Below are positions 1-64,000 of a DNA stretch of 64,000 nt, one piece after another. The stretch lies in NCBI RefSeq assembly GCF_014651515.1, contig NZ_BMXA01000003.1, positions 310,001-374,000 on the forward strand, in the 5' to 3' direction. A program made the translations under genes and the position numbers. This DNA is from Arenicella chitinivorans. GTDB lineage: Bacteria > Pseudomonadota > Gammaproteobacteria > Arenicellales > Arenicellaceae. Numbering within the stretch: the first letter of the stretch is position 1; each line of letters opens with the position of its first letter. The notes beneath the pieces were generated by a model. That model ran no database searches, was not told the origin of the DNA, and saw only the letters and a program-made list of their open reading frames with translations.

Positions 1-1
1 G

Positions 2-1093
2 GAAGAAACTATTGATGAACAAGCGCTGCTCGACGTCGGCATTGTTCTGTTTGACCCGGGTATTGTGGATTTGGACGAGGACATACTCGCGTACTCCAGT
101 GTCCGGCAGAGTGAATCAGTGTGGTTCACCAACCAACTCAAGCAGACTTTGGAGCAGAGTAATGCCTGGGGTCTGATCCGTGCTTTACCGAAAGCGGGCT
201 TGCCAATGGACGTCACGGTGACAGGCGAGTTAATCGAGTCCAATGGTGAGGAGATTGAACTGCAAATTCGGGCCACTGACAGTACCGGTGCGGAGTGGTT
301 TAGGCGCAACTATCAACAACGTGCCAGTGCGTATGCGTATCACCCTGAGGTAAAACTTCCGGGCGATCCATTTCAGGCGACGTTTAATCAGATAGCAAAT
401 GATTTGTACGCGTATCAGGCTAGTTTGAGTCTTACTGCACGGCGTAATATTCGGAGTGTCTCGAGCGTGTTGTTCGCGCGTGATTTTGTGCCGAATGCGT
501 TTGAGGAATATGTGCAGGAAGATCCTGAGTCCGGCACCGTGAGCCTGTTGAGGCTACCTGCGGATTCAGACCCAATGATGCAGCGAGTCGATCGCATTCG
601 TGCACGAAATGATTTGTTTATTGATGTGATTCAAGACTATTACCGGGCATTTAATCGCACGATGGAAGCGCCGTATCAGGAGTGGCGAAAGTTCAGCTAT
701 CGTGAAGTCGTGTACGCGCGCCAGTTGGCGGAGCAGGCGCGCAAAGAAAAAATCGCTGGTCTGGCAGTGATGGCTGGCGGACTGGTCGCTGCAGTGGAGG
801 GCGATCGGGGAATCACACGTGGCGCAGGACACATCGGGATACTATCCGGTGCTCAAATATTTATTAATAGTTTTAAAAAACGCGAACAATCGCTAGTGCA
901 CGCAGAAGCACTGCGTGAGCTGGGTACTTCACTGGCCTCGGAGCTAGAGCCCAGTGTGGTGGATTTGCAGGACCGGAGTATTACATTGTCAGGCACGGTA
1001 GATGACCAATTCACTGAATGGCGTCGTATCTTGCAACAAATGTTTGTGTTGGAACAGGGCGAAACTGACCCGACCTCGGAGGCATTGCGCTGA
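2..1093 (+). CDS. Uncharacterised envelope protein with BON-like C-terminus (5' truncated)
   Basis: The reading frame is open from base 2 of the window, so the true start lies outside; a GTG at 65 is only an internal candidate. I do not recognise the family. The visible 363 residues are soluble-looking and rich in charged residues. The middle carries a long helical stretch with many Arg/Glu (YQEWRKFSYREVVYARQLAEQARKE is split by motif limits here; see bases 680-760), followed by a Gly/Ala-rich patch (LAVMAGGLVAAVEG). The C-terminus ends with a short DLQDRSITLSGTVDDQF segment that resembles a BON domain strand pattern; this is inference. It is the first visible member of a closely spaced + strand operon: the next start is 3 bases after its stop. 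The missing N-terminus probably holds a signal peptide or lipobox. Confidence 0.6.
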   Translation, partial: EETIDEQALLDVGIVLFDPGIVDLDEDILAYSSVRQSESVWFTNQLKQTLEQSNAWGLIRALPKAGLPMDVTVTGELIESNGEEIELQIRATDSTGAEWFRRNYQQRASAYAYHPEVKLPGDPFQATFNQIANDLYAYQASLSLTARRNIRSVSSVLFARDFVPNAFEEYVQEDPESGTVSLLRLPADSDPMMQRVDRIRARNDLFIDVIQDYYRAFNRTMEAPYQEWRKFSYREVVYARQLAEQARKEKIAGLAVMAGGLVAAVEGDRGITRGAGHIGILSGAQIFINSFKKREQSLVHAEALRELGTSLASELEPSVVDLQDRSITLSGTVDDQFTEWRRILQQMFVLEQGETDPTSEALR

Positions 1094-1096
1094 TTC

Positions 1097-2707
1097 ATGT
1101 CTGACCAGGGTCTGCCTCACACTGAATCCCGAGCGGTGCAAAAAATATCGCCGCAGGTATTTTCTGCGCCTGCGCCGGATGTGCCGCCAACTCGTTCAAC
1201 CCCGGATGAGTCACACCACGAACGTGCATGGTGGCAATCGGAGTTCAATCTTATGCTAGTGGTATTTGGCCTGCTGGCCGTCGCCGCGTTTAGTTTCGTG
1301 GTGCTCGCACCGCCACCGGCTGTTACGACGCCGCTCAAGTCGGGTGTCGTGAGCGAGGCTGCGGAGCCTGCGACAACTTTAGTTGACACTGAAGCACCCT
1401 GGAACGATGCACAACGCGCGCAAGCGCGAACCGACTCGCAGGAGATTTTGGCTGACATACTTGCGCTACAGAAGGAACTCACAACACAAACCGTAACCGA
1501 ATGGGCTCCTGATCGGTTTGAAACCGCCCTGGCTATGGCCGCCACTGGCGACGAGTACTACAAAGCGCAGAACTTTCAAGCGGCAATCACTGCGTACCGG
1601 AATTCACTGAGTGAGTTAGAGAACATACGTGCTTTGATCCCCGATGTGATCGCCAGCAAACTCGCCACCGCCCAAGCTGCGGTGCGTGAAGGTAAGGCGG
1701 ATCTCGCGCGGCAACTCTATCAGTCCGTATTGTTGTTGGAGGCCAACAATATTTTAGCACTGACCGGTTTAGACCGCGTCGCAACACTCAACGAGGTGGT
1801 GGAGAAAGTGCAGAGCGCCAAGCGCTATGAAACACGATTCAAAACCACGGATGCCATCGTTGATTTACAACAGGCAGAACAGTTTTATGCCGAAGCGCTG
1901 GCGCTGGATGCGCGTTTTCAGCGCGCGATATCAGGGCAGGCTGCGGTACAGGCATTGATTCGAGATAAGCAATTTCGTGACGCCATGGGCGACGGTTTCA
2001 CTGCCTTGTTCGCGAATCAGTTTTCTCGTGCTCGGGCGGGTTTTTCGGCAGCGCTGAAACTTCGCCCTGACGACCCGGTCGCAAAGTCAGCCTATCAGCA
2101 GGCGCTGGCATCCGACACGCGTTCGTCGCTGGCGTCCATGTTGCAAGCAGCTAAGCAGTTTGAACGTCGTGAGCAGTGGTCGAATGCGGTGAGTAATTAT
2201 CAAGCAGTGTTGCAGCGGGACCCCAACCAGGTGGCAGCGAAACTTGGTTTGATCCGGGCCGGCGCGCGGGCTGAATTGAGTGCCAGTATCGATGCCGCAT
2301 TGCAAGACCCGCTGGCGTTGAGCCGGGACGCACCGATGCAACGCGCTCAAGCAATACTTGCCGATGCGCGTGCGGTTAAGAATCCTGGGCCTCAGTTGCG
2401 CGCGCAAATCGCGCGTTTGGATAAGGCCATACAGGCCGTAGATGTGACGATCAAAGTCGCCTTAACCTCTGATTCAGCCACTCGGGTTACGCTGACTAAG
2501 ACGGGCGCGAGCAGCCTGGAACTGGGCGCGTTTGCACGCAAAAATTTGGCTCTGAAGCCAGGTCGCTATGAGCTGACCGGTGTGCGCCTTGGGTATCAGG
2601 ATGTGCGACGTGAGATTGAGTTGCGACCGACCGATGATGATATTCAAACGTTTGCGATTGCGTGTACCAAACCGGTTGGTGCATTGTCGACGGCAAGTGG
2701 TGATTAG
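1097..2707 (+). CDS. Membrane-anchored TPR-repeat protein with PEGA-like C-terminus
   Basis: The protein has 536 residues. A single hydrophobic segment at about residues 50-71 (NLMLVVFGLLAVAAFSFVVL) follows a polar N-terminal tail of about 49 residues, so it is probably inserted in the inner membrane with a periplasmic body. Residues ~120-420 contain repeated helical pairs of TPR type (for example FQAAITAYRNSL, ARQLYQSVLLLEANNILALTGL, FSRARAGFSAALKLRPDDP, WSNAVSNYQAVLQRDPNQV). The last ~70 residues (LALKPGRYELTGVRLGYQDV) match the PEGA-domain pattern found in repeats in the next gene. TPR proteins act as assembly scaffolds, so a scaffolding role in the envelope apparatus of this operon is likely. 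Its stop codon abuts the next ATG directly. Confidence 0.75.
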   Translation: MSDQGLPHTESRAVQKISPQVFSAPAPDVPPTRSTPDESHHERAWWQSEFNLMLVVFGLLAVAAFSFVVLAPPPAVTTPLKSGVVSEAAEPATTLVDTEAPWNDAQRAQARTDSQEILADILALQKELTTQTVTEWAPDRFETALAMAATGDEYYKAQNFQAAITAYRNSLSELENIRALIPDVIASKLATAQAAVREGKADLARQLYQSVLLLEANNILALTGLDRVATLNEVVEKVQSAKRYETRFKTTDAIVDLQQAEQFYAEALALDARFQRAISGQAAVQALIRDKQFRDAMGDGFTALFANQFSRARAGFSAALKLRPDDPVAKSAYQQALASDTRSSLASMLQAAKQFERREQWSNAVSNYQAVLQRDPNQVAAKLGLIRAGARAELSASIDAALQDPLALSRDAPMQRAQAILADARAVKNPGPQLRAQIARLDKAIQAVDVTIKVALTSDSATRVTLTKTGASSLELGAFARKNLALKPGRYELTGVRLGYQDVRREIELRPTDDDIQTFAIACTKPVGALSTASGD

Positions 2708-4825
2708 ATGACCAAGCAGCCGGATCTCAATAAACTGAAAATCTCGCCAACGGCGTATCAAGCACCCGGTGCCGCTTCACGCGAGCCGCGATTTCGTATT
2801 ACCGTTACGCACATCGCCTTGCTGGCAATAGCGGGTTTCATTCTGGCATTTATCGCGTTTATCACCCTAGCGAAGAGTATTGAGATTCGCGCTGTCAGTG
2901 CCGACTTGAAAGACCCACAGCGCATGGTTTGGCAACCTGCGGATGTGCATATTGCTAGTTGGCTAAAATTGCCTTTGGGTAACCGTGTGTTGGTGTTGCC
3001 AGGTGCTTATGAGGTTAGGATTGATGCTGACGGCTTTGTTCCTCTTAGTCAGTCAATTTCTGTCGCGGGCGATCGTCACCAGCAGATGGATATAGTCATT
3101 CAGCGTTTGCCAGGGAATTTAGAAATCCACTTGCCGGACGCACTTCGCGCCGATGTGTTTTTGGATGGTGAGCTGGCAGCGACATTGCCGGATCTGGTTC
3201 GTGACATTCCTGCCGGTACTCATGAAATTCGTGTTGATGCGCCGTTGTATCGAGCCAAAACACAGCGCGTGCTGATCCGAGGTAAAGGTGAAACTCAAAT
3301 AATGTCTGTCAAGCTCGAGCCCGCGTGGGCCGAATACCAGTTCAGTAGTCAGCCAGCAGGCGCAGATATCGTGATTGATGGCGAGGTGGTCGGGCAAACA
3401 CCAATGTCGGTTAGACTTGAAGAAGGATCTCGTGAGTTGCTAATTCGGGCTGCAAAATCCAAGCCATTCAGCGACACTTTGAATGTCGTCGCGCGGCAGG
3501 ATCTGGTTGTCCCAACCGTGGCACTGGAACCAGCCGATGGTGAGCTTGCGTTACAGAGCAAACCCGCGGGCGCCGCTGTCATCGTCAATGAAGAGTATCG
3601 AGGCACCACGCCATTGACCCTAAATTTACTACCCAACGACGCGCATCGGGTACAAGTCTATAAAGCCGGATACAAACTCGCAGATGAAACATTGAACCTG
3701 GCGCCAGCAGAGAGTCAATCCAAAGAATTTTCGCTTCAGGCCGATCTGATTTCTGTGCAATTCAGTATTCAGCCGAATGATGCCCAAGTGATTATTGATG
3801 GTCAGCCTCGTGGTCGCGGCTCACAAACTATCTCACTCAATTCTCTACCACACCGCGTGCAGGTGACAAAGCCTGGGTACGTCACTCAATCCATTGAGAT
3901 TGTACCAACACGCCAAAACAGACAGATTGTTAGTGTGAATCTGTTGACCGAAGAGCAGCACTATTGGGCACAAATTCCAAACAGTTACACGAATAAACTG
4001 GGGCATGAAATGGTCTTGTTCCGCAATCTTGGCGAAGTGCAAATGGGGTCTTCTCGAAGAGAAAATGGTCGTCGTGCCAATGAGGTTGTCTATACCGCAG
4101 AGTTGACCAAACCCTTTTTCGTGGCTAAGCACGAGACCACAAATAAACAGTTCAGAGTGTTCAAGAAAACGCACAATGCTGGAAACTTCAAGCAAAAAAG
4201 CCTAGATGCCCATCGTGCACCGGCGGTTAATATTTCCTGGCAGGAAGCGGCGCTGTACTGCAATTGGTTGAGCCAGATCGAGGGTTTAGACCCGTTTTAT
4301 ACCACCCAGTCGGGGTTCGTCGCTGGGATGAATAAAGACGCGAATGGTTACCGTTTACTGACCGAGGTAGAGTGGGCTTGGCTAGCGCGCAACATCGATG
4401 ATAGCGTGTTGGTGTACCCTTGGGGAAACAGCACAATGCCTGCTAGCAAGGTAGGGAATTTCGCGGATGAGCAAGCGGCAGAGCTGTTGGCGTTCACCTT
4501 ATCGGATTATGACGATGGTTTTCGTGGCCCCAGTCCTGTTGGTCGTTTCCCACCGAATCACCGTGGTCTTTTTGACATGGCGGGGAATGTATCCGAATGG
4601 GTTAATGATTGGTATAGCGCTAAGGGTAATACCGACGTGGGAAAAGGCGTATTGCGTGATCCGCTTGGGCCTGAAATTGGCGAGTTTCATGTTGTTCGTG
4701 GTGCCAGCTGGGCCAAAGGGCATCTGCCTCAATTACGTTTGGCATATCGCGATTACGGCGCAAAGGGAGAGCATGATGTTGGTTTTCGGGTTGCGCGTTA
4801 TGCAGGATTGAATAAGCAAAAATAA
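2708..4825 (+). CDS. PEGA-repeat protein with C-terminal formylglycine-generating-enzyme-like domain
   Basis: 705 residues. Residues ~32-54 form one membrane segment. Residues ~90-400 hold about four PEGA-type repeats (LPGAYEVRIDADGFVPL, IPAGTHEIRVDAPLYRAKTQ, AGADIVIDGEVVGQTPMSV, AGAAVIVNEEYRGTTPLTL, NDAQVIIDGQPRGRGSQ). Residues ~415-700 form a sulfatase-modifying-factor (FGE/SUMF1) fold: ISWQEAALYCNWLS, YRLLTEVEWAWLAR, YPWGN, DMAGNVSEWVNDWY and a terminal VGFRVAR. In true FGEs paired cysteines or bound copper make formylglycine; the family also contains many non-catalytic, C-type-lectin-fold binding modules. I do not see the FGE active-site Cys pair near the C-terminus, so a structural or ligand-binding role is more likely. 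No sulfatase gene is visible nearby. It is encoded directly between the TPR scaffold and the TolQ-like channel gene. Confidence 0.85.
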   Translation: MTKQPDLNKLKISPTAYQAPGAASREPRFRITVTHIALLAIAGFILAFIAFITLAKSIEIRAVSADLKDPQRMVWQPADVHIASWLKLPLGNRVLVLPGAYEVRIDADGFVPLSQSISVAGDRHQQMDIVIQRLPGNLEIHLPDALRADVFLDGELAATLPDLVRDIPAGTHEIRVDAPLYRAKTQRVLIRGKGETQIMSVKLEPAWAEYQFSSQPAGADIVIDGEVVGQTPMSVRLEEGSRELLIRAAKSKPFSDTLNVVARQDLVVPTVALEPADGELALQSKPAGAAVIVNEEYRGTTPLTLNLLPNDAHRVQVYKAGYKLADETLNLAPAESQSKEFSLQADLISVQFSIQPNDAQVIIDGQPRGRGSQTISLNSLPHRVQVTKPGYVTQSIEIVPTRQNRQIVSVNLLTEEQHYWAQIPNSYTNKLGHEMVLFRNLGEVQMGSSRRENGRRANEVVYTAELTKPFFVAKHETTNKQFRVFKKTHNAGNFKQKSLDAHRAPAVNISWQEAALYCNWLSQIEGLDPFYTTQSGFVAGMNKDANGYRLLTEVEWAWLARNIDDSVLVYPWGNSTMPASKVGNFADEQAAELLAFTLSDYDDGFRGPSPVGRFPPNHRGLFDMAGNVSEWVNDWYSAKGNTDVGKGVLRDPLGPEIGEFHVVRGASWAKGHLPQLRLAYRDYGAKGEHDVGFRVARYAGLNKQK

Positions 4826-4826
4826 C

Positions 4827-5096
4827 ATGGTTAAACACACACTCTTTTTCCTCCTTATGGTTTGGTGTGCCACCGCCTTGGCACAAATACCAAGCAATGA
4901 TTCCGACTTACCAGCGTCTGATTCGTCAGCCGACACGGCAACCGACACAGCCGGTGATGCAGCGGAGCGTGAGCGCGAACTAGCGCGCCAAGAAGAAGCA
5001 CGAGCGCGTGAAGCCGCCAAAAAGCGGGACGACAATTACGTGCCGTCCGAAGAAATCAGCGATGATCTACCGGCACCGTTTCCGGTCGACATTTAG
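4827..5096 (+). CDS. Small secreted low-complexity protein
   Basis: 89 residues starting one base after the preceding stop. It has a clear signal peptide (HTLFFLLMVWCATALA, cleavage likely after ALA). The mature part is very acidic at first (SDLPASDSSADTATDTAG) and then Arg/Glu/Ala-rich (ERERELARQEEARAREAAKK), suggesting a short helix, and ends with DDLPAPFPVDI. No family is recognised. Its position between the PEGA protein and the channel subunit, with no separate promoter visible, suggests a small periplasmic accessory of the same apparatus. Coding confidence comes from the signal peptide, tight spacing and lack of a better ORF. Confidence 0.6.
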   Translation: MVKHTLFFLLMVWCATALAQIPSNDSDLPASDSSADTATDTAGDAAERERELARQEEARAREAAKKRDDNYVPSEEISDDLPAPFPVDI

Positions 5097-5128
5097 ATCA
5101 CACGAGACTAACAATAACAAACTAGCCC

Positions 5129-5935
5129 ATGATGAAATTTCAAAAGTCTGAATTCTTTTACCAGTTGGTAGCCCTCGTGTTGTCGTTTTTGGTAGTCCAT
5201 ACGGTGTATGTCGGTTTGGTACGTCCCAACGCCGATGCCGTGCTCGAGGCAGAACGTCAAGCGATTGCAGCACAGCAGGAGTCGGGCGAAACCGTGACGA
5301 TTGAACGGTCGGCCTGGGTGGTCCTTAAAGACTACGAACAGGAAGCCTGTTTTATTTTGATGTTCTGGGTGATGGCGATCATGGGCTTGAAGGCGCAGGC
5401 GGTTGGTGCCCAGCGTAAACTGTTAAGTCAGTCTTTAGTGAAAATCGAAGAAGGGCGACGGGTCTTGCCTGAGGATGCGCGTAAACTTGCGCGGCCTTTG
5501 GAAGCCTTACCACAGCCCGAGCGGGGGTTTCTGTTGCCGCGTGCGTTACGAGCGGCATTGAACCGTTATGGTTCCACCGGCTCGGTGGCGGACGTGTCGA
5601 GCGTGGTGCGCGACCTGTGTGATACGGAAGCCGATCGATTGGATTCCGAGTTATCAATGGTGCGCTATATCACTTGGGCGATACCGTCTATTGGCTTTAT
5701 TGGTACGGTACGCGGGATTGGGACGGCGCTGGGCAACGCACACGAAGCGGTAGCTGGCAACATTGCGGCGGTCACCGCCAGTCTGGGTGTGGCATTCAAC
5801 TCCACCTTCGTGGCGTTGTTGATCAGTATTGTAATCATGTTTCTGACTCATCAGATTACCTTGATGCAAGAACGGATGGTGATGGAAACACAGGATTACT
5901 GTGACGACAATTTAATCCGACATATGCAGAGCTAG
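5129..5935 (+). CDS. MotA/TolQ/ExbB-family proton channel subunit (non-canonical)
   Basis: 268 residues. Membrane segments lie at about residues 10-30, 72-92, 180-203 and 215-242. The last two carry the family signature: WAIPSIGFIGTVRGIGTALG and TASLGVAFNSTFVALLISI, which match the TM2/TM3 regions of TolQ/ExbB/MotA that line the ion path. The family forms pentamers around two copies of a B subunit (TolR, ExbD or MotB) and converts the proton motive force into rotation or mechanical work. A separate, canonical tolQ-tolR pair lies at 15719-16917, so this is a second system. No TolR/ExbD-like gene follows; instead two vWA proteins with an ExbD-like N-terminal segment are encoded at 7256-9327. 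There are two possible starts (ATG at 5129 and 5132). Confidence 0.88.
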   Translation: MMKFQKSEFFYQLVALVLSFLVVHTVYVGLVRPNADAVLEAERQAIAAQQESGETVTIERSAWVVLKDYEQEACFILMFWVMAIMGLKAQAVGAQRKLLSQSLVKIEEGRRVLPEDARKLARPLEALPQPERGFLLPRALRAALNRYGSTGSVADVSSVVRDLCDTEADRLDSELSMVRYITWAIPSIGFIGTVRGIGTALGNAHEAVAGNIAAVTASLGVAFNSTFVALLISIVIMFLTHQITLMQERMVMETQDYCDDNLIRHMQS

Positions 5936-5953
5936 GGCCCGAGAGACAACGAA

Positions 5954-7240
5954 ATGCAAAAACTATTTCATATCAACGATAACCGCTTACAACTGCAAAG
6001 TGATCGTGTGGTGGATCTTGGTCAGGGCTACGCTTGGCTTAAGGGAGACCAGGTATTGTTTGATGAGCGGGATGATATGTCGCCAGTGCGTGCCTGCCGA
6101 TTGACCCCACAAGAGATTAATAATCGTTATTGGCAATTATGCGATCAAAGTGCGATTCCAGCCAACGATGCTGGTATGCGGCATACAGCTGATTTGATCT
6201 GGAAGCATTTGACGACTTTGCATCAGGCCCACGACTTAGACGAGGTCACGCTGGTGGTCCCGTCGCATTACCACGAAACTAATTTGCAGTTATTGCTGGG
6301 TATTGCTCAGTCGTGCGGGGTTGGTGTTAAAGCCATGGTGAACAAAGCGGTGTTGGCGCTGTGCGGGAAAACCGACGGACCGGGTATGTATCGCCACATA
6401 GATGTTCAACTGCATCAGACCGTTATTTCACACCTGCAAGCGGTGGATGGGAATCTGCTGCTGACGTCGGTGGATGTGATCTCGGATGTGGGCATGCACC
6501 TGATTCAGGAGGCCTTGTTACAAGGGCTGCAGACGCGTTTTATCCAAAGCGATCGTTTTGACCCTCTACATAATGCGCAGACGGAACAACAGTTATTTGA
6601 TCAGCTTGCTGACATCGCAATACAGGTCGGCGGTGCTGGCAAAGCCAATGTTGCTTTGGATCACCAAGGGCAATTGCATGCAACGAGCATTGAGGCTCAG
6701 GAATGGGATGCCTTGTTGGCACCGTTCATGCAGCGTGTACTTACCGTTGCAAGTCAGGCGGACGCGGTGTCGGTGTTCGTGGACTTAAATGGAATGTTTG
6801 AGCACGCTGTGCCAACGATGCTCCTAGAGTCTGGCGTGCGCGTGGTGAAAAAACTACCCGCCATACCACGAGCGCTGCAATCGCTGACCCGCGATGATGA
6901 ACCTAGTTATTTAGCCGAGTTGCCATGCCGCGTTGCAGATGCAGGTACCTCATCTTCGGCTGCAGATACAAGGGCCCCCTCGCGTGACGTGACACATGAG
7001 GCGACCGACGTGACGCATATCCTGTCCGCTGGTTGTGCGATACCGATGCACCGTGCGCACGTCGCTGCAAAGTCAAACGCATTGATCGTGCGCCAAGGTG
7101 AACCAAATGTGGCGCAGCTACTGGCGCAAGGTTCATTGTCGATTTTGAATGATGAGGCGCGCAAGGAATTGCGTCCGAATGATCGGCTTGGCTCGAATCT
7201 GGCGGATGGCGTGTTAACTGCTATTCGTGTGCTGGAGTAA
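5954..7240 (+). CDS. Divergent actin/Hsp70-fold-like protein
   Basis: 428 residues, no signal peptide and no membrane segment, so probably cytoplasmic. The segment VTLVVPSHYHETNLQLLLGIAQSCGVGVKAMVNKAVLAL resembles the actin/Hsp70 block in which a protein activates ligand binding and then presents the NEPTAA-like turn (split here at about residues 100-138). The DPLHNAQTEQQLFDQLADIA segment is also reminiscent of Hsp70 lobe IIA. The canonical phosphate-binding DxGxxxT loop is not visible at the N-terminus (VDLGQGYAWLKGD is the nearest), so ATPase activity is uncertain. The fold assignment is inference from motif resemblance. The gene sits between the channel subunit and the first vWA gene, 18 bases after the former and 15 before the latter. 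Confidence 0.65.
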   Translation: MQKLFHINDNRLQLQSDRVVDLGQGYAWLKGDQVLFDERDDMSPVRACRLTPQEINNRYWQLCDQSAIPANDAGMRHTADLIWKHLTTLHQAHDLDEVTLVVPSHYHETNLQLLLGIAQSCGVGVKAMVNKAVLALCGKTDGPGMYRHIDVQLHQTVISHLQAVDGNLLLTSVDVISDVGMHLIQEALLQGLQTRFIQSDRFDPLHNAQTEQQLFDQLADIAIQVGGAGKANVALDHQGQLHATSIEAQEWDALLAPFMQRVLTVASQADAVSVFVDLNGMFEHAVPTMLLESGVRVVKKLPAIPRALQSLTRDDEPSYLAELPCRVADAGTSSSAADTRAPSRDVTHEATDVTHILSAGCAIPMHRAHVAAKSNALIVRQGEPNVAQLLAQGSLSILNDEARKELRPNDRLGSNLADGVLTAIRVLE

Positions 7241-7255
7241 CGAGAGACAGTTCGT

Positions 7256-8332
7256 ATGGCGCGCAAAAAGATCCGAAACACGTCTACCTTTAGTTTGTCC
7301 TTTTTGGACATCATGTCTTGTGGTCTGGGGGCAGCGGTGTTGATTTTCCTGTTATTGAAGCATGTTGTTGACGCACCGGTGACCATGCAAGATCCTCAAG
7401 TGATGTCTGAGATTAGCTTGCTGGAGGAGGAGATCTTGGCGGGTGAGAAAGACCTGGTTCGGATTCGCAACACCATGAGTGACACCAGCGATGAGTCGGT
7501 GATCGCCCAAGGTTTGGCGCGTCGTATTCAAGATGACATTGATAAACTACAGGCTGAGATCGAAGAAATTCAGCCAGAGTCGGATAACAATGTGCCAGGG
7601 CTCAAGGCCAAGATTGCACGTTTGGCACGTCAGAAACGTGCCCTAGAAGCTGAAATACCAGCGGGTAATAAAGCCTATGAATTTACCGGCGATGGTGAGC
7701 GCCAGTACCTGACTGGGGTTCGTCTCGGTGGTGAGAACGTGCTGATTCTGGTCGATGCATCAGCGAGTATGCTTGACGAAAGCATTGTTAACGTTTTACG
7801 ACGTCGAAATATGCGTGATGAATTCAAACTGCAAGCGCCGAAATGGAATCGCACTTTGGCCATCACGCAATGGATTGTGGCGAATCTGCCAATGACCAGC
7901 GATTTTCAGGTGCTGGCCTTTAATGACGATGTGAAACCCGTCTTTGGCGACCAGGTAGATAACTGGTATCAAGTGGCTGATCGTGCTTCTGTGGCCTCGG
8001 CGGTACAGGGAATGTCAACGGTGGTGCCAGAAAAAGGCACCAATCTGCACAAGGTGTTTGAAGCGGCTATGGCCATGCGCCCGAAGCCAGACAATATCTT
8101 TTTGATCACCGATGGGCTGCCAACGCAAGGTGGGGACGCGCCAACTTCAGGCAGTATCTCTGGCCGGGATCGATTGCGAGTGTTTAATGACGCGGTGGGG
8201 CTATTGAAAGGCGTGTCGGTCAATACGTTTTTGTTGCCAATGGAGGGCGACCCATACGCAGCAGCGGCATTCTGGCGCTTGGCGATTCGCAGTCGTGGTT
8301 CATTTGTGACACCAGCGAGGGATTGGCCATGA
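7256..8332 (+). CDS. Membrane-anchored vWA protein 1 with ExbD-like N-terminal segment
   Basis: 358 residues. A basic start (ARKKIRNTS) is followed by one membrane segment at ~14-36 beginning SFLDIMSCGLGAAVLIF, then a coiled-coil region at ~50-135 (EEEILAGEKDLVRI, RLARQKRALEAEI), then a von Willebrand factor A domain from ~155. The MIDAS metal site is complete in its first part: D167-A-S-A-S171, with a later TDG (LITDGLPTQGG). vWA domains bind metal and mediate protein contact in the envelope. Asp18 occupies the position of the proton-carrying Asp in TolR/ExbD (YIDVMLVLL). The domain ends shortly before the stop. The gene overlaps the second vWA gene by ATGA. Confidence 0.85.
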   Translation: MARKKIRNTSTFSLSFLDIMSCGLGAAVLIFLLLKHVVDAPVTMQDPQVMSEISLLEEEILAGEKDLVRIRNTMSDTSDESVIAQGLARRIQDDIDKLQAEIEEIQPESDNNVPGLKAKIARLARQKRALEAEIPAGNKAYEFTGDGERQYLTGVRLGGENVLILVDASASMLDESIVNVLRRRNMRDEFKLQAPKWNRTLAITQWIVANLPMTSDFQVLAFNDDVKPVFGDQVDNWYQVADRASVASAVQGMSTVVPEKGTNLHKVFEAAMAMRPKPDNIFLITDGLPTQGGDAPTSGSISGRDRLRVFNDAVGLLKGVSVNTFLLPMEGDPYAAAAFWRLAIRSRGSFVTPARDWP

Positions 8333-9327
8333 GTCGACGACGCAGACGGTCTGGTGAGGATGCTAGTATTTCGTTTTTGGACATCATCTGCTGTGGCTTT
8401 GGTGCGATAGTGTTGCTGCTGGTCATCGTGAAGCCAAGTCAACCGGTGGTGCTTGAGGAATCCCTGGTCCAAGACAAAGGGCAGGTTCGAGCGTTGCAGG
8501 AGCGTTTATTCGAGATTCGCGGGCAGGTAAAATTTTTAGAAACCGAGCTGAATGCGAAACACGAACAGTTGGGCAAAGATCAGCGTCGCGTCGCGATTTT
8601 GCGAGGCGAATTGGAGCAATTGGTTGCCATGCGCGCCAGCATTGATGATGGTGGTGCCGATACTGCGACGCAGGTTGAAGACCTGCAGATCGCGTTGCAA
8701 TCGTTGACACGAGAGATGCAACGCTTGCTAAAAGGGCGCAAGCGAATTAACGAATACGTAGCTGGTGTGCCGGTCGACTCTGAATACATCATTTTTATTA
8801 TTGACAGCTCAGGCAGTATGACCACCAGCGCCTGGCCAAAGCTGGTGCGCGAGGTGCAGAATACCCTAGCAATCTACCCAAAAGTAAAAGGCATTCAAAT
8901 CATGAATAATGAGGGTATCTATATGTTTCCTCAATATCGTGGTCGCTTTATGGAGGATTCACCGACGCGTCGCCGTGACATTATCCGCAAATTGGTTAAT
9001 TGGTCGGCTTTCAGTGCGTCGACGCCGGTCGGTGGTATTACTACGGCGATTAAACAACACTACGATAAAGACAAGAAAATTAGCTTGTACGTGATGGGTG
9101 ATGACTATCAGGGGCGATCTGTTCAGCGTGTGGTGAAGATCGTAGAACAATTGAATCAGCGCAATAAGCAAGGCGAAACACTGGTACGTATTCACAGCGT
9201 AGGCTTCCCAGTTTTGGTCGGCACATCAACAGGTGTCAATAGCTCGGCAACTCGATATGCTAACCTAATGCGACAGTTGGCCGAACACAATAACGGTACA
9301 TTTATAGGTCTGAATGATGTTAGGTAA
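8329..9327 (+). CDS. Membrane-anchored vWA protein 2 with ExbD-like N-terminal segment
   Basis: 332 residues from the ATG at 8329, which overlaps the previous stop in an ATGA arrangement (translational coupling); a TTG two codons upstream is less likely. Architecture repeats that of the preceding gene: Arg-rich start (SRRRRRSGED), membrane segment at ~14-35 beginning ISFLDIICCGFGAIVLLL, coiled coil at ~45-140, vWA domain from ~150 with MIDAS D159-S-S-G-S163 (IIFIIDSSGSM). The motif Asp is again residue 18. The two proteins are clearly paralogous in the N-terminal 35 residues but diverged in the vWA domain, which points to a heterodimeric B subunit rather than recent duplication. That pairing is inference. 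Confidence 0.86.
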   Translation: MSRRRRRSGEDASISFLDIICCGFGAIVLLLVIVKPSQPVVLEESLVQDKGQVRALQERLFEIRGQVKFLETELNAKHEQLGKDQRRVAILRGELEQLVAMRASIDDGGADTATQVEDLQIALQSLTREMQRLLKGRKRINEYVAGVPVDSEYIIFIIDSSGSMTTSAWPKLVREVQNTLAIYPKVKGIQIMNNEGIYMFPQYRGRFMEDSPTRRRDIIRKLVNWSAFSASTPVGGITTAIKQHYDKDKKISLYVMGDDYQGRSVQRVVKIVEQLNQRNKQGETLVRIHSVGFPVLVGTSTGVNSSATRYANLMRQLAEHNNGTFIGLNDVR

Positions 9328-9970
9328 GTCTCTACAGCTGCAACGATGGTATTCGATTTCGACGCTGCTCATGCTCATCGCATTGAGCGGCTGTAGCACG
9401 TCTGTGGTGGTCAAAAGTGATATTCCCAGCCCATTGGTCGAGCGATTGCCAATTAATGGTGCCATACGCTACACCGACGAATTCCGCAACTACGTCTACA
9501 GTGAAGAAGAGAAGAAGCGCACGTTGAAAAAGTTGGATTTCACCGAGGCGCAAATCACCATGTTTGATCGCATCTTTGGCAGTTTGGTAACGCTGGTGCC
9601 ATTAGATGAACCTAATCGACACTTGGTGATTGAGCCGGAGATCTTAGATCTGCAGTACACCGCACCCAAAGAGACCAAGCTCAATCAATACGAAATCTGG
9701 ATTAAGTATCGAATTCGTTTGGTGGATGCCAACGACAATAAAATCGCGGATTGGATTATCAAGGGTTACGGTAAGACGCCGACAGCGCTGCTTGGTTCGG
9801 CCAGTTCAGGGTTCAATGCTGCTGCCAATATTGCGCTGCGTGATGTTGGGGCTCAATTGGCTATTGGCTTTGGTCGCCAATCGAAGATCCGCGCACTTAC
9901 CGGTGTCAAGCAAGTGCGGGTTCGAGACGTTGCCATTGACTCGGAATCGAGCGCGCAGCCTGCTAAATAA
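9314..9970 (+). CDS. Putative lipoprotein of unknown function
   Basis: 218 residues. The start overlaps the end of the second vWA gene by 14 bases (ATG at 9314; a second ATG at 9317). A signal peptide ends in a lipobox (LMLIALSGC, Cys near residue 27), so the mature protein is expected to be lipidated. The body is a mixed alpha/beta domain of about 190 residues with no recognised family (LDFTEAQITMFDRIFG, NQYEIWIKYRIRLVD, NKIADWIIKGYGK, FNAAANIALRDVGAQLAI). The last segment has the alternating pattern seen in outer-membrane-associated lipoproteins that oligomerise, but I cannot assign a family. It is translationally linked to the vWA genes and is probably part of the same apparatus. Confidence 0.7.
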   Translation: MMLGKSLQLQRWYSISTLLMLIALSGCSTSVVVKSDIPSPLVERLPINGAIRYTDEFRNYVYSEEEKKRTLKKLDFTEAQITMFDRIFGSLVTLVPLDEPNRHLVIEPEILDLQYTAPKETKLNQYEIWIKYRIRLVDANDNKIADWIIKGYGKTPTALLGSASSGFNAAANIALRDVGAQLAIGFGRQSKIRALTGVKQVRVRDVAIDSESSAQPAK

Positions 9971-9985
9971 ATCGGAGGAGAGTCC

Positions 9986-10666
9986 ATGTCATTTGTGTCA
10001 AAATTCAAACTCAGTTTCATTATTACCATGTCATGGTTGATGATCGGCTGCACCACGATCAATGTTGACCATGTGCGATTGCGTGATGATATTGAATTGA
10101 ATGCCGGTGACGCAATGGTTGTTCTTGGACGACACCAAACGGCAGAAATTCAGACTGAAGCGTCGTTGGTGGCCTGCATTGGAGGTCGTCTTACGCGTGG
10201 GACTGATAAGGTCCGGATCATTCCGGAGTCTGAGTTTGTGGATGCATTCTACCCTTGGTTTGAGGCTCGAACCGCCCCACTCCGACCTGCGAAATTAAAG
10301 AAAGTTTTGGATCAGCCGATGGTGGCTGCCAAAATCGCCGCGATGAAAATACGGTACTTCGTCTGGGTAGAGGGTTCGACCGAGCGTACCAACTCCGCTG
10401 GCAGTATGACCTGCTCAATCGGTCCCGGCGGCGGCGGGTGTTTCGGTTTTGGCACCTGGGAGGACACCAGTGACTATGAAACCACCATCTGGGATTTAAA
10501 AACTTTTTCTGAAGTTGGGCGCGTGAGCACTGAGGCCGTAGGTACTTCGTATATGCCCGCATTCGTGATTCCAATTCCCTTGCTGGCTCAGGTCGAGGGC
10601 GATGCCTGTCAAGGCATGGGTAATCAGCTGGTGCGGTTTTTCTCAGACGTAAGTGTTCAAGAGTAG
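9986..10666 (+). CDS. Putative lipoprotein of unknown function
   Basis: 226 residues preceded by a strong ribosome-binding site (GGAGGAG, 5 bases before ATG). The signal peptide ends in a lipobox (MSWLMIGC, Cys near residue 23). The mature domain contains a VGRxxTRGT-like stretch and a Cys- and Gly-rich turn (SMTCSIGPGGGGCFGFG) followed by TTIWDLKTF and GTSYMPAFVIPIPLLAQ, a pattern I have seen in uncharacterised bacterial lipoproteins but cannot name. Three further cysteines (about residues 53, 139, 147 and 211) could form disulfides. It lies between the first lipoprotein and the M48 protease with short gaps, suggesting one operon. Confidence 0.7.
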   Translation: MSFVSKFKLSFIITMSWLMIGCTTINVDHVRLRDDIELNAGDAMVVLGRHQTAEIQTEASLVACIGGRLTRGTDKVRIIPESEFVDAFYPWFEARTAPLRPAKLKKVLDQPMVAAKIAAMKIRYFVWVEGSTERTNSAGSMTCSIGPGGGGCFGFGTWEDTSDYETTIWDLKTFSEVGRVSTEAVGTSYMPAFVIPIPLLAQVEGDACQGMGNQLVRFFSDVSVQE

Positions 10667-10672
10667 AAAACA

Positions 10673-12139
10673 ATGCTGTTGACTCAATCAAATCGCATCC
10701 GCTACTGCGTAACTTTGCTTAGTTTGGCATTCAGTATGCTATTGATACAGCCGGTGTTGGCGCAGACCAAGGAGCAACTTAAAAAGCTGGAAGAAACAAC
10801 CGGTCTGAAAGGCAAAAAATTGAAGCGCCACTTGGCGATTTTGCAGCAGTCGCCACCGTATAAAGACGATGAGCTGCAAGCCTATGTGACAGAAATAGGC
10901 AACAAGATATTGGCACAGAGTGAACACGCCCATCTTCCGTATAAATTTATCGTTCGTGACACGGAAGTGGTGAACGCTTTTGTGAATGGAACGCCGTATG
11001 TGTTCGTTGAGCGTGGTTTGCTAACGCTGCTGAACTCGGAAGCAGAATTAGCCGCGGTGATGGCCCATGAGATTGGACACAATGTGGCCAAGCATTCCAA
11101 GAAGCTACAGTCAAAAAACCGCCGGGATGTGTTCCTTGCTAACCTGGCCAGTTTTTTAGTTGGTAACTCGGGGGTTGGTAATGCCATTATGGCGCAAAGT
11201 TCAGTTTCGTTGTATGAGTATAAGCGTGAAGCGGAGCTTGAGGCAGATTCCTTTGCGGCAAAGTACTTAGCGGGGGCAGGGTATGAGCCCGATCAATTAG
11301 TGAACGCGTTGGCACAGTTGCGTGATAATGCGATATTGGCGGCCACGACCACCGGCCAGCCTATGGCGCATCACGGTTTGGCGGCGTCGCATCCGCGTAA
11401 TGACAAGCGAATCCGTGAGGCCATTGAAGACGCCAGTATCCTGCCACCTGGCGAAGGGTATATCGGGCGAGAAGAATATCGGGCTGCGATTGATGGGTTG
11501 GTGTATGGCCCCAATTATCGGCGCAATGCGCCAAGTGGTATGAAGCGCTACTCCAATCCAACCTTGGGCATTACTTTTGTGTATCCCGAAACCTGGAGTT
11601 TTAAGCTTAAAGGCAGCAAAGTTGTTCTAAAGGATGCGGAGAAAACCGCGCAGATGACCATTGAAATCGAGCCAACACCGGACCGAAAGCTGAGCAGTGA
11701 AGAAGCAATTAAGCTTAAGTACCCGGAAGGCTTGGTTGATCTGCAAAAGGTGCATCCCGATTCTGAACGCGATCTGGGTACCGTCGGTGCACGCCCGGCG
11801 CAGCGGGTCGCGCTGATAATGGTGGCGCGGAATACCTATCACTTTCTTGGGATTGCCAAGAACAATCAGATTAACGCAGACCAGGATCGGGCCTTCGTCG
11901 ATATTATTCGTTCGTTTCGTCCGATGACACCCAAAGACCGCACCGCTGACCACGTAAAAGAGGTTTACTTTGAACGCCTTGAGCCGGGCGAGACTTTCGA
12001 ATCAATGGCGAAAGGGGCCGGGTTGGATGACGTCAATGCTGAGTTAGAGTTGCGCGTTTTAAATGGCTACTACCCAGACGGCGAGGCTGAGCCGGGAACT
12101 TGGATCAAAAAACTGCGTCAGGTCAAGATCGAGCCGTGA
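10673..12139 (+). CDS. Secreted M48-family zinc metalloprotease
   Basis: 488 residues with a signal peptide (LLSLAFSMLLIQPVLAQ, cleavage near residue 30). The peptidase domain shows the zinc motif H132-E-I-G-H136 (VMAHEIGHNVAKHSKK) and the third ligand region REAELEADSFAAKYLAGAGY, typical of periplasmic M48 enzymes such as BepA and LoiP, which control outer-membrane protein and LPS assembly. A second domain from ~270 (LGITFVYPETWSFKLKG) and a C-terminal part with a LysM-like stretch (RLEPGETFESMAKGAGLDD... TWIKKLRQVKI) follow; the latter is common in M48 proteins with TPR or LysM tails. It closes the operon; a 100-base gap and a promoter candidate precede yebC. Confidence 0.88.
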   Translation: MLLTQSNRIRYCVTLLSLAFSMLLIQPVLAQTKEQLKKLEETTGLKGKKLKRHLAILQQSPPYKDDELQAYVTEIGNKILAQSEHAHLPYKFIVRDTEVVNAFVNGTPYVFVERGLLTLLNSEAELAAVMAHEIGHNVAKHSKKLQSKNRRDVFLANLASFLVGNSGVGNAIMAQSSVSLYEYKREAELEADSFAAKYLAGAGYEPDQLVNALAQLRDNAILAATTTGQPMAHHGLAASHPRNDKRIREAIEDASILPPGEGYIGREEYRAAIDGLVYGPNYRRNAPSGMKRYSNPTLGITFVYPETWSFKLKGSKVVLKDAEKTAQMTIEIEPTPDRKLSSEEAIKLKYPEGLVDLQKVHPDSERDLGTVGARPAQRVALIMVARNTYHFLGIAKNNQINADQDRAFVDIIRSFRPMTPKDRTADHVKEVYFERLEPGETFESMAKGAGLDDVNAELELRVLNGYYPDGEAEPGTWIKKLRQVKIEP

Positions 12140-12199
12140 AGCCTAATGACATGCGGAGTCGATTGCACTGTAAATCTACTTCGAACCAGCGCCCGCCAA

Positions 12200-12208
12200 T
12201 GGTAGAAT
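12200..12208 (+). promoter_or_regulatory. Candidate extended -10 promoter of yebC
   Basis: The 100-base gap before yebC holds TGG-TAGAAT, an extended -10 element with one mismatch to TATAAT. The -35 position carries only a weak match (TTCGAA, 17-base spacer). It would start transcription about 25 bases before the yebC ATG. This is a motif match only. Confidence 0.3.
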
Positions 12209-12239
12209 GCGCGTTTGAGTAACACCGAGCGGTAGTATC

Positions 12240-12983
12240 ATGGCAGGACATAGTAAGTGGGCTAATATTAAGCACCGCAAAGCTGCGCAAGACGCAAAGC
12301 GTGGCAAAATCTTCACTAAACACATTCGCGAGATCACGGTTGCGGCACGTGAAGGCGGCGGCGATCCAGATGCGAATCCACGATTACGAATCGCGGTTGA
12401 TAAAGCGTTAGGCGCGAATATGACACGCGACACTGTGGAACGCGCGATTAAGCGCGGTACAGGCGATTTGGAAGGGGTAAGCTACGAAGACATTCGTTAC
12501 GAAGGCTATGGCCCCTGTGGTATTGCAGTGTTAGTGGAGTGTTCCACGGATAACAAAAATCGCACGGTGGCGGAAGTTCGGCATGCGTTCAGCAAATACA
12601 ATGGCAATATGGGGACTGAAGGGTCGGTTGCCTATATGTTCGAAAAGCTGGGCGTGATTCTGTTGTCCGCCGGTGCCGATGAGGAAGCAGTCATGGATGT
12701 CGCACTGGAAGCTGGCGCGGAGGACATCGTCACGCATGAGGATGGCAGTATTGAGATAACCTCGCCGCCAGAGAACCACACTGCGGTTGAGAGCGCCTTG
12801 ATGGACGCGTCCATTGACGTCGAATCGGCGGAAGTGGTGCAGCGTGCAGCAAATGAAATTAGTTTGAATGACGAAGACGCAGAAAAAGTAATGCGTCTGA
12901 TCGATGCATTGGAAGATCTTGATGATGTGCAGGACGTGTTTACCAACGCGGACTTTCCAGATTCGATTTTCGCTGAGGCTTAG
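12240..12983 (+). CDS. yebC: YebC/PmpR-family protein
   Basis: 247 residues, the usual length for the family. The N-terminal signature [21 protein letters not shown] (split) and the [19 protein letters not shown] block are diagnostic. YebC proteins act in the cytoplasm; members have been described as DNA-binding regulators, and more recently as factors that relieve ribosome stalling at polyproline. The sequence alone does not decide between the two roles (YebC_I versus YebC_II). The gene is first in the yebC-ruvCAB arrangement; its stop is followed directly by the ruvC ATG. Confidence 0.97.
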
Positions 12984-13517
12984 ATGCCAAGTTTGCGTGG
13001 TCACGTGGCAACATACAGCAAACCGACGATCATTCTAGGAATTGATCCGGGTTCTCGTATTACTGGGATCGGTGTGATTCGCGCGCAAGGCGCTGATTTG
13101 AAATACATATATTCTGAGTCGCTGAAGTTGCCGAGCGGCGAACTGCCCGGCCGCTTACAAATGATTTATGCCCGACTGACACAGGTCATCGGTGAGACTA
13201 GTCCAGATATCGTCGCCATTGAGCGAGTTTTTCTTGCCAAAAACCCGCAGTCAGCACTGGTGTTAGGTCACGCACGTGGTGCAGCCATGTTGGCGGCGGT
13301 AAATCACGCGTTGCCGGTAATGGAATACAGTGCCACAGAGATAAAGAAAACCGTGGTTGGGCGGGGTCGTGCCGACAAAGCTCAAGTACAGCATATGATG
13401 CGCGTGCTTTTGGGCTTGCGAGTTGCGCCGGGTGAAGATGCTTCTGATGCGCTGGCCGCCGCGGTTTGCCACGCACACCATCAACAATTGAACACCGCTT
13501 TGCGGCACGCGGAGTAA
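12984..13517 (+). CDS. ruvC: Holliday-junction resolvase RuvC
   Basis: 177 residues. RuvC cleaves Holliday junctions in the cytoplasm together with the RuvAB motor. Catalytic acidic residues are present: Asp21 (GIDPGSRITG), Glu in IVAIERVFLAKN, and the late pair in GEDASDALAAAVCH. The start lies directly after the yebC stop and gives about 14 extra residues before the conserved IILGIDPG; a GTG at 13005 would give a protein closer to the usual 165-173 residues. The TTG at 12993 is less likely. Followed 6 bases later by ruvA. Confidence 0.96.
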   Translation: MPSLRGHVATYSKPTIILGIDPGSRITGIGVIRAQGADLKYIYSESLKLPSGELPGRLQMIYARLTQVIGETSPDIVAIERVFLAKNPQSALVLGHARGAAMLAAVNHALPVMEYSATEIKKTVVGRGRADKAQVQHMMRVLLGLRVAPGEDASDALAAAVCHAHHQQLNTALRHAE

Positions 13518-13523
13518 AACCCT

Positions 13524-14129
13524 ATGATTGCCTGGTTACAAGGTCAACTGATAGAAAAACAGGCTCCCGAGGTAGTGCTAAACGTGCAGGGCGTGGGCTA
13601 CGAACTCGAAGCGCCAATGTCCACATTTTACGATTTGCCTGACGTTGGCGAAACCGTGACCTTGTTCGTGCATATGGTGGTGCGCGAGGATGCGCAGCTA
13701 TTGTTTGGTTTTTCTAAACGGCAGCAACGTGAAATGTTTCGTAGTTTGATCAAAGTGAACGGTGTGGGGCCTAAAGTCGCGCTCGCCGTGTTGTCCACAT
13801 TGAGTGCTCAAGAACTGGTTCTGGCCATGGCGAATGACGATGTCACCCAGCTTTGCAAAGTCCCTGGTATTGGCAAGAAAACCGCGCAGCGTCTGCTGGT
13901 CGAAATGAAAGACCGTTTGGCCAAAGAGTTTGGTGATATCTCGGTTTCGGGCGACACCGGCGCACCGGCCACCAGTCAGCGCCACGATGCGATTGCAGCA
14001 CTCGTGTCGCTCGGTTATAAAAACACCGACGCCAGTCGCGTGGTTAAAGCCTTGCCGGATGATCTCAGCAGTGAGGAGTACATTCGCCGAGCTCTACGTG
14101 ATTTGTCCGGTAATATTTTGCAGAACTGA
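13524..14129 (+). CDS. ruvA: Holliday-junction branch-migration protein RuvA
   Basis: 201 residues, typical. The N-terminal OB-fold starts [12 protein letters not shown]; the central region has two helix-hairpin-helix motifs ([16 protein letters not shown] and [17 protein letters not shown]), and the C-terminal three-helix domain ends with [15 protein letters not shown], which contacts RuvB. RuvA tetramers hold the junction open for the RuvB ring. No separate ribosome-binding site is obvious. The stop overlaps the ruvB start by one base. Confidence 0.97.
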
Positions 14130-15181
14130 TGATGGACGACAACCCAATTAATCCGGAAATTCAGCTAGGCGATGACGACGTGGTCGACCGTGCCTTGCGT
14201 CCGGAATATCTGGCTGATTTTGTTGGTCAGCCAAAACTCAAAGAGCAGTTGTCTATCTTTATCCAGGCCGCTCGCAGTCGTAAAGAGGCGTTGGATCACG
14301 TATTGCTCTTTGGTCCGCCTGGGCTGGGTAAAACCACGCTATCGAACATCATCGCGCGCGAACTGAACACGCGAATTCGTCAAACATCGGGGCCGGTGTT
14401 AGAACGCGCCGGTGATCTGGCTGCCGTGTTGACCAATCTTGAGCCGCACGACGTGCTATTTATCGACGAAATCCATCGTTTGAGTCCGGTAGTTGAAGAA
14501 ATATTGTATCCGGCCATGGAAGATTTTGAGCTGGATATTGTGATTGGTGAGGGGCCAGCCGCGCGCACCGTTAAACTGTCGTTGCCGCCATTCACCTTGA
14601 TCGGGGCTACCACTCGCGCGGGTCTGCTGACCTCACCATTGCGAGACCGCTTTGGCATTGTGCAACGGCTTGAGTATTACGACACAAAAGATCTTGCACG
14701 CATCGTGCAACGTTCTTCAGACATTCTCGGTGTGCCAACCGAACCGGATGGTGTGCAGACTATTGCCGACCGTGCGCGAGGCACACCCAGAATCGCGAAT
14801 CGGTTACTCCGTCGGGTGCGTGATTATGCCGAAGTAAAAGGCGATGGCACGTTAACCGAAGTGATGGCTCGTGCTGCGTTGGATATGATGGAAGTCGATC
14901 CGCAGGGTTTGGACTGGATGGATCGGCAATTGTTAACCTCAATTATGGAAAAATTCGACGGTGGGCCGGTCGGCATCGATAGTCTGGCTGCCGCCATAGG
15001 TGAGGAACGCGGCACCATTGAAGACGTCATCGAGCCGTTCTTGATTCAACAAGGGTTTATGATGCGCACGCCCCGTGGTCGAGTGGTGACCGCTCGAACC
15101 TGGCGTTATTTTGGGTTGCAGGCGCCAGCGTCGACGGAGACCAATAAAAGTCCACAAGCCGGTTTGTTTGAACGTGAATGA
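14129..15181 (+). CDS. ruvB: Holliday-junction branch-migration ATPase RuvB
   Basis: 350 residues. AAA+ ATPase with Walker [12 protein letters not shown], Walker [11 protein letters not shown], sensor 1 [17 protein letters not shown] and the C-terminal winged helix with [10 protein letters not shown]. It drives branch migration on RuvA. The ATG overlaps the ruvA stop (second ATG three bases later). Its last codons overlap the start of ybgC, continuing the coupled operon. Confidence 0.97.
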
Positions 15182-15584
15182 TTCGGCCTCTGAGTTTGAG
15201 TTACCGCTACGCGTGTACTACGAGGACACCGACGCCGGTGGTGTGGTGTATCACGCCAACTACTTGAACTTTATGGAGCGTTGTCGTTGCGAGTGGCTGG
15301 AATATCTTGGTTTTGATGTCGCGAAAATGCAACAGAACGATGGGGTGATGTTCGTGGTCCGTCAGGCTGAAATCGACTTTGATGTGCCTGCCCGTCTGTT
15401 TGATCAACTACGGGTCACCGCCCGCGCATTGCATGTGGGTAAGGTTAAACTGGTAGTGGAGCAGAAAATCTATAATCACGAGAAATTACTGTGTAAAGCG
15501 ATCATAAAGTTAGCGACTTTGAACAGCGCTTCGTTTAAATTAACCGCCATGCCAGCAGCGTTGCAGAGTGCGCTGACACGGTAA
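15174..15584 (+). CDS. ybgC: Acyl-CoA thioesterase YbgC (Tol-Pal associated)
   Basis: 136 residues from the GTG at 15174, which overlaps the end of ruvB by 8 bases and gives 14 residues before the conserved [19 protein letters not shown], as in other YbgC proteins. Hotdog-fold thioesterase; the Asp in EDTDAGG is catalytic in the family. It hydrolyses acyl-CoA and is linked to phospholipid metabolism at the inner face of the membrane. A TTG at 15168 is an alternative start. It precedes tolQ by 134 bases, as usual for the tol-pal cluster. Confidence 0.93.
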
Positions 15585-15632
15585 TATCATCTGCCGCCAC
15601 AACGTCGTCGGCAAAAAATCTTAGTTTGACTG

Positions 15633-15653
15633 GCTCAGCGAGACCCGCTGAGC
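15633..15653 (+). promoter_or_regulatory. Perfect inverted repeat upstream of tolQ
   Basis: GCTCAGCG at 15633-15640 and CGCTGAGC at 15646-15653 pair over 8 bases with a 5-base loop. There is no T-run after it, so it is not a simple terminator. A TGC-AATAAT element at 15655-15663 could be an extended -10, and a TTGACT at 15626-15631 lies just before the repeat, so the repeat may be an operator at a tolQ promoter. This is inference. Confidence 0.35.
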
Positions 15654-15718
15654 ATGCAATAATAGTTGTGTGGTCAGAGTCCATTCGGACCGCACCGGGT
15701 TACTGTGAGGACGCTTGA

Positions 15719-16480
15719 ATGGATATAGAAAACCAGGGTTTAACAACGGAAGCGCTTGGCAACGACGCGTCTAACTTAGCCGTTAACGCGGCGACACAAG
15801 ACAGTATGTCGATCCTGCACCTTATTTCTGAGGCCAGCTTAACCGTGCAACTGGTTATGCTGATGCTGTTTTTGGCGTCGCTGGTTTCTTGGTCAATTAT
15901 CTTTTCGAAGTTTATGCAGTTGCGGCGCGAACGTCGTCTGACTGCGCAATTTGAACGTGAGTTCTGGTCGGGTGGCAGCATGCAGTCCCTGTACAACCAG
16001 TGGGGCGCTGAGACCAAGCGCGCATCTGGAATGTCGGAGATATTTGTCGCTGGCTACCGTGAGTATCAACGCCTCAGTGAGCGGGGGTTTGCCAATAATA
16101 ATGATCTTTTGGATGCCGTGCAGCGCGCCATGCGGGTTGAACTGAGTCGTGAGATTGACCATCTTGAATCGCAAATTCCCTTTTTGGCCACGGTCGGCTC
16201 GACCAGTCCGTATGTTGGCTTGTTTGGCACGGTTTGGGGCATTATGAACTCGTTCCGTGCCTTAGGCATGTCGACCAAGCAAGCCACGGTGTCGAGTGTG
16301 GCACCCGGTATTGCCGAGGCCTTGATTGCGACAGCAATGGGTTTGTTTGCGGCCATTCCCGCAGTCATTGCTTATAACCGATTTTCGTATCACGTTGAAA
16401 AATTGGTCGGTCAGTACGAGATATTTATGGAAGAATTTATCAGTATTGTTAACCGTCAATTAACCATCGATGACGATTAG
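15719..16480 (+). CDS. tolQ: Tol-Pal system proton channel subunit TolQ
   Basis: 253 residues with three membrane segments (at about residues 37-57, 155-178 and 190-212). The ion-path signature is complete: FLATVGSTSPYVGLFGTVWG and SVAPGIAEALIATAMGLFAAIPAVIAY (split). TolQ with TolR uses the proton motive force to drive TolA movement and outer-membrane constriction at the septum. It has a longer polar N-terminus (~30 residues) than E. coli TolQ. It starts the tolQRAB-pal-cpoB run. Confidence 0.97.
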   Translation: MDIENQGLTTEALGNDASNLAVNAATQDSMSILHLISEASLTVQLVMLMLFLASLVSWSIIFSKFMQLRRERRLTAQFEREFWSGGSMQSLYNQWGAETKRASGMSEIFVAGYREYQRLSERGFANNNDLLDAVQRAMRVELSREIDHLESQIPFLATVGSTSPYVGLFGTVWGIMNSFRALGMSTKQATVSSVAPGIAEALIATAMGLFAAIPAVIAYNRFSYHVEKLVGQYEIFMEEFISIVNRQLTIDDD

Positions 16481-16494
16481 TCAGCGCGGTCACA

Positions 16495-16917
16495 ATGAAC
16501 AGTTATCGAAACCGTAAACGCAAGCCTATTGCCGAAATCAATGTAGTGCCCTACATCGACGTGATGTTGGTGTTGTTGATTATTTTCATGGTAACGGCAC
16601 CGCTATTAACGGAAGGTGTCAAAGTCGATTTACCGCAGACCGAAGCCAACCCGATAGAACCGAACCCGGACGCACCCGAACCGGTGATTGTGTCGGTGGA
16701 TGCGGATGGGCAGCTGTATATCGACGACCAAAAGAAAACCGGCGAAGAAGTCTTGCGCTACGCCACGGCGGTGTACCGTATGAAGCCGCAAACCGACTTC
16801 CTCGTGCGTGGCGCAAAGCAAGCCATGTACGATGACATAATTCAGGCCATGGTCATACTCAAGCAAGCAGGCGTAGAAACTGTCAGCTTGGTGACCGAGC
16901 CAATGCAAGATAAATAG
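16495..16917 (+). CDS. tolR: Tol-Pal system protein TolR
   Basis: 140 residues. The N-terminal anchor contains IAEINVVPYIDVMLVLLI with the proton-carrying Asp22; the periplasmic ExbD-type domain follows (VSVDADGQLYIDDQKKTG, DFLVRGAKQAMYDDIIQAM). TolR is the B subunit of the TolQR stator, and it acts in the inner membrane and periplasm. Its Asp motif is the reference for the similar motif in the two vWA proteins at 7256-9327. The gap to tolA is 17 bases. Confidence 0.97.
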   Translation: MNSYRNRKRKPIAEINVVPYIDVMLVLLIIFMVTAPLLTEGVKVDLPQTEANPIEPNPDAPEPVIVSVDADGQLYIDDQKKTGEEVLRYATAVYRMKPQTDFLVRGAKQAMYDDIIQAMVILKQAGVETVSLVTEPMQDK

Positions 16918-16934
16918 TGGGCAAGTAAAACGCG

Positions 16935-17882
16935 ATGAGTGATCGACGTAAACGAGTTGGGGTTACCAATAAAATGGTGGCGTATATCGCTGCCGGCGTG
17001 ATTCACCTGGTGGTGATCGGTTTGGTGGTGTTTAATTACAGCTTTAAACAAGAAGTTGAAAAGGTTGAGGCGTTTGATGCGGAAAAGATATCCACAGTGA
17101 ATGCCAGTGTGATTGATGACCGCAAACTTGAAGAGCAGATGGACGCGATCAAGGAAAAAGATCGGCAAAAAAAAGAGCAGGAACGTCGTGAACGCGAGCG
17201 TTTAGAAAAATTAAAGCGAGATGCGCAGCAAGAACAGGAGCGCATCAAGGAGCTGCAAGAAAAGAAAAAGCAAGAGCAAGAAGCCACCCAAGAGCTCGAA
17301 GCGCAGCGTAAAGCCATTGCCTTAAAGAAGAAGCAAGAAGAGGAAGCGGAAAAGAAACGCCAGGAAGAGTTAAAAAAGAAACGGGCTGAAGAAGAGAAAC
17401 TACGTAGGCTAGAAGAAGCCAAGCGTCAACGAGAGCTGGCCGAAAAACGAAAACGTGATGCCGCAGAAAAAGCGCGCCGTGAGCAGGAAGAAGCGGATCG
17501 GCAACGTCTTGTCGACCAGTTAGAAGCTGAAGAGCGTGCGGCAAAACAACAAGAAGCGGATCGTCGTGCTGGCGAGCGTACCGCCACCGTGGTGAGTAAA
17601 TTTTTCGCTGACATCCAACGTAAAGTCGAAGCCAAAAGAACGATTGACCCCAGTTTTGAGACCTGGCGTAAGAGTGTCGTGCGGGTTACAGTGTCTCCAT
17701 CTGGTCGGGTCGAATCTGTACGTACGATAGAATCAAGCGGGTCTCCGCAGTATGACCAAGCCGCTGAGGCTGGTGTTTATGCTGCCAGCCCGGTTCCAAT
17801 GCCGGACGCAAACCAGTTTCCGGATGCAGTTAAGAGATTGGAAAATTTTGAATTAATCATGAAGCACCCGAACGCGAGATAA
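16935..17882 (+). CDS. tolA: Tol-Pal system protein TolA
   Basis: 315 residues. Inner-membrane anchor at about 15-38 (VAYIAAGVIHLVVIGLVVF), then a Lys/Glu/Arg-rich coiled coil of about 170 residues (~70-225) and a TonB-C-like C-terminal domain from ~235 (VRVTVSPSGRVESVRTIESSG, GVYAASPVPMP). TolA spans the periplasm and links TolQR to TolB and Pal. The low-complexity central part makes alignment there unreliable, but the ends are clear. The stop is 2 bases before tolB. Confidence 0.95.
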   Translation: MSDRRKRVGVTNKMVAYIAAGVIHLVVIGLVVFNYSFKQEVEKVEAFDAEKISTVNASVIDDRKLEEQMDAIKEKDRQKKEQERRERERLEKLKRDAQQEQERIKELQEKKKQEQEATQELEAQRKAIALKKKQEEEAEKKRQEELKKKRAEEEKLRRLEEAKRQRELAEKRKRDAAEKARREQEEADRQRLVDQLEAEERAAKQQEADRRAGERTATVVSKFFADIQRKVEAKRTIDPSFETWRKSVVRVTVSPSGRVESVRTIESSGSPQYDQAAEAGVYAASPVPMPDANQFPDAVKRLENFELIMKHPNAR

Positions 17883-17884
17883 CA

Positions 17885-19201
17885 ATGTTAAACGTGGTAA
17901 AAAAAGTAGTTTCTGCTCGACTATGGATTGGTATGGCACTGGTACTTGTGTTTGCACAGTCGGCGCATGCACAGATTCTTCGAGGGGAAGTTGGTGGTAC
18001 TGTGCGCGGCATCCCCATCGCAATCGTGCCATTTAAAGTCATTGATGGGCGTGAACTAGCGCACAAAATTCACGAAGTGGTTGCGTTTGATTTGAATGCA
18101 TCCGGTAAATTCGAAGCGATTCCATCCGATCGTTTCCCCAGCTTACCATCGCGCTTTGAAGAAGTGAGTTTTAAAGACTGGCGCTTTGTCAATGCTGAGA
18201 TTTTGGTGATCGGAGAAGTTTGGGTGCTCGACAATGACACCTACGAAGTTCAGTTCCGTATGTTTGATGTCGCGCGCGAGCGTGAAGTTGGTAACGGCAA
18301 GCGAATTCGAAATTTAAAACCATCGGACTTACGTAAAGCGGCGCACGTGGTATCGGATTCAGTCTATGAGGCGTTTACAAATAGTACCGGGGCGTATCAA
18401 TCTCGTATTGCATATGTGGACCGAACTGAGGTAGAGTACCAGCGATTCCAGTACCGCTTGATGGTCGCCGATTGGGATGGGTATGGCGCCGTTGAAGTGT
18501 ACAAGTCTTGGCAGCCTTTACTGTCGCCGAGCTGGTCTCCAGACGGGTCTAAACTAGCATTTGTTTCTTATGCTGATCGTGGGCCGATCGTCCAGATGAT
18601 CGAACTCGCGACTGGAAAAGCGCAGACGATCGCGGACTTCAAAGGTGTGAATGCAGCACCTGCGTGGTCGCCGGATGGAAGTAAAATTGCCTATTCGACA
18701 TCGCGCCATGGTAGTCCAGATATTTACGTCTATGATATTGCGAGTGGACAACACGAACGTGCAACGACGCACTGGGGTATCGACACCGAACCCGCATGGT
18801 CACCTCGAGGTGATAGCTTACTGTTTACTTCAAACCGAGGCCGCAAGCCGCAAATATACAGTTACAGTTTGAATGACCAGTCGGTTTCTCGAATGACTTT
18901 CGAAGGCGACGAGAATGCCAATGCGTCTTTTGACCCGCAGGGCCGAAATCTCACCATGGTCCATGAAGGCGGACAGATAGTGGTAATGCGTGAGGAAGAC
19001 GGTCGTATGACGTGGTTGACCAATTCGAAATATGATGAAAGTCCTAGTTTTTCTCCGAATGGAGACATGGTATTGTATAAGACGGAGCAGGGCTACGAGC
19101 CAGCTTTAGTCGTGGCCTCATCAGATGGTCGCGTGCGAACAAGGTTAGATTTAGTAAGTGGTGACGTGCGTGAGCCGGCGTGGTCACCATTACGCAAGTA
19201 A
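17885..19201 (+). CDS. tolB: Tol-Pal system beta-propeller protein TolB
   Basis: 438 residues with a signal peptide ending at about residue 30 (FAQSAHAQ). The N-terminal alpha/beta domain (IVPFKVIDGRELAHKI) precedes a six-bladed propeller with repeated SWSPDGSKLAFVS, AWSPDGSKIAYSTS, AWSPRGDSLLFTS and SFSPNGDMVLY blades. TolB is periplasmic and binds Pal. The N-terminal TolA box of E. coli TolB is not obvious. It ends 40 bases before pal. Confidence 0.97.
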   Translation: MLNVVKKVVSARLWIGMALVLVFAQSAHAQILRGEVGGTVRGIPIAIVPFKVIDGRELAHKIHEVVAFDLNASGKFEAIPSDRFPSLPSRFEEVSFKDWRFVNAEILVIGEVWVLDNDTYEVQFRMFDVAREREVGNGKRIRNLKPSDLRKAAHVVSDSVYEAFTNSTGAYQSRIAYVDRTEVEYQRFQYRLMVADWDGYGAVEVYKSWQPLLSPSWSPDGSKLAFVSYADRGPIVQMIELATGKAQTIADFKGVNAAPAWSPDGSKIAYSTSRHGSPDIYVYDIASGQHERATTHWGIDTEPAWSPRGDSLLFTSNRGRKPQIYSYSLNDQSVSRMTFEGDENANASFDPQGRNLTMVHEGGQIVVMREEDGRMTWLTNSKYDESPSFSPNGDMVLYKTEQGYEPALVVASSDGRVRTRLDLVSGDVREPAWSPLRK

Positions 19202-19241
19202 AATAACACGGCAAAATAACAAATCATTCTTGGAGTGAACT

Positions 19242-19763
19242 ATGAATCGTAAACTAGGTCTGCTTTTGACCATCGTGCTGGCCCTCACTGTGTCTGCTTG
19301 TACTGGCAAGAAAGATACAGCCGCGACCGATACCACCACCACAACTCCGGTTGACGTGGACACAAGTAGTCAAACTGTATTCGGAACATCTTACACAGCA
19401 GACGAATTGCGTAACCGTTTTGGCATCGAAGGCGATCCGCTGAACTACAAAGTATTGTATTTTGAATATAACAGCTCTGTCATCGACGAGCGTTCGCAAA
19501 TCATCGCCAAGCGTCATGCTCAATATCTGGGCGGCAACGGTGGCGCACGTGTGACTTTGGAAGGTCATGCTGATGAGCGCGGTACGCGTGATTACAACCT
19601 GGCATTGGGCGAGCGTCGTGCGCAAGCGGTTGCTGAGTTCATGAACGCCGAAGGTGCACAAAGTCAAATCCAAACAATCTCATACGGTGAAGAGCGTCCT
19701 GCTGACCCTGCGCACACGGAAGCAGCGTGGCAGCAAAATCGTCGCGTTGAGATTAAATACTAA
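19242..19763 (+). CDS. pal: Peptidoglycan-associated lipoprotein Pal
   Basis: 173 residues. The signal peptide ends with LTVSACTG (lipobox Cys near residue 20). An Asp/Thr-rich linker precedes the OmpA-like peptidoglycan-binding domain: LYFEYNSSVIDERSQ, LEGHADERGTRDYNLALGERRA and GEERPADPAHTEAAWQQNRRVEI. It is anchored in the outer membrane. Ribosome-binding site TGGAG lies 7 bases before the ATG. Two hairpins separate it from cpoB. Confidence 0.98.
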   Translation: MNRKLGLLLTIVLALTVSACTGKKDTAATDTTTTTPVDVDTSSQTVFGTSYTADELRNRFGIEGDPLNYKVLYFEYNSSVIDERSQIIAKRHAQYLGGNGGARVTLEGHADERGTRDYNLALGERRAQAVAEFMNAEGAQSQIQTISYGEERPADPAHTEAAWQQNRRVEIKY

Positions 19764-19772
19764 TTAACTTTA

Positions 19773-19847
19773 GCTCACCTTAGGGTGAGCAGGCAGTGCT
19801 AAGGGATTAGAGTGTTCTACGTCCCTTAGCCTGTTTTGTGGTTTTTT
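19773..19847 (+). terminator. Two consecutive hairpins between pal and cpoB
   Basis: Hairpin 1 is GCTCACC/GGTGAGC with a TTAG loop (19773-19790). Hairpin 2 is GCTAAGGGA/TCCCTTAGC (19798-19806 and 19822-19830) followed by CTGTTTTGTGGTTTTTT. Together they look like a partial or full rho-independent terminator that lowers cpoB expression relative to pal; the tail carries AGGT at 19848 which serves as the cpoB ribosome-binding site. Confidence 0.6.
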
Positions 19848-19860
19848 AGGTAGATCATTT

Positions 19861-21090
19861 ATGCGAAGAGTTAAAACGTTATTAAAATTGGTCGGGGTAG
19901 CACTGTGTGTTGCCCCGATTTTGTCTGTAGCGCATGCCCAGCAAAATGCACCGCAGGCTAATCTGTTGTTGGAAATCCAGCAATTGCGTCTCGAAATTGC
20001 TGAGCTGCGCGACATGGTGGAGCGGCAACAGTTTCAATTACGTAAGCTACAACGCAGTCAAGGCCAATCTGCAGCACAGTCATCAACCGGGGCGCCGATT
20101 AATCGCCAAGCCCCGATCAATCAGACTGACAGTCCGTCTATGGTCGGACCAGAATTCGGTACAGCTAATGTGCCGTCGCCGAGCATGAGAACAGGCGAAG
20201 CAGCGGGCGTTGACTATCGGAGCGTCGATGCTGATGCTGATTATCCGTCTGAGGAATTGGATACCGGTGGCGTGAACCAATCCCCATCCGCGGTCGATGA
20301 TGGCGAGTTCGCACAACCGAGCTACTCTACCGGAACCAGTGCGTATCCTCCGGTTGTCGATCGCAGTATTGGAACGAATACGGTACCGCAAACATCTCAA
20401 AGTGTCGTTCCACAACTAGGCGCTGCCGGGCAAACAGACGACCAAAACTGGCAGGCTAGTCCCAACAGACAGAACCCGAACAATCAAGGGTTGAACAACA
20501 GACCGCGCCCGAGCGTGTATCAGCAGACACAGCCGAACCCCGTTTATCAAACCCCGCGTTCTGATCAGTCATTGCCGAGTGCTACTGCGCAGTCCGGAGG
20601 CGGTGTGATCGCGATTCCACAGGAGGCGAGTAATCGAGAGTCTGAATATGGGCGCGACTACCGACCTGTCGATACCACTGCAAGTAACTCAAGTGACGCT
20701 GGCATCTCATCCGTTATGAGTGAGAGTGACTATTACAGCCAGGGTTTTGATTTGATGAAGCAGTCGAAATTTGATGAGGCGGTCACGGTCTTTGAAAAAC
20801 AATTAGAGGTGTACCCGAAAGGGGATTCCGCTGACGATGCGCATTATTGGATTGCCGAGGCGATGTACGTTAGTCGTAACTTGGATGTCGCCAAGCAACA
20901 CCTGCATACGCTGATCCAGGACTATCCCCAAAGTCGTCGTGTTCCAGATGCCATGCTCAAAAAAGCGTACATTGAGCAGCAGCTGGGAAATAAAATCGAG
21001 GCACGCATATTGTTTCAAGAGATTGTAAACTTCTTTCCGAAATCGGATGCTGCGATTGCCGCCAAAAACCGGTTGGCAGACAGTAACTAA
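19861..21090 (+). CDS. cpoB: Cell-division coordinator CpoB (YbgF) with long disordered linker
   Basis: 409 residues, longer than the usual ~260. The signal peptide ends around residue 26 (SVAHAQ), then a trimerising coiled coil (LLLEIQQLRLEIAELRDMVERQ, ~35-60). Residues ~65-275 are a low-complexity, Ser/Gln/Asn/Pro-rich linker that is poorly conserved in the family. The C-terminal TPR domain starts at ~290 (YYSQGFDLMKQSKFDEAVTVF; DAHYWIAEAMYVSR; PDAMLKKAYIEQQLGN). CpoB binds TolA and PBP1B and coordinates outer-membrane constriction with peptidoglycan synthesis. Its extra length comes almost wholly from the linker. Confidence 0.92.
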   Translation: MRRVKTLLKLVGVALCVAPILSVAHAQQNAPQANLLLEIQQLRLEIAELRDMVERQQFQLRKLQRSQGQSAAQSSTGAPINRQAPINQTDSPSMVGPEFGTANVPSPSMRTGEAAGVDYRSVDADADYPSEELDTGGVNQSPSAVDDGEFAQPSYSTGTSAYPPVVDRSIGTNTVPQTSQSVVPQLGAAGQTDDQNWQASPNRQNPNNQGLNNRPRPSVYQQTQPNPVYQTPRSDQSLPSATAQSGGGVIAIPQEASNRESEYGRDYRPVDTTASNSSDAGISSVMSESDYYSQGFDLMKQSKFDEAVTVFEKQLEVYPKGDSADDAHYWIAEAMYVSRNLDVAKQHLHTLIQDYPQSRRVPDAMLKKAYIEQQLGNKIEARILFQEIVNFFPKSDAAIAAKNRLADSN

Positions 21091-21106
21091 ACAACACCAG
21101 ACACCC

Positions 21107-21135
21107 AAGGGCTCCTTCTGGAGCCTTTTATTTTT
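21107..21135 (+). terminator. Rho-independent terminator after cpoB, reaching the queE start
   Basis: AAGGGCTCC and GGAGCCTTT pair over 9 bases (one G-U pair) with a TTCT loop, followed by TATTTTT. The GTG start of queE begins at the base directly after the T-tract. The only SD-like sequence for queE (GGAG at 21120-21123) is inside the 3' arm. Confidence 0.75.
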
Positions 21136-21774
21136 GTGACCATCCGCATAACTGAAATTTTTTACTCCATTCAAGGCGAGTCGGCAACCATTGGTTACCC
21201 GACCGTTTTCGTGCGCCTAACCGGTTGTCCAATGCGTTGTACTTATTGTGATACTGCTTATGCATTTCATGGTGGACAGAAGCAGAGTTTGGATGACATC
21301 CTAGCGCAGATCACCGCGTATCCAGCAAAACATGTGTGTGTTACTGGTGGTGAGCCGTTGGCACAACCAGCGTGTCACGATCTTCTGACAGCCTTGTGCG
21401 ATCTTGATTACACGGTGTCTCTAGAAACTGGCGGCGCGATGGATATTAGTCAGGTCGATCCGAGGGTGTATGTGGTATTGGATATTAAAACGCCCGCTTC
21501 TGGTGAAGAGCCAAACAATAAGTATGGCAATTTAGATCACATCAAGCCCACTGATTGTCTTAAATTTGTGATCTGCGGCGAGCAGGACTTTAACTGGTCA
21601 AAAGCCTTTGTGGCGGAGCATGACCTCAGTAGTCGTTGTGACGTATTTTTTTCACCGTCCGCAGAGCAACTGTCGGCAACTGAATTAGCAGACTGGATTG
21701 TGCGCGACCGATTGCCGGTACGCATGCAGGTGCAACTACATAAAATTTTATGGAACGACGCCGCGGGCCGTTGA
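21136..21774 (+). CDS. queE: 7-carboxy-7-deazaguanine synthase QueE
   Basis: 212 residues from a GTG start. Radical-SAM enzyme: the motif C-P-M-R-C-T-Y-C (TGCPMRCTYCDT, C-x3-C-x2-C) binds the 4Fe-4S cluster; the N-terminal YSIQGES and the GGEPLAQPA block match the family. It makes 7-carboxy-7-deazaguanine from CPH4 in queuosine synthesis. The start codon lies at the end of a terminator; earlier in-frame starts are not available. Followed 28 bases later by queC. Confidence 0.95.
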   Translation: MTIRITEIFYSIQGESATIGYPTVFVRLTGCPMRCTYCDTAYAFHGGQKQSLDDILAQITAYPAKHVCVTGGEPLAQPACHDLLTALCDLDYTVSLETGGAMDISQVDPRVYVVLDIKTPASGEEPNNKYGNLDHIKPTDCLKFVICGEQDFNWSKAFVAEHDLSSRCDVFFSPSAEQLSATELADWIVRDRLPVRMQVQLHKILWNDAAGR

Positions 21775-21802
21775 GCCGCAAGGGTATTGAGAGAATAGAA
21801 GT

Positions 21803-22471
21803 ATGAGTAAAAAAGCAGTGGTTCTCGTTTCTGGTGGTCTGGACTCAGCGACAGTGTTGGCAATGGCCAAAGACCAAGGTTATACGTGCTACGCACTCAG
21901 CATGGATTATGGCCAACGCCATCGTATTGAACTTGATCGCGCACGAAAAGTGGCCCTGGCCAACGGTGCCGCGGAACACCGCGTAGTGCGTATCGATATT
22001 GGTAATTTTGGCGGTTCCGCGTTAACTGATCAGGATCTCGCAGTCCCGACACAAGCGTCAACCGAAATACCAATCACCTACGTGCCAGCACGCAACACGG
22101 TCTTCTTGTCCGTGGCGTTGGGTTGGGCTGAAGTGCTTGGTGCACAAGCAATATTCATCGGCGCAAACGCAGTCGACTACTCCGGCTACCCGGATTGCCG
22201 TCCAGAGTACATTGCAGCGTTTCAAGCAATGGCAAACCTGGCTACCAAAACCGGTGTTAACGGTGAGACGATTCGCATTGAAGCGCCGATCATAGATCTG
22301 ACTAAGGCAGACATCATCAAAGCCGGAACAACATTGGGTGTGGACTACTCACATACCATCTCTTGCTATAATCCGCGTACCGACGGAAAAGTGTGCGGGG
22401 AGTGTGATTCCTGTCGTATACGCGCCGCTGGATTTGCCGCAACCGGTGTGCCGGATCCTGCGCTCATCTAA
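21803..22471 (+). CDS. queC: 7-cyano-7-deazaguanine synthase QueC
   Basis: 222 residues. PP-loop ATPase motif [15 protein letters not shown] at the N-terminus; the zinc site near the C-terminus is formed by cysteines in TISCYNP and [13 protein letters not shown]. It converts the QueE product to preQ0. The pair queE-queC is common directly after the tol-pal cluster in gammaproteobacteria. queD and queF are not in this window. Confidence 0.97.
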
Positions 22472-22596
22472 GGATTCAGTCACTCTTCACATTGAGGCAA
22501 TATAATCCGTTTGTTGTTTTGTGCGTTAGTCTTACGCGCTGATTATTAAAACCCTGGTTTTCAGGCAAAATAGCCAAAAGAATATGCTAAAAGGGG

Positions 22597-22625
22597 TTGA
22601 CCGAACCAGTCGAAGACAAGATAAT
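22597..22625 (+). promoter_or_regulatory. Sigma-70 promoter for tRNA-Lys
   Basis: TTGACC, a 17-base spacer and GATAAT lie 89 bases before the tRNA-Lys gene. Both boxes have one mismatch to the consensus. It is the only strong match in this gap, apart from an isolated TATAAT at 22501-22506 with no good -35. Confidence 0.65.
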
Positions 22626-22713
22626 CACGCCTCACTTTTTCGCTGTCCTAGTCAGCGGCAAGTGGTACAGCGTAAATCAGAAAGCATTGATTCAACGCTG
22701 AGTATTTTGAGAG

Positions 22714-22789
22714 GGGCCGTTAGCTCAGTTGGTAGAGCATCTGACTTTTAATCAGGTGGTCGCGCGTTCGAATCGCGCACGGCCCACCA
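22714..22789 (+). tRNA. tRNA-Lys (anticodon UUU)
   Basis: 76 bases including the encoded CCA (22787-22789). Acceptor arms GGGCCGT (22714) and ACGGCCC (22779) pair fully; D arm AGCTCAGTTGGTAGAGC; anticodon loop CTTTTAA with TTT at 22747-22749; T arm GTTCGAATC in the usual context. A terminator follows directly. Confidence 0.98.
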
Positions 22790-22803
22790 CTCAAATACCC
22801 ATG

Positions 22804-22826
22804 ACCGCCGACTGGCGGTTTTTTTG
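22804..22826 (+). terminator. Rho-independent terminator of tRNA-Lys
   Basis: ACCGCC/GGCGGT hairpin with a GACT loop, followed by seven T. It is placed 14 bases after the tRNA 3' end. Confidence 0.85.
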
Positions 22827-23169
22827 TGTCTGTTGGAATTTGTTCAGAGCGATGGGGCCGAGGTTGTCAGCGCGCGGAGTAGGTCCGCATGCCACTTCCG
22901 TGTTGGAGGGCGGGCTATTTTTCGTAATAGTAACTGAATACAGGTACCGAAATAGGGATTGCGGTATTTTTAGACAGGCCACAGCGGTCCGAGAGGGCGA
23001 CGTAATGTACGCCGTTTGCAGTCAAAAGCTTGGCTGAATCAAAGCCGATCTTGCCGATCGTATGGTTAGGAACTGAAGTGCTATGTGAGCGTCCACGTAC
23101 AGTACGACAGAAGCGCAGAGAGATTAAGCTGAGTGTGGCAGTGAAGTTACCAATCCGTTAGTGTACTAA

Positions 23170-23192
23170 GTGCCAAGTTGTAAGCTTGGCAC
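23170..23192 (-). terminator. Hairpin after the C25 peptidase gene
   Basis: GTGCCAAG and CTTGGCAC pair over 8 bases with a TTGTAAG loop, 12 bases after the stop of the - strand gene. There is no clear U-run in the - direction, so termination is uncertain. Confidence 0.35.
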
Positions 23193-23204
23193 ACGTATCT
23201 GATT

Positions 23205-26200
23205 TTACCTCTCTAGCGACTTTGGTATCTCAATGGGAGCGGGTTCAGTTATATCCGGCGTATTGAAACTAAGTGAGGGATCACTCAACAAAACCCAGTT
23301 ATAGACCGTAGCTTGATGGCCTAGCCCCTGTGCATGAGTGGTACGTTTGGCCTCCAGCGTAGCTTCACCGATGCTTTTGCCTTTAACCGTCATATTGTGC
23401 AGTACCTGGCGGGCAAAGTTCTCGTTGTCAATTGGTTTGCTCAATAGTGCCGGTGCCAGTAGTGCGACTGCACCAGCGGCGTTATCCACCAGCAGCAATT
23501 CGGCGAGCGATTTGGTATACGGCGTTTCGTAGTATGTTGTATAGCATGCTAGGGGCATCATGATGCTGGGTTTTTGCGTATTTGTCAGTAGATCGGCTAC
23601 CGCTGCGTTCATCAAACTTTGTTTGCCCCAGGTGTTGGGAGAGCCGTGTCCATTGAAAATGGTTAAGGCATGGCCATCGTTAATAGAGTCGGCTATTCGT
23701 TGGCGCGTCGTGCCGAGAAGTGTCGATTGGTCATAGGCGGGATCGCCAACGTAGTCGTCCATGTGAATTCGTTCGATGCTGGTCCAGGGCTGAGATACTG
23801 TGCCAAGCGATTGCAGCAGTCGTTCGCTGGAGGGCGTGAAATGATTCAGTGCTTCGGCTTGCTCGGCGATAGAAAGCACCGATAGCGAGTCTTTGAGACT
23901 GCCTTCAGCATGCCAAGCCAACGTTTTATCGACAATGTGTTTGAGTTGAGTTTGGTCTTTTACTGGCCACCGACCGATAGCACGGTCTGGCGCACCGTCA
24001 AAGTCGAAGTCAACAAACGGAACAGCAGTGGGGATCTGTCGGGATAAATTTTTACCTTCTCTATAAAAACTCGGTATCAAATTCAACGGCGCATCGTTTG
24101 CGGCATTGTTATGGTTAAAACCGCGATAGTTGTAGGTATGATTGCCAACCAGTAAGACGTACTGGAATGGCGATTCGAGCGCTTGCGTTTGCAGATACTT
24201 CTGAATGGCGATGGGCAGTGGTTGTCCGTCACTATATAGGTCAAAAATGTCTTGAGAACTGACGATTTTGGTGCGCCGTCCCATTACTGATTGTGCTGCG
24301 ACAAATCGATCCAGGTCTGGCCCAATCAATGACGGGTGCGCAATGACAACGTAATCAATCTCATCCAGTGCCATGCTTTTTGCTGTGGGGGTCACCGCGA
24401 GATTGATCGCTGAGACGTGCTTGAACCCATTGGTCGCTGCGATCCAAATCCCGGGGGTCACACCCTGTTGAATTTTGGGTGGAACGTTTACCAAGATAGC
24501 GTCATTTGCTATCCGCCGGACGCCGAGTTGTGAAAAGTTCCCGCTGGTGTCGAACCCAAAGGCTTGAGGACGAGACCCTGACGGTATGGTTACTTGTTGT
24601 AATTCATGCCCTGGTTGTGCCCGCAGAACTAGTGAATCATCAAGCATGGTGGATGGCTGTTGGAACGACACCGAGGCGTCGATAAAGTAAGCAGCGTCCA
24701 GGTTGAGTCCATTGTCGGGTATGAGTTCGAATTCGACCGTATTCTCGCCTGGCGTAAACTGGTCCACTACGTCGATCTCAATATTGATGGGGTTGAAGCC
24801 GTCGGCAAAACCCTCATGCACGGGTTCCGGGTGTAGGTTTCGATTGACGTATATTTTGTAGTGGTGGTGAGGTTCGGGTTCGCCGTCACCATCGACATCG
24901 ATCCCGGGAAAGTCAATTCCGCCTAATAAATTAAGCTTGAGTTGAGCAGCTTGCGCCGTCAGGACTGTTTCTGGAATTGAAAAATTGATCAGTTTGCGAC
25001 CGGTCTGACGATAGGCTTGTATTGGGCTGTCGTACCAAGGCTGGTTCCCAGGCAGTATGAATGAATAGAGTTTGGGTTCGCCGACCAGCAGCGTGGTGGT
25101 CATCTGAGCTGACGCATTGGCCAGATCGCGCCTTTTGGGTGCGCGTGTTTTCTTTATCGGAATAGCGTTGTCAGGATCGAGGGATATTTTGTACACCGCT
25201 TGGTCTACATAGCGAGCGTTTTCGGGATCAACTGGTTTGGCATAAAAAATTATGCTTGAACCAGGTCCAAATTTCTTAGAGTTTTTCGATCGGGTGATAG
25301 AGCGAGGAACGCCGACATTATTGCGTGTCACGGCAATTTTACGTCGCGGCACACCGGTCAGGTCTAAGCCGGCGTCAAGCAATTCTTGATGCGAAATTTG
25401 GTACACACCTTCGCCTTGCGTGGAGACTAAGAATGGTTCAAAGTGAGTTTGCCGGTTTCTGCGGGATTTGCCTTTATTCTGACGCCATTTACCGTTCAAG
25501 AGCGAGAATCCAGCGTTGCGCATTGAGCGCGCGAAAGTTTGACGTTGGCCGGTCCAGTCGACGACGGCTGGAATGGTCTCTTCGCCATATTGCTCGCCAA
25601 TGTCGAAGGGTCCAAAGAACTCTTCTTCGCCTGCTGAAGAAACCGAGGAGATACCAACTGCGGTAATCTCACCATCAAACTGTGTGAGATCGAATTTGTG
25701 CCGGTAATTTTGCGGGCTGGTGGAGTCGAATTGTCGGCTCGCTATCAGTGCTGGGTTAAGTTGAACCCAGTCTGAATTGATTTGTCCCCAGAGGTCAAAT
25801 CCTAGATTGAAGGCTTCGGTAGCAGTTTGCCATCGAGCCACTAAATACTTTCCGCGTTGTTGTGACGTGAATTGGCTCAGGACCACAGGCACTGTGGTTA
25901 AATCCAGACACATGCCGGATGAAATGATTGTGCCGGTGTCTTGGCCGGCATTGTCGGTCACGTCGATGCGCCACACGCCAGCCGGAGCCTGACCGTTAAA
26001 CGCGCTGAGACTACCATTGGGGCTATGTGTGCCGGTGATCGTCGGGACTGCACCGGCACACTGGTTTTCGATCGCCGTTGCAGCACCATCATCCAAGGTG
26101 GCATTGATGTTGTTTCCGGAACAGCCATACGTAGCCGGTGGGCGTCCTGGGCGGTCAATTAATGTGACTGTGGTGCCCAGAGGGCTAATCAAACGTACGA

Positions 26201-26486
26201 TCAAGTCGCCGACATAGGTATGGTTTATTTGTGCTAGAAAATTTAGGTCTGTGATGTTGTTCGTGTAGGCTGGCGGGACCGTAATAAAGACGGAAGCAGT
26301 TGCCCCTGGCGTGGCTGAACCGCTTCCGTCCGGGATGGCGGTATTCGGGCTGGTTGAGCAAATCATGGCGGCGCTTTGGCCGGCGAAACACGCGGCCATA
26401 GAAGCCAAAATCATGACAGTAGCAGTTTTGATGCGTAAACACGCGCACGACTTGAGCACTCGTAGCAGTGCAGAGATAAAGACCAT
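23205..26486 (-). CDS. Secreted C25 (gingipain-type) cysteine peptidase with N-terminal P domain
   Basis: 1093 residues from the ATG at 26486, chosen because GGGGGAG lies 2 bases upstream; the ATG at 26534 would add 16 residues without a good ribosome-binding site. A signal peptide (TATVMILASMAACFAGQSAA) leads to a proprotein-convertase P-like beta domain (FNGQAPAGVWRIDVTDNAGQ, ~170-200). A beta-rich region with RWQTATEAFNLGFDLWG follows. The C25 peptidase domain lies at about 730-1060, with catalytic His near residue 947 (FNGHGSPNTWG) and Cys near 981 (MPLACYTTYYETPY). No C-terminal type IX sorting domain is visible, consistent with a lineage that lacks that system. It probably acts outside the cell or in the periplasm on protein substrates; the substrate cannot be told. 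Confidence 0.88.
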   Translation of the reverse strand: MVFISALLRVLKSCACLRIKTATVMILASMAACFAGQSAAMICSTSPNTAIPDGSGSATPGATASVFITVPPAYTNNITDLNFLAQINHTYVGDLIVRLISPLGTTVTLIDRPGRPPATYGCSGNNINATLDDGAATAIENQCAGAVPTITGTHSPNGSLSAFNGQAPAGVWRIDVTDNAGQDTGTIISSGMCLDLTTVPVVLSQFTSQQRGKYLVARWQTATEAFNLGFDLWGQINSDWVQLNPALIASRQFDSTSPQNYRHKFDLTQFDGEITAVGISSVSSAGEEEFFGPFDIGEQYGEETIPAVVDWTGQRQTFARSMRNAGFSLLNGKWRQNKGKSRRNRQTHFEPFLVSTQGEGVYQISHQELLDAGLDLTGVPRRKIAVTRNNVGVPRSITRSKNSKKFGPGSSIIFYAKPVDPENARYVDQAVYKISLDPDNAIPIKKTRAPKRRDLANASAQMTTTLLVGEPKLYSFILPGNQPWYDSPIQAYRQTGRKLINFSIPETVLTAQAAQLKLNLLGGIDFPGIDVDGDGEPEPHHHYKIYVNRNLHPEPVHEGFADGFNPINIEIDVVDQFTPGENTVEFELIPDNGLNLDAAYFIDASVSFQQPSTMLDDSLVLRAQPGHELQQVTIPSGSRPQAFGFDTSGNFSQLGVRRIANDAILVNVPPKIQQGVTPGIWIAATNGFKHVSAINLAVTPTAKSMALDEIDYVVIAHPSLIGPDLDRFVAAQSVMGRRTKIVSSQDIFDLYSDGQPLPIAIQKYLQTQALESPFQYVLLVGNHTYNYRGFNHNNAANDAPLNLIPSFYREGKNLSRQIPTAVPFVDFDFDGAPDRAIGRWPVKDQTQLKHIVDKTLAWHAEGSLKDSLSVLSIAEQAEALNHFTPSSERLLQSLGTVSQPWTSIERIHMDDYVGDPAYDQSTLLGTTRQRIADSINDGHALTIFNGHGSPNTWGKQSLMNAAVADLLTNTQKPSIMMPLACYTTYYETPYTKSLAELLLVDNAAGAVALLAPALLSKPIDNENFARQVLHNMTVKGKSIGEATLEAKRTTHAQGLGHQATVYNWVLLSDPSLSFNTPDITEPAPIEIPKSLER

Positions 26487-26824
26487 GTCTCCCCCGGTTA
26501 TTTTCGGTACCCAGACCCACATCCAGTGTAGCAAATGTCGAATTTATTTGACACTTACTGTGAGACGATAGGTTTATCAACCTTCAAGACAACAGGGCTC
26601 TCAGTACAGGCAACACCGACGTGCTTGAAAAATTAGGCGATGACGGTGCGCATTTCAATTCTTTCTTAATTCTTAGTTGCGCATTATTACGCGGTGTAGC
26701 GGTGTACACGCGCGCAGCATACTGCTCAGTCATAGGACTTGAAATCTTACAATTTGCCACTATGTTTTAAGCTCGGCATGTCTTGCCACACGTATTCCGA
26801 TCGACCCTTATTCTACTTGCTAGC
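26487..26824. other. Divergent intergenic region
   Basis: 338 bases between the divergent C25 peptidase and MarC-family genes. It must hold promoters for both, but I see no strong -35/-10 pair and no repeat of note. Confidence 0.4.
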
Positions 26825-27439
26825 ATGATTGATTTTCTTGCGACGTTTATCGCTTTTTTTGCGGTCATAGACCCTATTGGCACCATCCCGGTATTTGTTG
26901 CCGTCACGTCACAATACGACGTCAAAACCAAGCGACGAATCGCCAGGATGGCGAGCTTAGTGGCTGCGACAATTCTGATCTTCTTTATCGTGGTTGGGGA
27001 GTACATCTTGAAAGCATTGTCGATTCCTTTACCGGCATTTCAGATTTCCGGCGGTATCGTGCTGTTTCTATTCGCACTGACCATGATTTTTGGTGAAAGT
27101 AAGCCGGACGAAGAAATTAAATTGTTGCAAGAAGACCATCGCGAAACGGCTATCTTTCCACTTGCCGTTCCTTCTATCGCGAGCCCAGGCGCCATGTTGG
27201 CGGCTGTGTTGCTGACTGAAAATTCCCGCTTTAGTGTATGGGAGCAAGCGCAGACAGCATCCATGATGTTGGCCGTGGTATTGATTGCTTACGTGTTGAT
27301 GCGTTTGGCTGGCAGCATTACCAAATTGATTGGCACCAGCGGGGCGAGCGTGGTGAGTCGAATTATGGGCTTGATACTGTCTGCTATTGCAACCACGAAT
27401 ATTTTGACGGGCCTTGCCGAATATTATAAGCCGTTGTAA
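26825..27439 (+). CDS. MarC/NAAT-family integral membrane protein
   Basis: 204 residues from the ATG at 26825; an in-frame TTG at 26783 would add 14 residues that do not match the family start. Six membrane segments are expected, beginning with MIDFLATFIAFFAVIDPIGT, which is the family signature, and the central GESKPDEEIKLL plus AVPSIASPGAML blocks match. MarC proteins are inner-membrane proteins whose transported substrate is not established; the old link to multidrug resistance is not supported. It is a single gene with its own transcript. Confidence 0.9.
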   Translation: MIDFLATFIAFFAVIDPIGTIPVFVAVTSQYDVKTKRRIARMASLVAATILIFFIVVGEYILKALSIPLPAFQISGGIVLFLFALTMIFGESKPDEEIKLLQEDHRETAIFPLAVPSIASPGAMLAAVLLTENSRFSVWEQAQTASMMLAVVLIAYVLMRLAGSITKLIGTSGASVVSRIMGLILSAIATTNILTGLAEYYKPL

Positions 27440-27566
27440 TTGAGCATTAATTATTCGGATACTAAACAAATGTAAACGGAAATTTGATGGTATGCTTTTA
27501 CCTCCCTACGACTCACTGCGACGTTAGAAATTAGTGTCGTAATCATAAAGACATGGAGGTATCCCT

Positions 27567-30500
27567 TTGCGCAAATCTATAAAATTTTCTTTGGCTTTCC
27601 TAATTTGTTTTTTAGGCGGGCAACATGCTTATGCACAGACCTTTCTTGAATCAAACAAACAAGTTTGCATTTTTTTGAACACGGAGCAGAAGTGCCCGAT
27701 AATCGTTAACTGGAATTATGACGGCAATGATGAAGCCTGTGTTTACCTAGAAGGTCAAAGTGTGCCTTTAACATGTGAAAAAGGCGTGCGTTTTACCTTT
27801 TCAGATACACCGGTCAATGGGGTAGTCAAGCTCGAGTTGCGAGTTGGCGCAAGTAACAATTACCCGACCACGGTGCAATCGTTGACACTTATCGGATTGG
27901 AGAACGGCGCATCGCCAGAAGTTGGTGCGGCTGAAAGGGTTAAGCTTGATTACGTAAAAAAGCACGGGTTGGGTACTGGTGTAAGTACAGCATCTTGGGA
28001 TGGTAAGTTATTTTTCTATGGGCAAGGGAATATAACATGTGATCAAGGGCAGAAGAAGGCCTTCATGGTAAGGGTGTTTCGGCACAAAAGACTGGCAATA
28101 GATCAAGGCAAAGTGGATTTTCAAGATCCAGATCTTTTTTCCGCCCGGCATAAAGTGGCATGTCCCGAGGACCTCCATGTGGAGAATGTTGGTACGAAGA
28201 TGTCTGTGTACCCGCATCCTAGTTTGAAAAAAAACCCGTACAAGTCCAATGCAAGCGGGTCCGCTGATCCAAATGGTACGCATATGACTTATCTCTTTTA
28301 TGCCATCATGAGTACACCAAGATACGGGGTTAACGACGAAGATGGGAGTCAAGATGAGAGTCAACACTATCTGAATGCTAATACAAATCAGAAGAAAACG
28401 ATTCTAGGCAAATTCAGGGGTCAGGTTATCGTACAAGACCCCGACACAGAGCATGCTTCAATCGCATCAGCCACGCATTTGTCCCCCGCGGCTGCTTTAA
28501 AAATTCAAAGCAGAGCCAATACCTCTGACCCATATATATATGGCTATGAGCACTCCGTGTCGCTCGATGGGAGCCTGATTGTTTACAGTGGCAACCCCTA
28601 TCCCGCGGTGCGGCCTGGTTACGGAGGGATGATTTCTTACGTCTATAGTAAAAACCAGTTCATAGACGATACATGGTCCGTGCCGGAAAACTTGGCGGAT
28701 ATGTACACCGCGCACGGCGCTGGGTCAGCGAATGAGTCGCTGTTTAGTGGCAACCAGCGCTTCTCTGAGCGGTTTCCGATCGCGGCTCAGCCTATCGAGG
28801 ACTACGCCGGTAACGTGGCACCAACATTGTTTGGTGCATACCCTTGGGTGAGTTTCGATGCGTCAGAAGTCGTATTTTCATCGGTACCGAATTTTTTTGG
28901 TGCGCGTCGACAAGGTACACTGATGGTCGGTGAACGAACGGGTTGGATTCTCACGCATGTGGATGGGGATACGAACTTGGTGCGCGGCAACCCACTTGTC
29001 TCGGGTTATCCACCTAAACCCAGATTTAATACAGCGCCCAAGTCTGACGAAGACATTGCTTTAGACATTGCTACACGCGAGGCTTACAGAGAACTGACGA
29101 TTCCATCTCTAGGTGGTACTGAGACAATTCAGTCAGCCTATCAACAGGTATTGTTAGCGCCCGTTGGCTTGTTCGGGTCAAGTTGGTCGCCATTTGCGGA
29201 AGAAGTGAATTCAGTTTTACCGCTTAACCGAAATAAAAACTCGTATGGTTTTTTTGTGACTGGTGGAAATAAGTACGTCGAAATGCCGTTGATCGACAAC
29301 TTTGATGATCTGCTGATTTACTACCCCATGAATGAACCAATTGGATTCAATGAGACTGATATCGACTACTTTGTCGAAGGGCTTGAGCTTGGTCAGCTTA
29401 GACGTAGCGTCAACACAAGGCATTTTAATGAGTATGTCGTGTCGGAGACAGCGGATTATTCTAAGTTTCATCATACCGGTACGTTCACTGGTTTTGTTGA
29501 TCCGCTACAGAGCGCGCAAGAGACACCAATTGGCTATCCATTCGAAATTAATGATGTGGTTGATACTTGGGCAGCAACTTGGGAGACAACTAAAGAATTA
29601 AAAGATGGGCAAGACGGATACTTTGGGAATGCCGTCACGATGAAGAAAGGGTCACGAGTGGAAACCACGCTGAAGCCTCAAGCTCGGCAGCAACTGTTAG
29701 ACGCTCAGGAGTTTACCATTGCATACTGGTTGAGCAGGGGTGGTGCTCTGTTGCCGACTCAAGAACCAGACTCACCTATCACGGGGATCAGCGGTTTGTT
29801 TCTCCATTGGATGTATGGCGATACCCTCACCTTTCGGCTTTTCACTTCTGACCATCCGTTCAGTTCTCTTGGGAGTGCGCATTCTCACTCGGTCGTTATG
29901 ACCGAGCCATGGAATCATTTTGCGTTCACCTACAAGGCACAGGTTCTGTCTTTGTATTTAAACGGGGAGCTAGTTAAGTCCGTCAACATCAGTGGAAGCT
30001 TGGCTGAACCAAATTCCATGATAGCCACGTTTGGTCCAGGTGGTTCAGACTCCGTAACGATAACGCAATTGCAGATGGACGAAGTGTATTTGTATTCTCG
30101 CGCCTTGGAGGCGGACGAGGTGGAGCGGTTGGCTGGAATCAAGAGAGTCCCAACTACGAATAGTGGCATACAAACCGCAAGCCAGTTTTCCGATCTAGCA
30201 CAGGAGTTCACAAGTTTGCCTAGTGGAGAAGATCAAGCAATTCGTGATCTGGGCGAAGCCTTATTCAACTCGCCACTGTTGTCAGCAAATTTGTCGATGA
30301 GTTGTGCCTCGTGTCATAAGCCTGCAGAGGGGTTTGGCGATGGTGATGTTGACAATGATGGTATAGATGATGCTGTTTCGCAGCCATTTCCTGGTGGTCA
30401 ACTTTCGCGGAACACGCCGCCTCTGATGAATCTCCTATTTGGTAACCACTTTTTCTTTGACGGCAGAGCAGCGTCACTCGAAGAGCAAGTTCTGCACCCA

Positions 30501-31097
30501 ATATTGAGTGAAAATGAGTTAGGAAATCACCTTGATCCTTCTGCGGTTTTGGCGCGCATCATGACACCGCCGGCAAATCAAAATGGTCCCGCTTTCGAGG
30601 AGTTTAACCCGGAGTTTCTGAGTATCTTTGGGCGGGATGTGAACTATACAGATTTGTCTCTAGTGTTGGCGAGGTACATCCGGGGAATTCAGACGCAAAC
30701 GCCGGTGCTGCCACTCACTGCGGAACAACAGCGTGGTAAAGAGGTATTCTTTGGTCATGCAAATTGTGTGGCCTGCCATGCTGGGCCGAACTTTTCCGAT
30801 AATCAGTTTCACGACATTGGCTTAACCGACACTGACTCTGGGTTGGGTGGTGTGTCAAAACAGCCGTCAGACGTGGGTAAATTTAAAACCCCGTCCCTGT
30901 GGAACGTGGAGTTGACCGCGCCGTATTTTCATAATGGCAGCGCGCAAACACTCGACGACGTTGTCCAACACTATAATCTGGGTCTAAGAGGAGCAAATAC
31001 ATCGGCTTTTATCCGACCGTTAAAATTGAACGCTCAGCAAAGATCGGATCTTGTCGCCTACCTGCGGTCATTGCAGACGCCGATTGATGCCCACTAG
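27567..31097 (+). CDS. Secreted LamG/di-haem cytochrome c peroxidase fusion
   Basis: 1176 residues starting at a TTG, set by GGAGGT 6 bases upstream (27555-27560); the nearby ATG at 27553 is out of frame. Signal peptide ends near residue 23 (GGQHAYAQ). Residues ~30-690 have no clear family, though repeated PWVSFDASEVVFSS-type segments suggest a propeller-like beta region. Residues ~690-850 form a LamG/concanavalin-like domain (FTIAYWLSRGG; WNHFAFTYKAQVLSLYLNGELVK). The C-terminal ~290 residues are a MauG/CcpA-type di-haem peroxidase with two CxxCH motifs (MSCASCHKP near 912 and NCVACHAGP near 1066) and TPSLWNVELTAPYFHNGS. The peroxidase part would reduce peroxide or oxidise a bound partner in the periplasm or outside; the LamG part could bind a glycan. 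Confidence 0.85.
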   Translation: MRKSIKFSLAFLICFLGGQHAYAQTFLESNKQVCIFLNTEQKCPIIVNWNYDGNDEACVYLEGQSVPLTCEKGVRFTFSDTPVNGVVKLELRVGASNNYPTTVQSLTLIGLENGASPEVGAAERVKLDYVKKHGLGTGVSTASWDGKLFFYGQGNITCDQGQKKAFMVRVFRHKRLAIDQGKVDFQDPDLFSARHKVACPEDLHVENVGTKMSVYPHPSLKKNPYKSNASGSADPNGTHMTYLFYAIMSTPRYGVNDEDGSQDESQHYLNANTNQKKTILGKFRGQVIVQDPDTEHASIASATHLSPAAALKIQSRANTSDPYIYGYEHSVSLDGSLIVYSGNPYPAVRPGYGGMISYVYSKNQFIDDTWSVPENLADMYTAHGAGSANESLFSGNQRFSERFPIAAQPIEDYAGNVAPTLFGAYPWVSFDASEVVFSSVPNFFGARRQGTLMVGERTGWILTHVDGDTNLVRGNPLVSGYPPKPRFNTAPKSDEDIALDIATREAYRELTIPSLGGTETIQSAYQQVLLAPVGLFGSSWSPFAEEVNSVLPLNRNKNSYGFFVTGGNKYVEMPLIDNFDDLLIYYPMNEPIGFNETDIDYFVEGLELGQLRRSVNTRHFNEYVVSETADYSKFHHTGTFTGFVDPLQSAQETPIGYPFEINDVVDTWAATWETTKELKDGQDGYFGNAVTMKKGSRVETTLKPQARQQLLDAQEFTIAYWLSRGGALLPTQEPDSPITGISGLFLHWMYGDTLTFRLFTSDHPFSSLGSAHSHSVVMTEPWNHFAFTYKAQVLSLYLNGELVKSVNISGSLAEPNSMIATFGPGGSDSVTITQLQMDEVYLYSRALEADEVERLAGIKRVPTTNSGIQTASQFSDLAQEFTSLPSGEDQAIRDLGEALFNSPLLSANLSMSCASCHKPAEGFGDGDVDNDGIDDAVSQPFPGGQLSRNTPPLMNLLFGNHFFFDGRAASLEEQVLHPILSENELGNHLDPSAVLARIMTPPANQNGPAFEEFNPEFLSIFGRDVNYTDLSLVLARYIRGIQTQTPVLPLTAEQQRGKEVFFGHANCVACHAGPNFSDNQFHDIGLTDTDSGLGGVSKQPSDVGKFKTPSLWNVELTAPYFHNGSAQTLDDVVQHYNLGLRGANTSAFIRPLKLNAQQRSDLVAYLRSLQTPIDAH

Positions 31098-31117
31098 CAG
31101 ACGCTAGACCGGCATAC

Positions 31118-31151
31118 GAGTGACAAGGTGCTTTGGAACACCTTGTCACTC
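31118..31151. terminator. Bidirectional terminator between convergent genes
   Basis: GAGTGACAAGGTG and CACCTTGTCACTC pair over 13 bases with an 8-base loop, between the peroxidase gene and the convergent amylase gene. The T-rich flank is weak (CTTACATTTTAG), so efficiency in each direction is uncertain. Confidence 0.7.
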
Positions 31152-31176
31152 CTTACATTTTAGCTATTGCGAAAAA

Positions 31177-33036
31177 CTAGAACGATCCGCTGGTGCCGGT
31201 TGCTGCGGCGCTCAATGCGTTGTTAGCACCGTTTTGCCATTCAACGCCGCCGCCGGATTCGAGTCGTTTGATGCACTTCCATTCCATGGCCTGGTTATCG
31301 GGCAGGGTGATCGTGCCACTCCAAGTTGGGTAGGCGGTCGGGTCCAGCTTGATTGCGTTGCTCGGATTCCAGCTGCCAAGCTGACTACTGCTGCCGACCA
31401 CGTAGACGCTGGTGCCGAAGTTGGTGTATCCATTCTGACATGTGAAATTAACTTGTCGGTCACTGCCACCAATCACACCACCGAGTTTGGCGTCTTTATG
31501 GATCGCTAGGGCGCTGTTGCGTGTGGTCAGATTAACGTTGATTTGCCCGCCGCTCACGGTCACGGTGTTACCGGTGCAATTGCCATTAACAAACTCACCG
31601 CTCAGTATGTCGCAGTAGTCACCGTCTGGCATGCCAGTGGTTAATTGCTGATTCAGCGCAAATGACTCGTGGTTGATGGCGATGAACCCGTGACCGTTAC
31701 GACCAAAGGCGATTTGGTTGCCGCCGTTATCCCACCAGTGTGTCTGAGGCTGATTCGCGGTCGCTTTACGGAATGCCACCATATTGGCAATACCGGCCCA
31801 ACGATGCTCGCAAACCCAACCTTCGGTGCCGCCTCGGTTGGGCCCATAGGGCGCGTCACATCCGCCGGTTGGCGAATTAGTGGGCACATTGGGACGGCTG
31901 ACTGATCGATCTTCATTGCCATAGAAGTAGTAACTCGACATGACTTTTGGGTAGCCGTATGGTTGAGCTAATTGGTAAACCTCAGCAATATAGTTCAGCC
32001 CAGCCTCGTCATTGAAGTCCACCACCCCAAAGCGACCGTCGCCGCGTTGATCGTCGTGGTTGGAAACAAAGATCACTGCCTTGTCGCTGGGGAGCATGCC
32101 CCAGGCGGGCGTGCCGATAGTTTGCAGGTCCGAAAGTTTACCGTTTTGGCCGAAGGAGGGTTCGTATAAGCCTTGAAATTTTTTACCCAGATTTTCTGCC
32201 CATTGAAACTCGGTGACGTCACCGATACCGATGTATTCGGTCGCTGCGATCGCTTCTTGGCCAGGATTTTTATCAATCACTTCCTGAAAAATATACACTG
32301 GTGTAGTGGTGCCGGTGATTGGGTTTAGGCGTGACACAATATTTTGGATATCGGCCGGTTCCATGTGTTTGGCTGCATCAATACGATAGCCCTTAACGCC
32401 CATGGCCGTCAGTCCGTTCAAAAAGTCAACGATGCGCGAACGAACGTTTTCAGAGCCGGTTCTCAAGTCATCCAAACCAACTAGATCGCAGTGACGAACA
32501 TTGTAGGCGTTATTTGAATAATCACTACCGCTGATCTCAGGTTTGCCGCAGTTATTAAAGTCACTGTTGGTATAAGGGATCGCAGGGTAATTATTCTGCG
32601 TGGCAAATCGGCCCATGCTGCTGGCTATTCCGTTTCCACCATCGCCTGCCATATGATTAATAACTGCATCAACATAGACGTCAACGCCGGCCTGATTGCA
32701 CGCGGTGACCATATCGCGAAATTGCTGTTCGGTGCCGCTACGTGTGTTACCGAGCGAGTAACTCATTGGCTGATAGCGCAACCACCAAGCATCCTCGTCT
32801 ACGGCATTGTAGTCTTTTGAAACGTGCTCCTGCGGTGGTGGTACCTGTACCGCTTTGTAGCCTTTCGGGCCTAGGTATTCGGTGCATTCTCGCCCGATAT
32901 CGGTCCAGTTCCACTCGAATAAATGCACAAAGGTGTCACCATTCGATTGTGCGTTGGCGTTTAGGCAAATGGTCGACATGGCCGCCAAGGTGAGTGCGTT
33001 GCGTAGCCAATGCGGCTTGGTGTAGGGTGTATTCAA
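31177..33036 (-). CDS. Secreted alpha-amylase (GH13) with C-terminal CBM20 starch-binding domain
   Basis: 619 residues from a TTG at 33036, chosen for AGGAG 6 bases upstream; an ATG at 33078 would add 14 residues without a ribosome-binding site. Signal peptide ends near residue 29 (CLNANAQ). GH13 motifs: VDAVINHMAG, GYRIDAAKHMEP (nucleophile Asp), FQEVIDKN (acid/base Glu) and FVSNHDDQRG. The last ~90 residues are a CBM20 (YVVGSSSQLGSWNPSNAIKL, TITLPDNQAMEWKCI), which binds starch granules. It degrades alpha-glucans outside the cell or in the periplasm. Operators of LacI type lie upstream. Confidence 0.96.
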   Translation of the reverse strand: MNTPYTKPHWLRNALTLAAMSTICLNANAQSNGDTFVHLFEWNWTDIGRECTEYLGPKGYKAVQVPPPQEHVSKDYNAVDEDAWWLRYQPMSYSLGNTRSGTEQQFRDMVTACNQAGVDVYVDAVINHMAGDGGNGIASSMGRFATQNNYPAIPYTNSDFNNCGKPEISGSDYSNNAYNVRHCDLVGLDDLRTGSENVRSRIVDFLNGLTAMGVKGYRIDAAKHMEPADIQNIVSRLNPITGTTTPVYIFQEVIDKNPGQEAIAATEYIGIGDVTEFQWAENLGKKFQGLYEPSFGQNGKLSDLQTIGTPAWGMLPSDKAVIFVSNHDDQRGDGRFGVVDFNDEAGLNYIAEVYQLAQPYGYPKVMSSYYFYGNEDRSVSRPNVPTNSPTGGCDAPYGPNRGGTEGWVCEHRWAGIANMVAFRKATANQPQTHWWDNGGNQIAFGRNGHGFIAINHESFALNQQLTTGMPDGDYCDILSGEFVNGNCTGNTVTVSGGQINVNLTTRNSALAIHKDAKLGGVIGGSDRQVNFTCQNGYTNFGTSVYVVGSSSQLGSWNPSNAIKLDPTAYPTWSGTITLPDNQAMEWKCIKRLESGGGVEWQNGANNALSAAATGTSGSF

Positions 33037-33351
33037 GGCTTGCTCCTGATTTGTATCTCTGGTGGTTATGGCGGTCATAACTCTAGACTATGTTTGGGGT
33101 GCTTGGCGTCGATTGCATACGTATTCAATTCGCTATTTGCCTATGAATACGTATGCAGATAAATACAAATGACGTTTAAAAACAGATGCTTGCCTAAATA
33201 GATGCGTCATCGAACCGTGCCTACTTGGGCCGTAGATAACCATTTTTTACATAATTTTTACATGCTTCTTAAATTTGTCTGACCAGCCAGAACCTGATTT
33301 TTAATACGCTGTGGATAACTTAAACAGCCTACTCAATGAAGGAGTACGAAC
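33037..33351. other. Divergent intergenic region with palindromes
   Basis: 315 bases between the amylase and the vWA gene. Apart from the operator pair at 33115-33156, I see AT-rich runs near 33245-33275 and a ribosome-binding site (AAGGAG) before the vWA ATG at 33352. Confidence 0.5.
33115..33156 (-). promoter_or_regulatory. LacI/MalR-like operator pair upstream of the amylase
   Basis: GCATACGTATTC at 33115-33126 and GAATACGTATGC at 33145-33156 are exact inverted copies of each other. Each contains the palindrome ATACGTAT with a central CG step typical of LacI-family operators. The centres are 30 bases apart (about three helical turns), so two dimers or one tetramer could bind the same face. 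The pair lies 79-120 bases upstream of the amylase start. Confidence 0.6.
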
Positions 33352-34737
33352 ATGGTAAAACGAACAATGACTTTGATCGCAGGCTTGCTGGTCGCGATGA
33401 TGGCAAGTCTCTACAGCGACATTAGCACCGCCAAGCGTGCAGTGAATATCAGTTACAATGATCAGGAGGTAGTCGTCAAAAGTGGCTTGGCCACGCCCGT
33501 AATGGAAGCGGGTCGCACGCAAAATGCCTACTTGCGGGTATCGCTCACTGGGTATGAAATGTCCGAGAGCATAGAGCGCCCACCGTTGAACGTGGCAATT
33601 GTGCTGGACGAGTCTAGTTCGATGAGCGGCGAGAAAATAGCGCGTGCCAAAGAAGCCGCGATCCTAGCGGTGAGTAAATTGTCGGCCAACGATGTGGTAT
33701 CGATAGTGACTTATAATAGTACGGTGAACGTTCTCGTACCGGCCACGCGGGTTACCAACAAGTCACGGCTTTACGACGCAATTGAAACTATCCGGGCCAA
33801 CGGCAGCACGGCGCTATTCGCAGGCACCAGCAAGGGCGCGTTTGAAGTGCGAAAGTTTTTGGACCGAGAGCGCGTTAATCGCGTGGTGCTGCTGTCCGAT
33901 GGTATGGCAAACGTGGGACCAGATTCACCGTCGGCGTTGGGGCAGCTAGGTCGCTCTTTGGCGAAAGAGGGGATGAGTGTCTCGACGATTGGACTCGGTC
34001 TGGGTTACAACGAAGACTTGATGACACAGCTGGCGAATTATAGCGACGGTAATCACCAGTTTGTGGAAAACTCTGCTGACCTAGCGCGCGTATTTGATCG
34101 TGAGTTCGGCGATGCGATGTCCGTGGTGGCACAGAATGTCGAAATTGAAATTGTGTGTGATGAAGGTGTGCGCCCGATCCGGATCATTGGACGCGACGGT
34201 ACTATTATTGGAAACCGGGTCGTCACGACGGTAAATCAACTTTACAGTGCGCAACAGAACTATGTGGTGTTGGAGGTTGAAGTTCCTGCCAGTGACGCTG
34301 GAGTGAAACGCAAAGTCGCCGATGTCCGAGTCAAATATAATAATATGGCGTTGCAAAAAACCATGACGGCGAAGAACCAGATCGAAGCCAGTTTCACGGC
34401 ATCGGAACAACGCGTTAAGGAGTCAATTGACCGCAGTGCGTACGAAGCGGCAATCGAACAGGTAGCGAATGTCGAAGCTCGAAGGGCAGTTGAGCTGCGG
34501 GATCGTGGTGACGTTGTCGGCGCACAAAAGGCTTTGCGTTCCAATGCGCAATTATTGGACGAAGCGGCGGACCTGATTCAATCACCTAAATTGGAACGTC
34601 AATCACAGGAATCGCTGGAGGAATCTGAGGTGGTTAGTGAAGATGACTGGAATAAAAATCGTAAGATTTTAAAAGAGCGAACCTACAAGCGGTCGAAACA
34701 ACAGCCCTATTCGAGTCGCTCGGGATCGCCGAACTGA
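33352..34737 (+). CDS. Secreted vWA-domain protein
   Basis: 461 residues. Signal peptide ends near residue 28 (SLYSDISTAKRA region). A vWA domain spans ~75-270 with a complete MIDAS (IVLDESSSMSGEK, LLSDGMANVG), and a VIT-like or helical region follows (ASFTASEQRVKESIDRSAYEAAIEQVAN, ~345-380). The C-terminus is basic (KERTYKRSKQQPYSSRS). Metal-dependent binding of a partner at the envelope is likely; the partner is unknown. It precedes a two-component system by 57 bases on the same strand, which suggests a sensory or adhesion role under shared control. Confidence 0.85.
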   Translation: MVKRTMTLIAGLLVAMMASLYSDISTAKRAVNISYNDQEVVVKSGLATPVMEAGRTQNAYLRVSLTGYEMSESIERPPLNVAIVLDESSSMSGEKIARAKEAAILAVSKLSANDVVSIVTYNSTVNVLVPATRVTNKSRLYDAIETIRANGSTALFAGTSKGAFEVRKFLDRERVNRVVLLSDGMANVGPDSPSALGQLGRSLAKEGMSVSTIGLGLGYNEDLMTQLANYSDGNHQFVENSADLARVFDREFGDAMSVVAQNVEIEIVCDEGVRPIRIIGRDGTIIGNRVVTTVNQLYSAQQNYVVLEVEVPASDAGVKRKVADVRVKYNNMALQKTMTAKNQIEASFTASEQRVKESIDRSAYEAAIEQVANVEARRAVELRDRGDVVGAQKALRSNAQLLDEAADLIQSPKLERQSQESLEESEVVSEDDWNKNRKILKERTYKRSKQQPYSSRSGSPN

Positions 34738-34794
34738 GCCTGGGGTGCGTGTGCTACTATTTCGTGTTCTGGTAGCCCACGTGCCGTGGTGTAA

Positions 34795-36513
34795 ATGAAA
34801 CGTCGATTCCCCATACTGCTGATTCTATTTGTGTGCCTGCCGCTGGCTGCTTTGATGTGTCTGGGCGGGCGATTGTATCAACAGGAGCGGGTAGTCAGGG
34901 CGCATCAGGCACAGTCATTGGCGGATGCGCGATTGCTTGAAGCGCAAGGCGTGATCGATGATTACTTTAAACAGTTGCAACAAGAGTCGTACGCCAGTCT
35001 GCAATTTTTGGATTTGAGCGTCGGTCTAGATGCCGCAAAGATCGCGTTGATTCGCGCACTGGTTCAGTCTGACCCAATGCTCGATCAGGTCTTCATCCTG
35101 CGTGCAAACGGTGATCGACTATTTCCACCTCAAACGAACCAAGCGTCGTTGAGCGAGCGTGAGTTTATTCAACAAACACAGCGATTATGGCAAGACCCGA
35201 GTTTGTTTTACGCCAAATTCAAAGAATCTGAAGAGGTATCCGCCAACCACAATCAACGGCAGCGTTACTCGCGCGCTGCGGAATTAGCCGATGTATTGGA
35301 TGAGTTTGCGAACCGAGACGAAGCCGGTATGCCATCAAAGGCGTCGGTGCCAGCCGCAATCGCCAAGCAAAAAGTGCAGGAACAAGGTTGGACCACCTGG
35401 GATATTGGCACAGAGACACAGACGTTTTATTGGTTTCGCGATGCGCGTGAACACTTGATTGGGCAGAAGCTGTCAAACGCGTTCTGGTTGTCTGAGTTGA
35501 TCAATGTGTTGCCGGATCGGCGCGAAGCGTTACGTTTGGGTCGGGCTCGTGTGAAACTGTTCGACCGCCAGCAGAATGTTGTGTATCAGTGGGGTCAATA
35601 CGAGGTTCCAAATGATCAGGAAGCGATATCGCAGCGACTCTTGCCGTATCCGTTGGATGGCTGGCGATTGGCGTATTACGCGCCAAGCACGGGATTTACC
35701 AGTGCGCTACAGAGCCTGGTGTTCTACGCCACTTTACTGGTGTTGGGGATGGCGGTGGCCGTGATCGGGTTTTATCTCCTACGTGAATTGCGACGCGACA
35801 TACGGCAAGCGGAGCAGCGTGTCACCTTTGTGAATCAGGTGTCACACGAATTGAAAACGCCACTCACCAATATCTGCATGTATACCGAAATGCTGGACTC
35901 TGAACTAAGCGACGATGCGCAGCCAGATCGTGACCGTTTACAGAAATTCAGTGGCGTGGTGCGCGCAGAGAGTCAACGTCTGGCGCGTTTAATCAACAAT
36001 GTCCTAAGCTTTTCACGTGCGAGACAACACCCGATTACAGTAAGGCCCGCACCGCATAGTTTGGACGATATCGTACGCGCAACAGCCACGTTGTTTAAAC
36101 CTGCGCTGTCTGCTAAGGGCATCGAGCTGACGATGGAATTAAATGCGCCGGTAAAGGTGATGGTGGATGCGGCGGTGGTTGAACAGGTTTTGAATAACCT
36201 GTTGAGCAATGTGGAAAAGTACGCTGCTGAGGGTAAGTTAGCACGAATTCGAACCGTCTATGCAAGCGGGGTATCACAAATAGAGGTCATTGATGCTGGA
36301 CGTGGCATTGATGTAGAACAGAAGGAACGCATCTTTGAGCCATTCGAGCGTGGCGGTAGTCGTTTGACTGAGGGCGTCTCCGGGACCGGCATAGGCTTGA
36401 GTATTTCGCGTGATCTGGCGCGCGCGCATGGTGGCGATTTGACGCTAAGCTCGGCAAGTTCAGGTGCACATTTTATCTTACGACTAAGCACACCGCAGGC
36501 TGAGGCAGGATAA
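34795..36513 (+). CDS. Membrane sensor histidine kinase
   Basis: 572 residues. Membrane segments at ~5-25 (LILFVCLPLAALMCLGG) and ~305-328 (LVFYATLLVLGMAVAVIG) flank a periplasmic sensor region of ~275 residues with no recognised sensor fold. The DHp helix carries the phospho-accepting His in VNQVSHELKTPLTN, and the ATP-binding domain has NNLLSNVEKYA (N box), DAGRGID (G1) and GTGIGLSISRDLARAHGG (G2). It phosphorylates the response regulator encoded next, with which it overlaps by one base. Confidence 0.95.
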   Translation: MKRRFPILLILFVCLPLAALMCLGGRLYQQERVVRAHQAQSLADARLLEAQGVIDDYFKQLQQESYASLQFLDLSVGLDAAKIALIRALVQSDPMLDQVFILRANGDRLFPPQTNQASLSEREFIQQTQRLWQDPSLFYAKFKESEEVSANHNQRQRYSRAAELADVLDEFANRDEAGMPSKASVPAAIAKQKVQEQGWTTWDIGTETQTFYWFRDAREHLIGQKLSNAFWLSELINVLPDRREALRLGRARVKLFDRQQNVVYQWGQYEVPNDQEAISQRLLPYPLDGWRLAYYAPSTGFTSALQSLVFYATLLVLGMAVAVIGFYLLRELRRDIRQAEQRVTFVNQVSHELKTPLTNICMYTEMLDSELSDDAQPDRDRLQKFSGVVRAESQRLARLINNVLSFSRARQHPITVRPAPHSLDDIVRATATLFKPALSAKGIELTMELNAPVKVMVDAAVVEQVLNNLLSNVEKYAAEGKLARIRTVYASGVSQIEVIDAGRGIDVEQKERIFEPFERGGSRLTEGVSGTGIGLSISRDLARAHGGDLTLSSASSGAHFILRLSTPQAEAG

Positions 36514-37211
36514 TGAAATTATTGATTTGTGAAGACGACCAGTTGATCCGCGACGGGCTGTACGACATCTTGTCTGCCGAAGGCTACTCTTGCTCAATGG
36601 CCGAGGACGGCAACGTGGCGCTGACGCAGTATGCCGCCATGCAACCGGATATTGTGTTGCTTGACATCATGATGCCGGGCCGTGATGGCTATGCTGTCTG
36701 TCGAGAAATTCGCGCGCAAAACGCTCAAGTGGCGATTCTGTTTATTAGTGCTAAGTCTGAGGAAATCGATCAGGTGCTCGGTTTGGAACTGGGTGCCGAC
36801 GACTACATTATGAAACCGTTTGGTAAGCATGAAGTGGTGGCACGCGTGCGGGCCGTGGCGAGACGTTACCGGCTGGCAACGAGCACCGATCAGGGACAGG
36901 CTCAACTGCCCAGTTTTACGATGGGGGATCTGCGCGTAAACATGCAAGAACTGCGTGCCACACGTGGTGATCAAACAATAGATTTGAGTGTGCGAGATTG
37001 CAAAATACTACATTTACTTCATCGTCGTGTTAATCAGGTCGTTACCCGTGAAGAACTATTTAACCAAGCCTGGGGACGAACTTACTTACCGAATTCACGG
37101 ACCTTGGATCAGCATATCTCGTCATTACGAAAACGGGTTGAGTTGGATCCGTCGGCACCGTGTCTGATCACCACGGTGCATGGTGTCGGATACCGCTACG
37201 ATAGCGCTTAG
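36513..37211 (+). CDS. OmpR-family response regulator
   Basis: 232 residues. Receiver domain with the phospho-accepting Asp in VLLDIMMPGRDG, acidic pocket EDDQ near the N-terminus and the Lys in YIMKPFGKHE. The C-terminal winged helix of Trans_reg_C type (LSVRDCKILHLLHRRVNQVVTREEL; LDQHISSLRKRVE) binds DNA. It is the cognate partner of the preceding kinase. The regulated genes cannot be told from the sequence. Confidence 0.96.
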   Translation: MKLLICEDDQLIRDGLYDILSAEGYSCSMAEDGNVALTQYAAMQPDIVLLDIMMPGRDGYAVCREIRAQNAQVAILFISAKSEEIDQVLGLELGADDYIMKPFGKHEVVARVRAVARRYRLATSTDQGQAQLPSFTMGDLRVNMQELRATRGDQTIDLSVRDCKILHLLHRRVNQVVTREELFNQAWGRTYLPNSRTLDQHISSLRKRVELDPSAPCLITTVHGVGYRYDSA

Positions 37212-37218
37212 CAAGTGT

Positions 37219-37275
37219 GTCAGACGCAGCAACATTATCGCTACGTCTGACCTGAGTTAGGGCGTTTTTATTTAG
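37219..37275 (+). terminator. Possible terminator after the response regulator
   Basis: GTCAGACG (37219-37226) and CGTCTGAC (37244-37251) pair over 8 bases with a 17-base loop; GCGTTTTTATTT follows about 10 bases later. The distance to the T-run is long, so the call is weak. Confidence 0.35.
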
Positions 37276-37301
37276 CCTGCTAAATTTACCTAGACTTCGG
37301 A

Positions 37302-39557
37302 TTAGAGTGAGAACTCGCCGCGTAAGCCTTGGCGTGAGCTGGTGCCGACCATGACGCCAAACTCACCTGCTTCAACCAACCATTCGCCATGTTGATTGAA
37401 AAACCCAAGGGTTTCGTCATTCAGTATGAATTCGACGGTTTGATTCGCGCCCGGTTCAATGGCGACTTTGCGGAAACCCTTCAGTTCTTTGACGGGGCGG
37501 GCAATACTCGCGACCCTGTCATGCAAGTAGAGTTGAACGACTTCTTCACCAGCTCGTTTACCCGTGTTCGCCACGTCCACGGACACACGAACTGCACTTT
37601 TATCGCTGGCATCAATACGCAGGTTTGACAGTTCAAAGCGCGTATAACTTAGACCGAAACCGAATGGAAATAACGCGTCGCTCGGGCTGTCGATATAGTG
37701 CGACCAGAAAACATTCCCGTCCACGTTTGCCGGTCTACCCGTGTTCATGCGGTTATAATACAGTGGCATTTGCCCCACATTGTAGGGAAAGCTCACCGGC
37801 AATTTGCCTGCAGGATTATGATCACCAAATAATACCTCGGCAATCGCATTGCCGCTTTGGGTGCCCAATTGCCAGGTGACAAGAATGGCAGGAATATGTT
37901 CAGCAGCCCAAGGCAACGCCAATGGCCGGCCGGTACTCAACAGTAGTACGATATTTGGGTTGGCGGCGTGTACTGCTTCAAGCAATTCTTGCTGTAGACC
38001 AGGTAAGCCCAGGTCGGTCCGGCTGCGTCCTTCACCAGACTGGAAACCATGTTCGCCGAGCATCATCACCACGGTGTCGACTTGTTTGGCCAGTGCGACG
38101 GCTTCGGCGATGCCGCTGCGATCGGTTTCATTGACCACAATTTCTTGTAGAAAACTCTCTTCACCTACAGACAGCTTAACTCCTTGTTCAAACGGAATGT
38201 CCTGACGATATCGGGCCACTGCTTCGGTTAGTGAGACTGCGGTGTTGTCAATCGAGCCGATGCGCCAACTGCCCAGCGGACTGTTCTTGTCATCGGCCAG
38301 ATCACCGATGATGGCGAGCTTGCCTTTGGTTTTTGACAACGGCAGTAGTTGATTTTCATTTTTAAGTAACACCATCGACTTCTTAGCCACGTCTAACGCC
38401 GCTGCATGGTGCTTTGGATGATTAATCAACGTGCTTTCGCGTACTGAGTCCGCATAACGATACGGGTCGTCAAATAAGCCTAAATCGAACTTCACTTTCA
38501 AAATGCGGCGCACCGCGTCGTCAATGAGTGTTTCGTTTACTTTCCCAGATGCAACTAGCGTCTCTAGATGCTTAATGTACATGTAGCTCTCCATGTCCAT
38601 GTCAGAGCCTGCCGTGACCGCCAGCTGAGCGGCGTGTTCCAGATCATTGGCAAAGCCATGCAAGACCATCTCTTTACCTGAGCCCCAATCCGAAATCACA
38701 AACCCTTGAAAACCCCATTGGCCCTTTAAAATGTCGCGTTGCAAAAATGTATCACCGGTAGCTGGAACTCCGTTCAGGATATTGAACGCGTTCATGATCG
38801 TTGCTACTCCGGCATCAACGGAAGCTTTAAACGGTGGTAACACAACGTTGTAGAGCGTCGGGGTACCAAGGTCGACTGTATTGTAGTCGCGCCCGGCTTC
38901 AGCGAAGCCATAACCTGCAAAGTGCTTGGCCGTAGCAGCAATGGTGTCTGCGCGAGATAAGTCATCACCTTGAAAACCTCTGACACGCGCGACGGCTACT
39001 TTTTGCGCCAGGTAAGTGTCTTCGCCAGCACCTTCCATAACGCGGCCCCACCTCGCATCACGAGAGATATCAACCATCGGTGCGAAGGTCCAGTTAATGC
39101 CGCGAGCGGAAGCCTCAACCGCGCTTAGTCGTGCGGATAACTCGATCGCATCCAGATCCCAACTAGCGGCTTCTGCCAATGGGATGGGAAAGACGGTGCG
39201 ATGGCCATGTATGACATCCAGACCAAAAAGTAATGGGATGCCAAGACGCGACCCCTCCACTGCCAATTTTTGCAGTGCGCGTACGTCTTCAACACCGCTA
39301 ACATTTAACACCGAGCCGACCAGCCCCGTGCGGATATGGTCGTGCTTATTTTTGGCATCGCCCTCGCTGGGAGCCGGCCCTGTCACGTCCCAGAAACCGT
39401 TGTACTGATTCATTTGACCGATTTTTTCGGTCAAGGTCATTTTCGCCAGTAAGGCCTCAACGCGAGACTCGGTGGATTCGCTGGCGTGCGTGGAACTAAT
39501 GGTGAAGATTAAGCCGGTAATTAAGATCTTAATTACCGCAGACAATAGGGTTCTCAT
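37302..39557 (-). CDS. bglX: GH3 beta-glucosidase (BglX-like)
   Basis: 751 residues with a signal peptide ending near residue 26 (STHASEST). The GH3 N-terminal barrel includes GLDVIHGHRTVFPIPLAEAASWD and KHFAGYG, with the nucleophile Asp in GFVISDWGSG. The C-terminal sandwich holds GEHGFQSGEGRSRTDLGLPGLQ, and a fibronectin type III-like domain ends the protein (VQLYLHDRVASIARPVKELKGF). Length and block order match E. coli BglX. It is a periplasmic enzyme that cleaves beta-linked glucosides from disaccharides and oligosaccharides. Confidence 0.93.
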   Translation of the reverse strand: MRTLLSAVIKILITGLIFTISSTHASESTESRVEALLAKMTLTEKIGQMNQYNGFWDVTGPAPSEGDAKNKHDHIRTGLVGSVLNVSGVEDVRALQKLAVEGSRLGIPLLFGLDVIHGHRTVFPIPLAEAASWDLDAIELSARLSAVEASARGINWTFAPMVDISRDARWGRVMEGAGEDTYLAQKVAVARVRGFQGDDLSRADTIAATAKHFAGYGFAEAGRDYNTVDLGTPTLYNVVLPPFKASVDAGVATIMNAFNILNGVPATGDTFLQRDILKGQWGFQGFVISDWGSGKEMVLHGFANDLEHAAQLAVTAGSDMDMESYMYIKHLETLVASGKVNETLIDDAVRRILKVKFDLGLFDDPYRYADSVRESTLINHPKHHAAALDVAKKSMVLLKNENQLLPLSKTKGKLAIIGDLADDKNSPLGSWRIGSIDNTAVSLTEAVARYRQDIPFEQGVKLSVGEESFLQEIVVNETDRSGIAEAVALAKQVDTVVMMLGEHGFQSGEGRSRTDLGLPGLQQELLEAVHAANPNIVLLLSTGRPLALPWAAEHIPAILVTWQLGTQSGNAIAEVLFGDHNPAGKLPVSFPYNVGQMPLYYNRMNTGRPANVDGNVFWSHYIDSPSDALFPFGFGLSYTRFELSNLRIDASDKSAVRVSVDVANTGKRAGEEVVQLYLHDRVASIARPVKELKGFRKVAIEPGANQTVEFILNDETLGFFNQHGEWLVEAGEFGVMVGTSSRQGLRGEFSL

Positions 39558-39884
39558 TGCGTATGTCTCCGATGGTTTGCTTGGTGCGATTATTGTTGCT
39601 TTTATTATGAGTGTCGGCCGCGAGCGGTTTTGCCGACAATTTTCTAATTAAATTACATAATCCGGTAAGCCATGGTGGAAGGCAAATCGATGCCAATACC
39701 GATTGGCTACTGTCTTGTTGGCGCCTAAGTGTGCACACATAGGACGTCAGGTCGCTTCTTTGTGACCTCAGCGTAGTCGAACGGATTTATTTCTAGCTCG
39801 CACAAAAATGTAACATAATTACACAACTTTGTCGTTCAAGGGTGCAGGGGAAACGTGTGGCTGATAGAAATCCAGGGCTTAGAT
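39558..39884. other. Intergenic region upstream of the beta-glucosidase
   Basis: 327 bases. It contains one short inverted repeat (see 39691-39706) and no supported coding region; an open frame on this strand with the start at 39738 is short and has no family resemblance. Confidence 0.45.
39691..39706 (-). promoter_or_regulatory. Inverted repeat GCCAAT-accg-ATTGGC
   Basis: A 6-base perfect inverted repeat with a 4-base spacer, 134 bases upstream of the beta-glucosidase start. It could be an operator but it is short enough to arise by chance. Confidence 0.25.
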
Positions 39885-40229
39885 TTAGCCGTTGTTTTTG
39901 CCTGTGCCGGGCATGACGCCCGGAATGCCGCTAATCCAATACCCGGCAGAGGGATTAAACTTCACAAAGGCAACTTCGCTGTAAACGCCTGCCTGTGCGT
40001 AGGGATCATACTTCATGAGTTTACGAGCCACCGCCATATCGTCGGTGTCAAAGATGAAGCAGGTGCCTTCCTGAGTATCATTCTCAATGGCATTTGGGGT
40101 TTGGCACATAGCGCCGGTAACGCATACCAGCGCAAGCACAGTATCGATGTACTCGGCGTGAGCAGCATGGTGTTGTTGGCGCAATTCAGATGCATTTTCG
40201 GCATCCTGACACATCACGAGAACGGGCAT
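39885..40229 (-). CDS. YciI-like (YCII domain) protein
   Basis: 114 residues, no signal peptide. The YCII-type ferredoxin-like fold is shown by the N-terminal VLVMCQDAENASELRQQHHAAHAEYI and the MKYDPYAQAGVYSEVAFVKFN block; the conserved His of the family occurs in the first helix region. YCII proteins are small cytoplasmic proteins, some with dehalogenase- or lactonase-like roles; the activity here is unknown. It is 94 bases downstream of the DUF2937 gene on the same strand. Confidence 0.85.
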   Translation of the reverse strand: MPVLVMCQDAENASELRQQHHAAHAEYIDTVLALVCVTGAMCQTPNAIENDTQEGTCFIFDTDDMAVARKLMKYDPYAQAGVYSEVAFVKFNPSAGYWISGIPGVMPGTGKNNG

Positions 40230-40323
40230 GACGAAGTCTCTTTAACTATTTTTATAATGCCTTGTACCCTACCATATTCACTCGGCAGATACGTCATCGA
40301 ATCGAACACTGCGTGTGTAAGGA

Positions 40324-40860
40324 TTAACGTGGTGGTCGGTGTCGTAACGGGCGGTGTGAACGAGCGGGTCGATTGAAGATGAGGCGCAGCAGACCAAGAA
40401 TCAATTCGAGAATGACGCCCAAAGACAGGCCGACGATCAGCCCCGTGACGATGGCATGACTGTTCAACATGACTGAAAAGTCGTAACTCTCGACGGCTTG
40501 GGCACGAATATCTACCACCGGATTAAACAGCGTTTGTACGTAGGGTGACCACCAACTGGCGGTAAATGCTTGATAGGCAGACTGGAGATATTGCTGACGC
40601 TGGTACAATTTACCGATATTGCCACCGCCCTGCTGGACAACTTTGTCCGGATTGTTTTGGTAGTGGCTGACGAGTTTTTCGATACTCCCGTCAAAGTAGC
40701 GATCCGCGTCCTTTTGAAAGTCACTAAGACTACGCTCTGATTCGACAGTATGTGCTTGCAAGCGCTGACCATACTGATCGACGAAGCCAGGAACTTGGAT
40801 TCCCAGCAACACACCGCCAACAAAGAGCACCAGTCGGATGTATTCGAATAATCGCTTCAT
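40324..40860 (-). CDS. DUF2937-family membrane protein
   Basis: 178 residues. Two membrane segments, at ~8-22 (IRLVLFVGGVLLGIQV) and ~135-160 (AIVTGLIVGLSLGVILELILGLL), flank a periplasmic helical region. The QVPGFVDQYGQRL segment right after the first is the family signature. Function is unknown. The C-terminus is short and very basic (ARSHRPLRHRPPR), facing the cytoplasm. It follows the oxidoreductase gene on the same strand. Confidence 0.85.
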   Translation of the reverse strand: MKRLFEYIRLVLFVGGVLLGIQVPGFVDQYGQRLQAHTVESERSLSDFQKDADRYFDGSIEKLVSHYQNNPDKVVQQGGGNIGKLYQRQQYLQSAYQAFTASWWSPYVQTLFNPVVDIRAQAVESYDFSVMLNSHAIVTGLIVGLSLGVILELILGLLRLIFNRPARSHRPLRHRPPR

Positions 40861-40902
40861 GGCGGTAACCTTACCATCTAGTGCTGCTGGTGGATACGCG
40901 AA

Positions 40903-42501
40903 TTATCGTGTACGTTGCCACCAGCGACGGTCGCGCAGTAACTGCTGAGCGGCGTTGTGCCCAGGCGCGCCGGTGACGCCGCCACCTGGGTGCGTGCCGC
41001 TGCCACACATGTACAGGCCTTTGACCGGGGCACGATATGCTGCTTGCCCCAGAACTGGGCGCGCGGAGAATAGCTGATCCAGACTCATGCGGCCATGAAA
41101 AATATCACCACCGATTAGCCCAAAACGCTGCTCCAAATCCATTGGACTGAGAATCTGGCGTCCGAGCACAAGTTGTTTGAATCCTGGCGCAAGGCTGTCT
41201 ACGCAATCGATGATGTGGTCCGCGGCGCGCTCACGCTCCGTTTGCCAGCTGCGTCCATCTGGCAGGGTGTAGCTGAATTGTTGACAAAACAAGCTCGCGA
41301 CATGCTTGCCTTTAGGTGCGAGTGAATCATCCAAGGTGGACGGAATCAGCATTTCAACAATCGGCTGGTCCGACCAGCCACGTTGCCGTGCGGTGAGCCA
41401 CGCTCGGTCCATGTACTCGAGACTGGGTGCCATGATGATGCCAGCGGTCAAATGATCTGGGTTTGACGGCGCTTGGCGAAACTGGGGTAGGCTATCCAGT
41501 GCCACGTTCATGCGAAAGGTACCGGAATGTGACTTGTAGTTACGTATCTGGGTGCGAAATTCCATGCTAAGCGTGTCAGGGGACAGCAATGATTCGAATA
41601 AAATTTTCGGGTGCACTGAGGATGCAACGTAGCGGCAAGGGTAGTGCTTCTGTTCGCTGACCACGGCGCTGACGCCCTGGTTATTGGTCTCTACTGCGGT
41701 CACGCTGACGCTGGTTTCAATATGTACGCCAGCGGATTCACAGGCACGGCGCATGGCTTGCGTAATCGCACCCATGCCGCCGATTGCGTGTCCCCAGGCT
41801 TCGCGTACACCGGCGGCTTCACCGAACACATGGTGCAATAACACATAAGCCGAACCAGGTTCGTGTGGAGAAGCAAAGTGTCCAACTACGGCATCGAAGC
41901 CGAACAGCGCTTTTACCAATGGGTGCTCGAAATATTGGTCCAGAATCTCGCTGGCAGATTTAGTGAAAAAGTCCAGTAACTTGCTTTGTGAGGTAAGCGA
42001 CAACTTGCTCGCGGTGCGCCCCATTTTAAGCAGGGCAACCAGGTCTGCTAGGCCACCTCCCGCATTCGGTGGCACTTCCAACAAAAACTCACGCAACCAA
42101 TCAACAATAGCATGCAGGTCCTGCTGATAACGCAGATATTGTTGTGCATCGTGCGCGCTGTGTCGGGCGATTTCTTGCTGGGTAAGTCCGTTGCGACCGG
42201 CCAGCAGATAGTCATTCTTAGCCGGTAAAAAATTATCAATTTTGCGCAGAACCACTTTCAATCCATGCTGCTCAAGCTGCATGTCCTGAATGACTTTGGG
42301 CTGCAATAGAGAAACAGTGTACGACGCCACGGAATTGCGGAAACCTGGGTGAAACTCTTCAGTGATTGCCGCACCGCCGACCTCATGATGACGTTCCAAT
42401 ACGCAGGTTTTGAGGCCTGCACGGGCCAGGTAATAGGCGCAAGTAAGACCGTTGTGACCGCCGCCGATCACCACGGCATCCCAAGCGGTGGTTGGAGTCA
42501 T
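40903..42501 (-). CDS. PYROXD2-like FAD-dependent oxidoreductase (phytoene-dehydrogenase superfamily)
   Basis: 532 residues. N-terminal dinucleotide-binding motif AVVIGGGHNGLTCAYYLARAG with the following VLERHHEVGGAAITEE; C-terminal FAD-binding MCGSGTHPGGGVTGAPGHNAA. Length and blocks fit the PYROXD2/CrtI-like group rather than true carotenoid desaturases. No carotenoid genes are nearby, so the substrate is unknown. Cytoplasmic or membrane-associated. Start at 42501; the ATG with AACACTATG context has only a weak ribosome-binding site. Confidence 0.9.
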   Translation of the reverse strand: MTPTTAWDAVVIGGGHNGLTCAYYLARAGLKTCVLERHHEVGGAAITEEFHPGFRNSVASYTVSLLQPKVIQDMQLEQHGLKVVLRKIDNFLPAKNDYLLAGRNGLTQQEIARHSAHDAQQYLRYQQDLHAIVDWLREFLLEVPPNAGGGLADLVALLKMGRTASKLSLTSQSKLLDFFTKSASEILDQYFEHPLVKALFGFDAVVGHFASPHEPGSAYVLLHHVFGEAAGVREAWGHAIGGMGAITQAMRRACESAGVHIETSVSVTAVETNNQGVSAVVSEQKHYPCRYVASSVHPKILFESLLSPDTLSMEFRTQIRNYKSHSGTFRMNVALDSLPQFRQAPSNPDHLTAGIIMAPSLEYMDRAWLTARQRGWSDQPIVEMLIPSTLDDSLAPKGKHVASLFCQQFSYTLPDGRSWQTERERAADHIIDCVDSLAPGFKQLVLGRQILSPMDLEQRFGLIGGDIFHGRMSLDQLFSARPVLGQAAYRAPVKGLYMCGSGTHPGGGVTGAPGHNAAQQLLRDRRWWQRTR

Positions 42502-42629
42502 AGTGTTAACCGTGTTGTTATTATTGTTTAACTAATTATCACCGTTGGGGTTATCAAGAGACGGAACACACGATGATGAGCCTCGTCCACACGTTTACAA
42601 GCAAATAGGAGAAAATGCCAGTTCGTACA

Positions 42630-44045
42630 TCAGTCCTCTTCTAACAGCATCAATATCGCAGTTAAATCGATAGAACCAGAGAGAGGCACTGTTATTTGCC
42701 AGTTTTCTGCTTCAAACTGCGATGAAAGTACGAATTTAGTCGCGCTCGTTACGCCTGGGGCACTGTATTTCGTACCTTCTCGATAATAACCTTCTTTTCG
42801 GAGCTTTGAGGAGGAACACCCTGATTCGCAAACAAATTTGATTCGTTGGTGATCAAGTTTTCGTGCGGTGCCGTCTGGCCAGGGATTGATCAGTTGATCC
42901 ATGTATTCAATGGAAAGGATTACGGGTTCGGAAGCCAACTCGCCCGGGGCGATCTGAAAGTCTGCGCTAGACACGATTTCAGTTCTCGTTTTGTTCTGAT
43001 AATCAAAGCATGCATTGGCGGACCCAAAGTTGATTTCGCTAGGGGCATCGATGCCGCAAGCGAAATAATTTGTATGCCGCTCGATGATTAGTTTACCGGA
43101 TACTCCTTCCTCTACATCTACGCTCTCGGGTCTTGATGCGACTACCGTGAGTGGTGAGTTTTTACGTAACACAATAGGTGTCGGCAAGTCGAAACGGAAC
43201 GTGTCATCGCTCTTCGAGATTTCTAAATTAATCGCTTCAGAGCCGCTTAAGCCTCGATGCGTATAAAGTCGATTTCCATCTGCATCCAAAAATCCTGACT
43301 TTATCAGCCCCAAGGAAGCGCATTGTGCTGAGTCACATAAATACCCGAATCGGAAGTCATCTGTCCTAGCGACTGCTAAGCTCTCTGTGTCTACTTTGTA
43401 GCGAAATCCGATCTGGGTGTGCCCAGCGGGAATGGTGACCTGTTGTGGCTGTGGGTAGATCCAGCTACCGTAGCAGCAACTACCAAAGTCTAAACCGACA
43501 AGCGTTAATGTTAAATCTTGAGTTAAACGCGTGTCGCTCGGTAGTTTGATCGTACCATTAATATGCCCATACCGTGGTAGGAGCACAGGGTTGACAACAT
43601 AGCCGCCAGCTCGCGCATGTTCGCCAAACCTTTCGGCGTCGTTGTATCTATTGTTTGCAGTGACACCGCCTTCAAGCACAGCAAGGGCAGCTTCCTGGAT
43701 ATTAGCTGACTGACAGTTTACTTGGCATTCTACGATGACACGGAAAAAGTTATGCGACGGGTATGTGCCTTCGGGGTTGGCGCTTCCTGCGAGCGCCCAG
43801 TCGAGTGTTTTTTCATAAGCGACCGCACGTTGACCTGCTGGAATTGAGAACGGCAGCGCAACCGAGTTCTCAAACAAATCCGCCGTTGTTGAGGTGCCGT
43901 AAACAAAGTAAATTTGGCCCGATACCGCAATGTTCTTGTCAGTCTCTGCGTGTCGAGTAATGGCACCTGTAAACGTGACGGATTGCGCCATCGCTGTCGA
44001 ACAACAGAAGATTTGAAAAGCAAATAGGGTAAGTAATTTTCGCAT
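42630..44045 (-). CDS. Secreted three-repeat cysteine-pair protein of unknown function
   Basis: 471 residues with a signal peptide ending near residue 20 (CCSTAMAQ). I do not recognise a family. Three copies of a ~130-residue unit can be seen: an IPAG-type strand (FSIPAGQRAVAYEKTLDW; VTIPAGHTQIGFRYKVD; FQIAPGELASEPVILSIEY), followed by a Cys pair and a Gly/Leu stretch (VIVECQVNCQSAN; FGYLCDSAQCASLG; IKFVCESGCSSSK). Each pair probably forms a disulfide. The protein ends with DLTAILMLLEED. It is divergent from the beta-helix gene at 44315. It is probably exported; its role is unknown. Confidence 0.72.
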   Translation of the reverse strand: MRKLLTLFAFQIFCCSTAMAQSVTFTGAITRHAETDKNIAVSGQIYFVYGTSTTADLFENSVALPFSIPAGQRAVAYEKTLDWALAGSANPEGTYPSHNFFRVIVECQVNCQSANIQEAALAVLEGGVTANNRYNDAERFGEHARAGGYVVNPVLLPRYGHINGTIKLPSDTRLTQDLTLTLVGLDFGSCCYGSWIYPQPQQVTIPAGHTQIGFRYKVDTESLAVARTDDFRFGYLCDSAQCASLGLIKSGFLDADGNRLYTHRGLSGSEAINLEISKSDDTFRFDLPTPIVLRKNSPLTVVASRPESVDVEEGVSGKLIIERHTNYFACGIDAPSEINFGSANACFDYQNKTRTEIVSSADFQIAPGELASEPVILSIEYMDQLINPWPDGTARKLDHQRIKFVCESGCSSSKLRKEGYYREGTKYSAPGVTSATKFVLSSQFEAENWQITVPLSGSIDLTAILMLLEED

Positions 44046-44314
44046 TGTTATGTCCTTTCATTCCAATAAAACGCAATCCCAAATTGGAGATCAATAGCAT
44101 AGCCTGCTTGGTATTCAACTTACCAGTTCTTGGACGCACTATATAGCATTTATTCTAGCGCTAAGAAGCGAGCACGATGGCATGCTTTGCTTATCCTTTG
44201 GCAGAGTTGGCGTTTTCCGATCAGTTTGTAATGCTAGAGTCTGCTACTCTAGATCTTTCGATGGGTCGGACTGATGTACGTTAGGGGTTTAAACAGCTTC
44301 AGAGGAAAACGACT

Positions 44315-45808
44315 ATGCGAACCGGTTTCGCTGGATGGCGGTGGATAGTTGGCGGTGTGTTATGGCTCGTCGTGGGCACTTTCGCGTCTGCGCAGACTTT
44401 TTATGTGGCGACCTCGGGCAGTGATTTGCCCGCGAATGGGAGTGCCCAAAACCCATGGAAAAGCATTAGTTATGCATTCGATCAGGTGCCGGATGGCGCA
44501 ACGATTTTGGTCTCGCCAGGTCTGTATTCAGGGCGCGTGCGCCTGGATCGACAATTCAATAATGGCATTACGATTCGGTCTTCGCTGCCATACCAAGCTC
44601 GGCTACGCCATGATGATGGCGCGGTGGTGATTTGTTATACCTGTGCCGGTGTCACCCTGGAGGGGTTTGACATTGCGCATGCGGCGTCGAATACCGGTGC
44701 GCTGGTAATTCAAATTCAGACCACGCAAGTATCGCGCGTGACACTGCGCGATAATATTATTCACGACAGCACCAATAACGACCTGCTTAAGATCAATAAT
44801 GGCGCGCGTGAGGTGTTGGTGGAAGGTAATATGTTCTACAACCAACAAGGCTCGGATGAACACATTGATGTGAACAGTGTCGAAAATGTCACGATTCGCG
44901 ACAATATTTTCTTCAATACCCGGTCTCAGTCATCAACCAGTTCGTTCATTGTGATCAAAGACAGTAACGGCAGCAGCGACGGGATTCTTGGGTCACGACA
45001 AATCCGCGTGCAACGCAATGTCTTATTTAACTGGCAGGGCAGTGATGGTCAGAGTTTTATTCGGGTCGGCGAGGATGGCACAGCCAACTACGAAGCACAG
45101 GACGTGCTGATTGAAAACAATCTGATGCTCGGCAATTCCAGCCGCATGCAGCGCAGTGCGCTGACGGTACAAGGATCGCGTGATGTGACTTTTCGTTTCA
45201 ATACGGTGGTCGGTGACTTGCCATCGCGCAGCTTTGCTGCCCGTCTGTTGGCGGTTGGAAGTAATCAAGCTAATCAGAATATCCAATTGAACAATAATAT
45301 CTGGTCCGACCCGTCCGGCAGCATGGGGTCGGAAGGCTTTACCGGGGCGGATGTGTTTGATGCGCCAACGGGTGATAACGCCTCGGTGGTATTGCAACGC
45401 AACCTCTATTTCAATGGTGGACAGGCGATTCCGGCTGACACGTCACAGGCAGTTCGGTTCAGTCAGGACGCGCAGCGAATTGTCGCGAACCCGCAATTGC
45501 CAGCACTATCCGGCGTGCCGATGCCAAGTTATAACGGGAGTTCGTTCAATGGTGGATTCAACAACATTCGAGCGGTCTTCGTGCATTTGGTGAACCGTTA
45601 TGGTCGACCGTCACAGAACAGCGTGGTGGTGAATGGCGGATTGGTGGCTGGGGCACCGCAGGTCGATATTCTGGGCGCTTTGCGTGATGCACAACCCGAT
45701 ATTGGCGCGGTTGAAGTCGGTGCAACCACACCGCGACCACCGGTGAACCGTGGACCAAGCAAGTTTCTTCCCAGCTGGATTATGATCTTGCTCGACGAAG
45801 CGGGTTAA
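44315..45808 (+). CDS. Secreted right-handed beta-helix protein
   Basis: 497 residues with a signal peptide ending near residue 27 (GTFASAQ). The start of the mature protein (FYVATSGSDLPANGSAQNPW) is the DUF1565 opening often seen in parallel beta-helix proteins, and the body has short repeating strand patterns with NN, DN and IRDN (ENVTIRDNIFFN; QNIQLNNNIWSD). Such proteins are often polysaccharide lyases or surface-binding proteins. Active-site residues cannot be named. The C-terminus ends SWIMILLDEAG, similar to that of the divergent neighbour. Confidence 0.8.
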   Translation: MRTGFAGWRWIVGGVLWLVVGTFASAQTFYVATSGSDLPANGSAQNPWKSISYAFDQVPDGATILVSPGLYSGRVRLDRQFNNGITIRSSLPYQARLRHDDGAVVICYTCAGVTLEGFDIAHAASNTGALVIQIQTTQVSRVTLRDNIIHDSTNNDLLKINNGAREVLVEGNMFYNQQGSDEHIDVNSVENVTIRDNIFFNTRSQSSTSSFIVIKDSNGSSDGILGSRQIRVQRNVLFNWQGSDGQSFIRVGEDGTANYEAQDVLIENNLMLGNSSRMQRSALTVQGSRDVTFRFNTVVGDLPSRSFAARLLAVGSNQANQNIQLNNNIWSDPSGSMGSEGFTGADVFDAPTGDNASVVLQRNLYFNGGQAIPADTSQAVRFSQDAQRIVANPQLPALSGVPMPSYNGSSFNGGFNNIRAVFVHLVNRYGRPSQNSVVVNGGLVAGAPQVDILGALRDAQPDIGAVEVGATTPRPPVNRGPSKFLPSWIMILLDEAG

Positions 45809-45826
45809 AAAAGCTCATCCCTGAGC
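45806..45826 (-). terminator. - strand terminator-like hairpin after the beta-helix gene
   Basis: Read on the - strand, GCTCA and TGAGC pair around a GGGA loop and are followed directly by six T, the pattern of a rho-independent terminator. The nearest upstream - strand gene is yghU (46476-47354), so its transcript may cross the small + strand gene at 46120 antisense before ending here. Confidence 0.5.
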
Positions 45827-46119
45827 GCGGTTTCCCTATGCAGTGACCCGCGGTTGGAAAGTCACTGCCAGTCAGCGGTGTACGGTGTTGGGTTCGTGTT
45901 GCGCTGAAATTCTTAGTGGTATCTATGTAGTGCATGAAATCGGCAGAACTCTCACCGTTTTGGTTAACTTTTGGTTAGATTGAGGCGGTGAGTACCGTTT
46001 ATCGCAGCATTTGAACCGATCGTCGAATGGCGCTACGTTTTCGTGCGCAACTCCGATACTGTGGCAGCGTGTAGGGGGAATGGAAAACCACTTCGTGTGG
46101 CATCCCAGCGAGGTCAATT
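45809..46119. other. Intergenic region with hairpins and phased direct repeats
   Basis: 311 bases. Besides the - strand terminator-like hairpin, GCAGTGAC/GTCACTGC (45840-45847 and 45861-45868) pair with a 13-base loop, and TTTTGGTTA occurs twice 11 bases apart (45958-45966, 45969-45977), suggesting sites on one helix face upstream of the small gene at 46120. Confidence 0.4.
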
Positions 46120-46461
46120 ATGAGCTATCATCTATCCGTTAATCGTGTTGCGGCAGGGAACAGCAAGACGTCACCAATTTCAAAATCCGAATGGTTGTCC
46201 TGTGTCGAAGATGACGATGACTTTTCCTGCATCATCGACGAGGGCGACAGCGTCTCGGCCTTGTTTCAACAAGGCAGTCGAGCCGAGGAACTGAGCTGGT
46301 GCGACGGAGTGATTGATGTCTATCAACCGTCCGACGTCTTGCTACAAAAACTGGCGCGCTTGGCGACGTCATTGAACGCAACGGTGGTTAACCATGTGAA
46401 CGACGCCCAACAGCCTCGGATGTCAGACATGCTCTCTGTCGTCAGCGAGCTCAGTCTTTGA
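46120..46461 (+). CDS. Small hypothetical protein
   Basis: 113 residues, no signal peptide. It is preceded by GAGGTC 5 bases before ATG. The protein is acidic (EDDDDFSCIIDEGDSVSALF) and has an amphipathic C-terminal helix (VLLQKLARLATSLNATVV). No family is recognised. It lies convergent with yghU and only 14 bases from its stop. The ribosome-binding site and absence of a competing frame support it, but it could be a species-specific gene. Confidence 0.5.
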   Translation: MSYHLSVNRVAAGNSKTSPISKSEWLSCVEDDDDFSCIIDEGDSVSALFQQGSRAEELSWCDGVIDVYQPSDVLLQKLARLATSLNATVVNHVNDAQQPRMSDMLSVVSELSL

Positions 46462-46475
46462 TGCAATTGCGGATC

Positions 46476-47354
46476 TTATGACGCGGTGTCGTCGTTTACT
46501 TTATCCTGCGTGTTGGTATCAAAGTCATCCGCCGAATGTCGCTCATGCAGCCGCCCTTTGGGGTTGCCCCAGGTGCGATTTACCATCTGGCCGCGCTGCA
46601 CGGCATCGCGCTGTTTGATTTGTTGGGCCCAGCGCATCACGTGTTCATACGACTCGGTTTGCAGAAACTCGGCAGCCTGGTAGACCTGATCTAAGGCTAA
46701 CGCGCCATACCATGGCCATACTGCGATGTCGGCAATTGTGTAGTCCTGACCGCCTAAGTATTCGTTCTCGGCTAAGCGCTGGTCGAGGACATCCAGCTGC
46801 CGCTTAACTTCCATCGTGAATCGATCAATCGGATACTCCATTTTATACGGGGCATAGCAGTAAAAGTGCCCGAAGCCACCACCCAAGTATGGTGCGCTGC
46901 CCATTTGCCAGAACAACCAGTTTAGCGTTTCGGTTCGTTGACTTGAATCTGTCGGCAAGAACGCGCCAAACTTTTCGGCTAGATACAATAGGATTGCGCC
47001 GGATTCGAACACGCGCACGGGTTCAGGGCCACTATGATCCACTAGCGCCGGAATTTTGGAGTTTGGATTAGCTGCGACGAAACCGCTACTGAACTGGTCA
47101 CCGTCATTAATTTTAATGGGGAAGGCATCGTATTCTGCGTCTGTAACGCCGTTGGCGAGCAGTTCTTCGAGCATAATCGTGACCTTTACGCCATTGGGAG
47201 TCGCTAAGGAATAGAGTTGCAATGGATGTTTGCCGACGGGCAAATCCCGTTCAAACCGACTGCCCGCCGTCGGGCGATTGATGTTGGCAAATTGGCCACC
47301 GTTTTCGTTCTCCCATTGCCAGATTTTGGGAGGGGTGTACTCGTTTTGGCTCAT
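46476..47354 (-). CDS. yghU: Glutathione S-transferase-like protein YghU
   Basis: 292 residues. The N-terminal WENENGGQFANINRPTAGS and HPLQLYSLATPNGVKVTIMLEELL are diagnostic of the YghU (Nu-class) group; the C-terminal helical domain follows (GGGFGHFYCYAPYKMEYPIDRF; DYTIADIAVWPWYGALAL). YghU-type proteins bind two glutathiones or a disulfide form and reduce organic hydroperoxides and disulfides. Cytoplasmic. The last ~15 residues are polar and variable. Confidence 0.95.
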   Translation of the reverse strand: MSQNEYTPPKIWQWENENGGQFANINRPTAGSRFERDLPVGKHPLQLYSLATPNGVKVTIMLEELLANGVTDAEYDAFPIKINDGDQFSSGFVAANPNSKIPALVDHSGPEPVRVFESGAILLYLAEKFGAFLPTDSSQRTETLNWLFWQMGSAPYLGGGFGHFYCYAPYKMEYPIDRFTMEVKRQLDVLDQRLAENEYLGGQDYTIADIAVWPWYGALALDQVYQAAEFLQTESYEHVMRWAQQIKQRDAVQRGQMVNRTWGNPKGRLHERHSADDFDTNTQDKVNDDTAS

Positions 47355-47475
47355 AGTAAATTCTCGTTTTATGAAGTGGAGAAGGTTTAGTTTGGTATCG
47401 CAACGTTAGCTGCGCTACAGTGAAGTGAATTCATAATAGCGAAGTCTACACAAACGAATTAGGGTGGAGAAAGTC

Positions 47476-48672
47476 ATGAAAAATAAATTGTTGATGCTCG
47501 TCGTTAGTTTTCTATGTTGCACTGCTCAGGATTTAGTTTGGGCTGAACCAAGTGTCGACCCGGTCAGTTTACCGCAAGACAAGAGTATTCTGTTCTGGAG
47601 CACAGCGCAGCGTTCATTGGCGTTTCGTATCATGGAGAAAATTGCACCACATCGTGTCGTAAAGCGTAGTGCGCGTGTCAGCAAGCTCACGGATGGAGCA
47701 CCGCTTACGATTTTGTCCGACGATGGAAAACCGTTTGATCTAGATCGTTATATGCAAGACCAGCAAACCGCTGGAGTTATTGCATTGCACAAGGGCAAAA
47801 TTCGGTTGGAGCGCTATGGCTTGGGGTTCGATTCTGAACAGCGCTGGACTTCCTTCTCTGTTGCCAAGTCATTTACCTCCACATTGGTTGGTGCAGCCTT
47901 ACAGGATGGTGCCATCGAGAGTCTCGATACGCCTATTACGCGATATATTCCTGAGCTTAAAGACAGTGGGTATGATGGCGTTACGGTAGAGCAATTATTA
48001 ACCATGCGATCCGGTGTGCAATGGAACGAGGACTATAGTGACCCGAATTCAGATGTGGTGAAATTTGGCCAACAGAAGCCGATGGATGGAATCGATCCAG
48101 TCATCAGCTACATGCAAACCAAGCAGCGCGATGCGGAGCCAGGCAGCCGCTGGCAATACAATACTGGCGAAACGAATTTGATCGGCGTGTTGGTTGCCAA
48201 AGCGACGGGCAAGACGCTGGCTGACTATCTGAGTGAAAAAATCTGGCGGCCACTCAATATGGAGTCGGATGCGATCTGGGTGCTGAACGCGGGTGGTTTT
48301 GAAATTGCTGGGTGTTGTTTGTCAGCCCGTCTGCGAGATTATGCGCGTCTCGGTGTGTTTGCACTAAATGGCGGCCAGATTGATGGTAAACAAATTGTGC
48401 CTGTGGGCTGGTTTGAACGCGCCGGCAGCAAGCAGGCCGATATTGGTCGGGACGGATATGGTTATGGTTACCAGTGGTGGACCTACGACGATGGTAGCTT
48501 CGCGGCACAAGGCATCTTTGGCCAGGGTATTTTTATTGATCCGAACCGTGATCTGGTTATCGCGACCAATGGAAATTGGCCGGTTGCGACGGGTGATGCG
48601 CTAAAAATTCAACGAAATGCGATGTATCGAGCAGTCCAACGTACCTTGGACACTGAACTGCTCGACCAATAG
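47476..48672 (+). CDS. Secreted class C beta-lactamase-family hydrolase (NylB/EstB-like)
   Basis: 398 residues from the ATG at 47476, with GGAG 7 bases upstream; a GTG at 47464 is less likely. Signal peptide ends near residue 24 (TAQDLVWAE). The SxxK nucleophile motif is SVAK (TSFSVAKSFTSTL), the tyrosine motif is YNTGETNLIG and a late GYGYQWW block follows. The sequence around YNTGETN is typical of 6-aminohexanoate-dimer hydrolase and related esterases. Likely a periplasmic hydrolase of small amides or esters; a beta-lactamase role is not expected. Confidence 0.88.
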   Translation: MKNKLLMLVVSFLCCTAQDLVWAEPSVDPVSLPQDKSILFWSTAQRSLAFRIMEKIAPHRVVKRSARVSKLTDGAPLTILSDDGKPFDLDRYMQDQQTAGVIALHKGKIRLERYGLGFDSEQRWTSFSVAKSFTSTLVGAALQDGAIESLDTPITRYIPELKDSGYDGVTVEQLLTMRSGVQWNEDYSDPNSDVVKFGQQKPMDGIDPVISYMQTKQRDAEPGSRWQYNTGETNLIGVLVAKATGKTLADYLSEKIWRPLNMESDAIWVLNAGGFEIAGCCLSARLRDYARLGVFALNGGQIDGKQIVPVGWFERAGSKQADIGRDGYGYGYQWWTYDDGSFAAQGIFGQGIFIDPNRDLVIATNGNWPVATGDALKIQRNAMYRAVQRTLDTELLDQ

Positions 48673-48683
48673 GCTTACTTGGA

Positions 48684-50465
48684 TCAGGATTTTACCGCGT
48701 CTTGTTGCGCGGCAATCCACTCGGTCATAATTGTCTCCAGCAAGGAGAGCGGTATGGCGCCGTTCTCCAGTAGTTTGTCGTGGAAAGCGCGGATATCGAA
48801 CTGATTGCCAAGCGCCTGTTCCGCACGTGCACGCAATTCGCGGATTTTCAGCTCACCGGTTTTATACGCCAAAGCCTGACCCGGCCAGGAGATGTAACGG
48901 TCGACTTCGGAGGTGATGTTATTCATCGATAAGCCGGAATTGGCAGCCATATAGTCAATTGCTTGCTGACGGCTCCAGCCTTTGCTGTGTAGTCCAGTGT
49001 CGACAACTAATCGGCAGGCGCGCCACATTTCGTACGACAGGCGCCCAAAGTTAGTGTAAGGCGTTTGGTAAAACCCGGTTTCGAGCCCCAGTCGTTCGGC
49101 GTACAAAGCCCAGCCTTCCACAAACACGGTCTGCCCACCGTAGCGACGGAATTCAGGAAGATCGAGCTCCTGAGCCAGCGCAATCTGCAAGTGATGTCCA
49201 GGGACTGCTTCGTGCAAGGTCAGTGCTTCGAGTTGATACAGCGGTCGTGTTTCCAACAGGGTGGTATTGACGTAATAAAAGCCGGCACGCGAACCATCGC
49301 CGGCTGGTCGACTATAATACGCAGTGGTGGTTTTCTCGGCGATATCCAGCGGGATTTCCTTGAGTCCGTAAGGCATCCGTGGGAGTTTGCCAAACAGTTT
49401 TGGCAGTTCACCATCCATTTTTTTTGAGATTGCCGCAGCCACTTGCATCCGTTCTTCGGCGGTTTTTGGATAGAAGTCCGGATTGTCGCGCAAATATACC
49501 AACCACTCGTCAAAACTGCCTTCGAACTCGGCTTCGCGGATCACATCCATCATTTCCGCTTTGATGCGCGCTACTTCAGCCAAGCCAATCTGGTGCACTT
49601 CATCCGCACTGCGATCCGTGGTGGTAAAGCGCTTAACACGATGTGCATAGTAGGCTTTGCCGCCGGGCATGCTGTCGGTGCCAACTTCGTTGCGGCACTT
49701 AGGCGCGTACTCCTCACTATAAAAAGTTGCATATCGCTGCATCGCTGGCAGCACGGCGTTCTCGATGGTCTGCGCTGCTTGCTCACGCAGCTGCTTGAAT
49801 TCTGAGTCCGACATGATGCTGGGCTGTGAATCAAACGGGTCAAGAAAAACACTGTCTTCCAGATGCTCTGGCAGGTGCGCTGAAATCGACTTCTCATAGC
49901 CTTTCATGGTGACGCATGGTTGAACCCAACCGGCGTCTAATCCGGCTCGCACTCGCTCTGTTGCGCGTTGCAGATATTCTGGCATCGCGCCCAATCGTGT
50001 CACATAACTCTGGTAGTCCGCCTTGGTGAAAAATGGCAGGCGTGCAGGCAACTGAGTCAGGTTCATATGCGGACCACCACGATTGGTGATGATCATATAC
50101 TTACCTCCATGCTCACTGGCCTCGATGCTCGTCTCGAGGTTAAGTTTGAGCAAAGCGTAGTTAACTTGGTGAGCAGCACTTAATTGGGTGGCGTCGATGG
50201 TGGCTAAGGCTTGAGTGAAATCTTTTGCCTGTGCAACTTCGCGGTCGTAAGCTTCGAGTGATGGGTCGCTCAGTAAGTGATCATATTGTCGCGCGCCAAG
50301 ACTGGTGGCAAACGTTGGGTTTTGTGCCAGTTGCGCATTCCAATGCTTTTCTAAAAGAGCCTCAAAGGCAGTATCGGCATCCGGTGCGGCAAGGACTGTA
50401 GGGGACAGGATGGCGCTGGAGAGTAATACCGCCCAGGCCCAGAGTTTGCATTGGCGTCGTTTCAT
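48684..50465 (-). CDS. Secreted DUF885-family putative metallopeptidase
   Basis: 593 residues from the ATG at 50465; an upstream extension of 69 residues is rejected as it has no signal-peptide character. The signal peptide is AWAVLLSSAILSPTVLAAP. A zinc-type motif HEAVPGHHLQIALAQE (His-Glu-x3-His-His) near residue 480 is the mark of DUF885 proteins. They are assumed to be Zn peptidases or hydrolases; substrates are not known. It converges with the NylB-like gene, only 11 bases between the stops. Confidence 0.85.
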   Translation of the reverse strand: MKRRQCKLWAWAVLLSSAILSPTVLAAPDADTAFEALLEKHWNAQLAQNPTFATSLGARQYDHLLSDPSLEAYDREVAQAKDFTQALATIDATQLSAAHQVNYALLKLNLETSIEASEHGGKYMIITNRGGPHMNLTQLPARLPFFTKADYQSYVTRLGAMPEYLQRATERVRAGLDAGWVQPCVTMKGYEKSISAHLPEHLEDSVFLDPFDSQPSIMSDSEFKQLREQAAQTIENAVLPAMQRYATFYSEEYAPKCRNEVGTDSMPGGKAYYAHRVKRFTTTDRSADEVHQIGLAEVARIKAEMMDVIREAEFEGSFDEWLVYLRDNPDFYPKTAEERMQVAAAISKKMDGELPKLFGKLPRMPYGLKEIPLDIAEKTTTAYYSRPAGDGSRAGFYYVNTTLLETRPLYQLEALTLHEAVPGHHLQIALAQELDLPEFRRYGGQTVFVEGWALYAERLGLETGFYQTPYTNFGRLSYEMWRACRLVVDTGLHSKGWSRQQAIDYMAANSGLSMNNITSEVDRYISWPGQALAYKTGELKIRELRARAEQALGNQFDIRAFHDKLLENGAIPLSLLETIMTEWIAAQQDAVKS

Positions 50466-50544
50466 AGTGATGGTTCGCTGAGTTAATAGGTGCCCACATC
50501 CTAGTGCAGCCCAGCGTGAATGGCCAGAAAAACTGTCGCGCGTC

Positions 50545-51198
50545 TTACTGGCGCGACTTAGGCTCGTCGTCTTGTGCGCTGAGAATCGCCGTAAAGGCAA
50601 TAATCCTGTTGGTGTTGTTTTGTGCTTCCAGAAGCATCTGTTTATTCGCGGTGCCAAGGGGGAGCAATCCAATCAGGCTGGCCATCAGTGACTCACCGGA
50701 TAATTTGTCCAATAGTTGCCAGTCTGCCTGCATCTGGTTGTTTTCCAAATAGCGATGCAGGGCAGCACGAAACAAAGCCAAATGGTCAGCAGCGATGGCG
50801 TCGGATTCTGGAGAACGAATGTCGTCAGCAAATTCTGTCCAGTCTGGCGTTACGCGGCGGTATCCGTTCACTGGATCAACTTCATGTGCGACCTTGAACC
50901 GGCAGGTCCCGGTTAAGACGATTTCGAGTTGACCATTTTGACGTTCAACGTAATGGGTGATGCGCCCAGCACAACCAACAGCGTAAAGAGTGGGTGGTTC
51001 CGCGTTGTCACTCGGCTGGATCATGCCGATCAATTGATTGCTGCGCATCGCATCTTCGACCATATTCAAATAACGTGGCTCAAAGATGGTCAACGGCAGA
51101 TTCGCATGTGGCAGCAACACCGCCTCTGGCAAGGGAAATACCGGCAACAGGGTCGGCAGCTTCGAAAACGTAGGTAGAAAAGGGTGTCGCGTAGCCAT
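50545..51198 (-). CDS. Lon N-terminal (LAN) domain protein
   Basis: 217 residues. The Lon substrate-binding domain is seen in FPLPEAVLLPHANLPLTIFEPRYLNMVEDAM and QLIGMIQPS. The protein lacks the ATPase and protease domains of Lon. Cytoplasmic; function not known, though such stand-alone domains are common in proteobacteria. The last 40 residues are helical (GTANKQMLLEAQNNTNRI). It has no operon partner closer than 55 bases. Confidence 0.85.
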   Translation of the reverse strand: MATRHPFLPTFSKLPTLLPVFPLPEAVLLPHANLPLTIFEPRYLNMVEDAMRSNQLIGMIQPSDNAEPPTLYAVGCAGRITHYVERQNGQLEIVLTGTCRFKVAHEVDPVNGYRRVTPDWTEFADDIRSPESDAIAADHLALFRAALHRYLENNQMQADWQLLDKLSGESLMASLIGLLPLGTANKQMLLEAQNNTNRIIAFTAILSAQDDEPKSRQ

Positions 51199-51253
51199 TG
51201 GTCAATTAAAACAAGTGCTTTGTGAGGATGCCGACAAGCGTCGATTACCTTGG

Positions 51254-51601
51254 TTAAATCGGGTACGGTTTATCGTCGACCAATTTGACCATGCCGTTAA
51301 TCATGCGGTATGCGATCCACAGCCAGAGGATACCTAGAATGGCGTAGCCGACCAACACAAGGACCAAAATGCCGCCGATAATGGTCCACAACACTGACCA
51401 CCAGAAAGTGCGAATCGCGTTGGTATAGTGGCTGTGATAGACCGTGCCAACGGCATGTTTACGTTTGATCATGGCCCACAGCGCGCCAACCAAAATCGGA
51501 ATCGCGGTCAGCAAGCCGATGGTCATTAGAATATAGGCGATCAATGCATGGGTTTTGGGTTCGCTGTCCGGAACCTGCTCATGATCGATGATGGTGCTCA
51601 T
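51254..51601 (-). CDS. DUF4870-like membrane protein
   Basis: 115 residues with three membrane segments (IAYILMTIGLLTAIPILVGAL, FWWSVLWTIIGGILVLVLVG and AILGILWLWIAYRMINGM). The first and last match the family layout, with HYTNAIRTFWW between. Function unknown; inner-membrane. The N-terminal 18 residues are polar. It is followed on the same strand by the Lon-N protein. Confidence 0.8.
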   Translation of the reverse strand: MSTIIDHEQVPDSEPKTHALIAYILMTIGLLTAIPILVGALWAMIKRKHAVGTVYHSHYTNAIRTFWWSVLWTIIGGILVLVLVGYAILGILWLWIAYRMINGMVKLVDDKPYPI

Positions 51602-51668
51602 TCATTCTCCTGTCGTGCAGCTACGGAACAATTTCCTAACACAAAATGTGGTGATGATTGGGAAAACT

Positions 51669-51977
51669 TCAAGCATCCGATTCTGGACTCTTCGCCTTGC
51701 GGGCTTCATAGGCGGCACGACGCCGGTCCGCACGGTCACGTTGTCGCTGCTCTAATTCGGCTCGATGCGTTGCGTGTTTGACGTTGCGTTCCTGTTGCGC
51801 CGTAACGTATTTTTGTAGTTCGGACTGACCCCATTCCCGCGCATCCGCTTCGTCAGCAAACCCATCTTGTTGCTTGCTTACGGTGCGTTTACGTGAGGTG
51901 ACTTGTCGTGTGATTTGTGCACTCCAGGCATCACCATCCTGAAACACATGCACGTTGTATTTTTTGTTTTCAACCAT
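51669..51977 (-). CDS. DUF3622-family protein
   Basis: 102 residues. The N-terminus (KKYNVHVFQDGDAWSAQITRQVTSRKR) matches the DUF3622 core; the C-terminus is a charged helix (LEQRQRDRADRRRAAYEARKAK). No signal peptide. Function unknown. It is separated from asnS, on the other strand, by 189 bases. Confidence 0.85.
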   Translation of the reverse strand: MVENKKYNVHVFQDGDAWSAQITRQVTSRKRTVSKQQDGFADEADAREWGQSELQKYVTAQQERNVKHATHRAELEQRQRDRADRRRAAYEARKAKSPESDA

Positions 51978-52087
51978 TCTGGCGATACCTCAATAAAGGG
52001 TTTGGAAATCGGACGCGAAGGCTAGCAGTTTTTTACAAAAAAGGAATCGAATCCGATGAAATAGTCGGTTGCAGCGCGTTAAAACGT

Positions 52088-52093
52088 TATAAT
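52088..52093 (+). promoter_or_regulatory. Candidate -10 box of asnS
   Basis: A perfect TATAAT lies 73 bases before the asnS ATG. No good -35 box is present at 16-18 bases, so the call rests on one hexamer. Confidence 0.35.
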
Positions 52094-52166
52094 TCACGCT
52101 AATTTGAGGTCAAGCATACGCTTGAGCCTCCGGTACTATGACGATAGCAAAAGAGAGACAGTCAGA

Positions 52167-53564
52167 ATGAACAAATTTTCCGTTGCCGAGTTGATGCGTG
52201 GCGCTGTTGCGTTGAACGAGCAAGTGGTCATTAAAGGTTGGGTGCGAACCCGCCGTACCTCAAAAGCCGGTATTTCTTTCGTGGCCGTGCACGATGGCTC
52301 ATGTTTCGATCCGATCCAAGTGGTGGTACCTGATTCGCTGGCAAATTATGAATCTGATGTGGTTCACCTAGGTGCTGGATGCGCGGTCATAGCGACCGGT
52401 ACGCTGGTGGCATCGGAAGGTCAGGGTCAGTCGGTAGAAATTCAAGCCTCTGAGATCGAGGTGGTTGGCTTGGTGGAAGAGCCTGATAAGTATCCAATTG
52501 CCAAGAAGCGACACACATTTGAGTATCTTCGTAGCCAGGCGCACTTAAGGCCGAGGACCAACGCCATTGGTGCGATCACGCGCGTGCGCAACACGCTGGC
52601 GAACACCATTCATAACTATTTTTATCAACGTGGCTACCACTGGGTAAATACGCCGATTATTACGGCCAGTGACGCGGAGGGGGCGGGTGAGTTGTTTCGA
52701 GTTTCCACGCTGGACCTCGCCAATCTGCCGAGAACCGACAAGGGCGAGATTGATTACGCGCAAGACTTTTTCGGTGGTGAGAGTTTTCTTACAGTTTCGG
52801 GCCAGCTTAACGTTGAGGCGTACTGTTTGGCGATGTCCAAGGTGTATACCTTCGGCCCGACATTCCGAGCGGAAAACTCCAACACGAGTCGTCATCTGGC
52901 TGAATTCTGGATGGTCGAGCCGGAAATCGCCTTCGCTGATTTGGATGACGATGCAGCACTCGCAGAGGACTTTCTCAAAGTCTGTATCCGATCGGTATTG
53001 GAGGAGCGCGAAGACGACATGGCCTTCTTCCAGCAGCGGGTGGATAAGGAGGTAATTAATCGACTCAGTAATGTGGTTGATTCGGGGTTCGTCCACATGG
53101 ATTACACCGATGCAATCGACATTTTGCTTAAAAGTGGTCAGCAGTTTGAGTTTCCAGTTCAATGGGGTATGGATTTAGCCTCGGAGCATGAACGTTTCCT
53201 CGCAGAACAGCATGTCAAAGGGCCAGTGGTTATTAAAAACTACCCGAAAGATATTAAAGCTTTTTATATGCGCTTGAATGATGATGAAAAAACCGTGGCC
53301 GCGATGGACGTATTGGTACCGGGTATTGGTGAGATCATCGGCGGTAGTCAGCGTGAAGAACGACTCGCCCAATTGGATGCCCGCTTTCCTGACCCTGAAA
53401 CGGCTGAACACCTGTGGTGGTATCGCGATTTACGTCGATATGGCACCGTGCCGCACGCAGGCTTTGGCTTGGGGTTCGAGCGTCTGATTAATTACGTGAC
53501 AGGTATGGAAAATATTCGTGATGCGATTCCGTTTCCGCGCACACCGGGTTCCGCTGCTTTCTAG
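52167..53564 (+). CDS. asnS: Asparaginyl-tRNA synthetase
   Basis: 465 residues from the ATG at 52167, close to E. coli AsnS (466); an in-frame start at 52104 would add 21 residues of no family character. N-terminal OB-fold ([20 protein letters not shown]) and class II catalytic core: motif 2 region [24 protein letters not shown] and motif 3 [21 protein letters not shown]. It charges tRNA-Asn in the cytoplasm. Good ribosome-binding signals are weak (AAGAGAGAC 13 bases upstream), but the start fits the family. Confidence 0.97.
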
Positions 53565-54140
53565 TGCATGAGGCCGAGTGTGATGAGTGAGCGAAGTTGA
53601 TAGCTGCAACTTGCAGTGTTGCTCCGATTGTCTATTGCGACCGTACCAAAAGGTTGAATGAGTGTGGGATCGGCGATGTGCAGTCGCACGTGGGCGGTGG
53701 TGTGGTTTAAGCCGATCAGGACGCGGTCATTACAGAAAATCACACGCGTTGTGGGTGTAGCGTGCATTGAAAGCTGCTAATGACCAGTCTCTCACCTGCG
53801 CCGTCCACCTAGGCAGATATCAGGGAATTCGGTCTCGCGGGTATTGTGCCGACCGAGCCCGACGAGAACTTGGCGTTGATCTAGAGGAACTGCTTAAAGA
53901 AATAGCGTCAATCACCGAGCTGTTAACCCGACTGTCAGTGTCGACGAGAGTGAGGGTGATCGGGCCACCATCTGGGACAGACACGCGTGGTGTCAGATCG
54001 GCGATCATAGCCGTGCACACGGGATGCTGGCCAATTGACGCTGGTGCCGTTAAACGATAACCTGTGATTCACTGCATTCCATTTATTGGGAATGTTTGCT
54101 TCTGATTTAGGGTCATAGGGGCTTAATTCTCGTCGTGCTA
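53561..54140 (-). pseudogene. Decayed gene with IPT/TIG-like segments
   Basis: Reading the - strand gives protein-like segments in different frames, separated by stops. From ~54140 to 53935: PYDPKSEANIPNKWNAVNHR then LSFNGTSVNWPASRV. From 54020 to 53820: ADLTPRVSVPDGGPITLTLVDTDS. From 53767 to 53561: VIFCNDRVLIGLN and ADPTLIQPFGTVAIDNRSN. Two of these fit a repeated beta-sandwich pattern (start NGxxxxW, later strands, GPITLT or GTVAI), as in IPT/TIG domains of secreted proteins. A frameshift lies near 54022. The 570-base gap has no other supported gene. I infer a decayed secreted protein; the alternative is chance resemblance. Confidence 0.4.
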
Positions 54141-54872
54141 GATAGAATAAATGAAGTCGAGGCTACTCGTTCACTTAGTGAGTTTTGGCTTAAATGTGAA
54201 ATGGTAATCCTGGGGTTGGGGTTTGATGGCTTCGTCTATACGATTGCGAGCAAGGTGGGTAATGACTTCTATTACTACGACAACCTTGGCTTACACGATC
54301 CCGGTGACTCGGCCTTTTACGACCCCTTCCTCGAATTCTGTTGTCATAGTTATGATCCGGTGCCAACCGGCGTTGAATTTATGGCAGACTACAGCTACAT
54401 ACCTCAGTCTGCGGTTGATTTTATTCAACACGCAGCAGATAAGACCGGGATGATTTCTGGCCTGGGCGTACCGGTTCGGTTAGCTGGTTCCAACCGCTAT
54501 GGTGGGTTTAATCTTTTAACGCGTAAGCCACGCGCGGAGTTTGAAGCGTTCATCTCAGAAATGCAGGAGCGGACTCAGCTTTTTTGTGTTCTAGCGCAGC
54601 GGCATATTGAGCAACTACTGGATCAGGAACAGATTCTCATGCAAGGTGCAGAGCAGTATTCGTTGGATGATGCTGAGAAATTGGGAAAATTGACGACCCG
54701 AGAACGTGATGTTCTGCGTCGCTTGGTCGATGGTATCTCACGTAAGGCATGTGCTCATCAACTGAGTTTAGCTGAGTCCACGGTCGACTCGCACATTAAA
54801 AGTATCTACCGCAAACTGGAAGTGCATAATCGCGTCGAAGCCACCAAGGTTGCATTCCAAGGCGCCTTATAA
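54135..54872 (+). CDS. LuxR-family regulator with autoinducer-binding-like domain
   Basis: 245 residues from a GTG with no clear ribosome-binding site. The N-terminal ~165 residues resemble the autoinducer-binding fold: LGFDGFVYTIASKVG, HSYDPVP (the D-P pair conserved in LuxR/TraR) and a late GLGVPVRLAGSNRYGGFN. The C-terminal helix-turn-helix (KLTTRERDVLRRLVDGISRKACAHQ, ESTVDSHIKSIYRKL) is standard. The first-half aromatic positions look altered and no luxI is nearby, so it is a LuxR solo; the ligand is unknown. It is 248 bases upstream of the large TonB-dependent receptor. Confidence 0.82.
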   Translation: MLDRINEVEATRSLSEFWLKCEMVILGLGFDGFVYTIASKVGNDFYYYDNLGLHDPGDSAFYDPFLEFCCHSYDPVPTGVEFMADYSYIPQSAVDFIQHAADKTGMISGLGVPVRLAGSNRYGGFNLLTRKPRAEFEAFISEMQERTQLFCVLAQRHIEQLLDQEQILMQGAEQYSLDDAEKLGKLTTRERDVLRRLVDGISRKACAHQLSLAESTVDSHIKSIYRKLEVHNRVEATKVAFQGAL

Positions 54873-55058
54873 TGGTCTGGCAGATCAGGTCTGCCGACGA
54901 AATGAGAGCCGCTCACCGGTAACCCAGATAGCCACGCCGTTTTGCCGACCAAGCTGGCAGCAAGTGCCTAGGTCGCCCATGATCCTGATTGATGACATCG
55001 GCGTTGGTGGCAAGAATATCTAGACATGTTGTCGAATTTTGGGTCCAAAGATTGGCAC

Positions 55059-55087
55059 TTGTCCGCTATTTGGTCGATGTCTATACT
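55059..55087 (+). promoter_or_regulatory. Sigma-70 promoter of the TonB-dependent receptor
   Basis: TTGTCC, a 17-base spacer and TATACT lie 33 bases before the ATG at 55121; a purine-rich ribosome-binding site (AAAGAGAGAG) is in between. Each hexamer has one or two mismatches. Confidence 0.6.
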
Positions 55088-55120
55088 CTTACTTTCCTAC
55101 ATTAGACAAAAGAGAGAGTT

Positions 55121-58039
55121 ATGAAGATTCCTACCAAAATGAATCGCTTGTTTGTTGGCACTGTCTTCGCCGCAAGCGCTGTATTAACTCCAACGATTGG
55201 CTCCACCCAGACTCCAGGTGCGTCCCCGTCGTTAGAGGAAATCGTTGTTACAGGTTCGCGGATTCGCCGCGACCCCTTAAACGACACCGCCCCGGTGATG
55301 AACATCGGCGTTGCTGAACTGGATCAGACCGGCGTGACCAACCTAGGTATGGCACTGCAGCAATTGCCAATCACTGGTTCCGCGATCAATACCCGGTTTA
55401 ATGTTCCGGGTAATTCCGGATTTCCACAAGATGGTTCTGGCATTGGCGCAGGTTCTGCACAGTTGTCGCTGCGTAACGTGGGCGCCAAGCGGACCCTGAT
55501 TCTGGTTGACGGGCGGCGTTGGATCGCCGGTGCCTCGGCATCGGGCGTGCCGAGTACCGTGGATTTGAATACCATTCCAGCCAATATGGTGGAGCGAATC
55601 GAGATTTTGCAGGATGGTGCTTCGGCTATCTACGGCTCGGATGCCATCGGCGGTGTGGTGAATGTTATTACCAATAAAAACTTTGACGGTTTGCGCTTTG
55701 ACTATCATGTGGGTGAATTCCTCGATGATGGCGACGGTACTGATACCGATATTTCGGTGTTGTGGGGCGGCGGCAGCGATCAGGCGCATTTCGTGTTCAG
55801 TGCCAGCTACACTGAGGAAGGCGGGGTATTCACCGCCGACCGCGCACGGTCTGCATTTCCTGTACCAGACACCACCAGCTGTGATGTGTCGGGCACTCGA
55901 TGTTCCTCTTATACTCCCCAAGGTCGGTTTATCTTAGGACCTAACTTTGACTTCGCCGACTTAACCTTAAACCAAGGTGCGTTGAATGATGGTGGCGCCA
56001 ATATTCCTGCATTTGACCCCAATAATCCGACCAGCGGGGATTTCAGCGGCTTTACCTCAGCAGACCGGTTCAACTACAACGGCGCTGGCTTTAACTATTT
56101 GCGCACGCCGAGTGAGCGCGTGAATTTGTTTACGCACGTCGACTATGCGCTGACCGATGACATTAATTTGTTTGCGCGCGCGTCTTACACCAACCGAACC
56201 TCCGATACCCGCGGCGCGCCTGAGCCACTGTGTTTGGGTAATGGTTGTGGTAATCGCATTCTGGATAACTTCTTTATCTCTGCTAACAACCCTTACAATC
56301 CCTTTGGTATGGATTTGTCAGTGGCTAACGGCAATTTAGAATTCTTCGGTCGACGGCCGCTTGAATCGGGTCCGCGTTTGTTTTCACAAGATGTGGATAC
56401 GTATTTTTTTAGCACTGGGCTGGAAGGTAAGTTCGAGTTAGGCGACCGGTCATTCTTTTGGGACGCCACGGTGAGCTATGGCGATAATCAAGGTTTTCAA
56501 GAGAAGCAAAATTCACACAATGCCGCACGCCTGCAGGTCGCTATGGGCGATCCGTCTGTCTGTGCAGCGACACCAAATTGCGTACCATTTAACTTCTTTG
56601 GCGGGCAAGGGCGTGATGGCAGCGGTTCTATTACGCAAGAGATGCGTGATTTCGTAACCTACACGCAGCGTGACTTCAGCGAGCAAACGCTGTCGGATTT
56701 TGCGTTCAATATATCCGGTGATCTGGCGACGCTCCCAGCGGGGCCATTGGCGTTCGCTACCGGTTTCGAATACCGCGATCATGAAGGCGCTTTTCGGCCA
56801 GACCCAATTGCCGCACGTGGCGAAACGGCGGGCATTCCATCGGGTGCGACGCAAGGTGCATTTGATGTTACCGAGATCTACGGTGAATTAAATATTCCGA
56901 TTCTCGCTGACGTTCCATTTGCACGCTATCTTGAAGCAAATCTGGCTGTACGCTCTTCGGATTACAGCACCTCTGGTTCTGAAGGCACTTATAAATTGGG
57001 TTTGCTGTGGCAAATCACCAATGACCTCTCAGTTCGTAGCTCGATTTCAACTGGTCTACGAGCGCCCGGTATTGGCGAGTTGTTTGGTGGGGCAGCACGT
57101 GAGGACTTCACGTTCCTTGACCCTTGTGCTGATTATTTAGGTCAGCTGGGCTCCAATAATGGTGGTCGGGATGCGCCACAACCGCAAAACGTGATCAATA
57201 ATTGTTCCGCGCTCGGTGTCCCTGCGGGGGTTGCTCAAACTAACCCGCAGTTGTCAGCCGTCTCTGCCGGGAATGCGAACCTGAAAGCTGAGACTTCAGA
57301 GAGTTGGACCGCAGGTCTGGTGTATAACCCCGATGTCGACTGGGCAGATCGTTTCACTGCGTCAGTCGACTTCTACGATTTGGAAATTGATGACGCGATT
57401 CAGGGGCTTGATCCGGGTGATGTGCTCACCGCTTGTGCCAATACCGGTGATCCATTCTTTTGTAGCGGTATTGAGCGTAGTTCCTCTGGCCGCGTGAATC
57501 TGGTTAATAACCAATTGCAAAACATTGGCGGAATCGAAGCCTCGGGTGCGGATGTGATGTTTAACTACCACACCAACCCATTTTCCGCAGGTCAATTTAC
57601 CGCCCGTGTGAATGCCACACTGCTGGATAAATACATCGAGCGAACCGCAAATCCAGATGGCAGTGAAACACGCAATGATCTGACTGGTCGCCATACAGAT
57701 GAGACATTTGAGCGCGCGTTTCCCGAACTGCGTATGACCACCACGCTTGGTTGGCGTAGCAATGCAAATTGGGACGGTTCAGTGAGCTTCCGTTACACAG
57801 ACAGTATGGAAACTGCATCGGGCGAAGAGCTTGACTCAGTGGTGTTTACGGACGTTCAATTCAGTTATGTTCCACCAGTTGCTGATAATTCGATCAAATT
57901 CACTGTTGGTTTCAATAATGTGTTTGATGAAGATCCGCCAGTGCTGGATACCAGCTTGGTGGGCATGAGTCTGGTATCACACGATATTCCGGGGCGTGTC
58001 GGGTATTTGCGAGTCAGCTTCACACCTGGTGCTAACTAG
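55121..58039 (+). CDS. TonB-dependent outer-membrane receptor
   Basis: 972 residues. Signal peptide ends near residue 30 (PTIGSTQ). Plug domain: LEEIVVTGSRIRRDP (TonB box-like), SLRNVGAKRTLILVDGRRW and ILQDGASAIYGSDAIGGVVNVIT. The C-terminal ~750 residues form a 22-strand barrel with the usual SGLRAPGIGELFGG-like and NVFDEDPP segments. It takes up a large substrate using TonB and the proton motive force. The substrate cannot be named; size and plug type fit the SusC-related or nutrient-uptake group of marine gammaproteobacteria. Its promoter and terminator are both clear, so it is transcribed alone. Confidence 0.94.
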   Translation: MKIPTKMNRLFVGTVFAASAVLTPTIGSTQTPGASPSLEEIVVTGSRIRRDPLNDTAPVMNIGVAELDQTGVTNLGMALQQLPITGSAINTRFNVPGNSGFPQDGSGIGAGSAQLSLRNVGAKRTLILVDGRRWIAGASASGVPSTVDLNTIPANMVERIEILQDGASAIYGSDAIGGVVNVITNKNFDGLRFDYHVGEFLDDGDGTDTDISVLWGGGSDQAHFVFSASYTEEGGVFTADRARSAFPVPDTTSCDVSGTRCSSYTPQGRFILGPNFDFADLTLNQGALNDGGANIPAFDPNNPTSGDFSGFTSADRFNYNGAGFNYLRTPSERVNLFTHVDYALTDDINLFARASYTNRTSDTRGAPEPLCLGNGCGNRILDNFFISANNPYNPFGMDLSVANGNLEFFGRRPLESGPRLFSQDVDTYFFSTGLEGKFELGDRSFFWDATVSYGDNQGFQEKQNSHNAARLQVAMGDPSVCAATPNCVPFNFFGGQGRDGSGSITQEMRDFVTYTQRDFSEQTLSDFAFNISGDLATLPAGPLAFATGFEYRDHEGAFRPDPIAARGETAGIPSGATQGAFDVTEIYGELNIPILADVPFARYLEANLAVRSSDYSTSGSEGTYKLGLLWQITNDLSVRSSISTGLRAPGIGELFGGAAREDFTFLDPCADYLGQLGSNNGGRDAPQPQNVINNCSALGVPAGVAQTNPQLSAVSAGNANLKAETSESWTAGLVYNPDVDWADRFTASVDFYDLEIDDAIQGLDPGDVLTACANTGDPFFCSGIERSSSGRVNLVNNQLQNIGGIEASGADVMFNYHTNPFSAGQFTARVNATLLDKYIERTANPDGSETRNDLTGRHTDETFERAFPELRMTTTLGWRSNANWDGSVSFRYTDSMETASGEELDSVVFTDVQFSYVPPVADNSIKFTVGFNNVFDEDPPVLDTSLVGMSLVSHDIPGRVGYLRVSFTPGAN

Positions 58040-58059
58040 GCGAGTAATGGCGTATTAAT

Positions 58060-58094
58060 AAAAAGGCGCTGTCTTTGCGAACAGCGCCTTTTTT
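58060..58094. terminator. Strong bidirectional terminator after the TonB receptor
   Basis: AAAAAGGCGCTGT (58060-58072) and ACAGCGCCTTTTT (58081-58093) pair over 13 bases with an 8-base loop. Six T end the + strand copy and five T the - strand copy, so it serves both the receptor and the convergent hydrolase. Confidence 0.9.
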
Positions 58095-58107
58095 ATGTGT
58101 TAAGTGA

Positions 58108-59268
58108 TCAATATCCGGGCCAAGCTTCCTCCTCGGCGATGAACTGTGCCAGCTGTGTGATGACATGGAATCCATTGTCTGAGTTAGTCATGATTGCCAC
58201 GCCCATCCCCGCTGACATATGGCCTTTGATTAGAGTTTGGAAACCGTGATTGGCACCGCCGTTGGTGAAGTAAGCGTGCTCGCCATGTTTTTCAATATCA
58301 AAGCCCAGTGCGTAGTTGTAGGCCACAGGAGTCAGAAGCTCATTGGCGGACTCGCGACTTAATCCTATGGCCGACGAACCCCTAAGCGCATTCTGTATCT
58401 CGACCACGAACCGGGCCAGATTTTCGGCTGTGCTCCAGCCGCCCGCAGCAGCCAATTCAGGGTAATCGAAATGCTTTTCTTTTAACGGGTTGCCGAGCTT
58501 GTTATGCCCGGTACTAGCTCGACGCAACAGGTGTTGTGGCAACGGAAGTTCAAAGCTGGTATTGGTCATGCCGAGTGGTTGCAGTATCGACGTATCCAGT
58601 ATGTTCGAAAATGATGTGCTACGTAGATCCATCAGCGCTTGCTGAATGACCGAATAGCCACCAGCTGAGTAGCGATAAACCTTCGGTGTGCCGTTGAGGA
58701 TGACAGAGGGGTCGCCGTTGGGGGTCTGGCCGCTTAGGATTTGTCGGATTGTCGGTAGTTTGGCACCATGTGGATAACCGGTGTACATTGTGATGTTGGT
58801 GCCCGCAGTGTGACTCATGAGCATCTCGGGAGAGATGCGGTGCTTGCTCTCGTAACGATCCTCCACCAGACGCCAGGACTTGAGTATGCTGTTGATGTCG
58901 GCATTCAGGCTGAGTTGGTGATCCTGTAGGGCTTTGATCATGGCCACTGCCGCCAGCGACTGGCTCACGGAACCGAGCTGAAATAAGGTGGTATCTGTGG
59001 CCTCCAGATTGGAGTTGCTGTCGCTCTCACCAATGGTTATCACGCGTTTGACTTGGAAATCTTCGATGATGGCAACGCTCACTGCCGGAATCTTGTGCTG
59101 TTTGAGAAAGCTTGGGATATCGTTGAAGCTTTCGATCGTTTTCTTGCCTTCAGGTTCGCAGCCGGTCAACAACAAAAGGCCAGCCAGAATTGAGATTGAA
59201 TGCCGTAGGTGTTGGCGAAATCCAGCGCGCTTGAACAACTGACGATAGTAAGTTGGCATGGGGAGCAA
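58108..59268 (-). CDS. Class C beta-lactamase-family lipoprotein with altered SxxK motif
   Basis: 386 residues. Signal peptide ends in a lipobox (LLLLTGCEP, Cys37). The family scaffold is clear: LKQHKIPAVSVAIIE, the region FQLGSVSQSLAAVAM where a serine hydrolase has S-x-x-K, then YSAGGYSVIQQALMD and a late GGANHGFQTLIKGH. At residue 103 the catalytic lysine is replaced by glutamine (codon CAG at 58960-58962), so the usual general base is absent. It may be catalytically altered or a binding protein. Start at 59268; an ATG three codons later is possible. Its terminator is shared with the receptor. Confidence 0.85.
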   Translation of the reverse strand: MLPMPTYYRQLFKRAGFRQHLRHSISILAGLLLLTGCEPEGKKTIESFNDIPSFLKQHKIPAVSVAIIEDFQVKRVITIGESDSNSNLEATDTTLFQLGSVSQSLAAVAMIKALQDHQLSLNADINSILKSWRLVEDRYESKHRISPEMLMSHTAGTNITMYTGYPHGAKLPTIRQILSGQTPNGDPSVILNGTPKVYRYSAGGYSVIQQALMDLRSTSFSNILDTSILQPLGMTNTSFELPLPQHLLRRASTGHNKLGNPLKEKHFDYPELAAAGGWSTAENLARFVVEIQNALRGSSAIGLSRESANELLTPVAYNYALGFDIEKHGEHAYFTNGGANHGFQTLIKGHMSAGMGVAIMTNSDNGFHVITQLAQFIAEEEAWPGY

Positions 59269-59388
59269 CCTCCAAGAGGTAGGATATTGTCAGAGTAGGG
59301 TGTTAATAGCTGTTTATATTACCAGCTTCGCGCGGGATGCCCAAGCAGGCCAGGTATGAAGCCAATATGAGTCCTGATGCCTGATGCC

Positions 59389-60144
59389 TTATTTCTGGTT
59401 GGCTGGGTTAGCCAGGGTCAGCGTGCCAAACACACTTGCGTCAATGTAACCTCGATTCTTGTCACCATTCACGGGTTCGATGTCGTGTGAGCCGATGAAG
59501 TGCTCTCGGCCTTTGAACCCGTCACTGTCGCAGTAGGCCAGCATGAAACCCAGTTGCTTGCCAGTCGTAAGTGTCACTGGCTCGGCCGTGTTATCGTGAT
59601 CGGTAAATGAGTCGGGGTAAATGCTGATAGCGGCTTCCCAAATAATTTTATTACCGTCCTGCATGCTGCGTTTCCAGCTACTCGTCACGTGATCATTCAG
59701 TGTGCGTGGCTTTCCGTTACTATTAAAATCGACCGATTGGTTGTCCAACGCAATGTGATACGCGAACGCGTTATAGCTGGCGAGGTGGTTGCCACCGGAT
59801 TTGTCTTCGTCGATAAACACTTCCAGCGTGTCATCGTCCCAATAAAATGACAGTGGGTCCGGATGTGTGTCGATTACTACATCGTCGGTGATTTCTGCCA
59901 GAAGGTAGAGTTTGTCCGGTGTCCAGACAACTTTATAGCGACCTTGAAAGTCGTCAGCGCTCGGTGCCTCACCTAAAATGATCTGGTCGATCTGTGCCCA
60001 GTCAGCTTGTTGCCAAGCCGAATCATTCGCAATGCCGTCGATAGATGGCGTGGTGTCGGCTAAGGGAGCTTCATAGGCAAATGTTGGTATTGTCGCCGTC
60101 AGTAGTGCGCTGACTACCAGGTTGATAACGTGTTTTTTATTCAT
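59389..60144 (-). CDS. Secreted CBM9-like carbohydrate-binding protein
   Basis: 251 residues with a signal peptide ending near residue 23 (TIPTFAYEAP). The CBM9/DOMON-type sugar-binding domain is shown by DGIANDSAWQQADWAQ at the start, then YLLAEITDDVVIDTHPDPLSFYWDDDTLEVFIDEDKSGG and IWEAAISIYPDSF. CBM9 domains bind the ends of glycans with Trp residues; candidates are in WDDDTLE and WEAAI. It is probably periplasmic or surface-bound and fits polysaccharide use. Confidence 0.85.
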   Translation of the reverse strand: MNKKHVINLVVSALLTATIPTFAYEAPLADTTPSIDGIANDSAWQQADWAQIDQIILGEAPSADDFQGRYKVVWTPDKLYLLAEITDDVVIDTHPDPLSFYWDDDTLEVFIDEDKSGGNHLASYNAFAYHIALDNQSVDFNSNGKPRTLNDHVTSSWKRSMQDGNKIIWEAAISIYPDSFTDHDNTAEPVTLTTGKQLGFMLAYCDSDGFKGREHFIGSHDIEPVNGDKNRGYIDASVFGTLTLANPANQK

Positions 60145-60312
60145 TTTCTTTCCATGATGTTGGTTTGTGACGCCTTCGAAGTATACCTAACACGGCATAC
60201 CAGTCACACATGACCTGATTTCAGCGACGAGCTTGAACGTGTTTGGCGCGTATAAATTTATGTAGTCGCACTTAGTTGGTCGCCGTCGATCAGGTCGGAC
60301 AGTATAGTACCG

Positions 60313-60354
60313 CCCGAAATCGAATTATCTTTATTTAGAGTATTTGATTTCGGG
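60313..60354. promoter_or_regulatory. Inverted repeat CCCGAAATC/GATTTCGGG
   Basis: Nine-base perfect arms at 60313-60321 and 60346-60354 with a 24-base AT-rich interval. It could be an operator pair or the base of an RNA stem. No T-run follows. Confidence 0.4.
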
Positions 60355-60414
60355 TGTAGTGCGGGTTCCTCTTTTCCTCCTCTCTCCTCTCTCTCCCAAG
60401 GAAGAGGGCCCAAT

Positions 60415-60451
60415 CCAACAACGCTGACTATGAGAAGGTCAGCGTTGTTGG
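60415..60451. promoter_or_regulatory. Perfect 14-base inverted repeat before the aldolase
   Basis: CCAACAACGCTGAC at 60415-60428 and GTCAGCGTTGTTGG at 60438-60451 pair fully with a 9-base loop. No T-run follows on either strand, so it is not a standard terminator. Its strength suggests a structural RNA element or a protein-binding site. Confidence 0.5.
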
Positions 60452-60542
60452 GTAACTTGCATTTGACGTTATTGGCGCGTCAGAAACCTTGTAATAGTCA
60501 AAATTCTTTGTGTGGATGGAATAAGCCGACAATTATTTGAGT

Positions 60543-60561
60543 GAGCGTTTACAATACGCTC
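60543..60561 (+). promoter_or_regulatory. Inverted repeat GAGCGT/ACGCTC upstream of fbaA
   Basis: Six-base arms with a 7-base interval (TTACAAT), about 75 bases before the fbaA ATG. It could be an operator near the promoter; by itself it is weak evidence. Confidence 0.25.
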
Positions 60562-60634
60562 GAGAGGGCGGTCGCGCAGAAATGCTTGTGCACACAGCGG
60601 CCGAAAGCTAATCCAGATTTGAGGAGAGTTAAGC

Positions 60635-61705
60635 ATGAGTAAGTTTCGTGCGGGCGTGTTGTATGGTCAAGAACTAATCGATGTTTACGAGGACGCAAAA
60701 GCGAATGGCTACGCGTTACCCGGGGTGAACGCGGTTGGCACTAACACAGTAAATGGCATACTTGAGACTGCGGCAAAAGTCGCGTCGCCAGTGATTGTTC
60801 AGTTGTCGTTTGGTGGAGGGCACTTTTACGCCGGTAAAAGTTTGCCTAATGATAATCTGCAGGCGTCGGCCGCAGGCTGTCTATCGGCGGCGCATCATGT
60901 GCATCAACTGGCTGAGATGTATGGTGTGCCTGCTATTCTGCATACCGATCACTGCTCCTTATCCAACATCGCGTGGATTGATCACCTGCTCGACTACCAA
61001 GAGAAGTACTATGAGCAATTTGGTCGGCCACTGTTCAGCTCGCACATGTTGGATTTGTCGGAAGAAACGCTCGAAGAAAATATCGAAATCTGTGAAAAGT
61101 ATCTGGCTCGCATGAGCAAGATAGACGTTGGGCTAGAGATCGAGTTGGGGATTACCGGCGGTGAAGAGGACGGCGTTGATAACTCTGAAGTGGATAGCAG
61201 TAAGTTGTACACGCATCCACATGATGTGTTTTACGCGTATGAGCGATTGAGCAAAATCAGTTCGAACTTCACCGTGGCAGCTGCGTTTGGTAATGTGCAC
61301 GGCGTGTATAAGCCAGGGAACGTTAAGTTGTCGGTAGAGATTCTTAAGAACTCGCAAAACTACGTGGCGGATAAGATCGGTCGCAGCGGCGAGAAGCCAG
61401 TAAGTTTCGTGTTTCACGGAGGTTCAGGCTCGTCAGAAGAGGATATTAGTCTGTCTATTGACTACGGGGTCATTAAAATGAACCTTGATACAGATATGCA
61501 GTGGGCTTTTAGTTGTGGCTTGCGCGATTATTTTGCGGAATATCAGGATTATGTCGCAACACAGATCGGTAACCCAGACGGTGATGATTTGCCAAATAAG
61601 AAGTATTACGATCCACGGAAAATGCTACGTAAGGCTGAAGAGTCCTTCATTGCGCGGCTAGAGAAATCATTTGCTGATCTCAAGTGTATTGGCCGAAATC
61701 GCTAA
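60635..61705 (+). CDS. fbaA: Class II fructose-bisphosphate aldolase
   Basis: 356 residues, the usual length for the long class IIA form. Zinc- and substrate-site blocks: GYALPGVNAVGTNTVNG, LHTDHCS, EIELGITGGEEDG, HPHDVFYAYERL and NVHGVYKPGNVKL. It cleaves fructose-1,6-bisphosphate to glyceraldehyde-3-phosphate and dihydroxyacetone phosphate in the cytoplasm. Ribosome-binding site GAGGAGAG lies 7 bases before ATG. No other glycolytic gene is adjacent. Confidence 0.98.
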   Translation: MSKFRAGVLYGQELIDVYEDAKANGYALPGVNAVGTNTVNGILETAAKVASPVIVQLSFGGGHFYAGKSLPNDNLQASAAGCLSAAHHVHQLAEMYGVPAILHTDHCSLSNIAWIDHLLDYQEKYYEQFGRPLFSSHMLDLSEETLEENIEICEKYLARMSKIDVGLEIELGITGGEEDGVDNSEVDSSKLYTHPHDVFYAYERLSKISSNFTVAAAFGNVHGVYKPGNVKLSVEILKNSQNYVADKIGRSGEKPVSFVFHGGSGSSEEDISLSIDYGVIKMNLDTDMQWAFSCGLRDYFAEYQDYVATQIGNPDGDDLPNKKYYDPRKMLRKAEESFIARLEKSFADLKCIGRNR

Positions 61706-61744
61706 ACCGTCACGCCTAGCCGTAGCGGAGGTAGGCCGCAAAAA

Positions 61745-61765
61745 CAACCGAATTGGTTGATTTTT
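61745..61765 (+). terminator. Weak terminator after fbaA
   Basis: CAACC/GGTTG stem with a 5-base loop, then ATTTTT. The stem is short, so efficiency is uncertain. Confidence 0.4.
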
Positions 61766-61819
61766 AAACATTAAATTCGATTTGTTGCTTGTCAAACGCT
61801 TTTTAAGTTTTGTGGATTT

Positions 61820-61828
61820 TGGTATAAT
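61820..61828 (+). promoter_or_regulatory. Extended -10 promoter candidate (TGG-TATAAT)
   Basis: A perfect TATAAT preceded by TGG. It lies 583 bases before the last gene; no good -35 is present. It may drive a long leader or an unrecognised small RNA. Confidence 0.35.
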
Positions 61829-62410
61829 TCTGGCGTAGTCGATTTTTGTTGTGCCCGCAAATTTTTATTTTTTTAACTCAAGTGCAGGCACGTTTTGGAA
61901 TGATTTTCGACTAAAAGCTGGCTAAAAGTGCGCAGTATTGCTCACTGAATCTGCGCGGTTGGTTGCACGGGTGAAGTCAGTTTATGGGATGTATTTCTGC
62001 GGGGGGCTGATATGTGATGTCAGTAGTGGATGCAGGGTACATAGGGTAATAGTGTGGGGTCTCAAAGCGCGGTTGGTACTCGCTTGAATCTTGCACTGGG
62101 TGTAGGCATTCCCATGGGTTGCCTTGACTAACTTGAGGGTTGTTGAATAGCAAGAGTGTTGGGGTTCGCATAACCTCTGGCATGTTGTTGATTGCCGGAA
62201 TGTTGCGTTCGGTTGCGTTTTTTTTCGCACTTTTTCACTTCTTCATACGAACATTCTTTTCTAAGTCTTATTCGGGCTTGGCGTTCGCTTGCATTCTCCA
62301 TTTTCTCGAAACGACACGTAGCACCTGGCTTCAACGGTGGCGTGTGCGTCGATGGAAATGCGCTCTCATGGGCTATCACAATTTAGCTGCCGAGAACGGT
62401 GGGTTTTCAG

Positions 62411-64000
62411 ATGAAAAGAGTTCAAAACGGGTTGGAGCTCGCGCGTGATCGTGCGGGCAGAGTAAATGCTGTTGGCGTGCAGAGCACGGCTGCGTCGCGT
62501 TCGTCGTGTGCATCCCGCTTAAAGACACGGTTTCTAGCGCTCTCGATGTTGGCGGCCACGGCATTGGTAACGGTTGGCGCGATCCAAGACGCTGCAGCGA
62601 CTGAGGAATTCTTGGTGCCGCTGCCAGGCGACCATGCGCAAGCATTTTTGGAGGGCATCAGCTCGACCACAAGCTGCACCGGTTTTACCGCCCCCGACCC
62701 CGACCAACCGATGAATTCGATTACGGATTTTGTCGCTCGTGTTAATGGTACCATCATTGTGATTGACCATTGGGAAGATGGTTATGAGCCTGACATTGCC
62801 GCTGTTGCCGCAGGCAGTGCGCCAACCCAAGCGACCACACGAATCTACGGCGACGGTGACGTCTCCAATGGCGCGGCTCCGGGAGTGACTGTCGATGCCA
62901 ACGACGTATTGACGCAAGGTCAAGTTGTGGTGTTTGAGGAATCCATCAACACCAATACACAGTTAGCCGATGTGGAGATAACAGGTGCCGCCATTACCGG
63001 TGGTGGTACGCGGACCCGAGACGGGTTAGACGGCGCAGACCGTATCTTCTCAACTGAGACCATCAATGTCACCCGCGCACAGTGGGCGGGTTCTTACGAT
63101 CCGCAAAACGTAGGGTCGAGTCAGTCGGGTACACTATTTGCAGGCGCATTCGAATTGTTCCCAATGTCCCAGTGGGGCGAGAGCTTTACGCTACCCGTGG
63201 GTGAGGACTCCGGTGCCCCAGAGTTTGAGTGGGCTGGGGTGACGATTATGGCAGCGCGTGATGGCACCAGTGTGTCGGTGGATTCAAATGCTGACGGAGA
63301 CTTCACTGATCCGGGTGACGTCAATGCGCAGGTGATTAACCGTGGCGAGACGATTGAAGTGTCTGGTCGAAATGAAGGTGCGAGTTCTGGCGTAGGCATG
63401 AATAGCGGAGCGCGTATTTTCAGCTCCGACATTGTCCAGGTAAACATTTTAAGTGGCCAAGAATGCACCACGTACGCCTCACGATGGTTTACCCTCTTTC
63501 CTGACGCCTTGCTTGGAAATACATACTACGAGCCAGTCTCCACGCCGGCGAACGCGGCAACGCAGATTTACCTGTACAACCCATCACCGAATCCAATCAC
63601 GATCAATTGGGAGACCAACGCTGGCATACAGACGCCGATCGTTGTGCCCTCAAACGAAACGGTTGCACAAATTATTCCAACGGGTACAGGTGCTAAGTTT
63701 TATACCGGCACAACCGCCACGTTTGGCGCCTTAACCGTTACGGATGAAAATGATACTGCCCACGATTGGGGTCACGCGTCCACTTCAGATCGTCTCATGG
63801 GCAACGTGGTGCAAGTTGGTTATGCCGAAGGTGATGATCCGTCAATCGATCATCCCTACAATTTAGCCGATTCTGTGGGTGATGGCCTATTAAACTGGGG
63901 GCGATATAATGGTACGTTCAGTTCAACACAGGACAACTACGGTACTGTAGACGCATCCGGCACCACATCGCAGGTTGGTCTGGCGGGCAATACTGGCACC
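62411..64000 (+). CDS. Large secreted protein, 3' truncated by the window
   Basis: The frame is open for 530 codons from the ATG at 62411 to the last base, so the gene is cut. A long basic N-terminus (about 45 residues) leads to a membrane/signal segment (LALSMLAATALVTVGAI). The mature part has a recurring pattern seen in large secreted adhesin-like or IgGFc-binding-like N-terminal domains: NGTIIVIDHWEDGYEPDI and GDGDVSNGAAPGV, followed by beta-rich, Asp/Gly/Thr-rich segments (FELFPMSQWGESFTLPVGED, ITINWETNAG). Function cannot be set without the rest. No good ribosome-binding site is visible. Confidence 0.7.
   Translation, partial: MKRVQNGLELARDRAGRVNAVGVQSTAASRSSCASRLKTRFLALSMLAATALVTVGAIQDAAATEEFLVPLPGDHAQAFLEGISSTTSCTGFTAPDPDQPMNSITDFVARVNGTIIVIDHWEDGYEPDIAAVAAGSAPTQATTRIYGDGDVSNGAAPGVTVDANDVLTQGQVVVFEESINTNTQLADVEITGAAITGGGTRTRDGLDGADRIFSTETINVTRAQWAGSYDPQNVGSSQSGTLFAGAFELFPMSQWGESFTLPVGEDSGAPEFEWAGVTIMAARDGTSVSVDSNADGDFTDPGDVNAQVINRGETIEVSGRNEGASSGVGMNSGARIFSSDIVQVNILSGQECTTYASRWFTLFPDALLGNTYYEPVSTPANAATQIYLYNPSPNPITINWETNAGIQTPIVVPSNETVAQIIPTGTGAKFYTGTTATFGALTVTDENDTAHDWGHASTSDRLMGNVVQVGYAEGDDPSIDHPYNLADSVGDGLLNWGRYNGTFSSTQDNYGTVDASGTTSQVGLAGNTGT

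Follow-up and report, generated by a model that had tools for sequence, protein, structure and literature searches.

A conserved gene cluster encoding a probable proton-driven motor of a TolQ-type channel and two different vWA proteins

The gene cluster g1–g13 represents a real, conserved and uncharacterised machine, at the centre of which is highly likely to be a proton-driven motor composed of a TolQ/ExbB/MotA-type channel (g7) and a pair of vWA proteins with adhesion-type heads (g9, vWA1; g10, vWA2). This motor corresponds to a prediction published in 2025 (Williams-Jones et al., 2025), and the machine is hence not categorically new. What is new, and was not found described, is the composition of the cluster, the C-terminal tail of the small protein g6, the Cys-less FGE domain of g5 and the Hsp70/actin fold of g8; the composition and the g6 tail are the features that would surprise a specialist. 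In the literature searched, motors of this type appear solely as a prediction, to which the cluster adds a parts list with a fixed gene order. The function of the motor thus becomes testable, in terms of the partner of the vWA heads, the roles of the FGE hub and of the g6 tail, and what is moved.

The cluster comprises 13 co-directional genes, of which g1 and g2 lie upstream of the window, i.e., the whole 64,000-nt stretch of DNA that was analysed (Table 1). The sequence-only reading had described eleven tightly spaced + strand genes; these were confirmed on the sequence as real, co-directional and packed, and the set was extended to 13. Genes g9 and g10 are joined by an ATGA overlap. The host genome amounts to 4.03 Mb in 17 contigs, and, one unclassified gammaproteobacterial record with 96% identity in vWA1 aside, its closest named relatives on the basis of vWA1 are Arenicella records. 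A murB-like gene precedes g1 upstream of the window, and yebC-, ruvC-, ruvA- and ruvB-like genes, followed by tol-pal (names assigned by eye), lie 3' of g13.

Table 1. Genes of the cluster and selected features, with positions in the window.
Feature	Position	Strand	Description	Set
g1	upstream of window		TPR protein; export signal by eye	accessory
g2	upstream of window		lipoprotein by eye	core
g3	2..1093	+	lipoprotein by eye; C-terminal part in window, start at about L006:11846, just outside the window	core
g4	1097..2707	+	TPR protein; N-terminal membrane helix (by eye); PEGA/CarboxypepD-like C-terminus (weak, 0.03)	core
g5	2708..4825	+	N-terminal membrane helix (by eye), five PEGA stretches, C-terminal FGE-fold domain	core
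g5 FGE-fold domain, residues 440-697	4025..4798	+	catalytic Cys pair absent	
g6	4827..5096	+	small exported protein	core
g6 C-terminal tail	5079..5096	+	FPVDI plus stop; tail pattern (F/Y/L/M)P-x-D-I	
g7	5129..5935	+	TolQ/ExbB/MotA-type channel subunit	core
g7 Thr193	5705-5707	+	pore-type Thr	
g7 Thr226	5804-5806	+	pore-type Thr	
g8	5954..7240	+	Hsp70/actin fold (residues 1-313) plus C-terminal part; no signal sequence by eye	accessory
g9 (vWA1)	7256..8332	+	N-terminal helix, coiled-coil-like stretch, vWA domain with MIDAS residues	core
vWA1 Asp18	7307-7309	+	in N-terminal helix	
g10 (vWA2)	8329..9327	+	N-terminal helix, coiled-coil-like stretch, vWA domain	core
vWA2 Asp18	8380-8382	+	in N-terminal helix	
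g11	9314..9970	+	lipoprotein by eye; no Pfam match	accessory
g12	9986..10666	+	lipoprotein by eye; no Pfam match	accessory
g13	10673..12139	+	M48-family metallopeptidase (HEIGH)	accessory

The proteins of the window, together with close homologues, served to build profile HMMs, with which the ORFs of 71 loci were searched. These loci were chosen by the presence of a vWA or channel gene and include the window's own flank (L006) and a repeat of locus L048 (L087). Several groups of Gammaproteobacteria, and a further class of the phylum, share the core g2-g3-g4-g5-g6-g7-g9-g10 with its gene order, including at sites that are not next to tol-pal. Of the 71 loci, 46 contain the complete HMM-scored core of seven genes (g2, g3, g4, g5, g7, g9 and g10) in order, and the order of the genes present was kept in 69. 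A search for the same gene order across genomes had been proposed in the sequence-only reading, and its outcome is that the genes do co-occur in a fixed order. Among the 25 loci without these seven genes in order, 20 are read as truncated at the end of a contig or stretch. The two exceptions to the order, L132 and L134, have the channel gene after vWA2; L132 contains all seven HMM-scored core genes with g7 last, and L134 has g7 last and no recognised g3. Neither g3 nor g7 was recognised in L133. The g2 tail of L041 is present in the DNA and was missed by the scoring, and L074 has foreign-looking DNA upstream.

Genes g1, g8, g11, g12 and g13 constitute an accessory set that occurs in some groups only and is absent from many loci. 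The flanks of the cluster also vary by group, with the yebC/tol-pal side in the window's genus and other genes in Microbulbifer and in the other loci printed. The tol-pal neighbourhood had initially been taken as a sign of related envelope work; because this adjacency is local to the window's genus, it cannot support that argument. As a separate observation, genome G050 carries a second, core-only cluster (L051).

A vWA1 match at E ≤ 1e-6 was obtained in 51 of 100 genomes sampled in the order. In the class, the vWA2 profile at E ≤ 1e-10 detected 30 of 369 sampled genomes, distributed over 16 families, four of the 30 being the window's genome and three others of its genus. Across the phylum, 398 genomes were sampled with the channel profile at E ≤ 1e-40; 15 matched, and a single family outside the window's class accounts for 12 of these. 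At E ≤ 1e-20, the channel profile was also found in 2 of 77 genomes in the phylum of a genome labelled Nitrospinia, that genome counted; the contig of the latter (L049) contains g6-g10 and is cut before g5, and mis-binning is possible. Neither vWA1 nor vWA2 was found on plasmids at E ≤ 1e-3, and the g7 plasmid search returned three distant matches.

The channel subunit g7 matches PF01618 (3.4e-13, 49.9 bits, cut-off 22.9), and both of its pore-type Thr residues are kept in 66 of 66 channel rows. We take this pair to be equivalent to the pore-lining Thr residues of ExbB/TolQ, on the basis of the residue numbering of those proteins and a by-eye match to the genome's own TolQ. The g7 alignment profile gave no solved structure at E ≤ 0.01 when compared with the PDB. 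In the window, the N-termini of vWA1 and vWA2 each consist of a basic stretch and then a helix with S-F-L-D-I/V. A TolR/ExbD-type transmembrane Asp, matched to the TolR helix by eye, is present in all 67 vWA1 rows and all 64 vWA2 rows; in four vWA1 rows it lies upstream of the called start, where the DNA reads AFLDIM in all four. For these residue counts, frames were read upstream of the called start, and the rows exclude L006, L087, any match above 1e-20 and sequences shorter than 200 aa (g7), 230 aa (vWA) or 550 aa (g5). One vWA2 row, L055_10847, was a false match and was dropped under the stricter cut.

The sequence-only reading had claimed that the cluster has a TolQ/MotA-type channel without TolR/ExbD, and that two vWA proteins take the place of the latter. 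With the window's TolR as the single phmmer query, no TolR/ExbD was found in the cluster among the 71 loci at E ≤ 0.01, a search by which a divergent TolR/ExbD could be missed. Four ORFs matched TolR; each belongs to a tol-pal cluster in the window's genus, where it is flanked by a tolQ-like and a tolA-like ORF. Both claims are supported by these results and by the Asp counts. Because a conserved transmembrane Asp occurs in both vWA proteins and paired pore Thr residues occur in the channel, the two vWA proteins together very probably stand in for TolR/ExbD. A 5:2 stoichiometry and rotation are presumed for the g7/vWA motor.

The two vWA proteins are distinct from each other. In a FastTree analysis of 67 vWA1 and 64 vWA2 rows, vWA2 formed one clade apart from all vWA1, with a support of 1.0. 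The MIDAS Asp/Ser/Ser residues are kept in 66, 67 and 67 of the 67 vWA1 rows, respectively, and in 64 of 64 vWA2 rows at each site. The MIDAS Thr of vWA1 is replaced by Ser in L132 and L134, and both Asp and Thr are lost in L133, so that the vWA1 metal site may not be essential. The column taken for the MIDAS Thr of vWA2 is mostly Ser (54/64), and the preceding column is Ser in 64/64. No SHLS motif was seen by eye in the vWA helix among the N-termini of 7 and 12 aligned rows.

The C-terminal domain of g5 has an FGE fold that appears to be catalytically dead. The ten columns after RGxSW contain no Cys in any of the 53 alignable rows, the other two of the 55 rows not reaching this stretch; one row, L075, has a Cys further along the domain. 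The position of the catalytic Cys pair is our assumption from the alignment. By this placement, g5 lacks the catalytic pair of a formylglycine-generating enzyme. The domain matches FGE enzymes (7.6e-16) and PorK (8e-15) about equally, and the score of g5 against the GldK model, 86.1 bits, is far below the cut-off of 350; membership in the type IX system was accordingly rejected for g5. For PorK, an FGE fold that has lost both Cys residues is reported, and its former substrate groove serves as a docking surface (PMC12421860). Because the g5 domain scores no closer to PorK than to FGE enzymes, the analogy to the type IX system rests on the parts list.

The "small secreted protein" of the sequence-only reading, g6, is in fact a core part. 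An HMM search revealed 43 family members among the locus ORFs, all 43 of which end in P-x-D-I. That g6 is absent from core-only loci was considered and rejected on reading the DNA of the g5-g7 gap: in core-only loci without an HMM match, the gap still encodes a short ORF with the same ending, except for a variant in L051. A six-frame reading of 69 loci (995,342 bases; L006 and L087 left out, window not counted) with the pattern (F/Y/L/M/I/V/W)P-x-D-I-stop gave only two occurrences outside the gap. The (F/Y/L/M)P-x-D-I tail itself is present in 64 of the 66 loci with a g5-g7 gap. The five loci without it comprise three without the gap (L037, L043 and L121) and two variants, IPANI (L051) and IPSDM (L133).

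Conservation of g6 is found mainly at this tail, and in some loci the protein has only about 20 residues after its hydrophobic segment. A 17-residue segment with a mean hydropathy of at least 1.6 is present in 57 of 65 g6 rows, and from its sequence g6 looks exported. The tail codons vary synonymously in 65 rows, with three codons for Ile, four for Pro and two each for Asp and Phe, which points to selection acting on the tail as protein. Any specific role assigned to the tail is, on balance, rather doubtful.

Among the remaining parts, residues 1-313 of g8 have the Hsp70/actin fold at the level of the superfamily. A Pfam HSP70 match was obtained for one of 17 g8 members (5.6e-4), and the usual Gly/Thr-rich phosphate motifs were not seen by eye in the g8 alignment. 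An FHA domain (7.4e-9) forms the C-terminus of the g8 homologue in L049; because FHA was found in this one of 17 members, the FHA-like end proposed for the window g8 comes from the alignment only and is putative. A TonB_C domain (2.3e-7) lies at the C-terminus of g1 of L048, and the window g1 gave no TonB_C match. The g2 rows inspected share a C-terminal block of about 35 residues behind a variable middle, with L051 and L136 being the most divergent. For g3, the L048 homologue has at most a faint BON-like end (0.069), and the structure model (pLDDT 45.7) is too poor for use.

We lean, if only slightly, towards a picture in which protons power a motor containing a vWA heterodimer, and the motor in turn acts on an FGE/PEGA/TPR assembly that extends to lipoproteins of the outer membrane. 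In this arrangement, g7 would make up the ring-shaped channel of a motor of the 5:2 type powered by the proton gradient. One vWA1 and one vWA2 per pentamer would contribute its central pair of helices, both with an Asp that carries protons, and would thereby replace TolR/ExbD/MotB. The vWA heads, held on coiled coils in the periplasm, would turn or pull an assembly of g5, in which PEGA arms would be combined with a catalytically dead FGE-fold docking hub, and its TPR/PEGA partner g4, and this assembly would be linked to two lipoproteins of the outer membrane, g2 and g3. An analogous case would be the type IX system, in which the PorK ring, of FGE fold, is presumably driven by PorLM. The C-terminal (F)P-x-D-I tail of g6 may act as a docking ligand of the g5 FGE groove or of a vWA metal site. 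On the cytoplasmic side, g8 could serve as a regulator or clamp, and g1, g11, g12 and g13 may be accessories for envelope attachment and remodelling. Our best guess is that surface or outer-membrane proteins are moved or exported by the machine. Force-driven envelope work had been raised as a possibility in the sequence-only reading; it gains support here as likely, with the function itself inferred. A more specific version would be a distinct proton-driven trans-envelope machine of Proteobacteria that resembles the type IX/gliding motor in function; its rotor would be asymmetric, composed of vWA1 and vWA2, and the nearly invariant P-x-D-I of the exported g6 would be a ligand moving between the vWA metal site and the dead FGE groove; this version is doubtful.

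The same parts could instead form a static or slowly tuned complex for envelope anchoring or stress sensing, in which protons would only gate or report binding between vWA proteins and lipoproteins, without sustained rotation or transport. The tether-like components (PEGA, TPR, vWA, lipoproteins and M48 protease) agree with this, and the Hsp70/actin fold of g8 and the FHA domain of its one homologue suggest signalling. However, the proton-path Asp and Thr residues are invariant in all scored rows, and a sensor would not obviously need them; we regard such a complex as unlikely. Still less probable is an export or surface-assembly machine of the outer membrane with g6 among its cargo, in which the g6 tail would be a sorting signal and the motor would export or polymerise g6. 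Although g6 is short, export-like and conserved mainly at its tail, the cluster has no recognisable gene for an outer-membrane channel, and F-P-x-D-I-stop in the window's genome is limited to g6 and one 12-residue ORF. The tail is thus not a sorting signal shared by many substrates, and its candidacy as a common sorting signal in that genome was rejected.

Kinship with Zorya or the vWA-MoxR systems, and with it a role in phage defence or conflict, is very improbable. Two ZorA models matched g7, at 12.9 bits (ZorA_4, cut-off 500) and 12.3 bits, with values of 0.038 and 0.015, which are weak, and PEGA and FGE-type domains are mentioned for some vWA-containing conflict systems (PMC7159879). On the other hand, a PADLOC scan of ten of the thirteen proteins (g1, g2 and g12 left out) gave a best value of 0.0013, arising from the coiled coil of vWA1, and nuclease, helicase and MoxR genes were not recognised. 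The order of the genes is also maintained from family to family, and plasmid searches with the vWA proteins gave no match at E ≤ 1e-3. Links to Zorya and to other defence systems were rejected, with g7 not belonging to the ZorA family.

Returning to the proton-driven motor with a vWA heterodimer, its closest counterpart in the literature is the second vWA family of Williams-Jones et al. (2025; PMC12204202), which is called putative there, the function of the first family being stated as unknown. The second family is described as occurring alongside tolQ homologues where tolR/exbD are missing, for the most part in heterologous pairs; a transpore helix, a conserved Asp and a Thr ring in AF3 models are also reported for it. 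The motor of the cluster agrees with this description in each feature tested: a TolQ-like gene with no TolR/ExbD beside it, two different vWA proteins with a TolR-type Asp, the lack of an SHLS motif in the vWA helix (by eye, in the 7 and 12 aligned rows), the channel Thr pair, and occurrence in Proteobacteria. Compared by text description, the passages and legend on the second family contain no PEGA/FGE, lipoprotein, g6, Hsp70-like or M48 genes; a TPR gene is named for the first family, and the words "PEGA" and "formylglycine" are absent from the main text (PMC12204202). No published description of the cluster beyond its motor was found in the open-access literature. The term "undescribed" used in the sequence-only reading thus fails for the motor and holds, within that literature, for the remainder.

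What distinguishes the cluster from established proton-driven systems? Zorya (ZorA/ZorB) has a MotA-family channel in common with it; the cluster differs in that no DNA-processing genes were recognised, and the sequence-only reading was right to set the two apart. The Tol-Pal (TolQRA) and Ton (ExbBD-TonB) systems share the channel family PF01618 and the Asp/Thr proton path. In the cluster, however, vWA replaces the periplasmic domain of TolR, and no membrane-anchored TolA/TonB was recognised, the TonB_C end on g1 of L048 being the only trace. If the motor is built as proposed, its rotor of two different subunits would constitute an asymmetric version of the 5:2 motors. Similarity extends further for the type IX PorLM-PorKN (GldLM-GldKN) system, which shares a proton motor, a pentamer with a dimeric shaft, and a Cys-less FGE-fold docking hub (PMC12421860). 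No PorN/GldN- or Sov/SprA-like genes were recognised on inspection of the cluster. The shaft ends in vWA domains in the cluster and in Ig-fold domains in type IX, and the FGE domain lies behind PEGA repeats and a membrane helix, whereas its type IX counterpart is carried on a lipid anchor. If the proposed picture is true, a Cys-less FGE fold, repurposed and placed beside a proton motor, in both type IX and the cluster would be a notable parallel.

Gene order was found to vary in two of the homologous loci from other genomes. The gene for the TolQ/ExbB/MotA-type channel (g7) follows that for the second vWA protein (vWA2, g10) in L132 and L134, the remaining recognised order being unchanged. Extra DNA of 2-3 kb was observed between g4 (TPR protein) and g5 (PEGA/FGE-fold protein) in L134, and between g5 and g6 (small exported protein) in L135, with gene order otherwise intact. 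Foreign-looking sequence occupies the place expected for core genes in L041 and, 5' of g6, in L074; both stretches are possibly assembly joins.

Coordinates of features in the homologous loci
Feature	Locus	Position
Channel gene	L132	11814-12614
Channel gene	L134	11930-12727
Extra DNA	L134	about 4006-6906
Extra DNA	L135	about 4744-7024
Foreign-looking sequence	L041	1-1250
Foreign-looking sequence	L074	
Core-only cluster	L051	G050:C7:38000-57000

Genome G050 carries a full copy, L050, and a second, core-only copy, L051, whose g6 tail is divergent (IPANI). Genes g6-g10 are also present on L049, a contig labelled as a Nitrospinia bacterium (channel identity 54%), which may reflect mis-binning or transfer.

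In L133, where no channel gene was recognised within the 18 kb stretch, g6 ends in IPSDM, and the first vWA protein (vWA1, g9) has lost the Asp and Thr of its metal site (MIDAS) and retained the Asp of its N-terminal transmembrane helix. In L071, L072, L074 and L077, vWA1 seemingly uses none of ATG, GTG and TTG as its start codon: the helix with its TolR/ExbD-type Asp is encoded in the vWA1 frame 5' of the first ATG.
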